Source: Candidatus Segetimicrobium genomatis (GTDB taxonomy: Bacteria > Sysuimicrobiota > Sysuimicrobiia > Sysuimicrobiales > Segetimicrobiaceae). From it: a stretch of 64,000 nucleotides of DNA. The DNA is taken from contig VBAK01000115.1 in NCBI GenBank assembly GCA_005882275.1, positions 23,804 through 87,803 of the forward strand, written 5' to 3'. The number at the start of each line of letters is the position of its first letter. Positions within the stretch are counted from its first letter, which is position 1. Below are positions 1 through 64,000 of this stretch, piece by piece. The translations under genes and the position numbers were made by a program. The notes beneath the pieces are model-generated. The model had not been told where the DNA came from, ran no database searches, and saw nothing but the letters and a program-made list of their open reading frames with translations.

Positions 1-1
1 G

Positions 2-463
2 CTGGCGATCGGGCTGATGGCGTCGCTCGGACCGAGCGTCCGCAATGTGATCCTGTCGCTGGGGTTCGTCTACACCCCGCGCATCGCCCGGGTCGTCCGG
101 GCCGCCGTGCTCGTCGTCGTCCGGCAGGAGTACGTGGAGGCGGCGCGGGCGGTGGGCGCTTCGGGCGCGCGGATCCTGGCCCGGCACGTGCTCATCAACT
201 GCGCATCCCCGGTGATCGTCCAGGCGACCTTCATCACCGCGTATGCGATGCTGGGAGAGGCCGCGCTCAGCTTTCTGGGGGTCGGCGTGCCGCCCACGAT
301 CCCGACCTGGGGCGGGATCATCAGCGCCGGACAGGTCTATCTGCGGCAGGCGGCCTGGATCAGCATCTTCCCAGGAATGGCCATCATCCTGAGCGTGCTC
401 GCCCTCAACCTGCTCGGCGATGGGCTGAGGGACTTCCTGGATCCCCGGCTCCGGCACGCGTGA
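2..463 (+). CDS. ABC transporter permease (DppC/OppC-like), 5' truncated by window edge
   Basis: Open frame runs upstream to the window edge (LAIGLMASLGPS...); EAARAVGASGARILARHVLIN EAA-loop and C-terminal LNLLGDGLRDFLDPRLR typical of DppC. Confidence 0.9.
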   Translation: MAIGLMASLGPSVRNVILSLGFVYTPRIARVVRAAVLVVVRQEYVEAARAVGASGARILARHVLINCASPVIVQATFITAYAMLGEAALSFLGVGVPPTIPTWGGIISAGQVYLRQAAWISIFPGMAIILSVLALNLLGDGLRDFLDPRLRHA

Positions 464-625
464 CCGGGAGCCTGCGCCGCGGCGGGCGCGGGAGAAGCAT
501 CCGCCGGCAAAGGCCCAGTGAAGGTCCGGGCGGCCCGCGGGAGGATGGCCGCGCGCAACGCAGAATTGGGCATGTAACTCGGCGGTACACCTCGGAGACG
601 ATCCCACGAAGGACGGTGTCGACGC

Positions 626-1879
626 ATGCAAGAGGATTTCCGAGATGAGCGCGTCTATGCACAGGCCAGAGCCGATGAATGGTTGCGGGCGCGGGCGAGA
701 GCCGCGGGCCTCTCCCGCAGGCGCCTGATCAGCCTGCTGGCGGCCGGGGCAGGAGCGGCCGGCGCGGCGGCGGCGGGCCTCGGCCGGCCCGCCCGCGGCC
801 GGACGGTCCGGGCGGCCCCGGCGACCGATCTCGTCGTCAAGCCAACCCCCCCCGAATGGTTCAACGACTTCGGCAGCAACAAGGAGATGCGCTGGGAGGT
901 CATGTACAACCGCGGCTACGAGGTCCCCACCGAGAATTTCTTCGTCCGGGACCACAGCCGCACCGCTCGTGTGGACCAGGCCGCCTGGCGGCTGCGCGTG
1001 GAGGGATCCGGGGTGGCGCAGCCCCAGGAGTTCACGTACGATGACATCCTCGGGCTGCCCTCAGTGTCCGTGATGCGCTTCGTCGAGTGCGCCGGCAACG
1101 GCCGGAGCTTCTATGAAGCCGCGTACGGCAAACGGGCGCAGGGCGGCCAGTGGCACCTCGGCGGCATCGGCGTCGCCGAGTGGACGGGCGTGCCGCTCCG
1201 CGAGGTCCTGGACCGCTGCGGCCTCAAGCGCACGGCCCGGGATGTGATGCCCGAAGGCGTCGACGAGCTCAAGGTGCGCCGGCCGATGCCGATCTCCAAG
1301 GCGATCGCCGACGACACCCTGCTCGTCTATGCGATGAACGGGCAGATCCTCCCGCCGGATCACGGGTTCCCTCTGCGCATGCTGGTCCCCGGGTGGGTCG
1401 GGGTGGCCAACATCAAGTGGGTGGGACGGATCGAGGTGTCCGACGAGCCGCTGTTCTCGCCCTGGAACACCGACAACTACGTCCTGATCGGCCCGGACTA
1501 CGACCCCGACCCGCCGTCCAAGGGACCGCGGCTGACCTCCCAGGTCGTCAAGAGCGCCTTCGAGCTCGCCTGGGACGGTGAGGTGGGCGCGGGCCGCCGC
1601 CTCCTCCGCGGCCGGTCCTGGTCGGGGCAGGGCAAGATCACCAAGGTGGACGTCAGCCTCAACGGCGGCAAGACGTGGCAGACGGCAAACCTGAGGGAGC
1701 CGAATATCGCCCAGGCCTGGGTGCGCTGGGATCTCCAGTGGAACGCCACGCCGGGCCGTTACGGGCTCATCGCGCGGGCGACCGACGAGCGCGGCAACAC
1801 CCAGCCCTTGAAAGTCCCGTTCAACGAGCAGGGCTATCTGTACGGCGGGATCGTCAGCCACCCAATCAGCGTGACTTGA
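626..1879 (+). CDS. Tat-exported sulfite oxidase-family molybdopterin oxidoreductase
   Basis: N-terminal SRRRLISLL twin-arginine signal; FVECAGNGRSFY, GVPLREVLDRCG and HGFPLRMLVPGWVGVANIKWV motifs of the SUOX/SorA family. Confidence 0.88.
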   Translation: MQEDFRDERVYAQARADEWLRARARAAGLSRRRLISLLAAGAGAAGAAAAGLGRPARGRTVRAAPATDLVVKPTPPEWFNDFGSNKEMRWEVMYNRGYEVPTENFFVRDHSRTARVDQAAWRLRVEGSGVAQPQEFTYDDILGLPSVSVMRFVECAGNGRSFYEAAYGKRAQGGQWHLGGIGVAEWTGVPLREVLDRCGLKRTARDVMPEGVDELKVRRPMPISKAIADDTLLVYAMNGQILPPDHGFPLRMLVPGWVGVANIKWVGRIEVSDEPLFSPWNTDNYVLIGPDYDPDPPSKGPRLTSQVVKSAFELAWDGEVGAGRRLLRGRSWSGQGKITKVDVSLNGGKTWQTANLREPNIAQAWVRWDLQWNATPGRYGLIARATDERGNTQPLKVPFNEQGYLYGGIVSHPISVT

Positions 1880-1939
1880 TCGCCGGGCCGTCCTTCGTCC
1901 GCCTGGCCGGGGCATGCCGCCGCGGCCGGCGTGCGCCGA

Positions 1940-2800
1940 TCAGCGGAGAAGCCTCGATCGCCGTCGGTCCGCATAGACCTTCCCGCCGGCCTGGCAGGTG
2001 GGGCAGTAGTACGTCTCCCGGTCTTCATAGTAGATCACCGCGATCGGTGTCCCGCACCGCGGGCAGGGTTCCTTGCCGTGCCGGTGGACCCGCAGGAGAT
2101 GAAGCGGCTCCCGCATGGGGAGGGAACCGTCGAACTCCTTCCGGTGCGACGCGACCGCCTCCCCCAGGACCGCGGTGATCGCATCGTGCAGCCGGGCGAC
2201 CTCATCGCCGGTGAGCGCGGCGGCCATCGCCTGAGGGGACACCCGGGCCTCCCAGAGGATCTCGTCGGCGAACGTGTTGCCGATCCCGACAATATACCGC
2301 TGCAGAGTCAGGAAGCGTTTGATCTGCGTGCGCTCCTCCCGCAGCATGGCGGCCAGCGCCTCGCGCGAGAACTGGGACGAAAGCGGCTCCATCCCCAGCG
2401 AGGCCAGCGGCTCGGCGGCCTCCTCGCGCCCCGCGGGAAACAGCCAGACCGAGGCCGCTTTCTTGGGGCCCAGCTCGACCATCCGCAGGTCGGTGCCATC
2501 GGCGAACGCGAAGGCGATCGCCAGATCCTTCGCCGTCCGCCCCTTCGTGCTGGGCAAGACTTGAAGACGCCCGTTGCGCCGGAGGTGCATGACCACGACC
2601 ACTCCGCCGGTGAGGCGAAACACCAGGAGCTTCCCCCGGCGCTCGATCCGGGTAATCCGGCGGCCGATCAGGCCGGTGACCGGCGGGTCGAACGTCTTGA
2701 GGACCGACGCGCCCCGGACGAGCACGTCGTCGATCACGCGGCCCTCGACCAGCGGCCGCAGGTTCTCGGCGAGCACCGTGATGAACGGGAGTTCAGGCAT
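1940..2800 (-). CDS. mutM: Formamidopyrimidine-DNA glycosylase family protein
   Basis: Start at MPELP (ATG at 2800), H2TH region, C-terminal zinc finger CPRCG...YYCPTCQ. Confidence 0.88.
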   Translation of the reverse strand: MPELPFITVLAENLRPLVEGRVIDDVLVRGASVLKTFDPPVTGLIGRRITRIERRGKLLVFRLTGGVVVVMHLRRNGRLQVLPSTKGRTAKDLAIAFAFADGTDLRMVELGPKKAASVWLFPAGREEAAEPLASLGMEPLSSQFSREALAAMLREERTQIKRFLTLQRYIVGIGNTFADEILWEARVSPQAMAAALTGDEVARLHDAITAVLGEAVASHRKEFDGSLPMREPLHLLRVHRHGKEPCPRCGTPIAVIYYEDRETYYCPTCQAGGKVYADRRRSRLLR

Positions 2801-2902
2801 GGTGTCGGGATCTGCGCGGCGCCTCTGCGATCTTCCTACCGGACAGAAGGAGAACCAAACGAGGGCCGCAAACACCCGGGTGCTCTTATTCTACTACGAC
2901 TC

Positions 2903-3232
2903 ATGGTGAACAGACCGGCCAGGGACGCGTTGCCTGAGGCTTCGCCGGCGAGAACAGCCTGCGCCTGCTGCCGTCGGTCGCTCGTGGAGACATCGCGGTT
3001 CACCCTCGGCGGCGAGGTGCGCTGCCTGTCCTGCGCAATCCGCTACCGGCCGATGCTGCGCCGGTCGGCGCTGACGGGGCTCGTCGTGGGAACGATCCTG
3101 GCGGCGATCAACCAGGGCGCCGCGCTGGTGAGCGGCGATCTGAGCGCGTCGCTGATCTGGCAGATCCCTCTGACGTACGTGGTCCCGTTCTGCGTGGCCA
3201 CCTGGGGCGCGTTGAGCAGCAGCAAGAACTAA
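2903..3232 (+). CDS. Small membrane protein, NrtS-like (nitrate/nitrite transporter NrtS family)
   Basis: CACC/CLSC N-terminal cysteine pairs, then SALTGLVVGTILAAINQGAALVSG...IPLTYVVPFCVATWGAL resembling NrtS. Confidence 0.6.
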   Translation: MVNRPARDALPEASPARTACACCRRSLVETSRFTLGGEVRCLSCAIRYRPMLRRSALTGLVVGTILAAINQGAALVSGDLSASLIWQIPLTYVVPFCVATWGALSSSKN

Positions 3233-3266
3233 CGCAGGCCGCGCGGACGCAACGCAGGAGGTCTCT

Positions 3267-4055
3267 ATGGCGGCGGTCCCGCCCATACGCTCGAGTCCCG
3301 ACCGGATAGCCGCCCTATCAATTCTCGGGGGGCTGGCCGCGCTGGCGGTCCTGGCGTGGGCGGCGACCATCTGGCAGACTGCCGGCGGGGACCGTCTGGT
3401 GATGACCGGCGTGCCGATGAGCCTCGGGATGGGCGGGCGGCTTGGAGTCACGAGCGCGGCGCTCTTCCTGCTGATCTGGATCGCGATGATGGCCGCGATG
3501 ATGTTCCCGTCTGTCTGGCCCGTCGTCCTCGTCTATGCCGCCGTCGTCAGAACGCGGGGGCGGGGCTCCGTCCCGCTCTTCGTGACCGGCTACCTGTCGG
3601 TGTGGGAGGCATTCGGCGCGCTCGCCTATGCGGGCTATGTCGGGATGGGCGCCGTGCTCGCCTCCACGGCCGGGCTGAGCGGACGCCTGGCGCCGCTGAC
3701 CGGCGCCCTGGTGATCGTTGCGGGGCTGTACCAGTTCACGCCGCTGAAGCGGACATGCCTGGCCCACTGCCAGGGGCCGGTGGAGTACCTGGCGCTGCGC
3801 TGGCGCGATGGACGCGCAGGGGCATTCCGGATGGGTCTGGGGCATGGGGCCTACTGTATGGGATGCTGCGCAGGGCTCATGCTGGCGCTGCTCGCGCTCG
3901 GCGTGATGGATCTCCGTTGGATGGCGACGGTGTCCGCGGTGATCGCTCTGGAGAAGTTAGGGCCGCGGCATCATGCGATACCGGCCGCGGTCGGCTTCGG
4001 GCTGATCCTCCTTGGAATCACCGTCGCGTTCTGGCCGCACCCCGGCATCGTCTAG
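3267..4055 (+). CDS. DUF2182 domain-containing integral membrane protein
   Basis: MMAAMMFPSVWPVV, YQFTPLKRTCLAHCQGP and GAYCMGCCAGLM motifs of DUF2182. Confidence 0.85.
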   Translation: MAAVPPIRSSPDRIAALSILGGLAALAVLAWAATIWQTAGGDRLVMTGVPMSLGMGGRLGVTSAALFLLIWIAMMAAMMFPSVWPVVLVYAAVVRTRGRGSVPLFVTGYLSVWEAFGALAYAGYVGMGAVLASTAGLSGRLAPLTGALVIVAGLYQFTPLKRTCLAHCQGPVEYLALRWRDGRAGAFRMGLGHGAYCMGCCAGLMLALLALGVMDLRWMATVSAVIALEKLGPRHHAIPAAVGFGLILLGITVAFWPHPGIV

Positions 4056-4285
4056 GCGCCGCGCCGCGCCGTTGCGGTCTTCCGACCGTTGAAAGAAGCC
4101 GAAGGCAGCTTCCGAGAAGGCCGGCGGAGTGACGCGGGCCGCGTCCCGGTCACCCCACGCGCCGGGCGAGCCGTCAGCGTCCCGTAATAACTTCGCGCGC
4201 ACTGCGTTGAGCAGAAGTCATCCCCTTGCACGGCGGCCACCGCAGGCTTGGGGTTGCCGCAGGCCTTGCACAGGTCCACAACCAT
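4052..4285 (-). CDS. Small zinc-ribbon-like protein
   Basis: MVVDLCKACGNPKPAVAAVQGDDFCSTQCARSYYG with CxxC...CxxxC spacing; start chosen inside a longer ORF. Confidence 0.4.
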   Translation of the reverse strand: MVVDLCKACGNPKPAVAAVQGDDFCSTQCARSYYGTLTARPARGVTGTRPASLRRPSRKLPSASFNGRKTATARRGA

Positions 4286-4317
4286 TCCCATACCCTCATG
4301 TTTGTGTCGACAAGAAA

Positions 4318-4341
4318 AAGGGGGGGTCTGCTTCCCCCCTT
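4318..4341 (-). terminator. Intrinsic-terminator-like hairpin in the leader of the small Cys-rich ORF
   Basis: AAGGGGGG / CCCCCCTT stem followed on the minus strand by a T-run (AAAAA at 4315-4319 on +). Confidence 0.55.
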
Positions 4342-4405
4342 CCTCGCCCATAAATCCCCACTTTTCTCGAGTGCTGTCCGCTCAAGCGCTTCCTCTTGCA
4401 TGTTG

Positions 4406-4434
4406 AGTATGACACATTTTGCGATATAAAGCAA
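4406..4434 (-). promoter_or_regulatory. Sigma70-like promoter (TTGCTT-17-CATACT)
   Basis: Minus strand: TTGCTT (4429-4434), 17-bp spacer, CATACT (4406-4411). Confidence 0.4.
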
Positions 4435-4788
4435 CGACCGCCGCGGCAGACGCTCGAGATCCCGGCCGGCAGAAGAGCGAAATGTGTGTTACGCTTATAG
4501 CCTACCTTCCAAGAGGCCCGACGCTCCGAATCTCACCGGGCAGAACCGGTACGTCACAGACCTGTGGGGAGTGATGTTCATGCGAAGAGAGCGAAGGCAA
4601 ACGGGCAGTACGAGGGTCGCCAAACAGACGAAGATGGATTCGTTGCAGCCGCAGATCGCCGTTCATCCGGGGCCTTATCCCTGGGACCGGTATATCCAGG
4701 AGATCCAGAAGCCCTCCGGCAGGGTGCTGCGCAGGTCCTTTGGAGCGAAATCCCTGACGCGGCACGCCTAGATCGGGAGGACCCTGGG

Positions 4789-5730
4789 ATGGAGCTCCTG
4801 CCGCTCGGGCGCACCGGCATCAAGGTGTCTGCGATCGGGCTCGGCACCAACTCGTTTGGCGGGCGCGCCGACCACGACACTGCGATCGCCGTCCTGCATC
4901 GGGCGCTCGACGCCGGGATCACCCTGATCGACACGGCGAATATCTATACCGCGACCGCATCGGAGACGATCATCGGCGAAGGGCTGCGGGGGCGGCGCCA
5001 CCAGGCCCTGGTGGCGACCAAGGCGGGCTTGAAGACCGGCGAAGGCCCATACGACGCGGGGTCGTCACGCCTTCACCTCATGCGAGAACTCGAGGGGAGC
5101 CTGCGGCGCCTCCAGACCGACTACCTCGACCTCTACCAGATCCATACCTGGGATCCCGAGACGCCGCCCGAGGAGACGGCGCGGGCCCTGGACGACATGG
5201 TACGGGCGGGGAAGGTGCGGTATGTCGGAGCGTCCAACTACGCGGCCTGGCAGCTCTGCAAGGCGCTCTGGGCAAGCGACCGCCGCGGGTTCGTCCGCTT
5301 CGAATCCGTCCAGCCCAGCTACTCGCTCGCCGACCGCGCCGTCGAGCGCGAACTGGTCCCGTTCTGCCTCGATCAGGGGATCGGCCTGATCGCCTTCTTC
5401 CCCCTGGCCGGAGGCATTTTGACGGGCAAGTACCGCCGGGGACAGGAACCCCCTAAGGGATCGCGGGCGGTGACCCAGCCCCACTTTGCGCGCCGGCTCA
5501 ACGAACAGAACCTCAGGCTGGCGGAAGACGTCACCGCCCTCGCCGGCGAGTTACACTGCACACCGTCGCAGCTCTCCCTGGCCTGGCTGATCCGGCAGCC
5601 CGCGGTCGCCAGCGCCATCGCCGGGGCGACGTCGGTGGCCCAACTCGAGGAGAACCTGGGCGCCCTGGAGGTCAAGATTCCCGACGAGGTGTTCACGCGG
5701 CTCGACGAGATCAGCCGCCAGTTTATCTAG
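4789..5730 (+). CDS. Aldo/keto reductase
   Basis: MELLPLGRTGIKVSAIGLGTNSFGG, DTANIY, DLYQIHTWD, YVGASNYAAWQL motifs. Confidence 0.93.
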   Translation: MELLPLGRTGIKVSAIGLGTNSFGGRADHDTAIAVLHRALDAGITLIDTANIYTATASETIIGEGLRGRRHQALVATKAGLKTGEGPYDAGSSRLHLMRELEGSLRRLQTDYLDLYQIHTWDPETPPEETARALDDMVRAGKVRYVGASNYAAWQLCKALWASDRRGFVRFESVQPSYSLADRAVERELVPFCLDQGIGLIAFFPLAGGILTGKYRRGQEPPKGSRAVTQPHFARRLNEQNLRLAEDVTALAGELHCTPSQLSLAWLIRQPAVASAIAGATSVAQLEENLGALEVKIPDEVFTRLDEISRQFI

Positions 5731-5736
5731 GCCCGC

Positions 5737-7845
5737 TCACACCCGCTTGATCCACTCAAGCAATTTCTTGACGCCACTTTTCTCCCCCGTTTTTCGAGCC
5801 GCTTTCGACCGGAGATCGTCTTTCCGATCGTAGAGGATCTTCATCGGGCCCGCGGCCGTCGTGTTCGGGCGGACAAGACTGACCCGCTTTTCGCGGTCCG
5901 TGGCCCGCCTTCCTGATCCGCCCGGCCGAGGCTGAACCTGCTTCTGCGCCTCAGAGCCCGCCTTGTGGGCCTGCGGGGATGCCGCCGGTTTCGTCGGTGC
6001 CGTTGCCGGTTTAGCCTGAGGGGCCGCCTCAGACCCGGCTCCTGACTTGGTCCGGAGCTGCTCCACTCGCCTAAGCCACGGCGGCGCCCCAGGTTTCGCC
6101 TGGCGCGATCTGCCGGGTCTGTCCTGGGAGCGCTCCTCCGGCTTCGACTGTGATGGGGCTGCCGGCCTGGCTGGAGGGGACCCCGCCGGCTTCGGCGGTG
6201 ACGATGCCGCCGGCTTGGCCTGTGGGGGGGCCGCCGGTCTCGGCTGTGGCGTCGTTACCGGCTTGGCCTGCGCGGGGCCCGCCGGTTTCGCCCACGAGGG
6301 TCCCGCCGGTTTCGGCTGCGGCGGCGCCACCGGCTTAGCCTGCGCGGGGGCCGCCGGTTTCGCCCATGAGGGTCCCGCCGGTTTCGGCTGCGACGCCGCC
6401 GGCTTGGCCTGCGCGGGGGCCGCCGGTTTCGCCCATGAGGGTCCCGCCGGTTTCGGCTGCGGCGCCACCGGCTTGGCCTGCGCGGGGGCCGCCGGTTTTG
6501 TCTGCGGCGGCGTTACCCGTTTGACCGGCGGGGGCGCGACGGCTTTGAATCGCCGGACCATTACCGGTTTGGCCTGCGAAGGCGCAGCCGGTTTCACCGG
6601 CGGCGTTGCCGGCTTGGCCTGCGGGGGCGGCGCCGGTTTGGCCCAGGATGGCCCCGCTGGTTTTGTCTGTGGCGGCGTTACCCGTTTGACCGGCGGCGCT
6701 GCCGGCTTGCCCCAGGAGGGCGCCGCCGGTTTTGCCTGCGGTGGCGTTACCCGCTTGGCCGGCGGGGGGGCCGCCGGCTTGGCCCACGAGGGCGCTGCAG
6801 GTTTCGCTTGCGATGGCGTCACCGGCTTCGAAGGCGCCGCCGGTTGAGCCCATGGGGGTCCCTGCGGTTTTGGCTGCCGCGGCGTCAGCCTCTTGACCTT
6901 CGGGACCGCGTCCGGGTTGAATTGCGGGAATTCGGCCGGCCTGACCTGAGGGGCCGGCGTCGGCCGGAACCTCGGTGGGGTAACCTGTTCAACCTCCTCA
7001 GCCGCTGCTGGTTCGTCCTCCGGAGCCGTTTCCGGCTCGTCTTCCGACGCCGCTTCCAACTCGTACGCCGGAGCCGTTTCCGGCTCGTCCTCGGGGGCCG
7101 CTTCGGGCTCGTCCTCTGGAGCCGCTTCCGGCTCCTCCAAGGATGCGGCCAGCTCGTCCTCTGGGGAAGCCGCCAGTTCGTCCTGCGGGGGCGGCGCCGT
7201 CTCGTCCTCCAGGGGCGCCGCCAGCTCTTCCTCCGGGGCCGCTGTCAGCTCTTCCTCCGGGGCCGCTGTCAGCTCTTCCTCCGGGGCCGCTGCCGGCTCT
7301 TCCTCCGGGGCCGCTGCCGGCTCTTCCTCCGGGGGCGCCGCCGCCTTGGGCCGCAGCGGCATTGCCGCCTTGGTCCTCAGCGGCATTGCCGTCCTGGTCT
7401 GACCCGCAGCCGGCTGAGCCACCCAACTGGATCCGTCCCACTCGAGCACATACTCTCGAAGCTGATCGCGGACGAATTTTATGACACCATCTATCATCCA
7501 TCGCTGAGACGGTGGCGCGGGGGGAATGCGAATATTGACCTCCGGCAAATACTCGCCGGAGGTTTGCTCGAACGCCTCGACGGCGCAGCGGGCAAGATCA
7601 AGGAGGGCGAACCATCCTCGCGCCTCTTCGCGTTCTTCCTCGGTCATCCCGAAGAAGTGGTGGAAGTCGGACACGCCGGGGATCACCGCCGCCACGCGGT
7701 ACTGACGTCCTCCTACCTCGATCGTCGCCTGGGCCCAAAGGTCATCGCGCCCCTGCTCGGCCTGAAAGGGGCCTTCGATAACGATGACCCGGTCCGCCGG
7801 AACCCTTTGCGCAACCTGAGGCGTGTGGCTCAACCTCCTCTGCAT
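5737..7845 (-). CDS. Low-complexity repeat protein: structured N-terminus, acidic EEE/AAP repeats, basic PKPA/AKPA repeats
   Basis: 722-aa ORF (to 7905; likely start MQRRLSHTP at 7845) with 24-bp acidic repeats and about 63-66-bp Lys/Pro/Ala repeats; basic tail KKLLEWIKRV. Confidence 0.75.
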   Translation of the reverse strand: MQRRLSHTPQVAQRVPADRVIVIEGPFQAEQGRDDLWAQATIEVGGRQYRVAAVIPGVSDFHHFFGMTEEEREEARGWFALLDLARCAVEAFEQTSGEYLPEVNIRIPPAPPSQRWMIDGVIKFVRDQLREYVLEWDGSSWVAQPAAGQTRTAMPLRTKAAMPLRPKAAAPPEEEPAAAPEEEPAAAPEEELTAAPEEELTAAPEEELAAPLEDETAPPPQDELAASPEDELAASLEEPEAAPEDEPEAAPEDEPETAPAYELEAASEDEPETAPEDEPAAAEEVEQVTPPRFRPTPAPQVRPAEFPQFNPDAVPKVKRLTPRQPKPQGPPWAQPAAPSKPVTPSQAKPAAPSWAKPAAPPPAKRVTPPQAKPAAPSWGKPAAPPVKRVTPPQTKPAGPSWAKPAPPPQAKPATPPVKPAAPSQAKPVMVRRFKAVAPPPVKRVTPPQTKPAAPAQAKPVAPQPKPAGPSWAKPAAPAQAKPAASQPKPAGPSWAKPAAPAQAKPVAPPQPKPAGPSWAKPAGPAQAKPVTTPQPRPAAPPQAKPAASSPPKPAGSPPARPAAPSQSKPEERSQDRPGRSRQAKPGAPPWLRRVEQLRTKSGAGSEAAPQAKPATAPTKPAASPQAHKAGSEAQKQVQPRPGGSGRRATDREKRVSLVRPNTTAAGPMKILYDRKDDLRSKAARKTGEKSGVKKLLEWIKRV
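6270..6850. repeat. Imperfect coding tandem repeat, approx. 63-66-bp units encoding PKPAGPSWAKPAAPAQAKP
   Basis: Repeated ccggtttcgcccatgagggtcccgccggtttcggctgc... blocks. Confidence 0.8.
7225..7344. repeat. 24-bp tandem repeat (ctcttcctccggggccgctg[tcag/ccgg])
   Basis: Consecutive near-identical 24-bp units at 7225, 7249, 7273, 7297 and 7321. Confidence 0.85.
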
Positions 7846-8014
7846 TGACACACGGGTGCCGAATCCGGCCTGGTGACCACGGCCTCCGGACCCGAACCCC
7901 CTCATCTGCAGTTTGCCCGACTTGCAGAGAGCCTAGACGCGGGCCCGCCTGCCGCGGGCGCCTTGGGCCGGCTCAGCGGCATTTTTGGCGCGCGGGGGCT
8001 CCGGCACAAAAAAG

Positions 8015-8047
8015 ACCGGGGTGGACGCCTCCGGCGTCCACCCCGGT
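8015..8047 (-). terminator. Intrinsic terminator for the minus-strand gene 8067-8492
   Basis: Perfect ccggggtggacgcc/ggcgtccaccccgg 14-bp stem (plus A-T closing pair), 3-nt loop, followed on the minus strand by a T-run (AAAAAA at 8008-8013 on +). Confidence 0.85.
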
Positions 8048-8066
8048 GACGCTGACGCGAGCCTGG

Positions 8067-8492
8067 CTACATCTTCGACATGCTGGTCAGTTGCACTTCG
8101 ATGATGTGCGCGGCCGCCTTGGCCTGAGCCAGGTTCTTCATTGCTATGGCCTCGTCGCCGAGATGGGCCAGCCACCATGCCACGTTGTACTCCTGGTCGG
8201 TCCCCATCGACGCTTTGATCTCCGGGAGAACACCTTTGCCTTGTCCCTGACACGGGTTTCCGGCCGCCTTATCAAACAGTTTGTCGTCAGGGCCGACCAG
8301 ACAGTTGACGACGTGGTGCAGGTGCAGCGTCACCTCGTTCAAAGAATCGTACTTCGATGCGAACCCCGCGTGCGTGATCGCGGTCTTGATCTCGATCTTC
8401 ATACCCATCTCCTGCGCGGACGTCCCCTGGATGGCCAACGCGAGGGCGACCACGACCGCGGGTGCAAGCGCCCACCTGAGAGCGTTCTGCAT
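8067..8492 (-). CDS. Secreted protein of unknown function
   Basis: 141 aa with signal peptide (WALAPAVVVALALAIQGTSAQ), followed by a strong terminator. Confidence 0.75.
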   Translation of the reverse strand: MQNALRWALAPAVVVALALAIQGTSAQEMGMKIEIKTAITHAGFASKYDSLNEVTLHLHHVVNCLVGPDDKLFDKAAGNPCQGQGKGVLPEIKASMGTDQEYNVAWWLAHLGDEAIAMKNLAQAKAAAHIIEVQLTSMSKM

Positions 8493-8583
8493 GAGGGTGC
8501 CTCCTTGAACAGGTTGCCGTGCGGCGTTCTTGTCCGCCCGTTAGTATAGCCGTCCGTTCATCACAAATGTGTAAAATGAGTTC

Positions 8584-9438
8584 ATGCCGTCGCTGTTCAT
8601 CCTGATCGCGGCCGTCTTCTACGGGATCTCACCCATCATCGCCAAAGCGGTGTACGGGTTTGGGGTCACCCCCCTGACCCTCCTGGCGCTCCGGTCCACA
8701 TTCGCCGCGGCCTGCCTCTGGGCCGGCCTGATCGCGACCCGCACCCCCTTCCACCCGCCCCGGTCATCGCTGGTCCCCCTGATCGTGATGGGTTCGACGC
8801 TGATCCCGGTCCAGGTGTTTGCGTACTTTCAGGCCCTGGCCTATCTCCCGGCCTCGTCTGCCTCGGTCCTCTCTTACACCTATCCGATCCACGTCGCCTG
8901 GATGGGTTGGTGGTTCTTGGGGGAACGCGTCCGGCCCGATGAATTAGGCCTGCTCGCTGGCGTCATCGCCGGGGCGTTGCTGGTCGCGGGGCAGACCCCC
9001 GCCGCCGCCCACGGGCTCGGACTCGTCATGCTCGCCGTTGCCACCCTGACGTCTGCCGTCTTTATGGTCGCGGCGCGGCGGATCGTCAGGGACGTGCTCC
9101 CGATCACCGCGATGGCCATTCTGGGGCCGACCTCCGCGGCCATGTACTGGGCCGCCGCGCTGGCCGCGGGACAACTGACGCTGGCGATGCCCGTCCCCGC
9201 GTTCGCGGCTGTCCTCGGGATCGCCCTCCTGGCCAATCTCATCGCGCCGATCCTGCTGCTCTCGGGACTCAGGGCCATGCCCGCGGTGCGGGCGGCGATG
9301 CTCGGAACGCTCGAGCCCGTGGTCACGGTCACGCTGAGCGTCCTGCTGCTGGGGGACGCCATGACCCCCCTGCGCGGGCTCGGCATCGCCATCGTCCTCG
9401 GGGCGATTACGATCCTCCACATGCGCCGGTCCGCCTGA
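8584..9438 (+). CDS. EamA/DMT-superfamily transporter
   Basis: About 10 hydrophobic segments; YTYPIHVAWMGWWFLGERV and TLEPVVTVTLSVLLLGDAMTPLRGLGIAIVLGAI motifs. Confidence 0.88.
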   Translation: MPSLFILIAAVFYGISPIIAKAVYGFGVTPLTLLALRSTFAAACLWAGLIATRTPFHPPRSSLVPLIVMGSTLIPVQVFAYFQALAYLPASSASVLSYTYPIHVAWMGWWFLGERVRPDELGLLAGVIAGALLVAGQTPAAAHGLGLVMLAVATLTSAVFMVAARRIVRDVLPITAMAILGPTSAAMYWAAALAAGQLTLAMPVPAFAAVLGIALLANLIAPILLLSGLRAMPAVRAAMLGTLEPVVTVTLSVLLLGDAMTPLRGLGIAIVLGAITILHMRRSA

Positions 9439-9465
9439 CCCCGGTCGAGGGCCGCCGCGGAGGCC

Positions 9466-10413
9466 TTACGGAACGAGCACCACCTTCCCGAAATGCTCCC
9501 GGGCCTCAAACAACCGGTGCGCCTCACGAATCTCGGACAGCGGCAGCACGGTGTGGATGACCGGGGTGAGTTCCCCGCGGAAGACCAGCCCCATGACGGT
9601 CTGGAAATCTGTCAGGTTGCCCATGGGAGCCCCGAGGATCTGCCGGTGGCGTTGGTAGATCTCTCGGATGTCGATGCTCGGGCGCTCTCCCCCCGTCGCG
9701 CCGCAGATGACCATGCGTCCCCCCGGCCGCAGGCTGCGGATCGATTCCGGCCAGGTCGGGGCGCCGACCGGATCGGCGGCGACGTGGACGCCGGACGCCG
9801 TCAACTCCCGGACCCGCTCGCTGAAGCGCGGATACCGGACCCGATCGATCGGCACCGCCCCGAGGCGCTCCGCCTTCGCGGCCTTCTCCGGGCCGCCCAC
9901 GAGGGCAAAGACGCGGGCGCCTGCCCGCCGGCCGACGACCAGCGCCGCGCTCCCCACACCGCCGGACGCGCCCACGACCAGAAGGTCCTCCCCGGCGCGA
10001 AGCCGGCCGGTGGTCACCACCATCCGCCACGCGGTCGTGCAGCAGACGGGCGTGGCCGCGGCCTGTTCGAAGGCCACCGCGCTGGGGATCTTCATGAGGT
10101 TCCCCGCGGGGGCGACGGTAAACTCCGCCATGCCGCCCGGTGTGTGCTCGCCGAAGATCCGATACTCCCGGCACATCGACTGCTCGCCCGCGAGGCAAAA
10201 CTCGCAGCGGCCGCAGCAGAGGATCGGGTTGATGACCACGCGCTCGCCCGCCGCCATCTCGCCGGTGCCCGGCCCGACCTGCTCGACGACCCCGGCGACA
10301 TCGACCCCTGTCACCGCCGGCAGCCGGCGCTCGGTCCAGGGATAGACGGGGCGCCCGCCCGGCGGCCCGCTGCGCGCCCAGATGTCGAGGTTGTTCAGCC
10401 CAACCGCGCGCAC
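9466..10413 (-). CDS. Zinc-binding alcohol dehydrogenase / quinone oxidoreductase family (MDR)
   Basis: GVDVAGVVEQVGPG, CGRCEFCLAGEQSMC and VVGASGGVGSAAL motifs; homologous N-terminus seems to continue upstream to about 10512 without a canonical start. Confidence 0.9.
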   Translation of the reverse strand: MRAVGLNNLDIWARSGPPGGRPVYPWTERRLPAVTGVDVAGVVEQVGPGTGEMAAGERVVINPILCCGRCEFCLAGEQSMCREYRIFGEHTPGGMAEFTVAPAGNLMKIPSAVAFEQAAATPVCCTTAWRMVVTTGRLRAGEDLLVVGASGGVGSAALVVGRRAGARVFALVGGPEKAAKAERLGAVPIDRVRYPRFSERVRELTASGVHVAADPVGAPTWPESIRSLRPGGRMVICGATGGERPSIDIREIYQRHRQILGAPMGNLTDFQTVMGLVFRGELTPVIHTVLPLSEIREAHRLFEAREHFGKVVLVP

Positions 10414-10567
10414 CCGGACAAGGGCCTCTCCCGGTCCCGGGCGCGGGACCGGGATGTCCTCGATCCGCAGGCTGTCCAGCCCGCCGTGCTCGCGGATGAC
10501 AACGGCCTTCGCGGTCTCCCCCTCCTGCCCGCCGGCCGGTCCTCTTGGGCGCCCACAGACCTCGGGG

Positions 10568-11260
10568 CTACTCCGTCGGCATGTGCATGTACATCGATTG
10601 GAGCGCGATCCGCCCGGGTCCCGCGAACCGGTTCCAGAAGAGCTGGCCGGCGCTGGCGAAGACCCCTGTCGAGATCTTCTGAAAGATCGTCTGCATCTGG
10701 ACCGTCCGGTCCTTGTAGATCCACCCGCCCGGCTCGATATCGATCTGCTCGCCCTGCCCCAGCGTCACGACAAAAACGTTGCCGTAGCCGTGCAGCCACA
10801 GGACCCCATCCTGGCGGAGGCAGGTGAAGGTGTCGATGAAGAAACCCGTCCCGCCGAACAACACGTTCGCCGCCCCCTTGATCCGCGTGAACGTGTAGTC
10901 CACCCCGTCGGTCGCAGCCAGGAACTGGTGCTCGCGAACGTCGATGGCCTCTCCGACCTTCAGGTGCAGCGCGAACACATGCCCCGCCCCATCGCGGCTG
11001 AACGCGATCCGCCCCGGCCCCTTCGCCTGCGTCATGAAGACCGGCATCCCCGAGAGCACCCGCTTGAACGCGCCCTTGAGGGGCTTCAGCGACACCTCGA
11101 CGCCCGGATCCTTCCAGAGCAGGATGTGGTGCTCGAAGTAGACGGGCAGCGCCGCCAGTTCCAGGTGAAGGACCGGGACGAGTTCACCTTCGATGTGGTA
11201 CGTGACGCCGCCGAATGTCTCGTCGCGCGCTGCGGTCGGCAGTAGGACCGGGACGGGCAT
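10568..11260 (-). CDS. AIM24 family protein
   Basis: GPGRIAFSRDGAGHVFALHL, GGTGFFIDTFTC, LWLHGYGNVFVVTL and GPGRIALQSM motifs. Confidence 0.82.
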   Translation of the reverse strand: MPVPVLLPTAARDETFGGVTYHIEGELVPVLHLELAALPVYFEHHILLWKDPGVEVSLKPLKGAFKRVLSGMPVFMTQAKGPGRIAFSRDGAGHVFALHLKVGEAIDVREHQFLAATDGVDYTFTRIKGAANVLFGGTGFFIDTFTCLRQDGVLWLHGYGNVFVVTLGQGEQIDIEPGGWIYKDRTVQMQTIFQKISTGVFASAGQLFWNRFAGPGRIALQSMYMHMPTE

Positions 11261-11451
11261 GGGTTCGACACCTCCTGAGATCTCTGCGCCAATCCCTTAT
11301 GCCCATCACGACTTCGTTCAAGACCGGCCCCGTTCGCCACACCGGCGCGGAAGATCCAGGGGGGAACGCCCCTCCGGATCTCCCGCAGCTGTGCGATTCC
11401 GGGGCGGGACCGGGGGACGGGGAGCCCCCGCTCCGGGCCCCTCCTCGGGCG

Positions 11452-11718
11452 CTACTTCGGAGTCAAATCCATCGCCTCGGTCACCCGTGTAAACGGGATT
11501 TTGGCCGCCTCATTCACCTGCTTCACCAGGTCGGCGTTCGACGCCTCGAACAGGCACATGCAGTGGGACTCGCCGGGGACAAACGTGCTGCGAATGTACC
11601 GGACCGACTTGCCCTGCGCGGTAAACTTCTTGCTCGTGTCGATCGCCGCTTTCTGGGCGGCTGCCAACTGGTCGATCGTCACTCCGGGGAGGCTTCGATC
11701 CACCATATAGACGGGCAT
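11452..11718 (-). CDS. DUF4242 domain-containing protein
   Basis: MPVYMVDRSLPGVT...VRYIRSTFVPGESHCMCLFEA. Confidence 0.8.
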   Translation of the reverse strand: MPVYMVDRSLPGVTIDQLAAAQKAAIDTSKKFTAQGKSVRYIRSTFVPGESHCMCLFEASNADLVKQVNEAAKIPFTRVTEAMDLTPK

Positions 11719-11821
11719 CTCCATCACCTCCTGGCGATTTGTCACCACCATCATTGTAACCTGGGAACCGATCGCGGGTCATCTACATCCCGTTCCCGGC
11801 GCGTCCCGCGGCGGCCTCAGG

Positions 11822-12175
11822 TCACGGACAGGCGGCCACGGCCTCGATCTCCAACAGATAGTCCGGCGTGGCCAGCCCGGCCACGACGATGAAGGTATTC
11901 GGCGGGAAGTACGCCTTGAAGTACCGCGCCCGGACCTCTGCGATCTTTGCCCGGTACGCGACGCTCGTCGTGTACGTCGTCAGCTTCACCACATCGTCCA
12001 GCGAGGCCCCGGCCGAGGCAAGCACCGCTTTGAGATTTTCGAACACCTGGACCGCCTGCGCCTCGATATCGCCCCTGCCGACAATGGTGCCCTCGATGTC
12101 CTGCGCCACCTGCCCGGCGGTGTAGACGAACCCCCCCGCCTTCGCCGCGTGCGAGTACCCGGTGGTCTTGTGCAT
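11822..12175 (-). CDS. RidA family protein
   Basis: YSHAAKAGGFVYTAGQVAQD, QVFENLKAVLASAGASLDDVVKLTTYTT, PDYLLEIEAVA. Confidence 0.9.
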   Translation of the reverse strand: MHKTTGYSHAAKAGGFVYTAGQVAQDIEGTIVGRGDIEAQAVQVFENLKAVLASAGASLDDVVKLTTYTTSVAYRAKIAEVRARYFKAYFPPNTFIVVAGLATPDYLLEIEAVAACP

Positions 12176-12368
12176 CCCTCGAACCGCCACTTCCTCTCGC
12201 CGCACCCGCCATCCCCCCTCTGCTTCGATATGGAGCCCGTTGCGCTCCGGGCGCCGGATCGTGGTCGCCTCCGGACTGTTCCATCCCCGCGATGCGGACC
12301 CCTCGTCGTGCGCGAGGCAGGCCGTCCCCGCCGTGGATAGGAAAAGGCGCTCCGGCGGGGGAATATTC

Positions 12369-13580
12369 ATGGGCGTGACGTCCGACGTGAGAGTTGCCGC
12401 GGCGATCGGACAGCAGCGGATCTGGCAGGCTGCCCTCACCGAAGCGCTATCTCGAATGACACCATCGGCCGGCGGGGGGCAGGTCGACCTCGCCTTTCTC
12501 TTCGCCAGCGCGGCGTACGCGGAAGAGTTCCCTCATCTGGTGGCGGCCGCGCGCCGGGCGGTGGGCGCGCGCCTGCTGGTCGGCTGTTCCGGGCAGGGGG
12601 TGATCGGCCCCGGCCGCGAGGTGGAGGGGGAGCCCGCGCTGGCGATCTTGGCGACCGCGCTTCCCGATGCGGCCCTCCGCGCCGTCCGTCTCACCCAGGG
12701 CACCCTCGAACGGTGTCGAACCCGCGGGCACTGGTACGAGACCACCGGGGTGGCGCCCGCCGACCTCACCGCGTGGATCCTGTTTGCCGACCCCTTCACG
12801 TTTGACGCCGATGGGCTCCTCACCGCCTGGGCCGACGCCTATCCGGGGATTCCTGTCGTGGGCGGGCTGGCGTCCGGGGAATTCCGCCTCCGGCGCACCC
12901 ACGTCTTTCTCGACGAGCAGGTCTACGATCAGGGCGCCGTGGCCCTGGCCCTCGGCGGGCCCTACGAGATCAGGACGATCGTGTCGCAGGGCTGCACGCC
13001 CATCGGAGAACCGTGGACCATCACGGGGGCGGCCGGAAACGTGATCGAGATGATCGCCCGGCGGCCGGCCTATCAGGTGCTGCGGGACACGATCGACGCG
13101 CTCCCCGCGGATGTCCGGCTGCGGGCGCGCGGGAACCTCTTCGTGGGGCTGGCCATCGACGAGCGCCGGGAGCGCTGGCGCCGCGGGGACTTCCTGATCC
13201 GCAACTTCCTGGCGGCGGACGCGCAGGCCGGGACGCTCACCGTCGGCGCGATCCCGCGGGTCGGGCAAACGGTCCAGTTTCAGCTGCGGGACCGCGAAGC
13301 CGCCGACGAGGACCTCCGCGCGCTGCTCGACGCCGCCACGGCCGACCTCGGCGCCAGGGAGGCCATCGCGGCGCTCCTGTGCTCGTGCAACGGCCGCGGC
13401 ATCGGACTGTTCGGCACCCCCAACCACGACGCCCAGGCGGTCGCCGACCGGTTGGGGCCGGTGCCTCTCGCCGGCTTCTTCTGCAACGGCGAGGTCGGGC
13501 CTGTGGGATCGCGGAACTTTCTGCACGGCTACACCGCCAGCATCCCCCTCCTGGTGCGGAGGGACCCGGCGCCCGCATGA
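12369..13580 (+). CDS. FIST-domain sensory protein
   Basis: LAFLFASAAYAEEF, LVGCSGQGVIG, VVGGLASGEF, CNGRGIGLFG, GFFCNGEVGPVG motifs (FIST N and C). Confidence 0.87.
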   Translation: MGVTSDVRVAAAIGQQRIWQAALTEALSRMTPSAGGGQVDLAFLFASAAYAEEFPHLVAAARRAVGARLLVGCSGQGVIGPGREVEGEPALAILATALPDAALRAVRLTQGTLERCRTRGHWYETTGVAPADLTAWILFADPFTFDADGLLTAWADAYPGIPVVGGLASGEFRLRRTHVFLDEQVYDQGAVALALGGPYEIRTIVSQGCTPIGEPWTITGAAGNVIEMIARRPAYQVLRDTIDALPADVRLRARGNLFVGLAIDERRERWRRGDFLIRNFLAADAQAGTLTVGAIPRVGQTVQFQLRDREAADEDLRALLDAATADLGAREAIAALLCSCNGRGIGLFGTPNHDAQAVADRLGPVPLAGFFCNGEVGPVGSRNFLHGYTASIPLLVRRDPAPA

Positions 13581-13614
13581 CTCACCCCGAGGCTTCCGCC
13601 GGGGCCCCGCCGAT

Positions 13615-14208
13615 GTGATGGCCGGACCCGGCCGTCCCCAGCCGGTCCGGATCCTGGCGTGCGCCGATCTGCACGGACGCCCGGAGCGGATCGCGCGCGT
13701 GCGGGCCCTGGCGGCCGCCCACACCCCCGCGGTCGTGCTGCTCCCCGGGGATTTGACCCATGCCGGAGGGGGCGAAGATGCGCTCACGTTGTTGTCGACG
13801 CTGCCGGTGCCGGTCCTCGCCGTGCCGGGCAATATGGACGGCCCCCGCGCGGTCTTCCAGATCACCCAGCGGGGACGGCTGCTCGGCGTCGAGCCGGTGG
13901 TGATCGAGGGCGTCTCGTTCGGAGGACCGGACGTGCGCGCCCGCTGCGACGTCCTCGTCACGCACGAGCCTCCTCTCGGCACGCTCGACCTGGCTTCCTC
14001 GGGGCGTCACATCGGGACGCAGGTCGTGCGCGACCTGATCGCCCGGCTCCGGCCAAAAGTGCTCACCTGCGGCCACGTCCACGAGTCCCCCGGGATCGCG
14101 CAAGTGGAGGACACGCTGGTGGTCAACTGCACGATGGGCACCGACAGCGCCGCGGGCGCCCTCATCGAGCTCACCCCCGATGGAGCGACGGCCCGCCTCC
14201 TGGAGTAA
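13615..14208 (+). CDS. Metallophosphoesterase
   Basis: ADLHG, LPGDLTH, VPGNMD, VTHEPP, CGHVHE signature blocks. Confidence 0.92.
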   Translation: MMAGPGRPQPVRILACADLHGRPERIARVRALAAAHTPAVVLLPGDLTHAGGGEDALTLLSTLPVPVLAVPGNMDGPRAVFQITQRGRLLGVEPVVIEGVSFGGPDVRARCDVLVTHEPPLGTLDLASSGRHIGTQVVRDLIARLRPKVLTCGHVHESPGIAQVEDTLVVNCTMGTDSAAGALIELTPDGATARLLE

Positions 14209-14337
14209 TGCGTGCATACGCCATCGGCGACACCCCGGCGCGTCTTCACAGAATTGTGACAGTGGGAGAGTACTAAAGGGACGAGGGCGCTCTCGCCCTG
14301 GTGCATGACAGAAAAAGGGTGAAAGGAGAGAGATCTG

Positions 14338-14949
14338 ATGCGCAGGAACGCAAGGCCAACCGATGTGTTTGCGGCGATTGCCGTGTCGGTCATCCTCTCG
14401 GTTCCGATGGCGGCGGGCGCCGCGATGGCGGAGTCCGTAACAACGACCACCGGCTCGATCGCTGCGGTGAAGGGCGGCAGCGTGACGATCGCGTCCCCCG
14501 ACGGAAGCCGGAAGGTCGTCAAGATCCAGTCAGACACGCTCATCCTCAGACGAGAAGCGGCGACCCTGGGAGCCATCAAACCGGGCACCCCGCTGGCGGT
14601 CACCGCGAAGAAGGGGGCGGAAGGGTCGCTGACCGCGGTCTCGATCAATATCTTTTCCCCGCAGCTCTGGAGCCGCGTGCGCAAGGGCCAGTGGATGATG
14701 GACACCGGAAACATCATGACCAACGCGCTCGTCACGCAGGTCGTTGAGCGGGTCGACGGGCGCACTCTGTACATGAAGCTGGCTCAGGGAACAGGGATAA
14801 TCAGCGTGCCGCACTCCGCGGAAATCCATCGTCTGATCACGGTCCGGCTGGTCGATTTGAAGCCGGGGGTGAAGGTGACCATCCGGGGAATCGCCAATTC
14901 GGACGGGACCATTAAAGCGTCAAGCATCACCTTCGATCGACAGGGTTAG
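14338..14949 (+). CDS. Secreted protein, DUF5666-like
   Basis: Signal peptide; beta-rich GSIAAVKGGSVTIASPDG and PGVKVTIRGIANSDGTIKASSITF repeats. Confidence 0.6.
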   Translation: MRRNARPTDVFAAIAVSVILSVPMAAGAAMAESVTTTTGSIAAVKGGSVTIASPDGSRKVVKIQSDTLILRREAATLGAIKPGTPLAVTAKKGAEGSLTAVSINIFSPQLWSRVRKGQWMMDTGNIMTNALVTQVVERVDGRTLYMKLAQGTGIISVPHSAEIHRLITVRLVDLKPGVKVTIRGIANSDGTIKASSITFDRQG

Positions 14950-15019
14950 GTTTGGCGTCAGACCACCGCCGGCGTCGGCGCCCACGGGAGGGACCACGTC
15001 CCCTCCTCGCGCGATCACC

Positions 15020-17731
<2,712 letters not shown>

Positions 17732-17756
17732 GCCGGCGCCGTGACGACGCACTGGA

Positions 17757-18914
17757 TCACGGCATCTCCTCCGTCCGTTCACGCCCGGCCGGGACGGGCT
17801 GATCGCCCCTCGGCGCCGCAAACCTCCCGAGGCGAAACGGCTCCAGCGGCAGCGCCGTCTGCCCCCCGGTGATCAGCTGCTCGAGGAGCCACGCCGTGAC
17901 CGGCGCGTAACTGAGCCCGGTTCGGCTGTGCCCCGTCGCCAGGATCAGCCCGTCGACGCCCGGAACGGTGTCGATGATCGCCAGCCCGTCGGGCGTCATG
18001 GGACGAAGGCCGGCCCACGTGCGGATGATCCTGGCGTCCCTGAGGGCCGGCATCAGCTCGCCGGCCAGCTGCGCGAACCGGGCGAGCGTCGGCAGGGTCA
18101 CCTCACGGCTGTACCCCGCGTATTCCACGCTGCTTCCGATGAGCACGTGGCCGCGCGCATCCTGGCGGAGATTGATCGCGGGCGTCCGCAGCACGCGCGG
18201 GGTGAGCGCCGGCAGCGCTTCGGTGACCAGCATCTGGCCCCGGCCGGGACGAACGGGGATCTCGACGCCGATGGGGGCGAGCAGCGGGCTCGACCAGGCC
18301 CCGGCGGCCACGATGACCCGGCGCGTGTCCACCCGGCCCGCCGACGTCACGACCCCGGCCACCCGGCCGCCGGCGACGTCGCACCGCAGCACCTCGATCC
18401 CCTCCCGGATCTCCGCCCCCCGCCGCCGCGCGGCGGCCGCGTACGCGTAGGTCAGCAGGAATGGGTTGATGTGGCCGTCGCCCGGCACGTACGCCCCCTC
18501 GACCAGACCGGGCCCGAGCCCGGGCTCCATATTCCGCAGCTCCTCCGCGGACAGGAGATGGGTCTCGATCCCTTCCTGCCGCCGGGTCGCGGCAAATTCC
18601 TGGACGTCCGTCCGCTCGGCATCGCTGCACGCCAGAAGGAGCAGCCCCGCGCGGACGAACTCCACCGGGCGGCCCAACTCGTCGGCGTCATGCGCCAGCA
18701 GTTCGAGGCTCTTCTTGGTGTGGGCCAGGGTCGCTCCCGGGACCCCCGCCGACGCCCCGACCGCCCCCAGGTTGGCCCCGGAGGCCTCCGCGGCGATCGC
18801 GCCGCGCTCCAGGAGCAGCACCCGAACGCCCCGGGCGGCGAGATAGTAGGCGGCGGCGCACCCGACGATGCCCCCGCCGATGATGACCGTATCGGCCGTT
18901 TTTTGGATGTCCAT
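17757..18914 (-). CDS. FAD-dependent glycine/D-amino-acid oxidase family protein
   Basis: [29 protein letters not shown] dinucleotide-binding motif; [27 protein letters not shown]. Confidence 0.9.
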
Positions 18915-19024
18915 GACGGTTGAAACGAAGGCGTGCTCCAGGATCCCCGGGACCCATTCCGCGGGGGGCATCCGAATCCTCCCCCGGAAGAGGCGGGCCG
19001 CCCGCGCCGGCGAACCTCTTCGTC

Positions 19025-19984
19025 GTGCGGATCGTGGTGCCCGACGACAGCCCTCCCGTCATCTCCGGCACCCCGGCGTTCGAGCGGATGCGCGCGGCCG
19101 CCGAGGTCATCGTGCATACCTCCCCGCCGGCCTCCGAGGACGATCTCGTCCGGCGGATCGCCGGCGCGCACACGGTGGTGAACATCCGCGGCTACTGCAA
19201 GTTCCCGGCGCGCGTGCTCGAGGCCGCGCGCGGCACGCTGCGGCACCTGGCCATCTGGGGCACCGGCACCGACAACGTGGACCTGGCCGCGGCCCGGCGG
19301 CTGGGGATCGTCGTCTCCAACACGCCCAACACCGCCACCGACGCGATCGCGGAGCACTGCCTCGCCCTGCTCCTCGCCGTGGCGCGCCAGCTGGTGGATC
19401 TGGACGCCCAGGTCAAGCGCGCAAACTGGGACCGCGTTCCGCTCTTTCAGTGCCTGGGGAAGACCCTGGGGATCATCGGCACGGGCGCCATCGGCACGCG
19501 CTTCGCCGAACTGGGGCGCGCCGTCGGCATGCGGGTGCTCGCCTGGACGCTGCACCCCGACCCGGACAAGGCCGGGCGGGCCGGGTTCGCCTACGTTCCA
19601 ACCCTGGATGCGCTGCTGGAGCAGTCGGACGTGGTCTCTCTTCACCTCCGATCCAGCTCCGACACGCGGGGACTCTTGGGCGCGCGGCAGTTCGCCCGGA
19701 TGCGCCCCGGATCGATCTTCATCAACACGGCGCGCGGCGATCTCGTGGACGAGGCCGCGCTGGCCGGGGCGCTGCGCTCGGGCAGGCTGCTCGGGGCCGG
19801 GCTCGATGTGTTCGCGAGCGAACCGGTCTCCCCCGGCAGCCCGCTCCTGGAGGCCCCCCATGTCGTGCTGACGCCCCACACGGCGGGCACCACGCCGGAA
19901 GCGCTCGCGAACGGGCTCAACCTCTGCGCCGAGAACGTCACCCGCTACCTCGCCGGAGGCGAGGTCGTGCACCGGGTCGTATGA
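19025..19984 (+). CDS. D-isomer-specific 2-hydroxyacid dehydrogenase
   Basis: GTLGIIGTGAIGTRFA-type Rossmann motif, SLHLRSSSDTRGLLGARQFARMRPGSIFINTARGDLVDE, VVLTPHTAG. Confidence 0.9.
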   Translation: MRIVVPDDSPPVISGTPAFERMRAAAEVIVHTSPPASEDDLVRRIAGAHTVVNIRGYCKFPARVLEAARGTLRHLAIWGTGTDNVDLAAARRLGIVVSNTPNTATDAIAEHCLALLLAVARQLVDLDAQVKRANWDRVPLFQCLGKTLGIIGTGAIGTRFAELGRAVGMRVLAWTLHPDPDKAGRAGFAYVPTLDALLEQSDVVSLHLRSSSDTRGLLGARQFARMRPGSIFINTARGDLVDEAALAGALRSGRLLGAGLDVFASEPVSPGSPLLEAPHVVLTPHTAGTTPEALANGLNLCAENVTRYLAGGEVVHRVV

Positions 19985-20020
19985 TCCCGAGATCCCGCAC
20001 CCACGAACGAGGAGGGGCAG

Positions 20021-20797
20021 ATGGCCGCGGTCTATGAGATCTACGCGCTCAGCCCGGGCGGGCGGCAGGTGGACTGGTCCACCAGGCTCTTCATGGAGCC
20101 GATCGGCACGACCACGACCTCGGCCTATTTCCTCTGGCTGCTGCGCGGCCCGGCCGGCGCCCTGCTCGTCGACACGGGGTTCACCGCCCGGCTCGGGAAG
20201 AGCAAGGGACTCCCGGTCGAGCAGCTCCGCACGCGCGATGAGCTGCTCGACACCGCGGGCTGCAACCCCAACGAGGTCAAGACGGTGATCCTCACGCACC
20301 TGCACTGGGACCACTTCGATCTCGAAGGGTTCCTCCCGCAGGCGACGTTCTGGGTGCAGCGGCGAGAACTGGATTTCTGGCACGGGTTCGGCGGCCAGGA
20401 CCCCTGGACGCGCAGGTTTCTCAGCGACTGCTTCGCCCAGGACCTCGAGGCCGTCCGGTCGGCCGGGCGCCTCCGGGTGATCGACGGCACCCTCGAGCTG
20501 GTCGAGGGCGTCCGGGTCGAGTGGGTCGGCGGCCACTCTCCCGGCATGCAGATCGTCGTCGTCCAAACGGCCAAAGGGCCGTTCGTCATCGGGAACGATG
20601 CGCTGACGACCTACCGGAACCTCCGCGACTGGGTCCCGCCCGCGATCCACCTCAACAGCGTCGCCGAGTGCCTCGGCGCGATGGCGCGCATCAAGAGCCT
20701 CGCCGGCGGCGACGAGGGCCGCATCTGCCCGGGCCACGACGGGGAGGTCTGGAAGAAATTCCCCGAGGTCAAGCCCGGCGTCTACCGGCTCGCCTAA
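20021..20797 (+). CDS. MBL-fold metallohydrolase, N-acyl-homoserine-lactonase-like
   Basis: HLHWDHFD metal-binding motif, GGHSPG, CPGHD. Confidence 0.85.
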   Translation: MAAVYEIYALSPGGRQVDWSTRLFMEPIGTTTTSAYFLWLLRGPAGALLVDTGFTARLGKSKGLPVEQLRTRDELLDTAGCNPNEVKTVILTHLHWDHFDLEGFLPQATFWVQRRELDFWHGFGGQDPWTRRFLSDCFAQDLEAVRSAGRLRVIDGTLELVEGVRVEWVGGHSPGMQIVVVQTAKGPFVIGNDALTTYRNLRDWVPPAIHLNSVAECLGAMARIKSLAGGDEGRICPGHDGEVWKKFPEVKPGVYRLA

Positions 20798-21786
20798 CGC
20801 CGGGAACCCCGGTACCCGGGGGAGGACGTCACGTCGGGGTTGAGCGCCCGCACGGGATGCCCATCGAAAAAGGCCCGCACGTCCTCAACGGCGTCGCGGT
20901 AGAAGACCTCGTAGCCTTCCCGCGTCACGTACCCAAGGTGCGGGGTGATCACGGTGTTCTCCAGGCGCCTGAGAGGATGGTCCGGGGGAAGCGGCTCGTC
21001 GTCGTACACGTCGAGGGCCGCCCCGGCGACGGCGCCGCGCCGGAGCGCCTCCACCAGGGCTCCCTCGTCAACGATGGGCCCTCGAGAGGTGTTCACCAGG
21101 AAGGCGGTCGGCTTCATCAACGCGAGTTCCCGGGGGCCGAGGAGCCCCTGCGTTCGGTCGCTCAACTTCAGGTGGATCGTCACGACGTCGGCCTGACGCA
21201 GCAGCCCTTCCTTGGACACCAGGGCCGCTCCACACTCCGCGGCCCGCTCGGCGGTCAGGTGCTGGCTCCACGCGATCACCGGCATCCCAAAGGCGCGGCC
21301 GATCGCTGCGACCTGCGATCCGAGGGTGCCGAGGCCGATGACCCCGAGCGTCTTCCCCTGGAGGCCCACCCCCAGCGTGGTCTGCCAGTGGCCCCGCCGG
21401 GTGGCCTGGTCTTCCCGAGGGATGTGGCGCGTCAGCGCCAGGATCAGCCCCCAGGTCAGCTCCGCGGTCGGATATTTCAGCCCCCGCGTGCCGCACACCA
21501 GGATCCCCAGGCGCGTGGCGCCGTCGAGATCGATGGAGGCGTTGGCCGCCCCGGTCGTCACCAGCAGGCGCAGCGCCGGCAGCCGCTCCAGCAGCCGCGT
21601 GGGGAACGGGGTGCGCTCGCGCATGGCGACGATCGCGTGAAACGGCGCAAGCCGATCGGCGAGGCGATCCTCGTCCTTGAGGTGGTCGCGAAACACCTGG
21701 ACGTCGACGGCCGGACCGAGCGCGCGCCAGTCGGCCATCTCCAGCGCCACGCCCTGATAGTCGTCGAGGACCGCAACCTTGGCCAT
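20794..21786 (-). CDS. D-2-hydroxyacid dehydrogenase family protein
   Basis: GKTLGVIGLGTLGSQVAAIGRAFGM, VTIHLKLSDRTQGLLGPRELALMKPTAFLVNTSRGPIVDE. Confidence 0.9.
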   Translation of the reverse strand: MAKVAVLDDYQGVALEMADWRALGPAVDVQVFRDHLKDEDRLADRLAPFHAIVAMRERTPFPTRLLERLPALRLLVTTGAANASIDLDGATRLGILVCGTRGLKYPTAELTWGLILALTRHIPREDQATRRGHWQTTLGVGLQGKTLGVIGLGTLGSQVAAIGRAFGMPVIAWSQHLTAERAAECGAALVSKEGLLRQADVVTIHLKLSDRTQGLLGPRELALMKPTAFLVNTSRGPIVDEGALVEALRRGAVAGAALDVYDDEPLPPDHPLRRLENTVITPHLGYVTREGYEVFYRDAVEDVRAFFDGHPVRALNPDVTSSPGYRGSRR

Positions 21787-21819
21787 CGACCGGTGAACCC
21801 GGCCCGCGGGATCCCGAGC

Positions 21820-22902
21820 CTACGCGCCCCAGGTCTCGCGCAGCACCCGCACCCAGTTGCCGTGGGCGAGCTTCCGGAGATCCTCTCCCCCAAAGCCCCG
21901 GTCGCGGAGCGCCTGCATGAGCCTGGGCAGCCCGGCGGCGTCCTTCAGCTCCGCCGGCATCGTCGCGCCGTCGAAGTCGGAGCCCAGGGCCACGTGGTCG
22001 ATCCCCATGCGCTTGGCCATGTACTCGATGTGATCCACCATCCGCGCGATGGGGGTGTTGGACTCCCGGCCGCCGTCCTCCCTGAGGAACCCGACGTGGA
22101 AGTTGAGGCCGGCGATCCCGCGGCTCTCGCGGATCGCGTCGAGCTGCCGGTCGGTCAGGTTGCGCGGAGACGGCGACAGGGCATGGGCGTTGGAATGGGT
22201 GGCGACGAGCGGGGCATCGGTGATCCCGGCGACATCCCAAAACCCCCGCTCGTTGATATGCGACAGATCGATCATGATCCTGCGGCGGTTCAGTTGCCGG
22301 ACGAGCGCTTTGCCGGCATCGGTGAGCCCCTCGCCCGTGTCCGGGGAACTCGGGAACTTGAACGGCACGCCCCGGGCGAAGCGGTTCCGCCGGCTGTGCG
22401 TGAGGCCGACCGACCGGAGCCCCGACGCGTAGAAGACCTCGAGCGCATGCCCGTCGGGATCGAGCGGCTCCGCGCCCTCGAAGTGCAGCAGCATGGCGAA
22501 GATGCCCGCGTCGAGGCAGCGCTGCAGCTCGGCCGCGGTGTGGACGATCCCGATCCGTCCGCCCGACGCCTGGGCGGTCTCGAGCAGCCGCCCGAGCAGG
22601 TCGAGCGCCGCCGACTGCGCGTAATCGAGCGGCATCGGCTCCGGCCACGTCCGCTCGTCGCCGTAGATCTTCATCCCCGCGTCCGGGTCGGCCCGACCGG
22701 GCCTCGCATGCTCGGCGTTGACGGGATCGTAGATGTAGACGGCGAAAAAGCCGCCGCCGAGCCCGCCCTCGCGGGCCCGCGGAAGATCGATGTGGCCTTC
22801 CGTGCTCCGGTCGAAGAACGACCGGCCGGTCTTGACGAGGCTGAGGACCGTGTCGTTGTGGCCGTCGAAGATCGGTGGGTCAGGAGACCCTGTGCGCGCC
22901 AT
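21820..22902 (-). CDS. Membrane dipeptidase (peptidase M19)
   Basis: FDGHNDTVL, LHFEGAEPL, GLTHSRRN, MIDLSHINERGFWDV, ATHSNAHAL, LGSDFDG. Confidence 0.92.
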   Translation of the reverse strand: MARTGSPDPPIFDGHNDTVLSLVKTGRSFFDRSTEGHIDLPRAREGGLGGGFFAVYIYDPVNAEHARPGRADPDAGMKIYGDERTWPEPMPLDYAQSAALDLLGRLLETAQASGGRIGIVHTAAELQRCLDAGIFAMLLHFEGAEPLDPDGHALEVFYASGLRSVGLTHSRRNRFARGVPFKFPSSPDTGEGLTDAGKALVRQLNRRRIMIDLSHINERGFWDVAGITDAPLVATHSNAHALSPSPRNLTDRQLDAIRESRGIAGLNFHVGFLREDGGRESNTPIARMVDHIEYMAKRMGIDHVALGSDFDGATMPAELKDAAGLPRLMQALRDRGFGGEDLRKLAHGNWVRVLRETWGA

Positions 22903-23012
22903 GGAGGCTTCCTTCCATTCGGGCGCGCGGGATCCCTGTGGACTGGGCTCAGGCCGGGGTCAGCGTGGAGTCGAAACCGCCGCGCGCGGTGTCTCCCGGC
23001 GCGGGCGACGCG

Positions 23013-23330
23013 TCAGATGCGGCAGCCGAACTCGCAGAGGAGCTTGATCAGCCAGCGCTCGCCGATTTTGTAGGTGGCGATCGGGCCCGGGTCCCGGGTC
23101 ATCTTCGCGAGCGCGGTGGCCCGCCGCGCGATCACCGCGGCCCGCTTGTAATGCAGCGCCTCGTCCCTGCCGTGTTCGAGGAACGCGAGAATCGTCTGGT
23201 CGATCCACGCGACGACCTGCCGGCCGAACGGAAGTTCCTCGAGGCAGAACTCTTCGGTCGGGGTCTTCTGGATGGCGCGCCCCCAGCTGCGAAGCTCTTC
23301 GACAGATACATCGAGGTCGTCGAGTCTCAT
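23013..23330 (-). CDS. Hypothetical protein
   Basis: 105-aa ORF with plausible composition; no recognised motif. Confidence 0.55.
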   Translation of the reverse strand: MRLDDLDVSVEELRSWGRAIQKTPTEEFCLEELPFGRQVVAWIDQTILAFLEHGRDEALHYKRAAVIARRATALAKMTRDPGPIATYKIGERWLIKLLCEFGCRI

Positions 23331-23720
23331 CTCCCGCCTCCCGCGGTCCCTGACACTCTATTGCCCAGGATGCAGGGACATCCGGACCTCCCCGGGAGCC
23401 GGGAGCGGTAACTTGTGTCACAGGATGGAGATAGACAATATAGATATATTTATACCCTTCCTTGACACCAACTCACGGGAGATAGGCCGGAGGACGCCCG
23501 AACGGGCGCCCGCTCGTTTCCGGGCCCCCCGCCGCCCCCTCTGTGGGAGGCCCGGCAAAGTCATGCCGTCGTCCCCCTCTCGAGCACCCAGTCCCAGGGC
23601 GCGCGCTCCGACCAGCGATGCCCTCGGTTCCTGCGACGAGATCCAATCCATCGTCTGAGTGCCGGTGTATCAGGAGACGAACGGTTCAAGAGGACATCAT
23701 CGACGAAAGGAGGGACCACA

Positions 23721-23939
23721 ATGAACAGGATCCTGGCCCTGCTGGTGCTGGGCGCGTCCATCGCGCTCACCGGCGCGACCGCGTTTGCCGAGTCCGACGC
23801 GGTGGAACCGGTGCCAATGCACCCCACGGCCCCGCAGGCCACCAGCCAGAACGACCCGGTCACCCCGGGCACGGTTGCGGGCACCGGCGCGCCGTCGTTC
23901 AACGAAATGCGCTGGCACGAGCACGAGGGGAACCGATAG
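23721..23939 (+). CDS. Small secreted protein of unknown function
   Basis: Signal peptide MNRILALLVLGASIALTGATAFA; AAGGAGG-type SD (gaaaggaggga) upstream. Confidence 0.6.
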   Translation: MNRILALLVLGASIALTGATAFAESDAVEPVPMHPTAPQATSQNDPVTPGTVAGTGAPSFNEMRWHEHEGNR

Positions 23940-24028
23940 CCCCCGGGCGACGCCGCCGGCCGGCCGCGGGACGCGGGCGGCCGGCGGCGCGCCTCAACTT
24001 CTGCGAACGCCGACTGGAGGACAGTGAG

Positions 24029-25435
24029 ATGAAACACAACGCTTCCCATCCCAACACGTCACACCCGGACGCCCGGCGCGCCTGGCGGCGGCTGAAACAC
24101 CTGGCGAGTCTCGTGGCCGTGGCCGGCCTGGCCGCGACGATGTGGGCCGGGACGATCCAGACCCCGGCCGCGGCCGCCGTGCGCGGCGCGCCCAAGGCCT
24201 ATGTGGGACTCTTTAACGACAATGCCGTCGCGGTGATCGATACCCGCGCCAACCGTGTCCTCACGACGATCCCGATCCCCGCCGGCCCGCACGGCCTGGT
24301 GATCTCTCCTGACGGACTCCGCGTGTACGCGAGCAGCGACGGCGACTCCACGGTGAGCGTCATCAGCACGAGCACCGACCGCGTGGTGAGCCGCATCGAC
24401 GTCGGCAAGGCCCCCCACGGGCTGGCGATCAACCGGAGCGGGAGCCTGGTGCTGGTCGCGGTATTCGGCGCGGGCCGGGTGGCGATGATCGACACCGTCC
24501 GCAACGAAGTCGTCGCCAGGATCCCGGTGGGCAACCCGCACAACATCGCCATCAGCCCCGACGGGCGCACCGCGTACGTCGCCTCCCAGCAGCCGGGCGC
24601 GGCCCAGCTTGCGATCCTGGACCTCGCGGCCCGCCGGCAGGTGGGGACCGTCCCGCTGGACAAGACCCCGCGCGCCCTCACGTTCAGTCCCGACGGCGCC
24701 GCGCTCTACTACACTCTCGCCGGCTCCGATGCCGTCCAGGTGCTCGACCCGAAGCAGAACCGGGTCGTCGCCCAGATCCCGGTCGGGGCGTCCCCCCATC
24801 ATCCGTTCTTCACCGCGAACGGCGCGTATGGTCTCGTGGTCAGCCAGGGGCCCGGTGAACTGGCGGTCATCAGCCCGGGAACTCACACGGTCATCGGGAC
24901 CGTCACCGTCGGCAGGCTGCCCCACTGGATCGCCGCGTCGTCCAACGGCGATACCGCCTACGTGACCAACGAGGGTTCGAACAGCGTCACGGTCGTCGAC
25001 GTCGAGAAGCAGCGGGTGCTGGCAACGATTCCCGTCGGCACCGCGCCGCGCAAGATCGTCGTGCAGCCCGGGCACGCCGCCAAGGACGCAGCCGTCGCGC
25101 CTGCGGAGACGCCGGCGCAGGCGCCGCCTGTGACCGCATCCGCTCCCGGGGCGGCGGTCTCGACCGCGCCGGCCATGGCGGATGGCAGCGGTGCGGTTCG
25201 CATCCAGAACTTCGCCTTTACCCCGGCGCCGATCACGGTGACGCCGGGAACCACCGTCGTCTGGACCAACGCGGACGCGATCCCGCACACCAGCACCGGC
25301 AGGGACAGGCAGTGGGACTCCGGTCCGATCCAGCCCGGCACGAGCTTCACGGTGACCTTCGACAAAGCCGGTACCTACACGTACGCCTGCACGATCCATC
25401 CGTTCATGCAGGCGACGGTGATCGTCAAGCCGTGA
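24029..25435 (+). CDS. YVTN/YncE-like beta-propeller fused to a C-terminal cupredoxin domain, exported
   Basis: Repeated YVGLFNDNAVAVIDTRANRVLTTIPIPAGPHGLVISPDG units; C-terminal FTPAPITVTPGTTVVWTNADAIPHTSTG...GTYTYACTIHPFMQATVIV copper-binding motif. Confidence 0.9.
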   Translation: MKHNASHPNTSHPDARRAWRRLKHLASLVAVAGLAATMWAGTIQTPAAAAVRGAPKAYVGLFNDNAVAVIDTRANRVLTTIPIPAGPHGLVISPDGLRVYASSDGDSTVSVISTSTDRVVSRIDVGKAPHGLAINRSGSLVLVAVFGAGRVAMIDTVRNEVVARIPVGNPHNIAISPDGRTAYVASQQPGAAQLAILDLAARRQVGTVPLDKTPRALTFSPDGAALYYTLAGSDAVQVLDPKQNRVVAQIPVGASPHHPFFTANGAYGLVVSQGPGELAVISPGTHTVIGTVTVGRLPHWIAASSNGDTAYVTNEGSNSVTVVDVEKQRVLATIPVGTAPRKIVVQPGHAAKDAAVAPAETPAQAPPVTASAPGAAVSTAPAMADGSGAVRIQNFAFTPAPITVTPGTTVVWTNADAIPHTSTGRDRQWDSGPIQPGTSFTVTFDKAGTYTYACTIHPFMQATVIVKP

Positions 25436-25555
25436 GCGTTGCCGGGAGCGGCCTGCCCCCGGGCACGAACCCTCAGGGGGCGCGGAGCCGTATACTGAGC
25501 ACCGGGGCCCGCGGGACGCGGAGCCCCGTGCCGGCGCGCGCCGGAGGGGTGAAAG

Positions 25556-27391
25556 TTGGGTACGAAAGAGGCTGTGGCGGTGAAAGGCACGACGGGCAGG
25601 CCGGAACCGTGGCACCGGGCACCGTGGGCGCGGATCGGGGGCGTGATCCTGCTGATCGGCCTGGCGGCCGCGCTGGCCGCGCCCTTCCTGGTCCCGGTGG
25701 ACCGCTTCCGGCCGCTCGTGGTGCGGCAGATCGAGGCCGCGACCGGGTACCCGATCCAGATCGACGCCCTGAGGCTCTACCTGGTGCCGGTGGTGCACAT
25801 CCGTGCGGCGGGCGTCCGCATGAAGAACCCGCCGGGCCGCCCGCGGGGTGACGCGGTCGTCGTGAAGTCCATCGATATCGGGGTCGCGCCGCGCGCCCTG
25901 CTCTCGCGGATGCTGGAGGTCACGTACATCGCCGTCAAGGGCGTCCGCGCGAACCTCGTCCAATATCCCGACGGCCGGACGAACTTCGACCAAACGGCGG
26001 CTCCCCACAGCGCGCGGGCTCCCGGCCCCGTCCCGGCGCAGCGGGGCGCCCCCCTGCTGAGCCTCGCCCGCATCGGCACGGTGACGGTCAGGGACGTCAC
26101 GATCACGACCGCGAGTTCCGGCGCGGACCGCGGTCAGGCAGCGCCCGCTCTGACGTTGAGCGGGGTGAACGCCAGGATCCGTTCCATCGACATGAACGCA
26201 CCGGACTGGTCAAGAACACTCGACATCGAGGCGAACTTGAGCGGCGCGAGGCTCTCCACGCCGTCGCTGGCCAAACCGGTCCTGTTCCACACCGGCCGGC
26301 TGATCCTCAAGGGCGCCGCGGGACGGGGAACGTTTTCCGCGTCGCTCGACAACGTGCGCGCCGATGGAACCGCCGTGATCGCCGGCCTCAATCCACCGTC
26401 CGTCACCTTCACGATCGCCGTCCCCGCACTCGACGTCGACAGCCTGGAGCGTCTGGGGATCGGCGGCGCGGCCGGCGGCGCCGCGACATCACGCGGCGTC
26501 CCGGCTCACGCCGCGGCCCCGGCCAACCCGGCGCCCGCACCGCGACACCTGCTGGCGCGCGGAGAGATCAAGATCGACAGGCTCGTGGCGTCCCCGCTGG
26601 AAGCGACCCGGTTCAACGGCAGGCTGAGCGTGTACAGCAGCGCGATGGTCTTGGACTCCTTCGCGCTCTCCGCCTACGGCGGCCTCATCCGGGGTGGAGC
26701 GGCGGTGGATTACGCGGCCGCCACCCTCCCCCTCATCGCGACCGCGCAGGCGCGTGGGATCAACCTCGGCCGGATGGTGAGCACCCTCTCTCCCCAAGCG
26801 AGGAAAATCACCGGCACGCTCGACGCCGATCTCAGGCTGGCGACCGCCGCGGGGCGGGACCCCAAGGCGGCGCTGACGGGGACAGGCGCGTTCGCGGTGC
26901 GCAACGGGTCGTTCCCGGGACTGGACCTCAAGAGCAGCCTGGCGCAGATGGCCAGAGCCCTGCAGCTCAACGTCCCCGCGGGCGACACCCGGTTCCGCTA
27001 CTTCGGCGGGGACCTGCGCATCGCCCGGCAGCGCGTGGAGAGCCACTCCCTCCGGTTACAGGGGGACGACCTGGACGGAACGGCCGGGGGCAGCCTCGGC
27101 TTCGACAAGACGCTGGACTACACGGGCGTCGCCGTGCTGAAGGCGCTGGCCTCGGGGGCATCCGCCTCGGCGGGCGCGCTGCCCTCGGTGAGCCAGCTGT
27201 TCGGCAAGATGGTGCCTGGAGCCGCGGGCGCGACCGGAGCCCAGGTGCCGTTCTCCCTGCGCGGGACCCTGGACGATCCCAAGTTTTCTCTGGCCGGCAC
27301 CCCGCAGTTCATCCGCAGCCAGACCACCCAGCCGCCGCCCGACCAGCCGCAGCCCCCATCCCTGCAGGATCTGTTCAAGCTCTTCCATTAG
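25556..27391 (+). CDS. AsmA family protein
   Basis: N-terminal TM, VDRFRPLVVRQIEAATGYPIQIDALRLYLVPVVHIRAAGVRM; C-terminal AsmA-like GGSLGFDKTLDYTG...PFSLRGTLDDPKFSL; TTG start. Confidence 0.87.
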   Translation: MGTKEAVAVKGTTGRPEPWHRAPWARIGGVILLIGLAAALAAPFLVPVDRFRPLVVRQIEAATGYPIQIDALRLYLVPVVHIRAAGVRMKNPPGRPRGDAVVVKSIDIGVAPRALLSRMLEVTYIAVKGVRANLVQYPDGRTNFDQTAAPHSARAPGPVPAQRGAPLLSLARIGTVTVRDVTITTASSGADRGQAAPALTLSGVNARIRSIDMNAPDWSRTLDIEANLSGARLSTPSLAKPVLFHTGRLILKGAAGRGTFSASLDNVRADGTAVIAGLNPPSVTFTIAVPALDVDSLERLGIGGAAGGAATSRGVPAHAAAPANPAPAPRHLLARGEIKIDRLVASPLEATRFNGRLSVYSSAMVLDSFALSAYGGLIRGGAAVDYAAATLPLIATAQARGINLGRMVSTLSPQARKITGTLDADLRLATAAGRDPKAALTGTGAFAVRNGSFPGLDLKSSLAQMARALQLNVPAGDTRFRYFGGDLRIARQRVESHSLRLQGDDLDGTAGGSLGFDKTLDYTGVAVLKALASGASASAGALPSVSQLFGKMVPGAAGATGAQVPFSLRGTLDDPKFSLAGTPQFIRSQTTQPPPDQPQPPSLQDLFKLFH

Positions 27392-27558
27392 GACACCGCT
27401 GGGACACCGCGTTTTCGGGCGCCGGGAACCGGCCCTTCAACAGGGGTTCTCCGGGCTACCGTCGTAGCGTGTTCGTAATGTTCCCCGGTCGCGCTCGAGC
27501 GGACCGCGGGCCGACACCCGCTGTGCGGCGCGCGGCCAATCTTCCTGGGGGGTGTCGC

Positions 27559-28650
27559 ATGGAACGAGGACCCAAGCCATCCCGGATCGGACGGATCTGG
27601 ATTGTGCTGCCGCTGGCGGCGGCGATGACCGTCGCCGTCTGGACGCAGGGGGCGCGGCAGGCCGCTTCCCAGCAGGCGCCGGCGCCGTTCTCCCGGCTCC
27701 TCGCGCTCGGCCCGGCCACCCGCTTCACGCCGCAGGCCAAGTGGTGCAGCGGCGCCAGGATCGTCTTCTTCCCGGGCGGGCCGGCCGGAGGGGTGTTCGC
27801 CAACAACGTCTACAACGGCGCGCGGCAGGCCGAACTCGATCTGGGTCCTCGGGTGCAGTACGTATTCTCGGACTGGGATCCGCAGAAGATGATCCAGCAG
27901 TTCAAGGAGACCGCGGCGACCAGGCCGGACGGGATCGCGGTGATGGGGCACCCTGGGGACGCCGCGTTCGATCCGCTGATCGAAGACGCCGAGGCCAATG
28001 GGATCATCGTCACCAGCGGGAACACACAGCTGCCCAAGATGGAACAGCGCTACGCCGCCAAGGGGTTCGGGTATGTCGGGCAGGATCTGTACGGCTCCGG
28101 ATCCGCTCTCGCGGCCGAGGCGCTCCGGCGCTCCGGCCTCAAGGCCGGGGCCCGCGCGATGGTCTGGGGGCTCCTGTCGCAGCCGACGCGCGGCCTGCGG
28201 ACCAAGGGCGCGATCGACACCCTGAAGAAAGCCGGGCTCACGGTCGACTACCTCGAGATCGACTCGGCCACCAACGCGGACCCGCAGGCGGGGACGCCCA
28301 CGTTCACCGGCTATGTGTCGTCGCATCCCGATGTCAGGCTGGTCATCACGGATCACGGCGGCCTCACCGCCACGGTCGAAACCTATCTCAAGACCGCCGG
28401 CAAGAAGCCCGGGGAGATCTACGCGGCCGGGTTCGATCTGTCGCCGGCGACCGTGACCAGCATCCGCGGCGGGTGGACCAACCTGGTCATCGATCAGCAG
28501 CCCTGGCTGCAGGGGTACCTCCCCATCTTGAACATTTGCCTGACGAAGGTCTACGGATTCTCGGGCCTGCATATCGACACGGGCGGGGGGTTCGCCGACA
28601 AGAATAACATCAACTTTCTCGCGCCGCTTGCGGAAAAGGAAGTACGCTAG
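27559..28650 (+). CDS. Sugar ABC transporter substrate-binding protein
   Basis: Signal anchor; periplasmic-binding fold motifs (VFFPGGPAGGVFANNVYNGARQAE, GIAVMGHPGDAAFDPLIEDAEANGI); followed by matching ATPase and permease. Confidence 0.87.
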   Translation: MERGPKPSRIGRIWIVLPLAAAMTVAVWTQGARQAASQQAPAPFSRLLALGPATRFTPQAKWCSGARIVFFPGGPAGGVFANNVYNGARQAELDLGPRVQYVFSDWDPQKMIQQFKETAATRPDGIAVMGHPGDAAFDPLIEDAEANGIIVTSGNTQLPKMEQRYAAKGFGYVGQDLYGSGSALAAEALRRSGLKAGARAMVWGLLSQPTRGLRTKGAIDTLKKAGLTVDYLEIDSATNADPQAGTPTFTGYVSSHPDVRLVITDHGGLTATVETYLKTAGKKPGEIYAAGFDLSPATVTSIRGGWTNLVIDQQPWLQGYLPILNICLTKVYGFSGLHIDTGGGFADKNNINFLAPLAEKEVR

Positions 28651-28651
28651 C

Positions 28652-29500
<849 letters not shown>

Positions 29501-29538
29501 AGAGGGCCCGCGCGTGAGCGGGGCCGAAGCGGCGCGCG

Positions 29539-30549
29539 ATGGTCACCCACACGGAGGCGCGGCACGGACCGGCCGGGGGCGGCTGGGTCGGGCTCGCGCG
29601 CTACGGCCGCCGGCACGCCACGCAGCTCGCCACGATCGCCGTCGGGCTGGTGATCTGGCTGATCTTCGTCGCCGGCGCGCCCCGGACGTTCCTGTCCCCC
29701 AACATCTACCAGGCGTTCATGTCCACGACGCCCTTCTTCGCGCTCGTCGCCCTGCCGCTGACGATGGTGGTGATCGCCGGGGAGATCGACCTGTCGTTTC
29801 CCGCGGTCATGTCCCTGGGGACGGGGGCGTTTTCGTTCACGCTGCTCTACACGAACAGCCTGATCCTCGCCTCCGCCGCGTGCGCGCTGGCGGGGATCCT
29901 GGCGGGGCTCGTCAACGGCGCGATTGTGGCGGGGCTCGGGATCCCGTCGCTCGTCGCCACGATCGGCACACAGTTCTTCTGGCGCGGGGTCGTGCTGGTC
30001 GGCACGGGCGGCAGCGGCGTCTCCCTCGTCCCCACCCGAGGGACCGCGTTCTACAGCGCGATGGTCGGGCGTGTGGGCGGCGCGGTCCCGGCGCAGATGC
30101 TCTGGACGGTGTTCGCGGCGCTCCTCATGGCGCTGCTGTTGAATCGCCACCGGTTTGGCGCCCACGTCTACCTGATCGGAGACAACATCGAGAGCGCGCG
30201 GCTCATGGGCATCAACGTGCGCCAGCGGAAGACGGCCCTGTTTGTCTTGATGGCGGTGGCGGCCGCGTTCGCCGGGCTGATCGCCAGCCTCGAGGTGACG
30301 TACTACTGGCCCACGCTCGGCGACGGGTATCTGCTCACCACGATCGCGTCCGTGTTTCTCGGCGGCACCTCGGTGTTCGGCGGCACGGGCACCATCGCCG
30401 GGACGCTGGTCGCCTGCTTCATCATCGGCGCCATCAACGCCGGCGTCGTGGCCATCGGCCTCACCGGGTTCTGGACCCAGCTCATCTACGGCCTGATCAT
30501 CGTGAGCTCGGTGACCCTGCAGACCGTGCTCAGCCGGAGGCTCACGTAG
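29539..30549 (+). CDS. Sugar ABC transporter permease (RbsC-like)
   Basis: Multi-TM; GEIDLSFPAVMSL, SLVATIGTQFFWRGVVLV, GDNIESARLMGINV, GGTSVFGGTGTIAGTLVACFIIG. Confidence 0.9.
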   Translation: MVTHTEARHGPAGGGWVGLARYGRRHATQLATIAVGLVIWLIFVAGAPRTFLSPNIYQAFMSTTPFFALVALPLTMVVIAGEIDLSFPAVMSLGTGAFSFTLLYTNSLILASAACALAGILAGLVNGAIVAGLGIPSLVATIGTQFFWRGVVLVGTGGSGVSLVPTRGTAFYSAMVGRVGGAVPAQMLWTVFAALLMALLLNRHRFGAHVYLIGDNIESARLMGINVRQRKTALFVLMAVAAAFAGLIASLEVTYYWPTLGDGYLLTTIASVFLGGTSVFGGTGTIAGTLVACFIIGAINAGVVAIGLTGFWTQLIYGLIIVSSVTLQTVLSRRLT

Positions 30550-30583
30550 GCGGGCGGCGCGGAGTCCCGGCCCGCCCGCGCTG

Positions 30584-31480
30584 ATGAGGACGACGCCGAT
30601 GGACATCTCGCGCAGGCTCCTGATCGTCCAGGAAGATCCCGGCCTCCACCACCGGCTGGAGCGGCTGGCCCGGGACTGCCGGATGGTATTCTTCGCGGGG
30701 CTGCCCGGCACCGGCAAGAGCCTGATGATCCACCAGCTGGCCCACCTGTCCGCGGCCGCCGGCCGGACCGTGCACCTCCTGCAGTGGGACACGGCGCGCC
30801 CGGTATTCGAGGCCACCCCGGCGGGCCGGCGCTACCCGATGCGCCGGGGGGTGACCCACAGCGTCATCCGGAAGGCGCTCGGGGTCTGGGTGCGGGATGC
30901 GCTCGCGCGGTGGCACGGGAGCTGCCCCGGATCGGGAGACCTGCTGATCGGCGAGACGCCGCTCGTCGGCGGCCGGTTCGTTGAACTCGCCCGGCGTCTG
31001 GATGACGCGGCCGAGCCGCTGCTCGCGGCGACCTCGTGCCGCTTCGTGATCCCCATCCCGTCGCGGGACCTGCGGCGGTTGCTTGAAGCCGCGCGCGGCC
31101 GGCGCGCGCGCCGGCCGGCGCATGCGCGGGAACGCGAGGACGCCCCGCCCCACCTCCTGCGCGAACTCTGGGAAGACCTGGCCGGCGTCGCGCCCCGCCT
31201 CGGACTCGATGCGGTCCGCCCGGGGTCTCAGGCCCCGCCCTATGACCCCGCGCTCTATGGGCGCATCTACCAGCGGGTCCTCCGGCACCGCCGGACGGAA
31301 CTCCTCTCCATGGAGAAGCCGCTGTCGAGCGAGGCCATCTCGGTGTACGACTTCGCCGTCGCCGCGCGCGACGTAGCGCCGGCCCCGGATGAGGCGGCCG
31401 CGCGGATCGAATGGGTGGAACGGCGCTATCCCGATCTGGGCGCGCTCGAGGAGGAGATCGATCGATGGCACGAGGTGTGA
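30584..31480 (+). CDS. P-loop NTPase of unknown function
   Basis: FFAGLPGTGKSLMIHQLAHLSAAAGRTVHLLQWD Walker A; remainder unrecognised. Confidence 0.75.
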   Translation: MRTTPMDISRRLLIVQEDPGLHHRLERLARDCRMVFFAGLPGTGKSLMIHQLAHLSAAAGRTVHLLQWDTARPVFEATPAGRRYPMRRGVTHSVIRKALGVWVRDALARWHGSCPGSGDLLIGETPLVGGRFVELARRLDDAAEPLLAATSCRFVIPIPSRDLRRLLEAARGRRARRPAHAREREDAPPHLLRELWEDLAGVAPRLGLDAVRPGSQAPPYDPALYGRIYQRVLRHRRTELLSMEKPLSSEAISVYDFAVAARDVAPAPDEAAARIEWVERRYPDLGALEEEIDRWHEV

Positions 31481-32259
31481 AGCGCGGGCGCCCGGTGGAG
31501 CGCCACGCCGCCTGGATCCCTTCGGCGGCGGGGCTCGCCATCTCCGCGTACCTGCTGGTCCTCGACATCTTCGCGGCCACAACCTTCTGCCTGACGGAAT
31601 ACGTGTGCGGAACCGTTCGCGGCAGCGCCTACGGCAGGATCCTCGGCGTCCCGGTCGCGGCCGTTGGGGTGGCCTTTTTCGGGGCGGCGCTGGGTCTGAG
31701 CCTCATCCGCACGGCCTGGCGCGGCCGCCTGCTCGAGATCCTGGCCGCCGCCGGCGCGGGAGGCGCGGCCGTCTTTGTCGCCCTCCAGCTGGGCGTCATC
31801 CACGCCGTGTGCCCCTCCTGTCTCGCCGCCGAAGCGGCGGCATTTGCGCTGGCGTTTCTCGTCTTGAAGGACAGCCCGCGGCCCCATCTGATCGACGCGG
31901 CGGTCGCCGGGGTGCTGGCGGCGGCCGTCCTCTCCATTATCTATGTCGGGACCCCCCCGCGGCCGGCGACCTCCGCGTACGCCACCGGCCTGGCCCGCCA
32001 CCTGGCCGCGAGCGGGGCGGTCATGTACGGGGCGTATTGGTGCCCTCACTGCCGCGAGCAGAAGGCGCTCTTCGGGTCCGCGGCGATCCTGCTTCCCTAC
32101 GTCGAGTGCGATGCCAGGGGCAGGCACGCGCAGGTCGAGCGCTGCCGCGCCCGCGGCATCCGGGTGTACCCCACCTGGGAGTTTCACGGCCAGCTGGTCG
32201 AACGCGCGCTGACGCTCGATGAGCTGGCCGACCGGTCCGGCTACCCGCCGCCCCCGTGA
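31465..32259 (+). CDS. Vitamin K epoxide reductase domain fused to thioredoxin-like domain
   Basis: 4-TM VKOR core with CLTEYVC and VCPSC; C-terminal YGAYWCPHCREQKALFG Trx motif. Confidence 0.9.
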   Translation: MARGVKRGRPVERHAAWIPSAAGLAISAYLLVLDIFAATTFCLTEYVCGTVRGSAYGRILGVPVAAVGVAFFGAALGLSLIRTAWRGRLLEILAAAGAGGAAVFVALQLGVIHAVCPSCLAAEAAAFALAFLVLKDSPRPHLIDAAVAGVLAAAVLSIIYVGTPPRPATSAYATGLARHLAASGAVMYGAYWCPHCREQKALFGSAAILLPYVECDARGRHAQVERCRARGIRVYPTWEFHGQLVERALTLDELADRSGYPPPP

Positions 32260-32371
32260 CCGTCCCGTCAGCGCGCCCGGACGCCGCAGGATCAGGCCGC
32301 CGTTCGCCCGGAAAGGTCTCGCCTGAGGGGGGGCGGAATCTACGTGAGGCCCGCCCGCCGAGGAGGGCCCG

Positions 32372-33313
32372 ATGATCGACGCGCACGCCCACCGGGTTCC
32401 ACCCGACCTGCGCGACCGGCTCGCCGCGGATGGGGAACGGCTTGGGGTCCGCCTGCGGCCCGATGGCCGGGTCGAGTTCGCATCGGGAGAGGTCAGCCGG
32501 CCGATCGTGCCCGGCTTGTTCGCTCCGCAGCCGCCTGCCGGATGTGACCTGCAGATCGTCTCACCGTGGGTCGACCTGTTCGGATACGGCCTCGATGTCG
32601 AGCGGGGCGCGCGGTGGGCGCGGCTGCTGAACACCGCGGCGGCCGGCCGGCCCGCGCTGGCGACGGTGCCGCTGCAGGACGCCCGCGCGGCGGCGGTGGA
32701 GCTTCACTGGGCGCTCGGGCATGGGCTGCTGGGCGTGGAGATCGGCACGAACGTGCGCGGCCGCGAACTGTCGGACCCGACCCTCGAGCCGTTCTGGGCC
32801 GCGTGTGCCGAGGCGCGGGCTCCCGTGTTCTTCCACCCGGCCTACACCATTCCCACCCCGCGGGTCGATGCCTACTACCTCCACAACCTTGTCGCCAACC
32901 CTCTGGACACGACGCTGGCCGCCGCCCGGCTGATCTTCGGCGGCGTCTTGGACCGCCATCCGGACCTTGTCCTCATCCTCGCCCACGGGGGCGGCTACTG
33001 GCCCTATCAGTTTGGGCGGTTCGACCGCGGGCACGCCGTGCGCCCCGAGTGCCGGGGCACGCGGCAGGGGCCGCGCGCGTATCTGAGGAGCTTCTACTAC
33101 GACACCGTGGTCCACTCCGCGGAGGCGCTGAGATACCTCATCGGCCTGGTGGGAGCGGACCGCGTGCTGCTGGGGACAGACATCCCGTTCGATATGGGGG
33201 ATCCGGAGCCGTTGGGCACGCTGGAGCGCGCCGGAGTCGGCCCCCGCGAGCGTCAGGCCATTATCCACGACAATGCCGCGGCGCTGTTCCGCATCGAAAG
33301 TTCCAGTTCATGA
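32372..33313 (+). CDS. Amidohydrolase (amidohydrolase_2/ACMSD-like)
   Basis: MIDAHAHRVPP, HPDLVLILAHGGGYWPYQFGRFDRGH, LLGTDIPFDMG. Confidence 0.88.
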   Translation: MIDAHAHRVPPDLRDRLAADGERLGVRLRPDGRVEFASGEVSRPIVPGLFAPQPPAGCDLQIVSPWVDLFGYGLDVERGARWARLLNTAAAGRPALATVPLQDARAAAVELHWALGHGLLGVEIGTNVRGRELSDPTLEPFWAACAEARAPVFFHPAYTIPTPRVDAYYLHNLVANPLDTTLAAARLIFGGVLDRHPDLVLILAHGGGYWPYQFGRFDRGHAVRPECRGTRQGPRAYLRSFYYDTVVHSAEALRYLIGLVGADRVLLGTDIPFDMGDPEPLGTLERAGVGPRERQAIIHDNAAALFRIESSSS

Positions 33314-33443
33314 GGGCGCCGAAGAACGCGGCGACCCCGGCGAACGCTCCGAGCACCAACGCCAGTTGCAGCCAAGCCACACGCGGACGATCAGCGCCAA
33401 CGACATCACCGCCTCACGGCACGGTCGCCGGCGCGTCCGAGAC

Positions 33444-34136
33444 CTACGGGCGCGGGGCGCCCGAGATGTCGATGTGCGTGATCGCCACCGGCCGGAGCGG
33501 CCGGTCGTTCGAATCCCGCGGCATCCGGGCGATCCGCTTCACCAGCTCCACCGAGTGGCCGTCGCATTGCCCGAAGATCGTGTACCCCGTTCCCTTCGGC
33601 ACGGTGCGGTCCCCGCGCGTGCATCCGCCTTCGTCGAGACACGGGTTGAGGTCCGGCAGCGGCGCTTCGGTGATGAAAAATTGCGAGCCGTTGGTGTTGG
33701 GACCGGCGTTGGCCATCGCGAGACGTCCGGGGCGATCGAAGAGGAGGTCGGCGTGCAGTTCATCTTCGAAATGGTAGCCGGGCCCGCCGGTTCCCGTTCC
33801 CAGCGGATCGCCGCCCTGGATCACGAATCCCGGAATGACCCGGTGAAAGATGACGCCGTCGTAGAACGGGCGGTTGTGCTGTATCTTGTGGGTGCGCGGA
33901 TCCGTCCACGGCTTCTTCCCGGTCGCGAGGCCGATGAAGTTTCCCGCGGCTTTGGGGGCTCGGTCGGAGAACAACTCGCATCGGAGATCCCCGAGCGTCG
34001 TGTGGATGACGGCGGTGGGATGGACCGGAGCGTTGGCGCCCGCATCCGCCGGCGTTGCCAGGGCCGCGAGCACCAGCGTCGCGAACAGCGCCGGCAGCGG
34101 AGCGATCTCAAAGGTGGCGCACGTGATCATGCGCAC
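33444..34136 (-). CDS. Peptidyl-prolyl cis-trans isomerase, cyclophilin type, exported
   Basis: Signal peptide; FHRVIPGFVIQGGDP, NTNGSQFFIT, YTIFGQC. Confidence 0.93.
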   Translation of the reverse strand: MRMITCATFEIAPLPALFATLVLAALATPADAGANAPVHPTAVIHTTLGDLRCELFSDRAPKAAGNFIGLATGKKPWTDPRTHKIQHNRPFYDGVIFHRVIPGFVIQGGDPLGTGTGGPGYHFEDELHADLLFDRPGRLAMANAGPNTNGSQFFITEAPLPDLNPCLDEGGCTRGDRTVPKGTGYTIFGQCDGHSVELVKRIARMPRDSNDRPLRPVAITHIDISGAPRP

Positions 34137-34173
34137 TTCTTCCGCGGCGCGGAGAACAATCCTTCCCGGTGCT

Positions 34174-34953
34174 TTAGGCGCGAGATCGGGAGGTGAACGT
34201 GTCCAGTTGACTGTGGAGAGCGCGGCCCACCGGGTTGGAAAACTTCAGGGCTGATCGGTCCCCTGGCGATGTCACGATCCGGCCTGAGACCCCCCAGTGC
34301 CGTTCGACCATTGAGTTGATTCTGGCGAGGACCGCCGCCGTGCCGCGGACCGTGAATCCGTCGCTTCCCGGCCGGTCCGAAGAAGAGGCGAAGGACTTGT
34401 TCCCGTCGACGTATCCGCAAATGAACGGGATGGCGAACTCCTTTGGGAGATCGTCGAGCAGCGCCGAATCATCTCCGTGAAGATCAGAGGGGACACCCCA
34501 CGGGAACAAGGCCTTGCACAAACCCTGATCGCGGAGATAGACCTGCCATCCCACGGTGCTGCTGTAGCAGAACTCGCAGTGGATGCGGTCGAGCGTGATG
34601 TCGGCCGTGAAGGTTGCGATATATTTTCGGGACTCCTCACCAAGCGTCACCACGAGCGCGAGGGAGCTGCCTTGTCCCCAGATGTGACCTGCGACCATGA
34701 GGAACCCGAGCCAGTACAGCTGGATGTCCGCAGGGGCCGTCCCGGGGAGGCTGCTGTGCCCCCGCAGTAACCGTACGGGATCAGAAATACGGGGATGTTC
34801 TATCGGCGCGAGCACCCGCTCGACGGCGGCGAGGGGGAGGTCGTGTAACTCGGCGATTTCGCCTGGGGTCTTGCCCTGTCGGGCCGCAGACCGAAATCTT
34901 GCGGTCCGCTCCCGCCATTCAAGCATCTGCTCGGTCGGGGCTCGTAGACGCAT
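34174..34953 (-). CDS. Free-standing HTH + LAGLIDADG-like protein, probable catalytically degenerate/WhiA-like regulator
   Basis: HTH segment TPGEIAELHDLPLAAVERVL; two LAGLIDADG-like motifs YWLGFLMVAGHIWGQG and FICGYVDGNKSF; start MRLRAP 5 nt after the upstream ORF stop. Confidence 0.75.
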   Translation of the reverse strand: MRLRAPTEQMLEWRERTARFRSAARQGKTPGEIAELHDLPLAAVERVLAPIEHPRISDPVRLLRGHSSLPGTAPADIQLYWLGFLMVAGHIWGQGSSLALVVTLGEESRKYIATFTADITLDRIHCEFCYSSTVGWQVYLRDQGLCKALFPWGVPSDLHGDDSALLDDLPKEFAIPFICGYVDGNKSFASSSDRPGSDGFTVRGTAAVLARINSMVERHWGVSGRIVTSPGDRSALKFSNPVGRALHSQLDTFTSRSRA

Positions 34954-34958
34954 GGCGT

Positions 34959-35189
34959 CTAAAGTCCTTGACGAGCCAGGTAGTCGCGGCCCCGGGTAGT
35001 GATCACCGCCAGCGTCGATGTCCTGTTCCGCATCCAGGTCGCGAGTCCGTAGTCGACACAGTACACGAGGTGACGCTTGATCGTTGCCTCGGACAGCCCG
35101 ACGGCCTCGATCAAGGTCGGATTGTCCGCTCCATCCGGCCGATCCCGCAACGACAGTAACACCCGGTTGCGATCGTTGTCGAAGGCCAT
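34959..35189 (-). CDS. Small winged-helix/HTH protein
   Basis: NRVLLSLRDRPDGADNPTLIEAVGLSEATIKRHLVYCVDYGLATWMRNRTSTLAVITTRGRDYLARQGL resembles a wHTH fold. Confidence 0.72.
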   Translation of the reverse strand: MAFDNDRNRVLLSLRDRPDGADNPTLIEAVGLSEATIKRHLVYCVDYGLATWMRNRTSTLAVITTRGRDYLARQGL

Positions 35190-35293
35190 ACCGACCACTC
35201 CTCGCTCGAGCGAGTTTCGGGCTTTCGCACCTTCGGGGATCCGGCCAGTCGCCGTGGGAGAGGACCGTCTTCGAGAGGAAGGCTACACCAAAA

Positions 35294-35322
35294 AGTATAG
35301 CAGTTATGTACCGCTGAAGCAA
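35294..35322 (-). promoter_or_regulatory. Promoter for the wHTH/LAGLIDADG operon (TTGCTT-17-TATACT)
   Basis: TTGCTT (35317-35322), 17-bp spacer, TATACT (35294-35299) on the minus strand. Confidence 0.5.
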
Positions 35323-35402
35323 TGATATTATGCGGCCGGCCAACCCATGGAGGCGCAGTCTCGGATGATGATCCGGCTCGAAACCGACGAGGGCCGGCCC
35401 AA

Positions 35403-35435
35403 GACGAGGAGAGGGGAGTGTCCCCCCTCCTCGTC
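35403..35435. terminator. Terminator-like inverted repeat downstream of csp
   Basis: gacgaggag...ctcctcgtc with inner gggga/tcccc pairing; no strong U-tract. Confidence 0.45.
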
Positions 35436-35466
35436 CGTTTCACCGGGAAGATGCTGAGGTTCGGTT

Positions 35467-35673
35467 TTAGCCCGCGGGACGAACTTTGCTTGCCTGGGGG
35501 CCCTTCTGTCCTTGCGTTGCTTCGTACTCCACCTTCTGGCCTTCGTTCAGCGACTTGTAGCCCTCGCCCTCAATCCCGCTGTAGTGGACGAACAGGTCTT
35601 TGCCTCCGTCCTCCGGGGTAATGAACCCATAGCCCTTTTCTGAGTTGAACCACTTGACGATCCCTACCGGCAT
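35467..35673 (-). CDS. csp: CspA-family cold shock protein
   Basis: [31 protein letters not shown]; 68 aa. Confidence 0.96.
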
Positions 35674-35731
35674 GACATCCCCACCTTTATCTCAAGCTAC
35701 CAACCGGCTTTGCGCCTGCTGATGCGGTTAA

Positions 35732-35760
35732 ATTATGACACAATCCACGGCCGCATTCAA
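35732..35760 (-). promoter_or_regulatory. csp promoter (TTGAAT-17-CATAAT)
   Basis: Minus strand TTGAAT (35755-35760), 17 bp, CATAAT (35732-35737). Confidence 0.6.
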
Positions 35761-35769
35761 CAAAAAAGT

Positions 35770-35798
35770 TTGGCAACCCTCGAACACACGTGTATAAT
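35770..35798 (+). promoter_or_regulatory. Near-consensus sigma70-like promoter (TTGGCA-17-TATAAT)
   Basis: TTGGCA (35770-35775), 17 bp, perfect TATAAT (35793-35798), 25 bp upstream of a small CDS. Confidence 0.7.
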
Positions 35799-35822
35799 TC
35801 ACACTCGAGCGGGTGATGCCTG

Positions 35823-36041
35823 GTGTCCAATCGCGTTCGCGCAAAGGCCGGATTGCCGTGGACCGTCACCGGGACGTACGTCTGCGATAAGTGCCACAGC
35901 ACTCAAATAGGCACCGCGGGCGTCATTGTCGCGCGCTGTACCGCGCTTCGCGCAGACAAGACGGGGCCGTGCAACTGCGCCTATTTCGTCCTGGTGGAGG
36001 CGCCCGATCCCGTCGACAAATCGGACCCTCGAAATGTGTGA
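35823..36041 (+). CDS. Small cysteine-rich (zinc-ribbon-like) protein
   Basis: GTYVCDKCHSTQIGT...ARCTALRADKTGPCNCAYF; strong promoter upstream. Confidence 0.6.
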   Translation: MSNRVRAKAGLPWTVTGTYVCDKCHSTQIGTAGVIVARCTALRADKTGPCNCAYFVLVEAPDPVDKSDPRNV

Positions 36042-36076
36042 TGCGCCGGCGGTCTCGCGGGAAGATCCGATGGTCC

Positions 36077-36152
36077 TGGCGGGCCCGGCGGGAGTTGAAC
36101 CCGCGGCCTACCGCTTAGGAGGCGGTCGCTCTATCCACTGAGCTACGGGCCC
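36077..36152 (-). tRNA. tRNA-Arg (anticodon CCU)
   Basis: GGGCCCGTAGCTCAGTGGATAGAGCGACCGCCTCCTAAGCGGTAGGCCGCGGGTTCAACTCCCGCCGGGCCCGCCA; cloverleaf with encoded CCA. Confidence 0.96.
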
Positions 36153-36229
36153 GTGTCACGCAGAGCACATCGCCCTGCCGGCGTCACCAATTATATCACG
36201 GCCGGACGACAGGGTCTCAGACACCACCG

Positions 36230-36646
36230 ATGCGGACATATGAAACGTTCGATCACACCGCAGACGTCGGCCTCGTCATCCGCGGACGGACGCTCGAGGA
36301 GTTGTTCGCCAACGCCGCCGACGCCCTCGTCGATCTGACGATCGACCCCGCCGGGCTCGAGGAGAAGATCCACAAGACGATCACCGTCTCAGCGGCGGAT
36401 CTCGAAGCCCTGCTGGTGGCCTGGCTCAACGAGTTGCTCTACGTCCTGGACGCCGACGGGTTTCTCCCCCGCCGTGTCCGGATCGCAAACCTCAACGACA
36501 CGGCGCTCACCGCGGAGCTGACGGGAGACACCGTCGATCCGAACCGGCACACCGTGCGGAGACTGGTAAAGGCGGCCACCTATCACGGGCTCTCCCTGTC
36601 CCGGACCAACGGCCTGTGGGAGGCCCGGATGATCCTGGACCTCTAG
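36230..36646 (+). CDS. Archease
   Basis: YETFDHTADVGLVIRGRTLEELFANAADAL...AATYHGLSL; next to rtcB. Confidence 0.93.
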   Translation: MRTYETFDHTADVGLVIRGRTLEELFANAADALVDLTIDPAGLEEKIHKTITVSAADLEALLVAWLNELLYVLDADGFLPRRVRIANLNDTALTAELTGDTVDPNRHTVRRLVKAATYHGLSLSRTNGLWEARMILDL

Positions 36647-36670
36647 CCTACCGAAAGGGGGTGAGGCCCA

Positions 36671-38128
36671 ATGCCCCAGGCGACATTCCCTCTGGTGCAG
36701 CTGGACGCGTATCGCTGGGAGATCCCGGTGACCGCGAAACCGGGGATGCGGGTCCCGGGAATCATCTACGCCGACGCGGGCCTGGTCGGGCAGATCCAGG
36801 AGGATCAGGCGGTCGAGCAGCTGGCAAACACCGCCACCCTTCCCGGTATCGTGCGCCGGGCGATTGCGATGCCCGATATCCACTGGGGGTACGGCTTCCC
36901 GATCGGAGGCGTGGTCGCGATGCGGCTGGACGACGGGATCGTCTCCCCCGGCGGGGTCGGCTACGATATCAACTGCGGAGTCCGCCTCCTCTCCACCGGT
37001 CTCGCCGACGAGGAAATCCGCCCGCACCTCGGCGCGCTGGCGGATCGCCTGTTTCGAAACGTCCCGTCCGGGGTCGGGGCGCGCGGCCGGCTTCGCCTCA
37101 ACGCCGCCGAGCTGCCGGGGGTCCTCCAGGCCGGCGCCGGATGGGCGGTGCGGCGCGGCTACGGCCGGGCGGAGGACCTCAGGCGCATTGAATCCGCGGG
37201 AGCCATCCCCGGAGCCCGCCCGGAGGAGGTGAGCCGGAAAGCCCTTACGCGCGGCCTCGACCAGCTCGGGACCCTCGGCTCGGGCAATCATTTCCTCGAG
37301 ATCCAGCGGGTGGAAGAGATCTACGATCCGGCGACCGCCGCGGCCTTCGGGCTGCGGCACCCAGGACAGGTGACGGTGCTCATGCACTGCGGGTCTCGAG
37401 GGCTCGGGCACCAGGTGTGTGATGACTACCTGGAGGTGGCCGGCCGGTCTCTCCCGCGCTACGGGATCACCCTCCCCGACCGCCAGCTCGCGTGTGTCCC
37501 GATCGCCTCGCCGGAAGGCCGGGCCTACCTGGGGGCGATGGCGGCCGCCGCCAACTTCGCCTTCGCCAACCGGCAGGTGATCACCCACTGGGTCCGCGAG
37601 AGCTTTGAAGACGTCCTGCGCCGGAGCGCTGAGTCGATCGGCCTCGACCTCGTCTACGACGTCGCCCACAACATGGCCAAGATCGAGGAGCACACCGTGG
37701 ACGGGCGATCGATGCAGGTCTGCGTGCACCGCAAGGGGGCCACGCGCGGCTTTCCCGCGGGGCATCCAGAGGTCCCCGAAGAATACCGGGACGTCGGTCA
37801 TCCGGTCCTGGTCCCAGGGGATATGGGCCGGTATTCGTACGTGCTCGTCGGGACGGCCGTGGCCCTCGCCGAAACGTTTGGGTCCACGCCGCACGGCGCC
37901 GGCCGGATGCGGAGCCGATCCGAAGCCAAGCGGTTGCTTCGAGGCGTCGATGTGGCCGATGCGCTGGCCCGCCGCGGCATCCTGGTCCGCGCGGTGAGCC
38001 GCGACCTGCTCGCCGAGGAAGCCTCCGAAGCCTACAAAGATGTCGCCGACGTCGTCAGGGCCAGCGACGGCGCAGGGCTGACGCGCAGCATCGCGCGCCT
38101 CCAACCCCTCGCGGTGGTCAAGGGCTAG
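36671..38128 (+). CDS. rtcB: RNA-splicing ligase RtcB
   Basis: MPDIHWGYGFPIGGV, GGVGYDINCGVRLL, GTLGSGNHFLEIQ, MHCGSRGLGHQV, YDVAHNMAKIEEH, CVHRKGATR. Confidence 0.96.
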   Translation: MPQATFPLVQLDAYRWEIPVTAKPGMRVPGIIYADAGLVGQIQEDQAVEQLANTATLPGIVRRAIAMPDIHWGYGFPIGGVVAMRLDDGIVSPGGVGYDINCGVRLLSTGLADEEIRPHLGALADRLFRNVPSGVGARGRLRLNAAELPGVLQAGAGWAVRRGYGRAEDLRRIESAGAIPGARPEEVSRKALTRGLDQLGTLGSGNHFLEIQRVEEIYDPATAAAFGLRHPGQVTVLMHCGSRGLGHQVCDDYLEVAGRSLPRYGITLPDRQLACVPIASPEGRAYLGAMAAAANFAFANRQVITHWVRESFEDVLRRSAESIGLDLVYDVAHNMAKIEEHTVDGRSMQVCVHRKGATRGFPAGHPEVPEEYRDVGHPVLVPGDMGRYSYVLVGTAVALAETFGSTPHGAGRMRSRSEAKRLLRGVDVADALARRGILVRAVSRDLLAEEASEAYKDVADVVRASDGAGLTRSIARLQPLAVVKG

Positions 38129-38604
38129 CGGTCTGCGTCCTCACCTTCCACCGCGCGCGGGCGTCCGGGCCGCGCGATCGCCTCCGGAGCATCCTCGCCA
38201 TCCTCTTCCGGAAGGTCGCCGACGGTCACCAGCGGGGAGACGATGGAGGCTCGGGCCGGCCTGGGCGCCGGGCGGGACGCCCCCTGCCGGCGCACCCGCA
38301 CCGCCTTGGGCCGCCCGTCCTTCCCGGGAGCCAGCTCGAACGAGACCCCCTCGCCGGGATCCAGGGAACGCAATCCCGTCCCTTCGATGTCGCTGTAGTG
38401 CACGAAGAAGTGGCGGTTCATCGCCTCGCACTCGATGAACCCCCAGCCGTGTTCGAACCGCGAGACGACCCCGGTGAGGCGGCGCCCCCCTTCAACGCCC
38501 GCACCCTCGCCCGCCCCGTTGCCCGCTCGCTCCTCAACCTGCACACCCAGATGGGCGCAGAGCGCTCGGAGCATCGACTCGATGCGATCCAGTTGCGAAG
38601 ACAT
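38125..38604 (-). CDS. Cold-shock-domain protein with N-terminal helical and C-terminal disordered extensions
   Basis: LTGVVSRFEHGWGFIECEAMNRHFFVHYSDIEGTGLRSL CSD core flanked by MSSQLDRIESMLRALCAHLG and an acidic tail. Confidence 0.8.
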   Translation of the reverse strand: MSSQLDRIESMLRALCAHLGVQVEERAGNGAGEGAGVEGGRRLTGVVSRFEHGWGFIECEAMNRHFFVHYSDIEGTGLRSLDPGEGVSFELAPGKDGRPKAVRVRRQGASRPAPRPARASIVSPLVTVGDLPEEDGEDAPEAIARPGRPRAVEGEDADR

Positions 38605-38822
38605 CCGGCAGCCCTCCAACGATGCCTGCGGGTCCACAAACGACCTCGGCTCGCATTGATCATCTACGGGGAGCGGAGGCGGGTTGGTTCGTACTCGCGC
38701 AGACTCACCCGGGGCACTCGGCCCTTGCTACGCACCATAATGCGCCAATGTCCCGGCAACAGTCAAGGCGGCGGACGGAGGACATCTCGGGTGACGGCGC
38801 AGACAGAGCGGACGCGGCTCTG

Positions 38823-40223
38823 CTAGCGGGATTTCGCGTGCGACGATCCCTTGTTGAAGCGGAGCACGAGGCGGGTGTCCGTGGCCTCGACCACATCCAG
38901 CGGGAAGCCGTCGACATGCGCGGTATCAAACCCTGAGAGGTTCCCGGTTTCCGTCGACACCTCGATGGTGACCACCCCGGCCGCGTACGTCCGCAGGCGG
39001 ACGGCCTTCACCCCGGTCATCCGGGAGATCGCCGTGATCAGCTTCGAGGCCTGGAGGTAGCTGCTGACAGGGCTGACCACCACCTCACCCTTGGGCATGG
39101 TATTCCAGTCTCGCTCGCCGCCGGCGCGTGCGGCCGGCTGTTGAGGAACCACCTCTGGGGCGGCGGGCGGGGGCGGAGCGGCTGGCGGGGGAGCTTCGGG
39201 GGGACGTCGAGGCTCAGGCTGTGGGCCCGGCGCGGAAGCAGCACGGACGGGCGGGGCAACGGGCTGCGGGAGCACCACCGGCTCCGGAACCTCAGGGGCA
39301 CCGTCCGGCTCACGCTCGAGGCTCGGCGCGGACACCTCATCGTCAGGCGGGGCGGTGGGCCGCGGCGGAGGAACCGGCAGCGGAGCCTCCGGAAGAGGCG
39401 CGGGAGCGGCGGCGGGTCGCGTGAAGGCGCGACGGCGCAGGCCGCCGGCCGCCGAAGCGGCGGGCGCGCCCGCGCCCGCCGGGCCCGCTCCCCCTTCTTT
39501 GAGAACCTCCAGCAGCTGGCGCAGCTTCGGCAGAATATCGTGGACCTCGGCCTGCAGTCCCTCCACGGTCTCGAGCGCGGCGGCGTGGGTCTCCGAGAGC
39601 TCCTCGATCTGCCGGAAGAACCCCGTGCGGTCCGTCTCCGACAGGGCGCCCTCGACCCTGGTGATCAAGCCCTGGAGTTTCTGCTCCGCCGCCTCCTGGA
39701 GTTCGCCGGCCTCCTGCCGCGCCTGCTCGAGCAGACGCTCCGCTTCGTCCTTGACCTGGGCCACCTGTGTGGCGGCGGCCCGCTCGGCCGCATGCACCGC
39801 CCCCTGGCCGCGCGCCCGGGCGTCCCGGAGGAGGTCGGCGGCCTCTTTGCGGGCGGTCTGCATCATTTCTTCCGCGGCCGCTTTGGCATCGGCGACGATG
39901 CGCTCGGCTTCCGCCCGGCTGCCCTCCGTCATCTCCTCGGTGACTTTCTGCACATCAAGGACGGCCTTGGAGAGCAGGCTTTCTTGCTGATGATACTCGG
40001 CGATCTTCGCGTTGGCGGCTTCCAACTGCCGGCGGAGCTCGTCGGCGCCGGTGCCCGCCGTCTTCCGTTCCATCGAAATCTTGGCGAGCTCGCTGTTCAG
40101 ACGGTCGACTGCCGCGGCGACTTCGGCCAAAAACTCCCTGACCTCCTTGGGATCCAGCCCAAAGGGGGTCCGGGAGAACCGACGCATCGCGATTTCAACC
40201 GGCCGGAGCTCCACGTACGACAC
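38823..40223 (-). CDS. DivIVA domain-containing protein
   Basis: ELRPVEIAMRRFSRTPFGLDPKEVREFLAEVAAAVDRL followed by long coiled coil and Pro/Ala linker. Confidence 0.87.
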   Translation of the reverse strand: MSYVELRPVEIAMRRFSRTPFGLDPKEVREFLAEVAAAVDRLNSELAKISMERKTAGTGADELRRQLEAANAKIAEYHQQESLLSKAVLDVQKVTEEMTEGSRAEAERIVADAKAAAEEMMQTARKEAADLLRDARARGQGAVHAAERAAATQVAQVKDEAERLLEQARQEAGELQEAAEQKLQGLITRVEGALSETDRTGFFRQIEELSETHAAALETVEGLQAEVHDILPKLRQLLEVLKEGGAGPAGAGAPAASAAGGLRRRAFTRPAAAPAPLPEAPLPVPPPRPTAPPDDEVSAPSLEREPDGAPEVPEPVVLPQPVAPPVRAASAPGPQPEPRRPPEAPPPAAPPPPAAPEVVPQQPAARAGGERDWNTMPKGEVVVSPVSSYLQASKLITAISRMTGVKAVRLRTYAAGVVTIEVSTETGNLSGFDTAHVDGFPLDVVEATDTRLVLRFNKGSSHAKSR

Positions 40224-40286
40224 CTCGTTGAGAATGCACCTGTCCTATGCCCACCCGGGGAGAAATGTAGACCCGGGCCGAACCGG

Positions 40287-41714
40287 TCACGACAGCGTGA
40301 CTTCCTGCAGACGCTGTGTGACCTGCTCGGCCATCTCTTCGTCCGAAATCGCGGTCGTCCGCCCCGCCGCATACTGCGCGTTGACCCAGGCGTGTATCGC
40401 CTCGACGGCCGGGTGGCCCTTCGAGAGGTTGCGCCCCGTGTGCTGCCGGATCCACAGCGCGACGCCCGCCACGCCCGACCGGTCGGTCACGTTCACCGCG
40501 GGGGGGCGGTTCAGGAGCGCCCCCGTGTCGAAGATGTTGTAGATCTCCTCGTTCTTCATCGCCCCGTCCGCGTGGATGCCCGCCGAGGTGGCGTTGAAGG
40601 CGCGGCCGACGAACGGCTGGGATGCCGGGATCGGGTACTGGCACTCCCGCTCCATGTACTCCGCGATCTCGGTGATCGCCGTCGCGTCCATGCCGTTGAG
40701 CCCGCCCATCAACCCCGCGTACTCGAACACCAGCCCCTCCAGCGGGGTGTTGCCGGTCCGCTCGCCGTAGCCGAGCAGGGTGCCGTTGGCGGCGGCGCAG
40801 CCGTACAGCCAGGCCGTGCTGGCGTTGATCAAGACCTTGTAGAAATCGTTGTGGCCGTGCCACTCCAGCCACGCGCTCGGCACGCCGGCCTCATGGGTCA
40901 TGACATGCACGAGGCGAGGGACGCTGCGCGGCAGCACCGCGCCGGGGTAGGGGACGCCGTACCCCATCGTGTCGCACAGCCGGAGGATGACCGGAATGCG
41001 GGCCTCCTCGGCCAGGGCCATCAGCCGCTGCGCCAGAGGGACGACGAACCCATGGACATCCGCCCGGGTCAGGTCCTCGAGGTGACAGCGCACGCGGAGC
41101 CCCTGGGCCAGCGCCTCGGAGACAACCCCCACGTAGTTATCGAGCGCCTGGCGCCGGGTCCACCCGAGTTTGAGGAATATATGGTAGTCGGAGCAGGAGG
41201 TCAGGATCCCGGTCTCGCTCAGGCCCGCATCCCGCACCAGGCGGAGGTCCTCACGCTTGGCCCGAACCCATCCGGTGACCTCCGGGTACCGGTACCCCCG
41301 GGACAGCACCTCAGCCACCGCCTGACGGTCGCGCACGCCGTACAGGAAGAACTCACTCTTCCGGATCACCCCGTTGGGTCCGCTCAGCCGGTGGAGCAGG
41401 TCGAACAGCTGGGTGATCTGCGCGACCTCGAGCGGCGCCCGAGCCTGCTGGCCGTCGCGGAACGTCGTGTCGGTGATGACAATCTCGCCGGGGGGGTCGA
41501 GAGCAACGTCAACGCCGTCGAACAGCACTTTGGGCGGGCGGTCGTACGGGAACTGCTCCCGCATCAGGTTCGGCTCGGTGACATCGACAACGTCAACGAG
41601 CCGTCGCGCATGAGTGAGCGGCCAGCGGTGCTCCACGACGGCCCTCCCAGAAGGCTTGATCCGGGCGAAATTGAGCGTACCATAGGAGGCTGGCAGGCGC
41701 AATATTCCGGGCAT
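40287..41714 (-). CDS. 2-isopropylmalate/homocitrate synthase family protein (DRE-TIM)
   Basis: ITDTTFRDGQQARAPL, ILTSCSDYHIFLKLG, EWHGHNDFYKVLINASTAWLYGC, GERTGNTPLEGL, AGIHADGAMKNEEIYN. Confidence 0.87.
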   Translation of the reverse strand: MPGILRLPASYGTLNFARIKPSGRAVVEHRWPLTHARRLVDVVDVTEPNLMREQFPYDRPPKVLFDGVDVALDPPGEIVITDTTFRDGQQARAPLEVAQITQLFDLLHRLSGPNGVIRKSEFFLYGVRDRQAVAEVLSRGYRYPEVTGWVRAKREDLRLVRDAGLSETGILTSCSDYHIFLKLGWTRRQALDNYVGVVSEALAQGLRVRCHLEDLTRADVHGFVVPLAQRLMALAEEARIPVILRLCDTMGYGVPYPGAVLPRSVPRLVHVMTHEAGVPSAWLEWHGHNDFYKVLINASTAWLYGCAAANGTLLGYGERTGNTPLEGLVFEYAGLMGGLNGMDATAITEIAEYMERECQYPIPASQPFVGRAFNATSAGIHADGAMKNEEIYNIFDTGALLNRPPAVNVTDRSGVAGVALWIRQHTGRNLSKGHPAVEAIHAWVNAQYAAGRTTAISDEEMAEQVTQRLQEVTLS

Positions 41715-41815
41715 TTCAGTGGAGGCCTCGAACCGATCCTGTCCAGGTTCAGATCCTGGACATCAACCCGTCGAGGAGCGATACTGGAGGGGACGTCCCA
41801 GAGGAGGGTCCGCGC

Positions 41816-42058
41816 ATGGCCGGAAAGCTTGAGGTTGCCATCGAGTACTGCACCAGCTGAGGGTATCTTTCGCATGCCGTCCGTGTGGCGGAAGAAATCC
41901 TCAAGGCGAAGAAGCAGGACGTTACATCGCTCCGGTTGGTTCCATCCTCCGGCGGAGTGTTCGAGGTCACGGCCGGGGGCAGGAAGATCTTCTCCAAGAA
42001 GGAGTTGGGCCGGCATCCCGAGCCCGGGGAAGTCCTCAACGCGTTAGGATCCCGCTAG
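41816..42058 (+). CDS. SelW/SelT/SelH (Rdx)-family selenoprotein, Sec at UGA 41858-41860
   Basis: Read-through translation MAGKLEVAIEYCTSUGYLSHAVRVAEEILKAKKQDVTSLRLVPSSGGVFEVTAGGRKIFSKKELGRHPEPGEVLNALGSR* with CxxU motif; missed by the ORF track. Confidence 0.88.
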
Positions 42059-42167
42059 ATCTCCAGAGCGCCCTGCGCCGCCGGGCCGGCCGCACTCCGC
42101 CGGCCTCGTGGCATTGGCCCGGGAGCCGCCCGCACCGGGGAGGCTGACTCGAAAGGGGAGAGGACCG

Positions 42168-43382
42168 ATGACGCGGAGCCCCCAGGTCTTGCGGAGCCCC
42201 GACCCGTACGCGCCGCTCGGGGTGCGGCGCCTCATCAACGCCTGGGGCACCGTGACCCGGGTGGGCGGATCGCTCATGCCGCCCGAGGTGCTGGACGCGA
42301 TGGCCGCGGCGGCCCACGCCTTCGTGGACGTGAACGAACTGCACGAACGGGCCGGCGATCACCTGGCCGGCCTGCTGGGCGTGCCCGAGGTATTCGTCTC
42401 CAGCGGCGCGGCCGCCGGCCTCGCGCTGGCGGCGGCGGCGTGCATCGCCGGGGAGGATCCGGCGCGGATGGCCCGGCTGCCGGACACCGGCGGACTCCCC
42501 CACACCATCGCCATCCACCGCTCTCACCGGAACCGGTACGATCAATGTCTGCGGCTGCCGGGCGCCGTCTTCGCGGAGTTTGGAGGCGCGGACCGAACGG
42601 AGCCGTGGGAACTCGAGGCCGTCCTGACCCCGGAGGTCGTGGCCGTGGCCTTCGTCGCGCAGTTCGAGGACGCCGGCGGGTCTCTCCCCCTCCAGACCGT
42701 GGTGCGGATCGCCTCGGAGCGGAACATTCCGGTGATCGTGGACGCGGCCGCGGAGCTCCCTCCCGTCGAGAACCTCTGGGCGTTCGTTCAGCGCGGGGCG
42801 GCGCTCGCGATCTTCAGCGGAGGCAAGGACCTGCGCGGCCCGCAGGCGTCCGGGCTCGTCGCCGGCCGCCCCGATCTGGTCCGCGCCTGCCGCCTGAACA
42901 GCAATCCGAACCAGCGGATCGGCCGGCCGATGAAGGCCGGAAAGGAAGAGATCGTGGGGCTGGTGGCGGCGGTGGAGCGCTACCTGGCGCTCGACCATTC
43001 GGCGGAGGCGGCCCGCTGGGAGCGCCAGGTCGCGTTCCTGGTCGACGCGCTCCGGGGGATCCGCGGCGTCGCCGCCCGCCGGGTGTGTCCGGCCGATCCG
43101 GGCATCCAGCCCGTGGGCATCCCGCGGGCCTACGTCGACCTGCGCCCGGACGCGCCGGCCAAGGACGCGGTCATGGCCGCGCTGCAGGACGGCGACCCCG
43201 CGGTCGTGGTGGGCGAGCATCGCGGCGGGGTCGTGCTCAATCCTCAGACGCTCGCGCCGGGCGAAGAGGAGATCGTTGCCCTGCGCCTGAAACAGGTGCT
43301 GGGCGCCCGGCATCACCAGGGCTCGTCCGGCATGCCGGCGCCATCGTGCGGCTCTGACCAAGACCGGGGGGTGAGGGAATGA
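42168..43382 (+). CDS. SelA-like PLP-dependent enzyme (SelA/DgaE superfamily)
   Basis: RLINAWGTVTRVGGSLMPPEVLDAM, LLGVPEVFVSSGAAAGLALAAAACIAGEDP, FSGGKDLRGPQASGLVAGRPDL (PLP-Lys). Confidence 0.8.
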   Translation: MTRSPQVLRSPDPYAPLGVRRLINAWGTVTRVGGSLMPPEVLDAMAAAAHAFVDVNELHERAGDHLAGLLGVPEVFVSSGAAAGLALAAAACIAGEDPARMARLPDTGGLPHTIAIHRSHRNRYDQCLRLPGAVFAEFGGADRTEPWELEAVLTPEVVAVAFVAQFEDAGGSLPLQTVVRIASERNIPVIVDAAAELPPVENLWAFVQRGAALAIFSGGKDLRGPQASGLVAGRPDLVRACRLNSNPNQRIGRPMKAGKEEIVGLVAAVERYLALDHSAEAARWERQVAFLVDALRGIRGVAARRVCPADPGIQPVGIPRAYVDLRPDAPAKDAVMAALQDGDPAVVVGEHRGGVVLNPQTLAPGEEEIVALRLKQVLGARHHQGSSGMPAPSCGSDQDRGVRE

Positions 43383-44368
43383 GCGGCGAGGACGGCGCAA
43401 CGAAAGCGAGCGCGGGGACGGCAGACACGATGGTGACCCGGCGGAACCTGCTGGCCGGCTCGGCAGGCGCCGCGGCGGCCGGCGGGGTGGGCCGGTGGGC
43501 GGCGGCCGCCGGAGCGGGGACCCTGGCGGCGGCGTTTCTGGCGACGAACGCCGCGGCCCAGCAGCAGACGAAGAGCCGGCTGTACGACGTCATCGGCCGG
43601 AAGATGCTGATCGTGGGGACGGGCAACGGGAATCCTCCGTGGCACTTTCAGGATGAGCAAGGCAATTACGCCGGGTTCGACATCTCGCTGGCGCGGATCC
43701 TGGCCAAGGGCCTCTTCAACGACGAGACGAAGGTGCAGTTCGTGGTGCAGGCCGCCGATGCCCGGATCCCGAGCCTGCTCACGGACAAGGTGGATATCAA
43801 CTTCCAGTTTATGACCATCACCGCCCTGCGCGCGCAGCAGGTCGAGTTCTCGATCCCGTACTACCGCGAGGGCGTCGGACTGCTGATGAACAAATCCAAT
43901 CCCCACAAGGACTACAACGCGCTGCTCGCCGCCGGGAATCGCGTCAAGGTGTCGGTGTTGCAAAATGTGACGGCGGACGACATGGTCCACGCGGCGCTGC
44001 CCAAAGCGCAGGTGCTCCAGCTGGACAGCCAGGCGAACACCATCCAGGCCGTCGATTCGAACCGTGTGGATGCCGGCGCCGTCGACGCCTCGACGGTCCG
44101 CTGGCTCACGATCAAATTCCCCGGGAAGTACAAGGACTCGGGCTTCGGATGGTTCGCCAACTGGTACGCCGCCTCGGTGAAGCCCGGCGATCCCGTCTGG
44201 CTGACGTTCGTGAATACGGTGCTGCTCGACGCGATGGGCGGGCTGGCGTGGCCGGGCTACAAGGACGAATACGCGAAGTACTTCGGCATCACGCTGGCCG
44301 ACCCGCCGGTCGGATTCCCCGATGCCCTGCGCCTCTACCAGTCCACGGGCCACCTCCGCCTTCAGTAG
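43379..44368 (+). CDS. Polar amino acid ABC transporter substrate-binding protein
   Basis: RRNLLAGSAGAAAAGG signal; GNPPWHFQDEQGNYAGFDISLARILAK, SBP family 3. Confidence 0.9.
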   Translation: MSGEDGATKASAGTADTMVTRRNLLAGSAGAAAAGGVGRWAAAAGAGTLAAAFLATNAAAQQQTKSRLYDVIGRKMLIVGTGNGNPPWHFQDEQGNYAGFDISLARILAKGLFNDETKVQFVVQAADARIPSLLTDKVDINFQFMTITALRAQQVEFSIPYYREGVGLLMNKSNPHKDYNALLAAGNRVKVSVLQNVTADDMVHAALPKAQVLQLDSQANTIQAVDSNRVDAGAVDASTVRWLTIKFPGKYKDSGFGWFANWYAASVKPGDPVWLTFVNTVLLDAMGGLAWPGYKDEYAKYFGITLADPPVGFPDALRLYQSTGHLRLQ

Positions 44369-44450
44369 GCGCTGACGGCGCCCCGGGAGCGGCGGAGGTT
44401 CCCTCCCGGAGCCCGCGGCGGCCGCTGAGCCCGGGCCGGGGCGCACCGCG

Positions 44451-45119
44451 ATGGGCGCCTACCACTTCAATTGGTTTCTGGCGTGGCAGAGCTTCCCGCG
44501 GTTCTACTGGGGGCTGGCCCTCGGCCTGGAACTCGCCGGGCTCTCGCTCGTGATCGGGAGCGTCGTCGGGATGGCCGGGGCGTTCGGCCGGAGCTTCGGG
44601 CCGGCCTGGCTCCGCCTGATCGTGGTGGCCTACGTGGAGTTCATTCGCAACATCCCGCTGCTCTTGCTCGTGTACTTCGCGTTCTACGGCCTCCCGAAAC
44701 TCGGCATCTACGTGTTCGACAACGTCTGGTCGTTCATCGTGGCCCTCTCGGTGTACTCGGGCGCCTACCTGACGGAGGTCTTCCGCGCGGGGGTCAACTC
44801 GGTGCCGGTCGGGTACACGGAAGCGGCCAAAGCCGTCGGCCTCGCGCCGTGGCAGCGCGTCCGGCTGATCACGCTCCCCGTCACCTTCCGGATCATCCTG
44901 CCGTCGCTCAGCAACACGTTCATCTCGCTGTTCAAAGACACGGCCCTGGCCTCGGCGCTCGCCGTGCCGGAGCTGACGTACGCCGCCGAGTGGCTGAACG
45001 TCAACACGTTCCGCACGATCGAGGCGTGGACGTTCGCCACGGTGATGTACCTGTTCGCGGGGTACGGGATCGCGTTCATCCTGCGCCGCGTCGAGCGCCG
45101 CTACGCGGTCATCCGCTGA
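44451..45119 (+). CDS. Amino acid ABC transporter permease
   Basis: EFIRNIPLLLLVYFAFYGLP, YTEAAKAVGLAPWQRVRLITLP. Confidence 0.92.
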   Translation: MGAYHFNWFLAWQSFPRFYWGLALGLELAGLSLVIGSVVGMAGAFGRSFGPAWLRLIVVAYVEFIRNIPLLLLVYFAFYGLPKLGIYVFDNVWSFIVALSVYSGAYLTEVFRAGVNSVPVGYTEAAKAVGLAPWQRVRLITLPVTFRIILPSLSNTFISLFKDTALASALAVPELTYAAEWLNVNTFRTIEAWTFATVMYLFAGYGIAFILRRVERRYAVIR

Positions 45120-45126
45120 CGTCCAG

Positions 45127-45777
45127 ATGATGCACGACATGTCCTTCGCGCTGCCCCAGCTCCTCCGCGGCCTCGGGGTCACCCTGGAGATCGGGGCCAT
45201 CGTCGTCACCGCCGGGTCCCTGGCCGGGTTTGCCGTCGGGCTGTCGCTCCTGTACGGCGGCTTCCTCGTGCGCCTGGCGGCGAGGGCGTACGTGGACACG
45301 ATCCGCGGCCTGCCGGTGCTCGTCCTGATCTTTGCGATCTACTTTGCGCTTCCCGGGTTCGGGCTGCGGTTTTCGGCGTTCCAGTCGGGGATCACCGCCC
45401 TCAGCATCTTCGCCGCGGCGCACATCGCCGAGATCGTGCGGGGCGGCATCGGCTCCATCCCGGGGGCGCAGGTGGACGCCGCCAAGGCCGTCGGGCTGAC
45501 GTTCTGGCAGCGCCTCCGGCTGGTGATCCTCCCGCAGGCGGTCCGCCGCATGGTCCCGGCCTGGGTCAACGTGGCCGTGGAGATCGTGAAGGGGTCGGCC
45601 CTGCTCTCGCTGCTGGGCATCATCGAGCTGCTCCTGGCCATGCAGAACGTCGTCGGCGTCACCTTCAGCCCGCTGCCCTTCTACGGGGTGACCGCGTTCC
45701 TGTATTTCGCCGTGAACTTTACGATCTCGCGGCTGGGCGGACTTCTGGAGAAGCGGTTTGCGTACCTCAAATACTGA
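45127..45777 (+). CDS. Amino acid ABC transporter permease
   Basis: DTIRGLPVLVLIFAIYFALPGFG, VDAAKAVGLTFWQRLRLVILPQAVRRMVP. Confidence 0.92.
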   Translation: MMHDMSFALPQLLRGLGVTLEIGAIVVTAGSLAGFAVGLSLLYGGFLVRLAARAYVDTIRGLPVLVLIFAIYFALPGFGLRFSAFQSGITALSIFAAAHIAEIVRGGIGSIPGAQVDAAKAVGLTFWQRLRLVILPQAVRRMVPAWVNVAVEIVKGSALLSLLGIIELLLAMQNVVGVTFSPLPFYGVTAFLYFAVNFTISRLGGLLEKRFAYLKY

Positions 45778-45795
45778 CCCCGCGGATGAGGCGAG

Positions 45796-46569
45796 ATGGC
45801 CGCGATCCTGACCATCGCGGATCTGCACAAGCGGTTTGGGCCCCTGGAGGTCCTCAGGGGGATCTCGCTCGAGGTGGGGGCCGGGCAGGTGGTGGCCCTC
45901 GTGGGCGCGAGCGGATCCGGCAAGACCACCCTGCTGCGGTGCGTGAACGCGCTGGAAGACTACCATCGGGGATCCATCAGCCTGGGAGAGGAACAAATCG
46001 GATACCAGGACCTCAACGGCCGCCGGGTCCGGCTGCCGGAGACCCGGATTGCCCGGCAGCGCGCCGGGCTGGGCATGGTGTTCCAGAGCTACAACCTCTT
46101 TCCGCACATGACCGTGCTGGACAACGTGAGCCTCGGGCTCGTGCATGTCCAGAAAAAGTCGCGCGCGGAAGCGAACCGGATCGCGCTGTCCTGGATCGAG
46201 CGCGTGGGGCTCCTGGACAAGGTGACGTCGTATCCATTCCAACTTTCCGGAGGACAGCAGCAGCGGGTCGCCATCGCCCGCGCGGTCGCCATGCAGCCCA
46301 AGGTGATGCTGTTCGATGAAGTGACCTCCGCCCTCGACCCGGAACTGATCGGCGAGGTGCTCTCGGTGATGCAGGATCTTGCGAGGAGCGGCCAGACGAT
46401 GCTCGTCGTCTCGCACGAGATGATCTTCGTCCGCGAGGTCGCCCACCGGGTCGTGTTCCTGGACCGAGGCGTCATCGTCGAGCAGGGGCCGCCGGAGGAG
46501 GTCCTCGTGCGGCCGAAGACGGACCGTCTGCAGGCCTTCCTCGCCCGCTTTCGCGGGGTTCTCCGGTAA
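45796..46569 (+). CDS. Amino acid ABC transporter ATP-binding protein
   Basis: [54 protein letters not shown]. Confidence 0.95.
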
Positions 46570-46646
46570 CCAGAGCGAACTCCCCAGAGACCCGCGCCGC
46601 GCCCGCGGCCGCCTGATGCCGCGCGAATTCGAGGAGGTGAGTCTCC

Positions 46647-47459
46647 ATGAAGAAGCATCGACTGCACGAGATGTCCTGGATGGAAGCGGAAGAGGCCTTC
46701 AAGCGGGCGGACACCGTGCTGATGCCCGTCGGCACGCTGCACGCCCACGGACCGACCCCCATCGGCATCGACGCCAGTTCGGTGGAACGGCTGGCGGATG
46801 AGGTGGGGAAACGGACCGGCCTGATGACCCTTCCGCTGCTCCCCTACGGGGAAAACGACAAGATGAAGGCCTATCCCGGATCGATCGCCATCAGCCAGGA
46901 TGTCCTCGAAGCGTTCTACACCGACATCTGCCGCAGCCTCCACCGGAACGGCATCCGGAAGGTGATCTTTCTCAACGGCCACGGGGGCAACCGCGAGGTC
47001 CTGGTCCGGGCGGGCCGCAATGTCCGCGAGCTGGGGATGCTGACCGCGATCGTGGAGTGGTGGTCGATCGGCAGGACATTGATGCCGGAGCTCTTCCCCG
47101 AAGGGACCGACATCTGGGAACTGGCGGTGGCGATTGCCATCGGCGGGACGGAGATCGCCGACGTGAGGGGCGGCGGGTACAAGGGAGAGTGGGGCTCCCG
47201 GCCGCCGCTGCGGCCCCTGTTCGGCGAGAAGATCATCCCCCAGGGCTTCAACGCATTCGAGTTCGCCGGGGCGCCGGTGACCATCCCCGTCGATGCGTGG
47301 GACATCGATATCGAGAGCCCGCCGGAGATCGACAGGCGGACGCTGGAGGCGCTGCGCCGCCGGGGTCAGGAGTCCATCGAGCGGCTGGCCGACTACGTGG
47401 CCCGGTTCGCCGGCGAATTCCAGCGGATCGACGTGTCCCGGGCCCTGGCGGCATCGTAA
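46647..47459 (+). CDS. Creatininase family protein
   Basis: DTVLMPVGTLHAHGPTPIGIDASSVERLA, FLNGHGGNREVL. Confidence 0.88.
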   Translation: MKKHRLHEMSWMEAEEAFKRADTVLMPVGTLHAHGPTPIGIDASSVERLADEVGKRTGLMTLPLLPYGENDKMKAYPGSIAISQDVLEAFYTDICRSLHRNGIRKVIFLNGHGGNREVLVRAGRNVRELGMLTAIVEWWSIGRTLMPELFPEGTDIWELAVAIAIGGTEIADVRGGGYKGEWGSRPPLRPLFGEKIIPQGFNAFEFAGAPVTIPVDAWDIDIESPPEIDRRTLEALRRRGQESIERLADYVARFAGEFQRIDVSRALAAS

Positions 47460-47476
47460 AAGGAGTTGTCCGAGCC

Positions 47477-48349
47477 ATGGATATCCGGCTGAGCCCCCTC
47501 CAAAGCGTCCACGCCCTGGAGTCGTTCGCGCAGCGTCTGCTGCTGGTGATCCGACAGGTCCTCGAACCGTCCCCTCCCCGCCGCGACGATGAGGACGCCC
47601 TGGCCCTCATGGCGCTGTGCTTCACGCGCAAGGAGGCCGAGCACCTGCGATCGATCCTGGCGCTGGTCCGGGCGGCCCAGTATCGCGATGCCCTCCTCAT
47701 CGCCAGGAGCATGATCGAGGGGGTGGCCCTCCTGACATGGGCGGCCCGGGAACCGTCCACGCGGCCGGCGCTCTGGAGGACGTTTGTGTGGATCGAAGAC
47801 TGGCGGTGCATGCAGCAGCAGGCGCGATCGGGCGACCTGCTCGACCCGCTGGAGAGAAACATCGTCGAAGAGCAGGTCCTCAGGTGCGGAGAGCCGTTCC
47901 TCAGCAGGGCGGCGCAGGACGCGCTGAGGGCCGGCGCATCGCTTCCCGCGGATCCGTATTGGCCGCACTGGCACGAGGGGAAGAGCGTCGCCAGGATCTT
48001 CCAGGAACTCCGGGACGTGCCCTTGTATCTGTACGTCTACAGCGCGACCTCGAGATGGATCCATTGGTCGCCGCGCGGACTCGGGGCGTCTCCCGGGGGC
48101 GATGGTGACCACCCGGACGGCGAGGCCGGGGCGCCCGAGTATGCCGCGGCCGCGCTGGCCGCGGGGTTCCAGACCGCGCTGGACACCGCAGCCCGCCTCG
48201 ACGCGCACCTGCATTTGGGGTTTGCCGGGCGGCTCTCCGATCTCAGGGACGAGTATGTCCGGCGCCTGTCCGGGGAGGGCTTCGACGCCTTGCGGATGGC
48301 GATCGGTCGGGCTCAGGCTCCCACGGTGAGGGAGGGACGCGATGCCTAA
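47477..48349 (+). CDS. DUF5677-like protein
   Basis: RRDDEDALALMALCFTRKEAEHLRSILALVRAAQYRDALLIARSMIEGVALLTWAAREP; helical HEPN-like pattern. Confidence 0.6.
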   Translation: MDIRLSPLQSVHALESFAQRLLLVIRQVLEPSPPRRDDEDALALMALCFTRKEAEHLRSILALVRAAQYRDALLIARSMIEGVALLTWAAREPSTRPALWRTFVWIEDWRCMQQQARSGDLLDPLERNIVEEQVLRCGEPFLSRAAQDALRAGASLPADPYWPHWHEGKSVARIFQELRDVPLYLYVYSATSRWIHWSPRGLGASPGGDGDHPDGEAGAPEYAAAALAAGFQTALDTAARLDAHLHLGFAGRLSDLRDEYVRRLSGEGFDALRMAIGRAQAPTVREGRDA

Positions 48350-49250
48350 CTGGACGGTATTTCCCGATGAGACTCCATCGAAGCCGGCGGTGGCCCTGGC
48401 CGAGCAGATCGAGCGCGACGGGGGCCATGCGCTCGCCGTCTACCGTGAGCCCGTCGGCGACCACTGGCAGATCTTCTGCCTGCTGCCCATGGCGAAGGTC
48501 GAGCCGACCCCCTACCAGCGCGACCTCTCCCCCACCCACGTCAAGCGTCTCCTGGCGGTGGTCAAAAAGATCGATCGCTTCGTCGATCCCATCGTGGTCA
48601 CATCGCCCCGCGCGGGGGTGTACTGGACGCCCAACGGCAACCACCGCCGGTCGGTGCTGGACAAGCTCAAAGCCGGCTCGGTCCCCGCCATCGCCATCCC
48701 GGAGCACGAGGTGGCTTTTCAGATCCTCGCGCTGAACACGGAAAAGGCGCACAACGTGAAGGAGAAATCGCTCGAGGTCATCCGCATGTACCGCGGCCTG
48801 GTCGCCGAGGAACCTTCCCGGGGCGAGGAGGAGTACGCGTTCCAATTCGAGGCGCCCCACTTCATCACCCTCGGCCTGCTCTACGAGACCAACAAGCGCT
48901 TCGCCGGCGGCGCCTTCGCGCCCATCCTCCGCCGCGTCGACAGGTTCCTCGGGGGAACCTTCCCCAAGACGCTGCGCGAGCGCGAGGAGCGCGCCGGGAT
49001 GGTGCGGGCGGCCGACGAGGTCCTCAACGAGGTCGTGGCCAGGATCAAGAAGCGCGGCATCTCGCATCCGTACGTGAAGACCTTCGTCCTCTCGCGGACG
49101 ACACCCCTCACCCGGCAGCGGAAGACCCTGCCGAGCTTCGACCAGACCTTCAAGAAGCTCAAGGCCAACCTCGAGGAGTTCGACGTGGCCAAAGTCCGCT
49201 ACGAAGATATCCAGCGATCGGCGATCGTGGCCGCGCCGGCGGCCCAGTAG
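48342..49250 (+). CDS. ParB/Sulfiredoxin-like nuclease-fold protein
   Basis: LPMAKVEPTPYQRDLSPTHVKRLLAVVKKIDRFVDPIVV...WTPNGNHRRSVLDKL ParB-N-like motif. Confidence 0.75.
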   Translation: MPNWTVFPDETPSKPAVALAEQIERDGGHALAVYREPVGDHWQIFCLLPMAKVEPTPYQRDLSPTHVKRLLAVVKKIDRFVDPIVVTSPRAGVYWTPNGNHRRSVLDKLKAGSVPAIAIPEHEVAFQILALNTEKAHNVKEKSLEVIRMYRGLVAEEPSRGEEEYAFQFEAPHFITLGLLYETNKRFAGGAFAPILRRVDRFLGGTFPKTLREREERAGMVRAADEVLNEVVARIKKRGISHPYVKTFVLSRTTPLTRQRKTLPSFDQTFKKLKANLEEFDVAKVRYEDIQRSAIVAAPAAQ

Positions 49251-49395
49251 CCTCGCGGGCGCCATCGTGCGCCGGCGCGTGCACCGCCGGGTCTAGCGGC
49301 CCCCTCGACCGGGCACTACATGCTCAGATGCGCGGACGCTTCCGCCCCACTCGCATAGACCGGGCCGGACCGGACCGCCGCCGGAGGACACCGCG

Positions 49396-50298
49396 GTGAG
49401 CCGCCGGAGATTCGGGACGCGGCTCTTCCTCATCGCCTGCGCCGTCGCCGCGGCCGGCGGGCTCGGATTGCTGCTCGGATCCTCCCTGAGTCCGAGCCGC
49501 GGCGAACCCCGCGAGGAGGCGCGCCCGAGCAGCGCGATCCTCACGCGGGTGCCGATCTCCGCGAAGGTCGTCGCCCTCACCTTCGATTTTGACATGACGC
49601 CGGGGATGCTCTTCCGCATGCAGTCCGGCGAAGTCGAGGCCTGGTACGACCCCACGGTGCTGCACGTCCTCAGGCAGGAGCGGATCCCCTACACGATCTT
49701 CATCACGGGCCTGGCCACGCTGACCTACCCGGATCTCGCCCGGTCGTTCGCCCACGACCGTCTGGTCGAGCTCGGCAACCACTCGCACCGTCATTTCGCG
49801 TTTACGCCCGACTGCTTTGGCCTGCCCTTTATCGGCGAGGGGCGCGCGCAAGAAGACATCGAAACGGCGCAGCAGACCATCCAGCGGATCACGGGGGTCA
49901 CGCCCAGGTATTTCCGCTTCCCCGGCGGGTGCCTCGGGGCCGGCGACGTCGCCATCGTCAACAACCTCGGCCTGCGGATCGTGCACTGGGATGTCGCCGC
50001 CGGCGACGCGTTCAATCCCGACGCGGACTCCATCATCCACTACGTCGGGGACCGGGCGCGGCCGGGGTCGATCATCGCGTTTCACCTGGGCGGCCCGAAT
50101 GCCCCGGCGACCGCGGACGCCCTGCGGGCGATCATCCCGTCCCTCAGAGCCCACGGCTATAAGTTCACGACCGTGACCGGCCTGCTGTCGCTCCTGGAGT
50201 GCGGCGCCAAGGGGCCGGTGGGGAGGCGGTCCTTGCCCTTCAGCCTGACTCCCGCGGCGTGGAAGGCGCCGTGCCGGGATAAACCTCCCGTCCTGTAG
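49396..50298 (+). CDS. Polysaccharide deacetylase family protein
   Basis: VVALTFDFDMTPG, ELGNHSHRHFAFTP, YFRFPGGCLGAGDVAIVNNLGLRIVHWDV. Confidence 0.88.
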   Translation: MSRRRFGTRLFLIACAVAAAGGLGLLLGSSLSPSRGEPREEARPSSAILTRVPISAKVVALTFDFDMTPGMLFRMQSGEVEAWYDPTVLHVLRQERIPYTIFITGLATLTYPDLARSFAHDRLVELGNHSHRHFAFTPDCFGLPFIGEGRAQEDIETAQQTIQRITGVTPRYFRFPGGCLGAGDVAIVNNLGLRIVHWDVAAGDAFNPDADSIIHYVGDRARPGSIIAFHLGGPNAPATADALRAIIPSLRAHGYKFTTVTGLLSLLECGAKGPVGRRSLPFSLTPAAWKAPCRDKPPVL

Positions 50299-50435
50299 GC
50301 GCGCCCGTTGAGGGGCCGCTCGCCGGCGTCCCCCCTGGCGGGCAGGGGAATCTCTCCAACCCACCTAAGTAGGTCTCGCGCGCAGGTTTCGTGTTGCCCG
50401 CGACAGAGCCGTACGTGGACAAGGGGGGGGTGTCT

Positions 50436-52076
50436 GTGAAACGGCGTGAGTTCCTATTGGCGACCCTGGGCGGCGCCGGCGCCGCGATGGCCTCGCAAGC
50501 GCTGCGGGGGCTCGGCGGGGCGGCGGCCGCGCCGCAGAAGGGCGGACAGGTGATCGTGGGCCTCTCTCAGGAGCCCACGGTGTTCAACCCGCTCAAGCCC
50601 CACATCGAGGTAGACCGGGGCGTACACATGTGCCTCTTCGACGCCCTGTGGCGCATGAATCCCCAGGGGCAGTTTGTCCCGAACCTGGCCGCCGCGATCC
50701 CGACCGTGGAGAACGGCGGAATCTCCAAGGACGGTCTGCAGTACACCATCCACCTGCGCCGGGGCGTGACCTGGCACGACGGCGCGCCGTTCACCGCCGC
50801 CGATGTCGAGTTCACGCACCAGTTCATCATGAATCCCAAGTTCGACGCGGCGACGCGGGTGGGGTACGACGGGATCGCCTCCCTGACGACGCCCGACCCC
50901 TCGACCGTCGTGCTGAGGCTCTCCAAGCCGTATGCGCCCATGCTGGCGCTGTGGAGCGACACGTACATCGTCCCCAAGCACGTCCTCGGGTCGGTGACCG
51001 ACCTCAACAACAACGCGTTCGACACCAAACCGATCGGCACAGGGCCGTTCACGTTCGGGGAGCGCGTGGCCGGCGACCACATCACGTTGGAGGCGAATCG
51101 AACATACTACGGCGCGGGCCCCTACCTGGACCGCGTGATCTTCAAGTACATCCCCGACCTCACGGTGATGTTCACGCGATTCCAGACCGGGGACATCGAC
51201 GTCACGGGAATCCAGGGCATTACCGTGGACCACTTCGACGAAGCCAAGCGGCTCAAGGGCGTCACGCTGCACACGGGCCCGACCAATTTCGTGGAGTACC
51301 TCTGGTTCAACCTCGGCCGGCCGCAGTTCCAGGACAAGGTCGTCCGGGAGGCGCTGTATCTGGGGATGGACAAGCAGAGCTACATCCAGCGCATCTACTA
51401 CGGGGTTCCCCCGGATTCGGAGTCCTATCTGGCCCCGTCGTCGTGGGCGTTCAATCCGAATCTGCCGAAGCACGAGTACAACCCGGAGAAGGCCAGGGCC
51501 CGCCTGGAGGAGGCGGGGTGGAAGGTCGGCGCAGACGGGATCCGCGCGAAGAACGGCGTCAGGCTGAGCTTCAGCAACTCGACCACGGCCGGCAACAAGG
51601 TGCGGGAACAGGCGCAGGCGTTCCTCCAGCAAAACTGGAAGGCCATCGGCGTCGACATGCAGATCAAGGACATGCCGGCGGCCGTGGTATGGGGCGACTA
51701 CTTCTTCAAGTCGCAGTTCGACAGCGTCACGGTCGGCTGGAACATCTGGGGCGAGGCGGGGGGCGACCCCAATGTGCTCAACTGGTTCGGATCCGGGTAC
51801 ATCCCGGTGAAGAGCGGGAAAGGCAGCAACACCACCCAGTACGTCAACGAGAAGATGGACCGGCTGGCGGAAGAGGGCGTGTCAGTCGTCGGCCAGGAGA
51901 AGCGGAAGCCGATCTACCGGCAGATCCAGGCGATCCTCCGCGAGGACCTTCCCGTCCTGCCGATCTTCTATTACGTCAACATCGAAGGCACGAAGGCGGG
52001 GTTGCAGAACTACCAGCAGAACGCCAACCTCGTGAGCAACGTCTGGAACGCGAACGCGTGGTGGTGGGCGAAGTAA
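50436..52076 (+). CDS. ABC transporter substrate-binding protein, family 5 (peptide/opine)
   Basis: Twin-Arg-like RREFLLATLGG; GLSQEPTVFNPLKP, YTIHLRRGVTWHDGAPFTAADVEFT. Confidence 0.92.
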   Translation: MKRREFLLATLGGAGAAMASQALRGLGGAAAAPQKGGQVIVGLSQEPTVFNPLKPHIEVDRGVHMCLFDALWRMNPQGQFVPNLAAAIPTVENGGISKDGLQYTIHLRRGVTWHDGAPFTAADVEFTHQFIMNPKFDAATRVGYDGIASLTTPDPSTVVLRLSKPYAPMLALWSDTYIVPKHVLGSVTDLNNNAFDTKPIGTGPFTFGERVAGDHITLEANRTYYGAGPYLDRVIFKYIPDLTVMFTRFQTGDIDVTGIQGITVDHFDEAKRLKGVTLHTGPTNFVEYLWFNLGRPQFQDKVVREALYLGMDKQSYIQRIYYGVPPDSESYLAPSSWAFNPNLPKHEYNPEKARARLEEAGWKVGADGIRAKNGVRLSFSNSTTAGNKVREQAQAFLQQNWKAIGVDMQIKDMPAAVVWGDYFFKSQFDSVTVGWNIWGEAGGDPNVLNWFGSGYIPVKSGKGSNTTQYVNEKMDRLAEEGVSVVGQEKRKPIYRQIQAILREDLPVLPIFYYVNIEGTKAGLQNYQQNANLVSNVWNANAWWWAK

Positions 52077-52131
52077 GCGGGGCGGCGGCGCGGCGCCCAT
52101 CGGGGGTGGACGCATCCCTGGAGGGAGAATC

Positions 52132-53085
52132 GTGGGCCGGTACCTGATGCGGCGCCTCCTCCAGGGGGGCGCCGTGCTCGTGGGGGTGACGGTGATCGCG
52201 TTCGCCCTCCTGCACCTCGCCCCCGGGGGGCCGCTGGCCATGTACACGCTCACCACGTCGATGGGGGCGGAAGACCTGGCCCGCATCTCCCATGAACTCG
52301 GGCTGGATCAGCCGCTGCCGGTCCAATACGCGCGGTGGGCGGCCAACCTGGTCCACGGGGACTGGGGACGGTCGTACCGGGACAGCCGGCCGGTGCTCGT
52401 CGACATCGCGGACCGGCTGCCCGGCACCGTGGAGCTGATGCTGGCGTCGCTCCTGCTCGCGATCGGGATCGGCGTCGCGGTGGGGATCCTCGGCGCCCTC
52501 AGGCGCTACTCCATCTTCGACTATCTGGCGACCACGGGCGCGATGGTCAGCCTCTCGATTCCCACGTTCTGGTTCGGGCTGATGATGATCTTCGTCTTTT
52601 CCGTGACCCTCGGGTGGATTCCGTCGGGCGACATGTACTCGCTCGGCAGACCGTTCTCGCTGGTCGACCGCCTGCACCATCTGGTGGGCCCGGTCACGGT
52701 GCTCGGCCTGGTGCTGGTGGCGCCGTGGAGCCGCTACACGCGGTCGGGCATGCTGGAGGTCCTCTACCAGGACTACGTCCGGACGGCGCGGGCGAAGGGC
52801 GTGCCGGCGCCGAGGGTGGTCGTTCAGCACGCGCTCCGGAACGCGCTGATCCCGCTGCTGACCCTCGCTGGCGTGCAGCTCCCGATGTTGTTCGGCGGCG
52901 CGCTGGTGACGGAAACGGTGTTCAGCTGGCCGGGAATGGGCCGGTTTTTCGTGGACTCACTCGGCTATCGCGACTATCCGGTGCTGATGGGGATACTCAT
53001 CTTCACGGCCGTCCTGGTGATCCTGGGGAATCTCCTGGCGGATCTCCTGTACGCGGTCGTGGACCCGCGGATCCGGTTCGGATAG
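52132..53085 (+). CDS. ABC transporter permease (DppB-like)
   Basis: MRRLLQGGAVLVGVTVIAFALLHLAPGGP, YQDYVRTARAKGVPAPRVVVQHALRNALIPLLT. Confidence 0.93.
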   Translation: MGRYLMRRLLQGGAVLVGVTVIAFALLHLAPGGPLAMYTLTTSMGAEDLARISHELGLDQPLPVQYARWAANLVHGDWGRSYRDSRPVLVDIADRLPGTVELMLASLLLAIGIGVAVGILGALRRYSIFDYLATTGAMVSLSIPTFWFGLMMIFVFSVTLGWIPSGDMYSLGRPFSLVDRLHHLVGPVTVLGLVLVAPWSRYTRSGMLEVLYQDYVRTARAKGVPAPRVVVQHALRNALIPLLTLAGVQLPMLFGGALVTETVFSWPGMGRFFVDSLGYRDYPVLMGILIFTAVLVILGNLLADLLYAVVDPRIRFG

Positions 53086-53109
53086 GACCGGGCACGACCG
53101 CGGACGCCG

Positions 53110-54000
53110 ATGAGCGCGCCGGCCGCCGCCGCCGTTCGGGTCCCGGGGGGTCTCCGGGCCCGGAGGATGTCGCCGGCCGTCGCCCGCTTCACCCGCCACC
53201 GGCTGGCGATTCTGGGCGCGGCGGCCGTGGTCGTGCTCCTGCTCACCGCGATCTTTGCGCCGGACATCGCGCCGCGCAATCCGCTGTACATCGACCTCGT
53301 CGTCCGCTTCACCCCGCCGCTACACGGGGCGTTCGTGCTGGGCACCGATCCGCTGGGGCGGGATCTCCTCAGCCGCCTGATCTACGCGGGGCGCATTTCC
53401 CTCACCGTCGGATTCTCCGCCATGCTCGTGAGCGCCGTCGTCGGGACCGCGGTCGGCACGCTGGCCGCGTACCGGGGCGGAGCGGTCGACAGCGTGTTCA
53501 TGCGCGTCACCGATGTCGGCTTTTCTCTGCCAAGCATCTTCCTGCTCCTGCTGCTGGCGGCGTTCATTCCCCCCTCCGTGCTGTCCATCACCCTGATCAT
53601 CGGGCTGACCTCCTGGATGGCGACGGCCCGCCTGGTCCGGGGGCAGATCCTCACGGTGCTCAAGTTGGATTTCATCGAAGCCGCCAGGGCCGGGGGCGCC
53701 TCGGACCTCCGCCTCGTTCTGCGGCATCTGCTGCCGAACAGTACCGCCCCGGTCGTCGTGGCGGCGACGCTCAATGTCGCGGACGCGATCCTGGCCGAAT
53801 CGTATGTGAGCTTCCTAGGGTACGGCATTCAGCCGCCGCTCGCCAGTTGGGGCAACATGCTCAACAATGCGCAGAGCTACTTCGTCTCGGCGCCCTGGCT
53901 GGCGGTCTTCCCGGGGCTGATGATCACGCTCGCGGTCACCAGCATCAACTTCATCGGCGACGGCCTGCGGGACGCCCTGGACCCGCGCCTGAAGATCTAG
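53110..54000 (+). CDS. ABC transporter permease (DppC-like)
   Basis: LGTDPLGRDLLSRLIYAGRISL, DFIEAARAGGASDLRLVLRHLLPN, INFIGDGLRDALDPRLK. Confidence 0.93.
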   Translation: MSAPAAAAVRVPGGLRARRMSPAVARFTRHRLAILGAAAVVVLLLTAIFAPDIAPRNPLYIDLVVRFTPPLHGAFVLGTDPLGRDLLSRLIYAGRISLTVGFSAMLVSAVVGTAVGTLAAYRGGAVDSVFMRVTDVGFSLPSIFLLLLLAAFIPPSVLSITLIIGLTSWMATARLVRGQILTVLKLDFIEAARAGGASDLRLVLRHLLPNSTAPVVVAATLNVADAILAESYVSFLGYGIQPPLASWGNMLNNAQSYFVSAPWLAVFPGLMITLAVTSINFIGDGLRDALDPRLKI

Positions 54001-54043
54001 TGGCGCAGGGCCGCGCGCACCGGGCGGCCGGCCCGGAGCTGCG

Positions 54044-55261
54044 CTATCCCACGATCACTCCCCGGGGCTGAGTGTACTCGGCCTCCCGTTCTCCGTACTC
54101 GTGCTCTCCAACAAGGGGAGCGCCTTCCGCAAACCGGCCGGCGCGAAATGGCCGCAGGTCCGCGATCTGAGCCCGGCCGGCCGTGATCCACTCCGCGAGC
54201 GCCCGGCCGACCGCCGGCGCGGTCTTGAAGGAGGTCCCGTTGTCCCCTGTGGCAAACCAGAGGCCTTCCACCTCGGGGTGGCGGTCGATCACCGGTTTGC
54301 CATCGGGGGTGATGGTAATCACCCCTGCCCACCCGCCGCGCATCGGAGCGTCGGCAATCCCGGGGATGCGCCTCGCCAGCCGCTCGCGGGCGCGCTGAAC
54401 ATACCCGGCATCCACCCCTTCGGGCAGTTGATCGGGATCGCTGATCTCCTGCCGCTGCGACACGCCGACCAGGGTGCTCCCCCACTCCGGTCCTTCCGGG
54501 CGCAGCCACATCTCGTTGATCCCATCGATGCAGACGGGGTGCAGCGCCGCGAGCTCCGGCGGCCGGCGATACACCGACACCTGGATGCGCACCGGCTGCA
54601 GGGCCACCTGGATGCCCAGCCCCCGAAGCAACGGGAGCGCCCAGGCGCCCCCTGCGACGACCACCACCGGGGAGGCGATGGCGCCCCTGGTCGTCTCGAC
54701 CCCTGTGACCCGGCCCCTTGTCACCTGAACTTCGGTCACCTCGGTCTGAAGTCTGACCTCCCCGCCGAGCTGCCGCGCGCGCGCCGCGAACGCATGCGTC
54801 GTGGCCACCGGATCGGCGCACCCCGACTCGGGCTCGTAGGCGGCCGAGGACGCATCGTCGACCCGCCAGTATGGCGCCAGCGCCCGGAGGTCGCTCGAGC
54901 CGATCACCGTGGTGGTCACGCCGATCCGGCGCAGCATCTCGACGTTCGACCGCAGTTTTACCTCGTTGTCCGGAGAGACGAACCGGATCATCCCGGTTTG
55001 CAGAAAGCCGCTCGATCCATGGCCGACGACGTCCCCCCAGTGGTGAAAGTAGGGCAGGCTGGCCAGCGCGAGCCGCGCCTCGGGCTCGTTCGTATAGTGC
55101 ATCCGCACCAGCGCGCCGGACTTTCCGCTGGCGCCGGCGGCGAGGAAGCGCCGCTCGCAGAGCACGACCCGCTTCATGCCCCGGGAAGCCAGATGGAATG
55201 CGAGGCTCGCTCCCACCACGCCGCCGCCCACCACCACCGCGTCCGCGCTCGAAGCCATCAC
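54044..55261 (-). CDS. FAD-dependent oxidoreductase (DAO/sarcosine oxidase-like)
   Basis: AVVVGGGVVGASLAFHLASRGMKRVVLCERRFLAAGASGKSGALVRMHYTNEPEARLA. Confidence 0.92.
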   Translation of the reverse strand: MMASSADAVVVGGGVVGASLAFHLASRGMKRVVLCERRFLAAGASGKSGALVRMHYTNEPEARLALASLPYFHHWGDVVGHGSSGFLQTGMIRFVSPDNEVKLRSNVEMLRRIGVTTTVIGSSDLRALAPYWRVDDASSAAYEPESGCADPVATTHAFAARARQLGGEVRLQTEVTEVQVTRGRVTGVETTRGAIASPVVVVAGGAWALPLLRGLGIQVALQPVRIQVSVYRRPPELAALHPVCIDGINEMWLRPEGPEWGSTLVGVSQRQEISDPDQLPEGVDAGYVQRARERLARRIPGIADAPMRGGWAGVITITPDGKPVIDRHPEVEGLWFATGDNGTSFKTAPAVGRALAEWITAGRAQIADLRPFRAGRFAEGAPLVGEHEYGEREAEYTQPRGVIVG

Positions 55262-55284
55262 CCGCCCTCCCCGTTATGCGCCCG

Positions 55285-55692
55285 TCAGTGCGCGGGCGCG
55301 GCCCGGCGCTTCCGCCGGCTGTTTCGCCCGGGGCCGCCGGCAATCGGAACATCGACAATCACGTCCGTGCGATCGTAATATTGGGCGACGAGCCTGGCGG
55401 TATATTTCTTCCGGAACTGCTCCACGATTCGCTCGACCGCCGACCGGGCTCGGCTCGGGCGCCCCGCCGCCGTCAATGCCTGCCGCCCCGCCCGCACCGT
55501 GATCGTCGGATCGACGAGCACATTTCGGAACCACTGGGTCCGAGACCCATGCACCGGGAGGAGCCACAGCGTCTTCCCCTCAAGCACGAACCACACAGGA
55601 AGTTTGATTTCGCGCCCGCTGCGGCGACCTTTCACGGTGATCGTGATCTCCTCGCGATCGCGAAGCGCCTTCGCAAAGTCCACCTGGACCAT
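55285..55692 (-). CDS. Deazaflavin-dependent nitroreductase-like (DUF385/Ddn) protein
   Basis: ITVKGRRSGREIKLPVWFVLEGKTLWLLPVHGSRTQWFRNVLVDPTITVRAG. Confidence 0.7.
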   Translation of the reverse strand: MVQVDFAKALRDREEITITVKGRRSGREIKLPVWFVLEGKTLWLLPVHGSRTQWFRNVLVDPTITVRAGRQALTAAGRPSRARSAVERIVEQFRKKYTARLVAQYYDRTDVIVDVPIAGGPGRNSRRKRRAAPAH

Positions 55693-55750
55693 ATGGGGCC
55701 CACCTCCTGCGCGTGACGGCGGCCGAACCCAGGCCTGGCCTGCGGACATC

Positions 55751-55826
55751 TGGCGCGCCCGGAGGGATTTGAACCCCCGACCCTCTGCTCCGTAGGCAGA
55801 TGCTCTATCCGCTGAGCTACGGGCGC
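55751..55826 (-). tRNA. tRNA-Arg (anticodon ACG)
   Basis: GCGCCCGTAGCTCAGCGGATAGAGCATCTGCCTACGGAGCAGAGGGTCGGGGGTTCAAATCCCTCCGGGCGCGCCA; encoded CCA. Confidence 0.96.
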
Positions 55827-56083
55827 GCGGCTATCAGCATAGTACACTGCGACGGGGACAGGATCAAGCCGAAGCATTGATCTCCTGGGCTGCGCGGGGC
55901 GGGAGCTTCCTCGCCTCGCGGCCGCTCCAAGGAAGATAGGGCGCATCTCGGGCGTTCTGGAACTTGGGAACCGGCTTTGGGCGGATGGCATCCGTGCCAA
56001 CCGGGGTATATTAATGGTACACCTGCCATGTGTTGCGCTCCCGGCCTCGGCTCTGCGATCGTAAGCCTGTAGGAGGGGGAGAA

Positions 56084-56593
56084 ATGCAGCGAATCGCCAC
56101 ATCTCTTGCGGTGTTCGCCGTGGTCGCGGCCTTGAGCGCGACAGCCTCGGCTCAGGCACCCGGGATCGTGCCTGGGAAGGCCATCGGGAGCCTCGAGCTC
56201 GGCCAGGACCTCGGGCCCATCATCGGCACCCTGGGCCCCCTGCACTCCGAGGACGATCTTCCGGGAGGATCCTTCCGCGGCTACTACTGGCCGCTCAAGC
56301 GGATCGGCGTGATTATCGACCGGGAGACGAAGAAAGTCGTCGCCCTGGCCATCTCATACGATGACGGCTACCAGACGCCAAAGGGCGTGACCGCCGGCAC
56401 CGAGATGGACGTCGTCCGCTCGACGTACGGCCAGGAAGAGAGCGTTGACAGCCACCAGGAAGACGACACGCTCGTCTATGACAAGCTCGGGGTCGCCTTC
56501 GTCGTCGACAAGAGCGGCGCGCTCGGCGGCCGGGTCTCCGTGATCTTCGTCTTCGGAGAAGGCCAGTACCACGATATCTTCCAGGGCCAGTGA
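56084..56593 (+). CDS. Secreted protein of unknown function
   Basis: Signal peptide MQRIATSLAVFAVVAALSATASAQA; SD aggagggggag. Confidence 0.75.
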   Translation: MQRIATSLAVFAVVAALSATASAQAPGIVPGKAIGSLELGQDLGPIIGTLGPLHSEDDLPGGSFRGYYWPLKRIGVIIDRETKKVVALAISYDDGYQTPKGVTAGTEMDVVRSTYGQEESVDSHQEDDTLVYDKLGVAFVVDKSGALGGRVSVIFVFGEGQYHDIFQGQ

Positions 56594-56611
56594 GCCCTAG
56601 CTCGAGAAGCT

Positions 56612-57505
56612 CTAGCGGGTCCGGACGTCGAGGGCGTCGCGCAGCGCGTCACCCACAAAGAAGACCGCGACCACGGTCAACGTGATCACGATCCCGGGAG
56701 CGACGGCGAGCACCGGGTTGTTCGTGATGTAATCCTCGGCCTGGGTGAGCAGGTTGCCCCACGTCGGAATGTCCGGCGGCAGCCCGAAGCCGAGGAAGTC
56801 CAGCGCCGCCTCCGCCAGGATCGCCCCCGCCACCGCGAACGCCGCCTGCACGAGGATCGGCGCCATCGCGTTCGGCAGGATGTGCCGGAAGATGATCCGG
56901 GGCGCGCGCGCGCCCATCGCCCGGGCCTCCTCCACGAACTCGCGGGTCCGCAGCGCCAGGTACTCGGCGCGCACGATCCGCGCCAGGCCGGTCCAGCCGA
57001 AGAGCCCCAGGTAGGCGATCATCATGAGGACCGGAGCCCGACCCCCCGTCCAGTTGATGAGGATGAGGAGCAGAAAGATCGCGGGAAAGCTCAGCATGAG
57101 GTCGACCAGCCGCATGACGAGCGTGTCGACCCAGCCGCCCGCGTACCCGGCCACCGATCCCAGCACCACGCCGATCGCGCTGCCCACCAGCATCGCTGTC
57201 AGCCCCACCAGGAGGCTGACCCGGCCTCCGTAGATCACCCGGGAAAACTCATCGCGGCCGAGGTCGTCGGTGCCGAGGAGGTGCTGGCGGCTCGGCGGCG
57301 CCAGGCTGTGGTCGGGATCCAGGGCCGTCGGGCTGTAGGGGGTGATCGCGGGTGCGAGGACCGCGCTGCCGGCGACCAGCGCCAGCACCGCCAGCCCGAC
57401 CAGCGCCATGCGGTGCCGCCGAAACCGCACCCAGGCCAGAGACCAGAGCCCCTGACCGGATGGGGCGGCCAACGGGCCGGCCGGGGCGAGGACGCGTGTG
57501 TTCAT
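56612..57505 (-). CDS. ABC transporter permease (DppC-like)
   Basis: LLGTDDLGRDEFSRVIYGGRVSLLVG, EFVEEARAMGARAPRIIFRHILPNAMAP. Confidence 0.93.
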   Translation of the reverse strand: MNTRVLAPAGPLAAPSGQGLWSLAWVRFRRHRMALVGLAVLALVAGSAVLAPAITPYSPTALDPDHSLAPPSRQHLLGTDDLGRDEFSRVIYGGRVSLLVGLTAMLVGSAIGVVLGSVAGYAGGWVDTLVMRLVDLMLSFPAIFLLLILINWTGGRAPVLMMIAYLGLFGWTGLARIVRAEYLALRTREFVEEARAMGARAPRIIFRHILPNAMAPILVQAAFAVAGAILAEAALDFLGFGLPPDIPTWGNLLTQAEDYITNNPVLAVAPGIVITLTVVAVFFVGDALRDALDVRTR

Positions 57506-58471
57506 CTACTCGTACCTGATCCGGGGATCCAGGGCCGCGTAGGTGAGGTCGGCCAGCAGATTGCCGAAGACGAGGAGGGCGGCGCTGATCATCAGCCCCG
57601 CCATCTGCAGCGGGTAGTCGCGGTTGTTGAGGGCCGCGAGAAACAGCCGCCCCAGGCCGGGCCAGCCAAAGATGGACTCGGTGATGACGGCCCCGCTGAA
57701 GAGGACGGAGAGATCCAGGCCCATGATGGTGACGATGGGAATGAGGGAGTTGCGCAGGACGTGGCGGTTCAGGACCCGGCGCCGCGGCAGTCCCTTGGCG
57801 AACGCCGTCCGCACATAGTCCTGCCCCAACACCTCCAGCATCCCGCTGCGCAGGTATCGGCTCCAGCTGGCGACCGAGCCGACCCCCAGCACGGCCGCCG
57901 GCATCACCAGGTGCCGCAGGAGGTCGCCGGCCGACGTGTTCCCGATCTCGTGCATGCCGGCCACGGGCAAGAGGTGCCATCGGACCGCGAACGTCATCTG
58001 CAGCATCAGCCCGAACCAGAACGCCGGCATGGCCCACACGAAGAACGAGCCGAACGAGAGCACATTGTCGCCCCAGGAATACTTGTGGGTGGCCGCGAGC
58101 GCCCCGATCGGGAACGCGAGGGCCATCGCCAGGACGAACGCGCTGAGCATCAGCGTGATCGTCGCCGGCAGCCGCTCGGCGATCATCTCCAGCACGGGCC
58201 GGCCCGTATAGTAGGAATCGCCCCAGTGCCCGCCCGCCAGCCCCCGGAGCCAGGCGGCGTATTGGACGTACCACGGCCGGTCCAGGCCGAGCTGGTGGCG
58301 GAGGAGATCGATCCGTTCAGGCGTCACCTGCGGGTTGTGCAGGTAGACGGCGAGCGGGCCGCCGGGCGCCAGGTTCATGATGGCGTAGGCGACCAGGGAG
58401 ACCAGGAGCAGCAGCGCGCCTGCCTGGATGATCCGCTTGGCGATGTAGGACCCCATCAGCGGGTACTCCAC
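57506..58471 (-). CDS. ABC transporter permease (DppB-like)
   Basis: YIAKRIIQAGALLLLVSLVAYAIMNLAPGGP, LGQDYVRTAFAKGLPRRRVLNRHVLRNSLIPIVT. Confidence 0.93.
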   Translation of the reverse strand: MEYPLMGSYIAKRIIQAGALLLLVSLVAYAIMNLAPGGPLAVYLHNPQVTPERIDLLRHQLGLDRPWYVQYAAWLRGLAGGHWGDSYYTGRPVLEMIAERLPATITLMLSAFVLAMALAFPIGALAATHKYSWGDNVLSFGSFFVWAMPAFWFGLMLQMTFAVRWHLLPVAGMHEIGNTSAGDLLRHLVMPAAVLGVGSVASWSRYLRSGMLEVLGQDYVRTAFAKGLPRRRVLNRHVLRNSLIPIVTIMGLDLSVLFSGAVITESIFGWPGLGRLFLAALNNRDYPLQMAGLMISAALLVFGNLLADLTYAALDPRIRYE

Positions 58472-60033
58472 TCCTCAGGGGGGGTCGTGTTGAATGTCGT
58501 CACATCGTACCCCTGGACGTTGCTCGTCACGGCGGTGTTGTTGACCAGCCAGAACAGGAAGATGATCGGGACATCGCGGAACTCCAGCTCCTGGATCCGG
58601 TTGTAGATGGCATGCCGCTTCGCCTCATCGACCGTGCGGTCGGCCTCGTCGAGCAGGCGGTCCATCTCGGGATTGCTGTAGCGCTCGTCGTTTTCACCGG
58701 GGGCGCTGGCATCCTTGGGGATGTAGCTGGAGTGCCAGTTGATCTTGTTTTCCGGAAACACGCCCTGTCCCCAGGTGAAGAGCAGCGCCGCATCCTTCCC
58801 ATTCCACTGGGGCCCGTTCTGGCCAAAGAGCGCCGCGGCGCTCACCGCGCGGGTCTCCGTGTTCACGCCGATCGACCGCCAGGACTGGGCGATCACCTGC
58901 ATGGCCTGGGTCAGAATCGCGCGCCCGGAGAGGGTCCACAGCGGCACGTCGAGCCGCCTCCCGCCCTTGTAGAGCAACCCGCCGGGGCCGGGCGCGAAGC
59001 CGTCGTCGAGCAGCATCTTCCGCGCGCGGACCGGATCGTAGGGCCGGGGGCGAAGGCGCTTGTCCGCGTACGGGCCGTTCGGCACCATGTCGCTGACGGC
59101 CGGCTCGGCCTGGCCCTTCATGACGTTGCGGATGATCGACTCCTTGGGCGTCGCGTAATCGAGCGCCTGCCGGACGGCGCTCTCGCGGAGGAACTCGTAC
59201 TCGTCGAGCTGGACCAGCGCGTAGGTGGGATCGAGGTATCGCTTGACGGCGAGGGTGGGGACGCGCGCAATCTCCTGGAGCCGGGCCGCTGGCACGTTCA
59301 GGAGGTTCAACTCCCCGGCCTTCAATAAGTTGACCTGCGTATTCTGGTCCGGCACGATGCGCACGATGATGCGCTGCAGTCTGGCCCTCTTCCCCCAGTA
59401 GGACGGGTTGGCCGTCAGGGTGACGTGATCGTCGGTGACAAACTCCGAGACATAGAACGGGCCGGTCCCGACCGGCTTCTGGTTGAACGGCGTCCGGTTG
59501 ATCTGGTCGGCTGCAAGGGAGCCGAGCAGATGCTGGGGCACGATCGCCGATCCCATCACCTGATCGCGGAACGGAGCGTACGGCTCTTTGAGCCGGTAGA
59601 CAACGGTCAGCGGATCCGGGGTCTCGACCGAGGCGATCTTGTCGAACCCCGTCGCGTAGGTGATGTGCACGTCCCGATTCGTCGCCAGCTGCCAGGCGAA
59701 CTTCACGTCCGCCGAGGTGAACGGGGCGCCGTCCGACCACCGCACGCCGGACCGGAGCGTGAACGTCCACCTGAGGCCGTCGGGGCTGACCGTATAGCCC
59801 GTCGCCAGCGCCGGCACCCACTCCCCCTTGAGGTTCACCGTGTAGAGGCTGTCGAACGTGAATCGATAGACGGCGCTGCTGGCGGCGAGGCTGTGCAGGT
59901 AGGGGTTGAGGTTATCGGGATTATCGCCGATGACCATGACAAAGGTGCCTGGGGCCGGACCGGCCAGCGATCCTTGGATAGGGGAGAGCAGGCAGAGCGA
60001 GACGAGGGCGAGAATGGCGAGCCGGTTTCCCAT
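58456..60033 (-). CDS. Peptide ABC transporter substrate-binding protein (family 5)
   Basis: MGNRLAILALVSLCLLSPIQG signal; DNPDNLNPYLHSLAASSAVYRFTFDSLY, WTFTLRSGVRWSDGAPFTSADVKFAW. Confidence 0.92.
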   Translation of the reverse strand: MGNRLAILALVSLCLLSPIQGSLAGPAPGTFVMVIGDNPDNLNPYLHSLAASSAVYRFTFDSLYTVNLKGEWVPALATGYTVSPDGLRWTFTLRSGVRWSDGAPFTSADVKFAWQLATNRDVHITYATGFDKIASVETPDPLTVVYRLKEPYAPFRDQVMGSAIVPQHLLGSLAADQINRTPFNQKPVGTGPFYVSEFVTDDHVTLTANPSYWGKRARLQRIIVRIVPDQNTQVNLLKAGELNLLNVPAARLQEIARVPTLAVKRYLDPTYALVQLDEYEFLRESAVRQALDYATPKESIIRNVMKGQAEPAVSDMVPNGPYADKRLRPRPYDPVRARKMLLDDGFAPGPGGLLYKGGRRLDVPLWTLSGRAILTQAMQVIAQSWRSIGVNTETRAVSAAALFGQNGPQWNGKDAALLFTWGQGVFPENKINWHSSYIPKDASAPGENDERYSNPEMDRLLDEADRTVDEAKRHAIYNRIQELEFRDVPIIFLFWLVNNTAVTSNVQGYDVTTFNTTPPEEWSTR

Positions 60034-60125
60034 ATGCCTCTCCGAGTCGCAGGTCCGTGTGGGCCGCGAGACCCCTTTCCCCCATTCCCTTTTTCCCATT
60101 CTAGGCGGACATATGAGGGTCCGCC

Positions 60126-60154
60126 TTGTCAATCGCACCTCCGGCGGGTACACT
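60126..60154 (+). promoter_or_regulatory. Promoter for tRNA-Ser and downstream selenoprotein (TTGTCA-17-TACACT)
   Basis: TTGTCA (60126-60131), 17-bp spacer, TACACT (60149-60154), about 8 bp before tRNA 5' end. Confidence 0.55.
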
Positions 60155-60162
60155 GAGCACGA

Positions 60163-60253
60163 GGAGGGGTGGCCGAGCGGTCCAAGGCGACGGTTTGCTA
60201 AACCGTGACCCTTTAACCGGGGTCCGTGGGTTCGAATCCCACCCCCTCCGCCA
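60163..60253 (+). tRNA. tRNA-Ser (anticodon GCU)
   Basis: Class II cloverleaf GGAGGGGTGGCCGAGCGGTCCAAGGCGACGGTTTGCTAAACCGTG...GGGTTCGAATCCCACCCCCTCCGCCA. Confidence 0.96.
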
Positions 60254-60264
60254 ATTCATCTCCC

Positions 60265-61260
60265 ATGAATGCCTCCGACGATTACAGCCAGAAGGGCCCT
60301 GCGGTTGGGTCGACGTTCCCCGATGTCCGCCTGCCCGACCAGACCGGAGGGTCGGTGGACCTGCACGCTGCCAGACGGGGGCGACAGGCCGTCGTCGTCT
60401 TCTATCGGAGCGCCCTATGGTGACCATTCTGTAAGACGCAGCTCGTCGAGCTGCAGAAGATCACAGGAGACCTCGACGCCAAGGGGATCGCACTCTTCGC
60501 CATCAGTTACGATTCCGTCGAGGCGCTGGCAAGCTTTTCGGCTAAACAGGGCATCACCTACCCGTTGCTGTCGGATCAGGGGAGCCGCGTGATCCGGGAG
60601 CTCGGGCTCCTCGACGAACACCTCGACCGCCACCACGCCGAGTTCGGGCGGCCCGTCCGGGACGACCAACGGGGCGTCGCCTACCCGAGCGTTTTCCTGC
60701 TCGATGCCGGCGGGATGGTGGTGCGAAAGCGGGCGCACCGCAACTACCGGATCCGGGACACCGGGGCGGGGCTGGTCGAGGAGATGCTCGGCGGCACGGC
60801 CTCAGCGCACGGCGTCGAAGCTGCCGCCGATGACGAGGTCGTGCGGATACGAGCCTACCTCGATTCGCCGACGTACCGCTGGTACCAACGGCTGCGCGTC
60901 GTCGTGGACGTGGCGGTTCAGGACGGATACCACATCTACGGGACGCCGATCCCGGAGGGGTATGTGCCCTTGAGCGCGGCCATCGATCCCATCGACGGGC
61001 TGGAGGTGGGTGAGGCCGACTGGCCGCGGCCCCATCCCTTCCGTGAGAGCGGGCTCTCGGAGGAGTTTTGGGTCCACGAGGGGACCGTGCGCGGGAGCAT
61101 CCCGCTGATGTTCACGAAGGACGGCACGGGGGATCACCGCATCCGCGTCACCGTGCGGTACCAGGCATGCAGTGCGACCGCGTGCCTGCCGCCGGCCCAC
61201 GTCCGGTTCGAGCTCCCGGTGCACGAAGTCGCGGCGGTCGACGCGCCGGCCAAGCAGTAG
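60265..61260 (+). CDS. Selenoprotein: peroxiredoxin/redoxin-like (UPFC) fused to DsbD-N-like domain; Sec at UGA 60421-60423
   Basis: Read-through ...GRQAVVVFYRSALWUPFCKTQLVELQKITGDLDAKGIALFAISYDSVEAL...; same frame before and after UGA; C-terminal VRYQACSATACLPPAHVRFELPV. ORF track splits it into 60226-60423 and 60565-61260. Confidence 0.93.
60438..60454 (+). promoter_or_regulatory. Candidate bacterial SECIS hairpin
   Basis: GCAGCTC-GTC-GAGCTGC perfect 7-bp stem, starting 14 nt after the in-frame UGA. Confidence 0.6.
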
Positions 61261-61310
61261 ATCCGATCCGCAAGGCTCGTGCCACGGAACCACACCGCCT
61301 CTTGACGAAG

Positions 61311-61330
61311 TTAGTCTTATATGGTACTAA
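61311..61330. promoter_or_regulatory. Palindromic operator candidate (TTAGTnnnATATnnnACTAA)
   Basis: 20-bp interrupted palindrome just downstream of TTGACG, upstream of the SRPBCC-MarR pair. Confidence 0.5.
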
Positions 61331-61376
61331 TCTATCATCTCGGGCTTGTCGGTCGCCGCCGGAGAGGAGAGTGCGA

Positions 61377-61784
61377 ATGAGGGCCAACACGGAGCACGTC
61401 ACCATCAATGTCGACCACCGCCACCTGTTTGCGTTCCTTGCCGACCCCGGCAACCTTCCCAAATGGGCCGTGGGTTTTTGCCGGGCGATTCGGCGAGACG
61501 GAGATCGCTGGTTCGTCCAGACGCCCCAGGGTGAAGTGGCCATCCGCTACCTTACCAACCCCAATCTGGGGACCATTGATTTCTACATCTCCCTTGGGCC
61601 GGGGATTGAAGTGGCCGCATTCTCGCGCATCATGCCAAACGGCAACGGATCTGAGTACGTCTTCACGCAGTTTCAAGCCTCGTCAATCTCCGATGATGTG
61701 TTCGAGGCCCAAGTCCGCGCGTTGAAAGAAGAACTGGTGGTGCTCAGGGCCCTCATGCATGCGCAGGCAGCCTGCCCCGCCTGA
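61377..61784 (+). CDS. SRPBCC-like protein
   Basis: ANTEHVTINVDHRHLFAFLADPGNLPKWAVGFCRAI START-like beginning. Confidence 0.75.
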   Translation: MRANTEHVTINVDHRHLFAFLADPGNLPKWAVGFCRAIRRDGDRWFVQTPQGEVAIRYLTNPNLGTIDFYISLGPGIEVAAFSRIMPNGNGSEYVFTQFQASSISDDVFEAQVRALKEELVVLRALMHAQAACPA

Positions 61785-62241
61785 GCCCACGACGGGAAGC
61801 CAAGCAACAACTCGGGCGACTCGCGAGAACCTCGGGTTCCTCCTGGCGAAGGCGTCGCAGCGGTGGAACGAGATGCTCTACGAAGCATTTCGTCGGGCGG
61901 GATATAGAGATGTGAGGCCCGCCCACGGGTCAATTCTGATCCCGCTCTTTGAAGAAGACGGGTTACGCATGGGGGAGCTGGCGAAACGATCTAGGCTTAG
62001 CAAGCAGACCATGACCGCCCTGATCAGGATCATGAAGCAAAGGAAGCTTATCCTCCGCCGCCGTGACCCGGTCGATGCCCGCGCATCCAGAATCTACCTG
62101 ACGCCTCGCACCCGCCGGTTCAAACCAGTGGTAGAGAGAATCCTCCGAGAGATGGATGAGAGTGTCGAAGCGAGACTCACATCAGGGCGCTACGCGCAGG
62201 TTACAGCAGCTCTCAAAGTGGTCATGAACCTCACGCGTTAG
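61759..62241 (+). CDS. MarR family transcriptional regulator
   Basis: GELAKRSRLSKQTMTALIRIMKQRKLILRRRDPVDARASRIYLTPRTR wHTH with wing. Confidence 0.88.
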   Translation: MRRQPAPPEPTTGSQATTRATRENLGFLLAKASQRWNEMLYEAFRRAGYRDVRPAHGSILIPLFEEDGLRMGELAKRSRLSKQTMTALIRIMKQRKLILRRRDPVDARASRIYLTPRTRRFKPVVERILREMDESVEARLTSGRYAQVTAALKVVMNLTR

Positions 62242-62600
62242 TTCCCGCTTCGCTGGGAGAGCGTGCTCGCGCCACCCCGCAATCGCGGTGATGGATGCGC
62301 ATGACAAGGAGTGCGGCTTCTCCGTGAGGGCATGGTGAGGCCCCTTACAGTAGGACGCTGCTCCGGCTGATATAATTTGGGTCGAGGCTCGCATGTCGAA
62401 GCACCCACGGAACTTGACGACATTCAACCGCCCGGACAAGGTGTGGTACCTTCGTCAAACTGCACCCTATCCCGAAACCTGCTTGAGGACATCCTGCGGC
62501 GCGGCATCCACCCCACGATGCTGGCCGTGATTAACGTCGAAGGCCAGTGAAGGAACTCTTCGGTTAAGGTCACGAGTTCAGAATAGCGCCCCCGGCGGTC

Positions 62601-63338
62601 CTAAGAGTTCACCACCATGCGATAGCCCTTGTCCTGCAGCCTCACGAGTTCCCCCACCGCCGCGGGAATAAGGATGCCGTTCGGAATCAGGTGTCCCTGG
62701 ATCTCAGCGAGAATCTGCTCGGCTGTCTGGTTGTCCGGGTTCCGATCCTTGCTTGCGGCCGCCGCACCGGCGTGCCCGTGAACGGTCTGGTGTCATATCA
62801 GGAACAGGACCCCGCGACGCTGGAGACCCTCGATGCTCGTATCGGAATAGTAGGGGTGATTCCTCTCCTTGGGGGGCGACGACACCTCTTGATCTGTGAT
62901 CTTACTCTTGTACCAGAGGTTGCGTGTTGCGGGGGCTCCCGTGGAGGGATCCTTGACGCCGAGCGCTTCGCCCAACTTGTACTTCTCCCAGATGTGGTCG
63001 TCGTACATGGCGCCGTTGGCCGAAGAGTACGCCTGCACCACGACCTGGATCTGGTCGGCTGGGATGTTGTAGGAAAACTGGAATCCGTTCAGTCCGTTCG
63101 AGATGTTCGGATAGATGATCGGATTCTGGATGTTGGGCCACGCGTACAATTGCCGGATCCTGACCTTCCGGTTCACAATTGCCTCGTACTTGTCGAACCG
63201 ATAGGCAGGGTCGCCGGGGCGAAGGTCGTGTGCCTCGACTGCCCCAGAGAAGCCTGCCAGAGTGGTCGCTCCCGCCGCTCCCCACACTGTCTTGAAGAGT
63301 CCGCGTCTGCTCACCCCGTTGTCCGCCAACGGACCCAC
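62601..63338 (-). CDS. Selenoprotein: Tat-exported DsrE-like protein; Sec at UGA 62793-62795
   Basis: VSRRGLFKTVWGAAGATTLAG Tat signal; DsrE-like ...SIEGLQRRGVLFLIUHQTVHGHAGAAAASKDRNPDNQTAEQILAEIQGHLIPNGILIPAAVGELVRLQDKGYRMVVNS*; 64 in-frame codons follow the UGA. ORF track stops at the UGA. Confidence 0.85.
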
Positions 63339-63343
63339 CTCCC

Positions 63344-63360
63344 ATGGTTCTCAGAACCAT
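63344..63360. promoter_or_regulatory. Palindrome ATGGTTCT-C-AGAACCAT
   Basis: 8-bp perfect arms with 1-bp centre, 6 bp upstream of the Tat-DsrE selenoprotein start. Confidence 0.5.
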
Positions 63361-63519
63361 TTGAAGGGGCGTTCGATCTTCGACGGACGCTTCCTTCCAC
63401 AGGGCTGCTGGGTGATCAGTTCACGTACCGCACGCAGTACGAGCAGTATGCGCGGCGCACCTCGTGAGTCACCTCCAACCTCTGGCCCGTAGAGCGCCGG
63501 GCCGAGGCTGAAAGTTCAT

Positions 63520-64000
63520 TCACCACGCGCGTTCCCACCGGTAACCGCCGCGTTCCCGCGCGATCCGGCCCCATGCCGGGAACCGCTCGTGCGTGAACAC
63601 GAGGGTCGCGCGCTCGGGCACAGCGTCCGCGACGAGGCGGCCGCGCGACGCGCGCATCGCCGCCTGATCGCGGCCGGCGGGAACCCAGTCGTGGTGCTCG
63701 ACCTCACACGGCAGATGGAAGAGGTCGCCCACGTAGTAGAATGCCTCCCCCACCGAGCGAACGCGCACGATGGAGTGCCCGGGGGTCTCGCCGGGGGCCG
63801 GGATCATCGTCACCCCCGGGACAATCTCGCGCTCGTCATCGACGAGATCGAGCAGGCCAAGCCCTTCGACGATCCCGAGGCGGACCGCCAGGTCCGAGCC
63901 CCGGTCCTCCCGCGCGGGATTGCGGGCCCAGTCGGCGCGGCCGATCAGATGCCGGGCCCGCGGGAATCGGGCCGCATCCCGGCCCTCCCGCTCGACCGTC
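63520..64000 (-). CDS. MBL-fold metallohydrolase, truncated by window edge
   Basis: IPAPGETPGHSIVRVRSVGEAFYYVGDLFHLPCEV; frame open to the window end. Confidence 0.82.
   Translation of the reverse strand, partial: TVEREGRDAARFPRARHLIGRADWARNPAREDRGSDLAVRLGIVEGLGLLDLVDDEREIVPGVTMIPAPGETPGHSIVRVRSVGEAFYYVGDLFHLPCEVEHHDWVPAGRDQAAMRASRGRLVADAVPERATLVFTHERFPAWGRIARERGGYRWERAW

Follow-up and report, generated by a model that had tools for sequence, protein, structure and literature searches.

In the window (the whole 64,000-nt stretch of Candidatus Segetimicrobium genomatis DNA analyzed here), a tRNA-Ser gene is followed on the same strand by a reading frame whose sole interruption is an in-frame TGA at codon 53 and which ends at TAG 61258–61260 (Table 1). 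The earlier note had described a frame broken at this TGA and a 331-aa protein when it is read through; both were confirmed, and the read-through frame at 60265–61260 is far beyond chance. ATG 60265 is the sole plausible in-frame start 5' of the conserved region because it sits 11 nt past the tRNA, and the nearest in-frame start further upstream falls within the tRNA itself. The tRNA has an encoded CCA, and no clear Shine–Dalgarno sequence precedes the ATG. The two genes are possibly co-transcribed, and tRNA 3' processing might release the selenoprotein mRNA. No tRNA was found in the flanks of the relatives' genes, and a rough ORF listing of their neighbors revealed no obvious shared operon. 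On the 3' side of the gene (61300–62241), an AT-rich stretch, gttagtcttatatggtactaatct, is followed by frames named SRPBCC-like and MarR-like from a reading of their translations; this stretch is perhaps the operator of the MarR-like regulator itself.

Table 1. Features of the locus in window coordinates.
Feature	Coordinates	Strand	Basis
tRNA-Ser(GCT)	60163..60253	+	ARAGORN; 11 nt before the selenoprotein start codon
Predicted selenoprotein CDS, 331 aa	60265..61260	+	ATG to TAG, single in-frame TGA read as Sec
Redoxin / AhpC-TSA domain, residues 14–160	60304..60744	+	Pfam PF00578 and PF08534
Predicted Sec codon TGA (U53), position 1 of UPFC	60421..60423	+	TGA at the equivalent codon in 12 further loci
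Cys56 codon, second redox residue of UxxC	60430..60432	+	Invariant in alignment
Bacterial SECIS-type hairpin	60438..60454	+	Fold and covariation; 7-bp stem GCAGCUC/GAGCUGC, loop GUC 60445–60447
DsbD_N (DsbD alpha-like) domain, residues 210–315	60892..61209	+	PF11412 in 11/11 members
C302...C307 (CxxxxC) pair of the DsbD_N-like domain	61168..61185	+	Both Cys invariant, 11/11

Could the TGA simply be a stop? Under translation table 11, a single long frame remains, 231 aa from TTG 60565, which covers the C-terminal part, as would be expected if the locus were a pseudogene or encoded two proteins with an internal start such as this TTG. However, an internal start would halve the redoxin fold, and the codon itself is shared. 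Among 43 genomes of the window's phylum, 13 contain a family match at E <= 1e-20, and in 12 of these 13, the window's own included, TGA stands at the equivalent codon; G003 has, in addition, a fragment at a contig end with this TGA. Consequently, all 13 loci with the interruption (the window and 12 further loci, from one order) have TGA, never TAA or TAG, with both flanks conserved. Purifying selection acts alike on the two sides of the TGA, with dN/dS values (NG86, nine pairs) of 0.14–0.29 before it and 0.19–0.32 after it, which are rough because dS often exceeds 1. A real stop at this position is thus highly improbable.

The sole exception is a divergent copy in G013, which reads C-W where W-U stands elsewhere. 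This copy (L075, G013:C36:11919-12557) contains ADCWPYC, and its open frame stops inside the DsbD_N part; it is probably a decaying copy that has lost the Sec codon.

The TGA column is aligned not only with the UGA of the 12 further loci but also with Cys in single-domain relatives, the WUPFC of the window protein falling exactly on their WCPFC or WCPYC. An in-frame UGA is thus found at a redox position that is occupied by Sec or Cys in homologues, as in bacterial selenoproteins. The conserved context around Sec is W-U-x-x-C-K-x-Q-L-V-E-L, with the motif UPFC or UPYC preceded by W.

Furthermore, just 3' of the UGA lies a hairpin whose small apical loop contains G; such a loop guanosine is described as the feature that bacterial SECIS elements share (PMC1088965). 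The hairpin begins 14 nt past the TGA, and in 12 of 12 readable members its 7-bp stem is capped by a GUN loop. In the 12 fusion genes, 84/84 stem cells pair, and two pairs have changed on both sides; when three single-domain relatives are added (n = 15), 99% of cells are paired and four pairs have changed on both sides. None of 500 shuffles of the n = 15 set matched the observed percentage paired, the covariation score or the number of pairs changed on both sides. Since shuffles do not model relatedness, the weight is carried by these double changes and by the slid controls (18–40% paired, none comparable to the hairpin). Part of the conservation reflects protein constraint, as the hairpin also encodes QLVEL. 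The codons, on the other hand, are specific: Leu60 is CTC in 11/11 full-length genes (the gene-wise frequencies multiply to 8e-6, uncorrected for common descent), and Leu63 is always CTG or TTG, choices that are demanded by stem pairing. In single-domain UGA genes of another phylum, a similar hairpin lies equally far from the UGA, its stem differing in sequence (in L090, GCAGCTG-GTC-CAGCTGC). The Rfam model SECIS_1 (RF00031) found no match in the genome, a result that is uninformative because the control genomes were likewise without a match.

The window genome is a single draft assembly with a contamination of 5.9%, and the TGA might, in principle, be an assembly or sequencing error for TGC or TGT. 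The probability of this is close to negligible, since the identical TGA occurs in 12 further loci of separate genomes and a covarying hairpin has no reason to follow a Cys codon; in one Cys relative from the other phylum, folded from the Cys codon, the hairpin is absent. We rejected both a pseudogene and an assembly error on the basis of the shared TGA codon, the constraint after it and the covarying hairpin.

The genome also contains the machinery of bacterial selenoprotein synthesis, all four of selA, selB, selC and selD being found. Contig C11 carries selA, selB and tRNA-Sec (anticodon TCA) within a short distance of each other, and selD is on C81, itself with one in-frame TGA, like the selD of nearly all relatives. 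Among the UGA-carrying relatives, no selA scored over the cut-off in G018 (93% complete), G036 (77%) and G003 (68%), and only selA fragments were found in G017 (72%), gaps that are likely due to incomplete assembly. Taken with the Sec homologues and the SECIS-type hairpin, the presence of selA, selB, selC and selD strongly supports the proposal of the earlier note that a hidden selenoprotein is encoded here, and these comparisons make it almost certain that the UGA at codon 53 is read as selenocysteine.

A second complete selA-selB-tRNA-Sec-selD set lies on contig C34 of the window genome, G000 (3.6–8.5 kb; L004, L011, L059). Its selB scores 452 bits, compared with at most 386 in relatives, and its selD lacks the TGA that nearly all relatives have in theirs. 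This set may be a contamination or a transferred operon.

The read-through protein has two domains, a redoxin and a DsbD-N-like domain, as had been noticed from its sequence. The Pfam AhpC-TSA match in the window protein (residues 14–153, E 6.5e-27) crosses the TGA, and the DsbD_N match has E 8.3e-12; both domains were detected by Pfam in all 11 full-length proteins used for alignment. In this alignment, all four redox residues, U53, C56, C302 and C307, are invariant, the last two lying within YQACSATACLPP in the window protein. The PDB sequence search with the C-terminal domain yielded no match, and the single-sequence AlphaFold model of the window protein (pLDDT 38) was discarded. In NCBIfam, the protein falls below the cut-off of every model; it comes nearest to a thiol peroxidase model (50.8 of 140 bits) and the SelL-related model discussed below.

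Roughly one in four sampled genomes of the window's phylum carries the fusion, which forms two subgroups. One (family f1) has a 9-residue insertion before GVAYP and is 56–61% identical to the window protein; the other is broader (~30% identity) and includes G002, which belongs to the same genus. Among the 386 genomes sampled around the window, every full-length fusion is confined to the window's own order, and the best match outside it is a single-domain UGA redoxin in G180. A search through 68 genomes of G180's phylum found no fusion; the redoxins recovered there were single-domain, four with UGA and one with Cys. The four with UGA (L087, L088, L089, L090) are apparently exported and have UGA at WUPFC or WUPYC, with the hairpin at the same distance. 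A further redoxin, L044 (G089:C9:76107-76427), has two in-frame TGA codons and reads WUPKU, the UxxU form of Prx-like selenoproteins. A contig scan with the window protein as the single query found two distant redoxins only, and plasmid tblastn gave matches to the redoxin domain only, none covering 80%.

By its AhpC-TSA match and UxxC motif, the N-terminal domain is of the already known Prx-like UxxC kind. Such selenoproteins were described in 2005 as distant Prx homologues in which UXXC replaces TXXU (PMC1088965), and a 2026 review lists them as predicted Prx-like thiol:disulfide oxidoreductases (PMC13188914). The window protein shares with this group (PF00578, UxxC/UxxU) the AhpC/TSA domain, Sec as the first residue of UxxC and a bacterial SECIS whose small apical loop contains G; however, the listed members have the AhpC/TSA domain only, whereas the window protein adds a C-terminal DsbD_N. 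It also shares the redoxin domain and UxxC with the metagenomic Redoxin family protein (PF08534; PMC9312934, PMC13188914), a comparison by table entry, the tables being silent on further domains. The SelL-related redox protein model (NF040769), which represents a redoxin-like domain, matches 11/11 members, but it is a single-domain model of ~173 positions, and the window protein scores 35.7 bits, below its cut-off of 120. The earlier note called the head a Sec peroxidase; its motif, however, is the UxxC of Prx-like thiol:disulfide oxidoreductases (UPFC or UPYC after W), not the TxxU of Sec-peroxiredoxins. Peroxidase activity is only one option, as UxxC gives peroxidase action no preference over thiol:disulfide exchange.

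The C-terminal domain resembles the N-terminal domain of DsbD, nDsbD, which in E. coli passes electrons to Trx-fold partners via C103 and C109 (PMC7347389). The two share the DsbD_N profile match and a conserved Cys pair towards the C-terminal boundary of the domain, although the spacing is CxxxxC in the window protein and CxxxxxC in E. coli DsbD. Unlike DsbD, the window protein has no membrane domain, no C-terminal Trx domain and apparently no signal peptide. By hydropathy, none of the 11 fusion members has a hydrophobic N terminus or transmembrane segment, the highest 19-residue mean in any of them being 1.34; the fusion protein is therefore probably cytosolic. The single-domain proteins of G180's phylum, by contrast, start with hydrophobic, signal-like stretches, as judged by eye and, in the case of G180, by hydropathy. 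A selenoprotein fusion with a DsbD-related part is also known in TsoB, the rhodanese/DsbD fusion-like selenoprotein (NF045694) and the one DsbD-related fusion in the review table (PMC13188914); however, TsoB has a rhodanese head with UxxxxU rather than a redoxin with UxxC, and the window protein does not match NF045694.

What appears to be new is the C-terminal DsbD_N fusion with its invariant CxxxxC pair, which we did not find described; outside the phylum, only single-domain relatives were found. No redoxin–DsbD_N selenoprotein was encountered in the literature, although subscription papers lay mostly outside the search and this absence is no proof.

Could the tail serve as the redox partner of its own head? 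The comparative evidence indicates that SelB and tRNA-Sec decode the UGA at codon 53 as selenocysteine, directed by the downstream hairpin. U53 of the redoxin domain would then attack an oxidized substrate (a peroxide, a disulfide or similar), and C56, as the UxxC motif implies, would resolve U53 into a selenylsulfide. With less confidence, C302/C307 would most likely exchange electrons with this U53–C56 selenylsulfide, so that the protein would carry its own docking redox partner, analogous to nDsbD with thioredoxin-fold partners. Because C103/C109 of nDsbD serve Trx-fold partners, the fold class to which the redoxin head belongs, the fused pair would be a natural donor and acceptor. A relay between Sec/Cys and a Cys pair within one chain is plausible; the self-contained thiol relay suggested in the earlier note would, given the apparent lack of a signal peptide, operate in the cytosol, unlike DsbD. 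The final donor is probably thioredoxin, which could reduce the protein given its predicted cytosolic placement.

Alternatively, the protein may be a genuine selenoprotein in which the DsbD_N-like Ig-fold is a binding or targeting module, its Cys pair being structural or reserved for another partner. The Cys spacing unlike that of E. coli DsbD and the poorly conserved linker between the domains would fit such a module; nevertheless, both Cys residues, the QAC motif and the Pro after it are invariant across strongly diverged members, as in a redox site, and we regard this alternative as rather unlikely. We favor, with moderate confidence in the statement as a whole, a two-domain, probably cytosolic selenoprotein with a SelB-decoded UGA and an internal C302/C307 relay. 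The further proposal that it represents a phylum-specific cytosolic single-chain relay, in which a Sec/Cys redoxin head regains its electrons from the DsbD-alpha-type Ig-fold tail attached to it, is put forward only tentatively.

Gene callers cut the frame at the UGA, and annotation therefore either omits a conserved redox enzyme of the phylum or shows only half of it. The physiological reductant of the UxxC Prx-like selenoproteins was not established in the literature searched; the fusion points to a likely partner, which can be tested within a single recombinant chain. A DsbD_N-type domain in an apparently cytosolic protein is an unusual setting, and the single-chain relay, if true, would mean that nDsbD-like modules have been taken from the envelope and linked with selenium chemistry.
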